A stretch of DNA of 8,314 nucleotides from Bacilli bacterium (GTDB lineage Bacteria; Bacillota_I; Bacilli_A; RFN20; CAG-826), in assembly GCA_024693415.1 (NCBI GenBank), contig JAILKX010000050.1, forward strand, positions 1 through 8,314, read 5' to 3'. Positions 1 to 8,314 of the stretch are shown here, one piece after another; the stretch's first letter is position 1, and each line of letters begins with the position of its first letter. A program made the position numbers and the translations under genes. A model generated the notes under the pieces. That model made no database searches. It was not told where the DNA came from and saw nothing but the letters and a program-made list of their open reading frames with translations.

Positions 1-7
1 TTTTTCT

Positions 8-35
8 TTGCAACGGCCACCTGAGGGAATACAAT
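8..35 (+). promoter_or_regulatory. Candidate promoter of the ATC-hydrolase-like gene
   Basis: A TTGCAA box (8-13) and a TACAAT box (30-35) are separated by 16 bp, a fair match to a vegetative sigma-70/sigma-A promoter. The surrounding 28-56 stretch is much richer in A/T than the coding DNA around it. Transcription would start near 42, giving a leader of about 25 nt before the ATG at 68. The spacer contains the left arm of an inverted repeat, which suggests repressor control. Assignment is by motif only. Confidence 0.45.
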
Positions 36-67
36 AGTTAAGTAATATTAATCTTTAGGTGGCCGTT
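12..67 (+). repeat. 11-bp perfect inverted repeat over promoter spacer and RBS
   Basis: AACGGCCACCT at 12-22 is the exact reverse complement of AGGTGGCCGTT at 57-67, with 34 nt between them. The right arm contains the AGGTGG ribosome binding site and ends directly before the ATG at 68. As RNA the stem can be lengthened to 16 bp (12-27 with 52-67) using three G-U pairs, leaving a 24-nt A/U-rich loop. If transcripts start upstream of 12, the stem would hide the ribosome binding site. If the promoter at 8-35 is used, the two arms would instead act as paired DNA operator sites. Confidence 0.6.
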
Positions 68-691
68 ATGAAGAAATACAAGAGTCCCGTCATGATGAAG
101 AAGGGGAGGTACAGCGAATATTTCCTAACCCTGCCCGAAGAGACGAAATCCAAGATCCTCTCCAAGATGGATGGGCATACCAAGAAGCTTTGCGAATACT
201 GCGACAAGGGCAATTACAGCCATATGTGCAACATCGTCTCCTGCTTAGCCATTTATGAGACGTTGCAGGAAGAGGGGATGAGCAAAGAGGACGCGCTTCG
301 GGTGATAAACGATGAGATGCATAAGTTCGTCGAGAAGCATAGTGCCCCCACGTACCGCAAGATGTTCGCCAAGAAGGGGATGCTGAAGTTCATGGGCAGG
401 ATATTGCCCTGGGCGTTCTCCAAAGGATCAGGCGTCGGTTGGCGGTACGTATGGCATAGGGATGCCTCAACCGATTACTACCTCCAATTCGAATGCCATG
501 AGTGCATCTACGCGAAGATCTTCAAGTCTTTGGGCACGCCTGAATTAGGCCCGGCGTTTTGCTATTGCGACGACATCAATTACGGCTCGATCCCCGGGAT
601 CAAATTCACCAGGAACCACACGCTTTGCAGGGATGGGCAGGTGTGCGATTTCAAGTTCGAGAAGCAGAAGCCGGAAGAGAAGAAAGCGTAA
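68..691 (+). CDS. L-2-amino-thiazoline-4-carboxylic acid hydrolase-like protein
   Basis: A 207-residue protein whose C-terminal half (about 140-200) has the pattern of the ATC hydrolase family (Pfam ATC_hydrolase): C143 and C146, then a K-S-L-G-T-P-E-L segment, a C-x-C-D-D segment (165-169), a F-T-R-N-H-T-L segment (180-186) and C-D-F-x-F (193-197). The named activity of the family is ring opening of 2-amino-thiazoline-4-carboxylate on the way to cysteine, but most members in anaerobic Firmicutes have no tested function, so the substrate here is uncertain. There are ten cysteines, with further C-x2-C and C-x4-C pairs at 42-59, which could bind metal. No signal peptide or membrane segment is seen; it should be cytosolic. 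The ATG at 68 is chosen because AGGTGG (57-62) lies 5 nt upstream; a GTG at 59 in frame would fall inside that site. It has its own terminator, so it is probably transcribed apart from the operon that follows. Confidence 0.75.
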   Translation: MKKYKSPVMMKKGRYSEYFLTLPEETKSKILSKMDGHTKKLCEYCDKGNYSHMCNIVSCLAIYETLQEEGMSKEDALRVINDEMHKFVEKHSAPTYRKMFAKKGMLKFMGRILPWAFSKGSGVGWRYVWHRDASTDYYLQFECHECIYAKIFKSLGTPELGPAFCYCDDINYGSIPGIKFTRNHTLCRDGQVCDFKFEKQKPEEKKA

Positions 692-717
692 AACCCCAAG
701 CAAATCCCCGATAAACG

Positions 718-738
718 GAGCGCGTATGCGCTCTTTTT
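718..738 (+). terminator. Intrinsic terminator
   Basis: GAGCGC (718-723), a GTAT loop and GCGCTC (728-733) form a perfect 6-bp stem followed at once by TTTTT (734-738). It lies 26 nt after the stop of the ATC-hydrolase-like gene and separates that gene from the downstream operon. Confidence 0.88.
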
Positions 739-764
739 CGTCGCGCAGACATATTGAAGCGAAT

Positions 765-808
765 TTGATCAACTCAATCCAATCGAAACATAAATCTTGT
801 AACGATTG
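765..808 (+). promoter_or_regulatory. Candidate operon promoter with flanking inverted repeat
   Basis: This is the only non-coding stretch before the eight-gene operon, so its promoter should lie here. The best pair I see is TTGATC (765-770) with CATAAA (789-794) at 18 bp, each matching the consensus at 4 of 6 positions, so the call is weak. A perfect 6-bp inverted repeat, CAATCG (780-785) and CGATTG (803-808), brackets the proposed -10 box and could be an operator. TTGATCAA (765-772) is also a self-complementary 8-mer. Confidence 0.35.
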
Positions 809-819
809 CCACTAACATT

Positions 820-861
820 GTGGTGCCGAGCCGGAAAAGACCTTCCCCGGTTCGGCCTCAC
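820..861 (+). promoter_or_regulatory. GC-rich leader hairpin before the operon
   Basis: GCCGAGCCGG (825-834) pairs with CCGGTTCGGC (847-856) over 10 bp with one G-U pair. GTGG (820-823) pairs further with TCAC (858-861, one G-U) across a single mismatch. The loop is 12 nt. No U-tract follows, so it is not an ordinary terminator. It ends 2 nt before the AAGGAGGT ribosome binding site (864-871) and may stabilise the 5' end or control access to the site. No known riboswitch class is recognised. Confidence 0.6.
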
Positions 862-876
862 ACAAGGAGGTAATCC

Positions 877-1614
877 ATGAAAATCAGAAGATTGTTCCTA
901 GCGGCGTCGGCGGCCCTATTGGCCTCATGCGACTTCGGCGGCACCTCGCCAAAGACATTCGGCCTATTCGGCCACAAAGGCGTCTACCTTACGGAGCACG
1001 CTGAGGCTGAGATCACGCTCTCGGAAGCAAAGCGGCTCGTCAACATGTCCTCATCCAGCGCAGCCCGTTTGCAGAAGCGGAGCGAGCTCAGCGAAGAGGA
1101 CCCGGCCGTTAAATCGATATTGGCAAGGTTCGGCTCGCTCGGCGTCTCGGCCGCCTATTACATCGACGGCTCAGAGGAAAGGCAGGTCAGGACCGACCTA
1201 TACCAAGGCACCGACTTCCTCTATCTGCTGAAGGAGAACACCTATTTCCCCTTCGCGCAGATGAACGTCAAATACATTTACATCGACGGCTCCCTCCTCG
1301 ACAGCCTTGAAGAGGAGAATGCGAAGTTCCGCGAGGACCCTACCAATTTGGTCAGCCCGTTTGTGAATCCCTACACCTATCATCGCGATGCGCAGGGCGA
1401 GCTCGTGCTGCAGACCCATCATTTCGCCGAACTCCCGTCCAGCGTGAACGGCGGGATCGGGGCGACCTTCCGCCAGGACTGCGAGCTGAGCTATGACGGC
1501 GAGGGAAAACTGAAGCACTGGCAGTCATCGTTAGGGCTCTATACCTCGACCCCGACCGGCACATCGCTTGAGGGCTATATCTTCGAGGCCACCTTCGAGT
1601 GGACGCTGAAATAA
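877..1614 (+). CDS. Secreted lipoprotein, first gene of the kinase/vWA/PP2C operon
   Basis: A 245-residue protein with a classical lipoprotein signal: M-K-I-R-R, a hydrophobic stretch to about residue 15, and a lipobox L-A-S-C with the lipid-carrying cysteine at 18. The mature part (about 227 residues) has no further membrane span and appears as mixed alpha/beta, with a Ser-rich linker (58-62), several Tyr-rich beta-like segments and a final F-E-A-T-F-E-W-T-L-K strand. I do not recognise a family; it resembles the many unassigned lipoproteins of Firmicutes. The start is secure, with AAGGAGGT (864-871) 5 nt before the ATG. Its stop lies 12 nt before the next start, so it belongs to the same transcript as the signalling genes. 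By inference it is the outward-facing part of the system, a possible sensor or anchor on the cell surface. Confidence 0.8.
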   Translation: MKIRRLFLAASAALLASCDFGGTSPKTFGLFGHKGVYLTEHAEAEITLSEAKRLVNMSSSSAARLQKRSELSEEDPAVKSILARFGSLGVSAAYYIDGSEERQVRTDLYQGTDFLYLLKENTYFPFAQMNVKYIYIDGSLLDSLEEENAKFREDPTNLVSPFVNPYTYHRDAQGELVLQTHHFAELPSSVNGGIGATFRQDCELSYDGEGKLKHWQSSLGLYTSTPTGTSLEGYIFEATFEWTLK

Positions 1615-1626
1615 GGGGGTACGTGT

Positions 1627-1743
1627 ATGAAATTCCTGGGATACGCATTCGTCGCGCTTGCGTTAGTCGCCGGCGGAATCGTCATCGTCAAGACCGGCCT
1701 GTGGGACGCCTTTGTGAATTGGGTGACCTCATGGGTCCATTGA
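1627..1743 (+). CDS. 38-residue single-pass membrane microprotein
   Basis: A small gene with a good ribosome binding site (AGGGGG at 1614-1619, 7 nt before the ATG). The product begins M-K-F-L-G-Y and has one hydrophobic segment from about residue 4 to 21, rich in A/V/L/I/G, followed by K22 and a short amphipathic tail with three tryptophans (W26, W32, W36). It is fitted between the lipoprotein (12 nt upstream) and the 150-residue gene (11 nt downstream), each with its own ribosome binding site, which argues that it is real. The charge pattern suggests a transmembrane helix with the Trp-rich tail lying at the membrane surface; an uncleaved signal anchor is another reading. No family is recognised. 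A role as membrane partner of the lipoprotein or of the cytosolic signalling proteins is inference. Confidence 0.7.
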   Translation: MKFLGYAFVALALVAGGIVIVKTGLWDAFVNWVTSWVH

Positions 1744-1754
1744 GGGGGACTTGC

Positions 1755-2207
1755 ATGTTCGCGGTATTAGAAGACGTGCTTGACCGTTTCGAGGCCCGCG
1801 GCCATCACCCGACGAAGATCCATAGCTTTGGGTCCAAGATGGGGATGGACAACTACGAGTTCGACTTCGATCTCGGCGAGGGTGTCTACTTCAAATTCAT
1901 CCACCATCACCGGAAGAGCAGGAAGCCCTTCCGTCGGGCAAAGCAAGAGGAAAGCGTCTCGTTGACCCTTGGGGTCGTAACCCGGCCTAGCCCCGCTAAG
2001 CAGATGCTCGACCTTATCCGCTCCAGCGATGCCTATGCGTTCTTCGACGCGATGAGCTTCGACGAAAAGGGCTTGGCCCTATTAAAGATCGATGTGGATG
2101 AGCCAGGCGGCAAAAGCGAATCAATCGCCGCCTTAATCGATGCCCTCGAAAGGCCGGTTGGCCCGATCTGGGCGCTTATAAAACAACTTCAGGAGGCAAA
2201 ACCATGA
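1755..2207 (+). CDS. 150-residue cytosolic protein, possibly YbjN/secretion-chaperone-like fold
   Basis: Start chosen at the ATG with GAGGGGGA (1742-1749) 5 nt before it; in-frame codons further upstream run through the microprotein gene and are not used. The product has an N-terminal helix (about 1-17), beta-like segments (33-50, with a H-H-H at 50-52), a basic stretch (R53-K63), another strand (67-76), a helix (80-99), a strand (104-115) and a C-terminal helical region (120-148). This alpha-beta-alpha-beta-alpha order is reminiscent of the YbjN / type III chaperone-like fold, but I see no diagnostic motif, so that is only a suggestion. No signal peptide is present. Its TGA overlaps the kinase ATG (ATGA), so the two are translationally coupled, which hints that the product acts with the kinase, perhaps as an adaptor. 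Confidence 0.75.
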   Translation: MFAVLEDVLDRFEARGHHPTKIHSFGSKMGMDNYEFDFDLGEGVYFKFIHHHRKSRKPFRRAKQEESVSLTLGVVTRPSPAKQMLDLIRSSDAYAFFDAMSFDEKGLALLKIDVDEPGGKSESIAALIDALERPVGPIWALIKQLQEAKP

Positions 2208-3523
2208 AATTCGCCAAAGGCGATCAATTCCAATACAACGGCAAGACCGTAACGATCCTCGACGTCCTCGGGGATGGCGGGCAAGGCGAGGTCTACCTCG
2301 TCGACAACGCCAGCCAGAAGCTCGCGTTCAAGATCTATAAGGACGCGGTGAGCGACGACTTCCGCTACAACCTCAAGAACAACATCGCCAAGGGCTCGCC
2401 TTCGCCGAACTTCCTCTGGCCGAAGGAGTTCATCGAATTCGAGGACGGCGATTGCGGCTACATGATGGACCTGCGCGGCAAGGAATACGCATCGTTCGTG
2501 TCCTATTTGACCGGCAAGACCCGCTTCAAGTCGAAGGCCCTGATGCTCAATTGGTGCATCGAGCTCGTCAAAAGCTTCAAGGACCTTCACGCCAGGGGAT
2601 TCTCCTACCAGGACCTCAATGACGGCAGCTTCTTCCTGAACCCCGATAACGGCAAAATCCTGATCTGCGATAACGACAATGTCACCGCCGACAAGCGAAG
2701 CCTCGGGGTGCTCGGCAAGATGCGCTACATGGCGCCCGAGATCGTACGCGGGGACAAGGATAGGCTGACCGGCGACCGCCAGATGCCAGACGTCCATAGC
2801 GACCGCTTCTCGCTCGCCGTGATCCTCTTCCTTGCGATGTGCCTTGGGAATCCCTTCGAAGGGGAACACCTCAAAAAGTACGTCATCGTCGACGAAAAGG
2901 CGGAATCCGAGATGTTCGGGACCAACCCCGTCTACATCTATAGCGAAGACGATAAGTCCAATCGCCCGATCCGGGGATACCACACCGCGGTCCTCAAGCG
3001 TTACCCGAGCCTTCCGAGCTACATCAAGTCCGCCTTCCACAAGACCTTCGTGGACGGATTGAAGGACCGCGAGAACTCAAGGACCACCGAGCTTGAGTGG
3101 ATAAGGCTGCTGTGCCGCTACCGCGATGAGCTGCTCACCTGCTCCTGCGGCGAGGAGTACATCTACGGCTTCGACGAGAGGAAGCATAACCTCAAGTGCC
3201 CGAACTGCCATCAGGCGACCAGAAGGTTCTGCTGCCTTCACATCGGGAAGTCGCGTATCCTCCTCGAGCCCGGGAAATACGTCTACCAGTCGCACATCGA
3301 CAAATACTCAAGCGACTATAACCGCCCAATCGGCAAGGTGATCGCCAACAAGAAGAACCCCGGCCTATGGGGCGTCTTGCTCGACTTGCCTTCCCCGATC
3401 CTCATCAAGGACGCCAAAGGCGCTGAAAAACAGATCGCCGGCAATGGCGTCATCCCCATCATCAACAACCTCAAAATCAAGTTCGGCGACAACGCGATCG
3501 CCGAGATCATCTGCGAAAACTGA
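2204..3523 (+). CDS. Ser/Thr protein kinase with C-terminal zinc ribbon (TerY-P type)
   Basis: A 439-residue protein. The kinase domain (about 10-305) shows a glycine loop L-G-D-G-G-Q-G-E-V-Y (22-31), the ATP-binding lysine K43 in A-F-K, a catalytic loop Y-Q-D-L-N-D-G-S (135-142) with catalytic D137, a D-N-D (156-158) where most kinases have DFG, an M-A-P-E (176-179) and D-R-F-S (200-203). The residue at the usual metal-binding Asn (+5 from D137) is S142, and the usual Lys at +2 is N139. This variant active site, with the conserved-looking I-C-D-N-D-N-V segment, fits the divergent bacterial kinases linked with TerY/PP2C genes rather than PknB-type receptors. A zinc ribbon follows (C313, C315, C332, C335; C343-C344 nearby), then a beta-rich tail (350-439) with I-G-K-V and N-P-G-L-W-G segments resembling an FHA-like sandwich. 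There is no membrane span. Ribosome binding site AGGAGG is at 2191-2196. Expected role: cytosolic phosphorylation of partners encoded nearby, reversed by the PP2C. Confidence 0.88.
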   Translation: MKFAKGDQFQYNGKTVTILDVLGDGGQGEVYLVDNASQKLAFKIYKDAVSDDFRYNLKNNIAKGSPSPNFLWPKEFIEFEDGDCGYMMDLRGKEYASFVSYLTGKTRFKSKALMLNWCIELVKSFKDLHARGFSYQDLNDGSFFLNPDNGKILICDNDNVTADKRSLGVLGKMRYMAPEIVRGDKDRLTGDRQMPDVHSDRFSLAVILFLAMCLGNPFEGEHLKKYVIVDEKAESEMFGTNPVYIYSEDDKSNRPIRGYHTAVLKRYPSLPSYIKSAFHKTFVDGLKDRENSRTTELEWIRLLCRYRDELLTCSCGEEYIYGFDERKHNLKCPNCHQATRRFCCLHIGKSRILLEPGKYVYQSHIDKYSSDYNRPIGKVIANKKNPGLWGVLLDLPSPILIKDAKGAEKQIAGNGVIPIINNLKIKFGDNAIAEIICEN

Positions 3524-3543
3524 ATTGAAAGGAGCATAGACAG

Positions 3544-4266
3544 ATGGAAGACAAAATGTACGACGGCATCAGGAAGCAAGAGCTGAATCTCATCTTCGTG
3601 ATCGACAATTCCGGATCGATGCAGGGCGAGAAGATCGGCGCGGTCAACAACGCCATCCGCGACGTCATGACCATCATGCCGGAAATCCAAGACGATACGA
3701 GCGACGCCGAGATCAAGATCTCCGCCCTCACCTTCAGCGACGGCACCAAATGGGTCTACAAAGATCCCCAGGTGGTCGCCGACTTCAAGTGGACCGACAT
3801 CGGCACCGAAGGCGGGACCGATTACTCGAAGTGCTACGACGAATTGACGAAGTTCCTCTGCAAGAGGGAAAACGGCGGCAAGATGCCCGACATCGGCGGC
3901 GTTGCCCCGATCATCATCCTTATGTCCGATGGCATGCCGACCTCCCCCGATTGGGAGATGCATCTCGATTCCCTGCGCAAGAAGGGCTGGTTCAAGGTCG
4001 CCTTGAAGTACGCCCTCGCGATCGGCATCGACACCCAGGAAGCCAATGACGTCCTATCGAAGTTCACCGGCAACCCGGAGACCGTCCTCAAGGTCTACAC
4101 CGCCGAGGCGCTCCGCAAGGTGATCAAGGTCATCGCGATCACCGCGAGCAAGGTCAAATCCTCGTCCAGCCAGATGAGGTCGAATGGCGCTGCCGTCTCC
4201 CAAGACGAGCAGGCCGTCCAAGAGATCAACAAGGGCTTAGAGGAAATCGCCGACGTCGAGTGGTGA
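3544..4266 (+). CDS. TerY-like vWA domain protein 1
   Basis: A 240-residue protein almost entirely made of a von Willebrand A domain. The metal-ion-dependent adhesion site is complete: D21-x-S23-x-S25 in D-N-S-G-S-M, T92 in G-G-T-D, and D129 in M-S-D-G-M-P-T. The segment G-G-V-A-P-I-I-I-L (118-126) leads into the last motif and is shared with the next gene. After the domain comes a Ser-rich stretch (K-S-S-S-S-Q, 205-210) and a C-terminal helix ending in D-V-E-W. This fits TerY, the vWA protein that travels with a kinase and a PP2C. Such proteins are thought to bind divalent metal and scaffold protein contacts. AAAGGAG (3528-3534) lies 9 nt before the chosen ATG; an ATG at 3556 is also possible. 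The gene starts 20 nt after the kinase stop. Confidence 0.88.
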   Translation: MEDKMYDGIRKQELNLIFVIDNSGSMQGEKIGAVNNAIRDVMTIMPEIQDDTSDAEIKISALTFSDGTKWVYKDPQVVADFKWTDIGTEGGTDYSKCYDELTKFLCKRENGGKMPDIGGVAPIIILMSDGMPTSPDWEMHLDSLRKKGWFKVALKYALAIGIDTQEANDVLSKFTGNPETVLKVYTAEALRKVIKVIAITASKVKSSSSQMRSNGAAVSQDEQAVQEINKGLEEIADVEW

Positions 4267-4277
4267 GGAGGTGCGAC

Positions 4278-4991
4278 ATGGACGAAGAAAGAATCGCCAA
4301 GCAGCGCCTGAACATCATGCTCTTGGTCGACGCATCCAAGTCGATGCAGGGCAAGCGCATCAAGCAGGTTGACCAGGCCATCTCAGACATTCAGGTCTAC
4401 CTCAAGGATCTGCAGGCCGAGAACTCCAACGTCGACTTCTACATCACGATCATCCCGTTCAATAACGACGGCTTCTTCTATGGGAACGCCCAATCGACGA
4501 ATATCGATGATCTGAAGTATGACGGGATCAAGTGCGGCGGATGGAGCAACCTGCACTGCGCCTATGCCCGCCTTGGGGAGATCCTCCACCGCGAGTCCAA
4601 AGGCGGTATCATGCCGGATTTCGGAGGCGTCGCCCCGATCGTGTTGCTGCTGACCGATGGCCATCCGACCGGGAATACCTACAAAGAGGAGCTCGAAAAG
4701 CTGCAGAAGCTCGCCTGGTTCAAGGCGGCGCTCCGCTACGGAATCGCGATCGAGCTGAACGATGACAGAACCATGCAGGTCCTCCATGAATTCGTGGGCA
4801 ATAACGGCGACGTCATCTCGGTCTATGACTCGTCGATGCTCAAAAACATCATCAAGATCATCGTCCTGACTGCATCGAAGGTGAAATCGACGACCTCAAA
4901 CGTCGCCTACAAGCCTCAGCAGACCCAGAACGAGATCGCGCAGCAGGAGATCGCCGAGGCCCTTGCCGATACCGAGAGTTGGGAGTGGTAG
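4278..4991 (+). CDS. TerY-like vWA domain protein 2 (paralogue of the preceding gene)
   Basis: A 237-residue paralogue of the upstream vWA protein. The metal site is D18-x-S20-x-S22 (D-A-S-K-S-M), S90 in G-G-W-S-N-L taking the place of the threonine, and D127 in L-T-D-G-H-P-T. The two proteins share M-P-D-[IF]-G-G-V-A-P, the W-F-K-[VA]-A-L-[KR]-Y segment, T-A-S-K-V-K-S and an ending in E-W, but they differ widely elsewhere, so the duplication is old. A Ser/Thr-rich patch (K-S-T-T-S, 203-207) follows the domain as in its sister. The ATG at 4278 is used because AGGAGG (4266-4271) lies 6 nt before it; an in-frame GTG at 4260 would overlap the upstream gene. The gap from the sister gene is 11 nt. 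The two may pair as a heterodimer or present different partners to the kinase and phosphatase; this is inference. Confidence 0.87.
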   Translation: MDEERIAKQRLNIMLLVDASKSMQGKRIKQVDQAISDIQVYLKDLQAENSNVDFYITIIPFNNDGFFYGNAQSTNIDDLKYDGIKCGGWSNLHCAYARLGEILHRESKGGIMPDFGGVAPIVLLLTDGHPTGNTYKEELEKLQKLAWFKAALRYGIAIELNDDRTMQVLHEFVGNNGDVISVYDSSMLKNIIKIIVLTASKVKSTTSNVAYKPQQTQNEIAQQEIAEALADTESWEW

Positions 4992-4993
4992 GT

Positions 4994-5815
4994 ATGATTC
5001 ATACTTTCTCTAGATCCTGCCGCGGCTACGCTCATATGAAAAGCGGATTGCCGTGCCAGGATTATAGCCTCGATTACCATGACGCCGAGCGGACGATCAT
5101 CGCCTGCTGCGATGGCCACGGCGGAGCGCGGTATATCCGCAGCGACCGCGGATCCAGATTCGCCTGCGAGGCGGTGCTCAACGTCTTCAAGGGACTCGCC
5201 CCATCCTTCCTATATAAATATAAGGATAAGGAGGCTGAGGACCGGATCAGGATGGAATTGCTCTGCGAGTGGAACAAGCTCGTCGAGCGCGACATCGCCA
5301 ATCATCCCTTCACCAAGAAGGAGCTGGAATCCCTAAGCGAAGACGACCGCGAAGCCTTGATGCTCAATCGGGCCAAGGCCTATGGGACGACCATGACCGG
5401 GGCGCTATTGCTCAGCGGGAAGCTCGTGGTCGCCGGGATCGGCGATTCCGAGTGCCTCCTCATCAATAAGGGCGAGGCGGAGCGGCCGCTTGAGCGCGAA
5501 AGCGATCCCGCGGGCAACATCACATATTCGCTTTGCCAGGACGACGCCTATTCCTATATCAGGGCAGCGGTGGTGAATTTCTACCAATACGATGGGGTGG
5601 TGCTGTGCACAGATGGGTTCTCTGGCCCTTATCAGAGCTATGAGAACATGAAGGAATCGTTCCTGAAGCCTCTCGTCAAGAAGACGCTTTGGGGACGCTC
5701 GGCGGAGCAGGTCCATGAGTTCGTGGGCCTGCTCGCCGAGAAGAAGGGCACCGGGGATGATGTGAGCATCGCCTACATCATCGACGGAAGCGCTTCGATC
5801 AAACACTACGAATAA
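4994..5815 (+). CDS. PP2C-family Ser/Thr protein phosphatase
   Basis: A 273-residue single-domain metal-dependent phosphatase. The family motifs are present in order: Q22-D23 in C-Q-D-Y, D40-G-H-G-G, G131-T-T-M-T-G, A-G-I-G-D151-S, C-T-D207-G-F-S-G, and G-T-G-D255-D256-V-S. The acidic metal ligands therefore look intact and the enzyme should be active. The insertion between D-G-H-G-G and G-T-T (about 60-128) is helical and charged. No membrane span or sensor domain is attached. The gene starts 2 nt after the vWA 2 stop; GGGAG (4981-4985) lies 8 nt before the ATG. An in-frame TTG at 4979 would lie inside the upstream gene and is not preferred. Together with the kinase it should form a phosphorylation switch, with substrates probably encoded in this operon. 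Confidence 0.92.
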   Translation: MIHTFSRSCRGYAHMKSGLPCQDYSLDYHDAERTIIACCDGHGGARYIRSDRGSRFACEAVLNVFKGLAPSFLYKYKDKEAEDRIRMELLCEWNKLVERDIANHPFTKKELESLSEDDREALMLNRAKAYGTTMTGALLLSGKLVVAGIGDSECLLINKGEAERPLERESDPAGNITYSLCQDDAYSYIRAAVVNFYQYDGVVLCTDGFSGPYQSYENMKESFLKPLVKKTLWGRSAEQVHEFVGLLAEKKGTGDDVSIAYIIDGSASIKHYE

Positions 5816-5827
5816 GGAGGAATGGGT

Positions 5828-6940
5828 ATGGATTACCGCGATGCGGTTAGGGAATTCGAAAGGCGACACGGGCTCTCCGGCTTTGCCAATCGGTTCTTGG
5901 TCCGTTCCATTCTCTCCGACTGCGTGGGGGCGTCGGTGACCGATAAGCGGCTCATCGACGCCCTGTTTGAGCTTTCGCTTATCTTTGATGTGGTGGCCGA
6001 ATTCCAATCCGTTGGCTTAAACAAAGGCCGGAAAAAGGTCGCGGAGCTCTATGACGCGAACGCTTCCTTGAATGGGCGTTTCTCGACCCGCGAGGTGATC
6101 GACGCCGTGAACCCGATCACCGAGCTCGTTTGCCCCTCGGAATTCAAATCCTCCAGAGGCAAGCGCAATAAGAAAGCGGGCGGGGCGGTCGTCGTCAAGA
6201 AGCAGCGCTCCGAGCACGTTGGGCGCAATACGCCATTGATCCATAAGTCCGCTCCTATCCCGCAGAAGGCAACGCCGCCCAAAAAAGCCTCTCCCGCCAA
6301 GCGGACGGCAGCTATCGACAACATCACGCTCAGCGTCAACGCCGCTTTCTTTACCATGGCCGAAACCGACGACAAGCAGCTGTCGGTGCTGATAGACGGA
6401 AAACGGATGAAACTCGATTCCAGCCACCTGTCGGTCACGGGCGATGGCCTCGTCATCCCGATCGATTCGCCGAGGTCGGACGTCAGGCTCGTCTTGCCCA
6501 AAAAGCGTTACGACACCGTGACCATCGCCGCCGGCGACACCAATATCTTCTATAATGGGACGAATGATAAAAGAATGCGGTTCAAGAACCTTCGGCTCTC
6601 CGCCAGGAGGGGCGTGATCTACGTATCGGCGATCGGCGAATCGCTCGATATTCAACTCGATCAGGGAAACATCACGATCGGCGGCGATTTCGCCAAAGCG
6701 AACGCCCAGGTCCAATCCGGATTGATTTCCGTCCACATGTGGAATCGTCTGCACAAGGATGTGTCGCTGAACCTCATGGCGAAGCACGGCAAGATCTCGG
6801 GCGGGTTCTTCCAAGGAAAGCTCAAGCCAAGCTTCCATAGATTCATGAGGAAGACCTATGCGGTCCAACAGATTTGCATGGCTGAGAACGTGAGGGTGGA
6901 CCTCAACCTCAAGGCTGGGAACGGAATCTCGCTCAAATAG
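5828..6940 (+). CDS. Helical-domain / DUF4097-like beta-repeat fusion protein
   Basis: A 370-residue protein with three parts. Residues 1-100 are a helical domain (D-A-V-R-E-F-E-R-R-H-G at 5-15; R-S-I-L-S-D at 26-31; L-I-D-A-L at 42-46) of a style I associate with adaptor modules in Firmicutes accessory proteins, without a firm name. Residues 106-160 form a Lys/Arg/Pro-rich, Ser-containing linker that is probably disordered. Residues 163-370 are beta-rich, with repeats of about 20-25 residues each ending in a G-x-I turn (261-266, 280-285, 298-302, 321-325, 364-368), like the DUF4097 putative-adhesin beta-helix. No signal peptide is seen, so despite the family name it should be cytosolic. AAGGAGG (5814-5820) lies 7 nt before ATG 5828 and only 1 nt before the alternative ATG 5822, so 5828 is the start. 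It follows the PP2C by 12 nt and closes the operon; it may be the scaffold or effector that the phospho-switch acts on. Confidence 0.75.
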   Translation: MDYRDAVREFERRHGLSGFANRFLVRSILSDCVGASVTDKRLIDALFELSLIFDVVAEFQSVGLNKGRKKVAELYDANASLNGRFSTREVIDAVNPITELVCPSEFKSSRGKRNKKAGGAVVVKKQRSEHVGRNTPLIHKSAPIPQKATPPKKASPAKRTAAIDNITLSVNAAFFTMAETDDKQLSVLIDGKRMKLDSSHLSVTGDGLVIPIDSPRSDVRLVLPKKRYDTVTIAAGDTNIFYNGTNDKRMRFKNLRLSARRGVIYVSAIGESLDIQLDQGNITIGGDFAKANAQVQSGLISVHMWNRLHKDVSLNLMAKHGKISGGFFQGKLKPSFHRFMRKTYAVQQICMAENVRVDLNLKAGNGISLK

Positions 6941-6986
6941 TATTTACGACAATCCGGAGGGTGATCGATGGTTGCCTTTAGGCATA

Positions 6987-7015
6987 TTGAAATCGATACA
7001 TTAAAAATGTATAGT
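6987..7015 (+). promoter_or_regulatory. Promoter of the WYL regulator gene
   Basis: TTGAAA (6987-6992) and TATAGT (7010-7015) are separated by exactly 17 bp, close to the sigma-70/sigma-A consensus (4 and 5 of 6 matches). Transcription would start near 7022, leaving a 5' leader of about 15 nt that contains the AAAGG ribosome binding site. The regulator can thus be expressed apart from the operon. Confidence 0.7.
6996..7012 (+). promoter_or_regulatory. Candidate operator palindrome in the WYL gene promoter
   Basis: ATACAT (6996-7001) and ATGTAT (7007-7012) form a perfect inverted repeat around a 5-bp A/T centre. It fills the -35/-10 spacer and runs into the -10 box. Its position is ideal for repression, most simply by the HTH-WYL protein encoded just downstream. 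No clear second copy is seen before the operon. Confidence 0.55.
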
Positions 7016-7036
7016 TAATTATTCAAAGGTTTGCGA

Positions 7037-8011
7037 ATGGGGAAAGCTGCATCATGCATAGAGATGCTTTATCATCTCAATACCGGACGAGTCTATAAGG
7101 TCAGCGAGCTCGCCGATCTTTTGGATACTTCCCCAAGGAACGTCATCGAATACAAGAAAGAACTCGACGAAGCCCTGAGTCGAATCGACTATGGGGCCTT
7201 CATCAAATCGATTCCGGGGCGCTATGGCGGCTACCAATTGAATAAGAGCATCCTGCTCCCCACGCTCCAATTGCTTCCGGAACAGAAAGATGTGCTTAGG
7301 GAAGCCCTTGACTATATCATGACCAAGAAGGACTTCGTGAAGAAGAAGGAAGCGGAAGCGGTGTTCTCCAAAGTCCTCTCGAGCGTCGAAACGAAATACA
7401 AGGATCAGAAGCTTCAGGTGGTGGACCATTACCAGCTGACGATGGACCAGAAGGACATCGAGGAACGCTACCGATTCATCGAGGAGGCCATCGCTAAGAA
7501 GCGGGTCATCGAGATCGTCTACGAATCGACGGTCAACGGAACGAAGACCCATATCCTCCATCCCTATAAGTTATTCATCTACAACAACTCTTGGTTCTTC
7601 CATGCCCTGGTCCCAAGCGAGCAGAAGGTATGGCAGTTCAAAATCAACCGCATCAAGGAGATGAGGATGCTGGACCAGACCTTCCGGGTATGGGAAGGGT
7701 TCAAGCCAGAGGATTACTTCGATGGGAATGGGTTCACCAACAACGGCGGGTTCTACCATTGCGAGTTCATCGTCACCGGGATCCGCAGGCAGCTCTCAAA
7801 GGAAAGGGTCTACGGCAAAAACCAAGTGGTGGTGGACATCGATGACGAGCGGTCTCGGGTTACGATGGATATGCAGAACGAAGGCGCCATCGTGTCATAT
7901 ATCCTAGGATGCGGCAACGACATCGAGGTAATCGAGCCCAAGTGGGCGATCGATAGGATAAAGGAAGTCGCCGAGAACATCCTCGAAAAATATCAAACAG
8001 GCAAAGAATGA
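7037..8011 (+). CDS. HTH-WYL domain transcriptional regulator
   Basis: A 324-residue protein. An N-terminal winged helix-turn-helix (about 5-68) contains V-S-E-L-A-D-L-L-D (22-30) and a recognition-helix region T-S-P-R-N-V-I-E-Y (31-39), with a wing ending in G-R-Y-G-G-Y (61-66). A helical linker (80-150) leads to a WYL domain (about 143-215) with I-E-I-V-Y-E (158-163), H-P-Y-K-L (175-179), the signature W-F-F (186-188) in place of W-Y-L, and F-K-I-N-R-I (201-206). A WCX-like C-terminal part (about 238-318) follows. WYL regulators bind ligands, often nucleotides or nucleic acid, and frequently control phage-defence and other accessory loci; this is family knowledge. AAAGG (7025-7029) lies 7 nt before ATG 7037; an in-frame TTG at 7031 is too near that site. 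It has its own promoter and a candidate autoregulatory operator. Confidence 0.9.
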   Translation: MGKAASCIEMLYHLNTGRVYKVSELADLLDTSPRNVIEYKKELDEALSRIDYGAFIKSIPGRYGGYQLNKSILLPTLQLLPEQKDVLREALDYIMTKKDFVKKKEAEAVFSKVLSSVETKYKDQKLQVVDHYQLTMDQKDIEERYRFIEEAIAKKRVIEIVYESTVNGTKTHILHPYKLFIYNNSWFFHALVPSEQKVWQFKINRIKEMRMLDQTFRVWEGFKPEDYFDGNGFTNNGGFYHCEFIVTGIRRQLSKERVYGKNQVVVDIDDERSRVTMDMQNEGAIVSYILGCGNDIEVIEPKWAIDRIKEVAENILEKYQTGKE

Positions 8012-8042
8012 TTCTATCCGGCTTAATTCAATAGGAGATTTA

Positions 8043-8118
8043 GCTATTACGAAGTCAAGTAAAAAGTAAATAGCATGACGAAAATTGCGCATATGCGCGA
8101 AACGACGTTTAGGCGCCT
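8043..8118. repeat. Palindrome cluster between the WYL gene and the transposase
   Basis: The 113-bp spacer 8012-8124 holds no gene I can support. It contains GCTATT (8043-8048) with AATAGC (8069-8074), then three close palindromes: GCGCATATGCGC (8087-8098), AAACG-A-CGTTT (8100-8110) and AGGCGCCT (8111-8118). On the minus strand the first is followed by AATTTT, so it could be a weak terminator for the transposase. The cluster could also be part of the insertion-sequence end. Confidence 0.5.
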
Positions 8119-8314
8119 GGCCGCCTACTTAACCATGACGGGATCGAAATCGATCTTCTCGGTCTCGACCTTGTAGATGATCCTCACCAGCTTCCTCGCG
8201 CAGTGCGAGACGGCGACGCGGTGGGGCTTCCCCTCATCCCTCTTCTTCCTGTAGTAGTCGTAGAAGACCGAATTGCAGCAAAGGAGATACTCCGCGGCGT
8301 TCATCAGGACCCGC
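8081..8314 (-). mobile_element. IS110-family insertion sequence, right part only
   Basis: The element is recognised by its transposase tail and runs off the window. IS110 elements lack ordinary terminal inverted repeats and usually make no target duplication, so the inner boundary cannot be placed from one end. The start given here (8081) is only the beginning of the palindrome-rich stretch and is a guess. Confidence 0.4.
8125..8314 (-). CDS. IS110-family transposase, C-terminal fragment (cut by window end)
   Basis: Reading the minus strand from the window end gives 62 residues and a TAG stop (8125-8127). The fragment opens with R-V-L-M-N-A-A and contains N-S-V-F-Y-D-Y-Y-R-K-K-R-D-E-G-K-P-H-R-V (14-33) and A-R-K-L-V-R-I-I-Y (39-47), the typical end of the IS110/IS116/IS902 transposase domain: an N-x2-F-x2-Y-Y stretch, a K-P-H segment and K-L-x-R-I-I-Y. 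These DEDD-serine recombinases move their element by a bridge-RNA-guided route in the members studied. The gene is convergent with the WYL regulator. The frame is open to the window edge, so the gene may be intact outside. Confidence 0.82.
   Translation of the reverse strand, partial: RVLMNAAEYLLCCNSVFYDYYRKKRDEGKPHRVAVSHCARKLVRIIYKVETEKIDFDPVMVK

Follow-up and report, generated by a model that had tools for sequence, protein, structure and literature searches.

A TerY-P-like kinase/vWA/PP2C operon with membrane-linked genes in a Bacilli bacterium

Gene content and edges of the operon

The window, meaning the whole stretch of 8,314 nt that was analysed, contains a plus-strand operon at 877..6940 that encodes, in this order, a lipoprotein, a 38-aa membrane microprotein, a 150-aa protein, a kinase, two vWA proteins, a PP2C phosphatase and a toastrack-like fusion protein, followed by a WYL regulator. 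All genes named in a preliminary description of this DNA proved to be open frames at the positions proposed. The intergenic spacing is 12, 11, -4, 20, 11, 2 and 12 bases, with another 96 bases to the WYL gene. The operon start was placed at 877 because an ATC-hydrolase-type gene (68-691) ends 185 bases upstream and a terminator-like stem (717-734) lies between this gene and the lipoprotein gene; 13 such stems were found in the window, with 9.4 expected. A hairpin without a T-run (825..856, arms 825-834 and 847-856, no strand assigned) was spotted by eye just 5′ of the first gene, and an Rfam search gave no match.

The Ser/Thr kinase (2204-3523, plus strand) matched PF00069 with an E-value of 1.1e-12, and its sequence matches in the PDB spanned the kinase domain (residues 3-230) only, with none over the C-terminal domain. 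The protein carries an Asn-to-Ser change and may be either active or inactive as a kinase. A zinc-ribbon cysteine pattern, CxC...CxxC, is formed by C313, C315, C332 and C335, all four of which were conserved without exception across 58 aligned rows. The Pfam zinc ribbon match reached 14.1 bits against a cut-off of 27, and the zinc ribbon of a TerY-P kinase is thus present as a residue pattern. The two vWA proteins (3544-4266 and 4278-4991, both plus strand) each matched PF00092 with an E-value of 1e-7. The first is TerY-like, and its MIDAS (DxSxS, T, D) was complete in the window and in 24 of 24 rows from relatives. In the second vWA protein of the window, Ser stands in for the MIDAS Thr; among 21 rows from relatives, the motif was readable in 19, and 18 of these have the same Ser. 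The PP2C-type phosphatase (4994-5815, plus strand) matched PF13672 with an E-value of 4.3e-30. Pfam matches and a spacing of 20, 11 and 2 bases thus bore out the description of a kinase, two vWA proteins and a PP2C in one tight operon, with the adjoining genes of the TerY-P triad. When the window was searched with PADLOC, several kinase models (mad6, PD-T4-6, C3a189 and others) and WYL/Cas3c were matched, with zero vWA or PP2C matches from a library that may lack a TerY-P model.

Three genes precede the kinase set, as had been described, and all have open frames. The lipoprotein (877..1614, plus strand, 245 aa) has a conserved lipobox Cys18; a weak comparison of its fold with LolA/LolB/LprG-like carriers decided nothing either way, and families beyond those compared may also be related. 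The microprotein (1627..1743, plus strand, 38 aa) has a single membrane helix with a Kyte-Doolittle maximum of 2.5 over 19 residues. The 150-aa orphan (1755..2207, plus strand) is coupled to the kinase gene by an ATGA start-stop overlap, which accounts for the spacing of -4. Its frame had a coding score of 0.207 per codon compared to -0.333 +/- 0.095 for base-shuffled copies, i.e. 5.7 sd higher; it looks coding, and a non-coding frame was rejected. A search of 5.8 billion proteins returned no relative of the 150-aa protein but itself, so position alone places the gene in the operon. A profile comparison with the small kinase-adjacent proteins of five related loci (L002, L005, L006, L017 and L019) decided nothing either way. 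The lipoprotein, the microprotein and the 150-aa protein matched no Pfam family at an E-value of 0.5.

Downstream of the PP2C gene, the fusion protein (5828-6940, plus strand) combines a conserved N-terminal domain with a toastrack-like beta domain. The window protein scored 22.0 bits against DUF4097/toastrack (PF13349), just under the curated cut-off of 22.9, and the DUF4097-like part of the fusion that had been proposed at this place is a candidate. The WYL-domain transcriptional regulator (7037-8011, plus strand; PF13280 and PF25583) is preceded by a promoter-like TTGAAA-17-TATAGT at 6987-7015, a type of site that was no commoner than chance in the window. At the far edge, an IS110 transposase C-terminal fragment (8125-8313, minus strand) was recognised from plasmid-record annotation: 26 plasmid records matched, and 8 of 8 among the matches listed were annotated as IS110 transposase, with zero Pfam match to the fragment. 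A search of a phage sequence collection gave a single weak and partial match.

The kinase clade and its relation to Ter and TerY-P loci

The kinase loci used for comparison were 80 of the 304 confirmed matches from one scan plus 5 viral contigs, and further clade loci may exist. A kinase tree was built from the window and 39 of the 85 loci, namely L071 and all of L001-L040 except L020 and L022. In this tree, the window fell inside a Bacilli/Clostridia clade with a support of 100/100 and paired with L001. The loci were split into 26 clade loci, of which 22 had PP2C relatives, and 59 other loci, of which 48 had both vWA and PP2C matches. Locus genes came from a simple home-built caller that missed some genes found by profile search, and many locus contigs stop near the operon. 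Loci that have 2.5 kb or more upstream and 5.5 kb or more downstream are referred to as well covered (17 clade loci and 27 others).

No Ter family was found among the ten window frames scanned, and TerD, the one Ter family searched for in the genomes of 20 of the 26 clade loci, was absent from 19 of the 20. The window locus is therefore not an ordinary Ter locus truncated at the window edge, and that reading was rejected; the observation that no TerD/TerC-type gene is visible holds for the scanned frames. In a sample from a Clostridia order, TerD was present in 8 of 267 genomes; G010, the sole carrier of a close kinase in that sample, was not one of them. It is very improbable that the operon serves metal or tellurite resistance in the manner of other Ter loci. 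The kinase shows relatedness to its counterpart in a genuine Ter locus on an Azospirillum plasmid (22% identity, E-value 2e-17), and the zinc-ribbon pattern and the MIDAS sites could be read as metal sites, but the lack of Ter families in the scanned frames and of TerD in the relatives' genomes speaks against such an operon.

The locus thus holds a TerY-P-type set in the absence of Ter genes, with kinase, two vWA proteins and PP2C recognised by Pfam and the zinc ribbon by cysteine pattern. It resembles the triad in the vWA with a MIDAS, the PP2C, the Ser/Thr kinase with the zinc-ribbon pattern and the adjoining genes, and the two vWA proteins, the second with an altered MIDAS Thr, recall some Type III-A CoCoNuTs, as far as the available sections of PMC11090510 describe them. 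The window differs from the triad in having no Ter or restriction genes and instead a lipoprotein, a microprotein, a toastrack-like fusion and a WYL regulator. Stand-alone TerY-P (Gao 2020) is described as a three-gene system in the available parts of PMC7699616, PMC10889362 and PMC11090510, and in those of the first two it is reported to be active against T7-like phages or Autographiviridae. The window shares with it the kinase, vWA and PP2C without Ter genes. In contrast, the window kinase has the zinc-ribbon pattern, whereas the available text of PMC11090510 gives the stand-alone kinase an OB-fold, and several extra recurring genes are present. A TerY-P-like locus on the Prevotella plasmid NZ_CP091789 has a kinase that is 39.6% identical and adjoining vWA and PP2C genes, but it has a single vWA and a separate TerY-C metal-binding gene, and its annotations list no toastrack, lipoprotein or WYL.

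Recurring neighbours and a possible role at the cell envelope

The fusion-protein family was found at 18 of 26 clade loci compared to 0 of 59 other kinase loci (15 of 17 and 0 of 27 well-covered loci), in some clade loci as the N-terminal part alone. Among 15 aligned rows including the window, 10 had no predicted membrane helix and 5 had 4 to 8. WYL genes were present at 14 of 26 clade loci, 12 of them downstream and on the same strand as the operon, and at 3 of 59 others, where they lay 6 to 10 kb from the kinase. Well-covered loci gave 11 of 17 and 3 of 27; a weak WYL match at L016 (E-value 7e-4, 9.4 kb away) was excluded from the counts of 14 and 11. This recurrence ruled out the WYL gene as a mere flank. 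Both proposed flanking elements, a WYL regulator and an IS110 element, are thus present, but the IS110 is only a C-terminal fragment and the WYL gene is a conserved member of the neighbourhood.

The lipoprotein occurred at 5 of 26 clade loci and the microprotein at 3 of 26, both at 0 of 59 other loci; in well-covered loci each was found at 3 of 17 and 0 of 27. The microprotein relatives lie 137-561 bases 5′ of the kinase (L003, L006 and L021), and at a fourth locus (L007) this position is taken by a 37-aa membrane-type frame. The idea that these genes co-occur with the kinase/vWA/PP2C set therefore held for the lipoprotein and the microprotein; for the 150-aa gene, the protein search gave no relative. 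Close kinases were present in 6 of 279 genomes of one order, a patchy distribution that fits an accessory cassette. In the same 279 genomes, with up to nine candidates scored per genome, the 4 strong lipoprotein matches were all within these 6 genomes; a fifth, weak match came from a genome whose kinase is a distant one.

These counts bear on whether the locus could be an ordinary stand-alone TerY-P anti-phage cassette, with the lipoprotein, microprotein and orphan as passengers of a defence island. All parts of the triad are present, and the available parts of PMC10889362 and PMC7699616 report anti-phage activity for stand-alone TerY-P; however, the restriction of the fusion family and the lipoprotein to clade loci, and of all four strong lipoprotein matches to genomes with a close kinase, speaks against this reading, which we consider unlikely. 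What had been suggested as an undescribed variant thus stands in part. Anti-phage activity of stand-alone TerY-P has already been published, but the full gene set of the window was not found in the literature searched, to the extent that those texts were available. The operon looks like a recurring variant of this system, with a membrane-linked gene set around kinase, vWA and PP2C.

That the operon is of TerY-P type, with much of its set recurring in a distinct kinase clade, is well supported. Regarding its function, we infer that the most likely role is defence against envelope attack by phage or rival cells. Our favoured though tentative explanation is that the operon encodes a TerY-P phosphorylation switch of a variant type, without TerD and attached to the membrane, which occurs in Bacilli, Clostridia and close kin and protects against such attack. 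The lipoprotein and the microprotein would relay the condition of the cell surface, and the fusion protein, which in some relatives ends in several membrane passes, would tether the complex to the membrane. The vWA adaptors or the 150-aa orphan might be the proteins whose phosphorylation is adjusted by the kinase and the PP2C, and the signal might pass to the WYL regulator and to surface or secreted genes that adjoin the operon in several relatives. This explanation draws on the gene content and spacing, the fully supported clade, the enrichment of fusion, WYL, lipoprotein and microprotein within it, the soluble or multi-pass ends on the same N-terminal domain, the secreted genes downstream, the patchy presence, and the stand-alone anti-phage reports. 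It also draws on a proposal, in the available part of PMC11237479, that the toastrack domain is a sub-membrane signalling scaffold. The phage-shock toastrack systems described there likewise combine a toastrack domain, membrane proteins and a transcription regulator, but their partners are PspC, LiaI/LiaF-type or two-component proteins rather than kinase, vWA, PP2C and WYL, and the words vWA and WYL are absent from the text of that paper.

Secreted or lipoprotein-like genes, predicted by a simple home-made hydrophobicity and lipobox rule, made up 26 of 67 downstream neighbours compared to 5 of 63 upstream. In the selection of downstream neighbours that was scanned, MACPF was found in L001 and L015, a WHH nuclease in L006, L009 and L021, and a metallo-beta-lactamase fold in L011 and L015. 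A surface or antagonism module, in which WYL and the phospho-switch regulate such secreted proteins against rival cells, would account for this downstream bias, but the neighbours differ between loci and none was seen in the window, so we consider it quite unlikely.

We know of no account of what TerY-P switches sense or act upon. The clade ties such a switch to membrane parts, a regulator and, at 17 of 26 loci, a proteasome-like peptidase, which makes input and output testable gene by gene.

A proteasome-like peptidase in related loci

The HslV/BPH-like peptidase of these 17 clade loci was found at 0 of 59 other kinase loci (13 of 17 and 0 of 27 well-covered loci). It first appeared as a cluster of proteins of about 190-215 aa (c4), mostly 5′ of the kinase, that was suspected to be TerD and proved to be of proteasome type. 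The gene lies 5′ of the kinase in 15 loci and after the PP2C in 2. PF00227 was matched by 2 of the 3 members scanned, the third (L008) having no Pfam match, and comparison with the PDB gave BPH (E-value 6e-10) and HslV (E-value 4.5e-8). Of 34 copies, 17 were aligned, and 14 of these 17 have Ser/Thr1 and Asp17; the relatives' peptidase thus belongs to the proteasome superfamily by homology and N-terminal nucleophile. An AAA+ family was present at 5 of 26 clade loci. No proteasome-type gene was found in the window, and because 17 of 26 relatives carry one, it is doubtful that the window holds a complete system, as had been supposed.

The distribution in genomes only partly follows the kinase. 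In the order of G001, 9 genomes had the peptidase and 6 had a close kinase, with 5 genomes having both; the other 4 peptidase genomes had no close kinase, and G020 has a close kinase but no peptidase. In the genome of L002, the peptidase sits on another contig. At an E-value of 0.001, the peptidase profile matched 143 of the 267 genomes sampled from the Clostridia order, and most of these matches are presumably housekeeping HslV; only G010 had matches below 1e-20, and the best match outside it was 9e-14.

A phosphorylation-gated protease, in which kinase, vWA and PP2C control the peptidase, sometimes with AAA+, and the window copy has lost it or keeps it elsewhere, would explain why the peptidase is confined to clade loci, mostly upstream of the kinase, and why it accompanies most close-kinase genomes in the order of G001. 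The failure to find a peptidase in the window, the four peptidase genomes without a close kinase, the G020 kinase without a peptidase, the separate contig of L002 and the L008 member without a Pfam match count against it, and we regard it as rather unlikely. A broader and doubtful possibility is an immune or envelope-surveillance system of a new kind, in which a membrane-anchored kinase/vWA/PP2C switch would govern both the peptidase, which is joined by an AAA+ partner at some loci, and WYL-controlled surface proteins. The window would then represent a branch that lacks the peptidase or has relocated it, with a fast-evolving orphan protein and a microprotein in its place beside the kinase.

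The available part of a survey of proteasome homologues (PMC8665760) reports 22 new families without function-suggesting genomic context or an AAA+ partner. The relatives' peptidase shares its superfamily with the Firmicute FC1-FC5, BPH and HslV proteins in the available part of that survey, but the window differs in that none of these was found there. Compared to the lack of context reported in the survey, the clade neighbourhood offers a genomic context for a Firmicute proteasome-type family, and if a surveillance system governing the peptidase proved to be true, this context would extend to uncharacterised Firmicute proteasome homologues.

The operon and its kinase clade

The preliminary description had read 877-6940 as a single transcription unit, and the reading frames, gaps and upstream sequences bore this out. 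The unit opens with a 245-residue lipoprotein, a 38-residue membrane microprotein (1627-1743) and a 150-residue protein whose stop codon overlaps the kinase start (ATGA); none of the three had a Pfam match. The Ser/Thr kinase (2204-3523), the two vWA proteins and the PP2C of the TerY-P triad were all supported by Pfam, and a 370-residue fusion protein (5828-6940) completes the unit, with a toastrack-like end that scored 22.0 bits, just below the cut-off of 22.9. A Pfam-supported WYL gene starts 96 bases past the end of the unit, and downstream of it the C-terminal fragment of an IS110 transposase lies on the minus strand. Upstream, an L-2-amino-thiazoline-4-carboxylate hydrolase-type gene (68-691, PF14196) is separated from the operon by 185 bases and a terminator-like stem at 717-734, such stems numbering 13 in the scan versus 9.4 expected. 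The start region of this gene carries a 20-base inverted repeat (3-22 and 57-76, 85%).

At E 0.001 the window kinase had 5002 relatives among 7998 candidates scored. A genome scan with the kinase alignment gave 304 confirmed matches, and the 80 of these that were listed, together with five viral contigs, were divided into 26 clade loci and 59 other loci. A tree that combined the window with 39 loci placed the window in a fully supported clade (100/100), with L001 as its sister (99/90). The kinases of the clade loci are 54-82% identical to that of the window and are labelled as coming from Bacilli, Clostridia and their kin, including Anaeroplasma (L005) and Acholeplasmatales (L025), and the sample names of many refer to rumen, rectum or cecum. 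Kinases of the other loci are 30-42% identical, with vWA and PP2C matches in 48 of the 59. Within the clade, vWA1 was found in 24 loci; 22 loci carry a second vWA gene as well (one of them partial), and PP2C was likewise detected in 22. Of the four loci lacking PP2C, L010, L014 and L017 end at that point, and L022 has a truncated kinase followed by unrelated genes. Among 279 genomes of one order, a close kinase (E < 1e-180) was present in six and a distant kinase in three. The catalytic-loop Asn is replaced by Ser in the window and in 25 of the 26 clade loci, and is kept in all 54 other genome kinase loci. The viral contigs (L081-L085) also encode TerY-P-like kinases, accompanied by vWA and PP2C matches in L081, L082 and L084.

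The operon is not a Ter locus, and the earlier view that it is no plain part of one held up in the carriers of the clade loci, where TerD was missing from 19 of 20 genomes searched. In contrast, an Azospirillum plasmid carries a true Ter locus, with four TerD, TerB, TerC, two vWA, TerY-C and PP2C genes and a kinase 22% identical to that of the window.

Genes that travel with the kinase

Co-occurrence was scored by means of profiles derived from proteins of the clade itself. The counts include related genomes, which are not independent, and the associated chance figures therefore serve as a rough guide. The fusion-protein family was found in 18 of 26 clade loci versus 0 of 59 others; in L005, L012 and L015 the match covered only a short N-terminal part. 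The N-terminal domain could be aligned in 15 fusion proteins, including that of the window. Ten of these have no predicted membrane helices and five have four to eight, which suggests two modes of membrane attachment for a single domain. WYL genes were found in 14 clade loci versus three others, and in those three the distance to the kinase is 6 to 10 kb. Twelve of the 14 clade loci have the WYL gene downstream on the same strand; L071 has it upstream, and L019 has it upstream on the opposite strand. An AAA+ ATPase was present in five clade loci versus one other (L005:11756-12868, L010:1022-2167, L013:6310-7452, L017:2655-3857 and L024:1661-2815 belong to one family), and L024:2823-4136 is a further AAA+ gene with an M41 peptidase domain.

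The proposal that the three leading genes belong with the kinase set was sustained for the lipoprotein (5/26 versus 0/59) and the microprotein (3/26 versus 0/59), but not for the 150-residue protein, for which a protein search returned no relative but itself. The lipoprotein had 69 relatives besides itself, and its gene precedes the kinase in two loci (L001, L007) and lies past PP2C in three (L003, L011, L021). Strong matches to its profile occurred in four of the 279 genomes, all within the six with a close kinase, and a distant-kinase genome (G097) gave a weak match (E 3e-5). The slots adjoining the kinase seem to vary fast. Small proteins directly follow the kinase at L002:1970-2575, L005:10897-11736 and L017:7550-7972; the L005 and L017 proteins resemble each other, and that of L002 had no Pfam match.

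A proteasome-type peptidase in the clade

A proteasome-type peptidase was found in 17 of 26 clade loci versus 0 of 59 others (for example L001:8565-9194, L003:2678-3319, L013:7472-9750 and L024:6138-8408). The clade profile found none in the 8.3 kb of the window. Two of three members scanned matched PF00227 and the third had no match; the PDB entries closest to the family profile were BPH and HslV. The 17 loci hold 34 copies, with tandem arrays of two to four in nine loci. Of 17 copies aligned, 14 have Ser or Thr straight after Met together with Asp17, and the catalytic-Lys position of these holds Lys in 13 and Arg in one. Both Ser/Thr1 and Asp17 are missing from the remaining three, all of them second copies within tandem arrays. 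In 15 loci the peptidase precedes the kinase, and in L008 and L009 it lies past PP2C. In the L002 genome a peptidase is on a separate contig, adjoining what may be an AAA+ gene and a further WYL gene.

Nine of the 279 genomes carried the peptidase, and five of the nine were among the six close-kinase genomes; outside these it lies beside a cytosine methylase in G198 and near a helicase in G186. Loci that hold the family away from a close kinase are L099 (near a cytosine methylase), L101, L102 (near a helicase and a weakly vWA-like frame) and L103 (four tandem copies with weak-to-moderate matches).

For the new families of a survey of proteasome homologues, passages of that paper state that neither function-suggesting genomic contexts nor co-occurring AAA+ partners were found (PMC8665760). 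Its text nowhere mentions kinase, phosphatase or von Willebrand. Titles and abstract openings among the matches listed did not describe this gene set in a search of full-text literature that took in few subscription papers, had the original TerY-P paper outside it, and covered TerY-P, toastrack, proteasome-like genes in combination with kinase, vWA or AAA+, and TerY in combination with toastrack, WYL, MACPF or HslV.

Proposed mechanism and role

The data establish the presence and grouping of these genes, and we infer that the operon most likely works by surface sensing, a phospho-switch and an output to WYL and surface genes. The lipoprotein and microprotein would sense conditions at the cell surface, with the fusion protein keeping the complex at the membrane. 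The kinase and PP2C would determine which state the vWA adaptors adopt, and from these the signal may pass to WYL and surface genes. We favour a protective role against attack by phages or rivals for three reasons: stand-alone TerY-P is reported as protective (PMC10889362, PMC7699616), close kinases are patchily distributed (6 of 279 genomes), and several neighbours resemble weapons or surface genes. Among the downstream genes of clade loci that were scanned for domains, MACPF with Ig-like domains was found in L001 and L015, WHH nuclease ends in L006, L009 and L021, and metallo-beta-lactamase folds in L011 and L015. By a simple rule applied to genes of at least 150 residues, 26 of 67 downstream genes looked secreted versus 5 of 63 upstream. 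Large secreted or lipoprotein-type MACPF or WHH-nuclease genes lie downstream at L001:15741-19598, L015:15827-19732, L006:15936-18389, L009:10277-12694 and L021:16526-19015.
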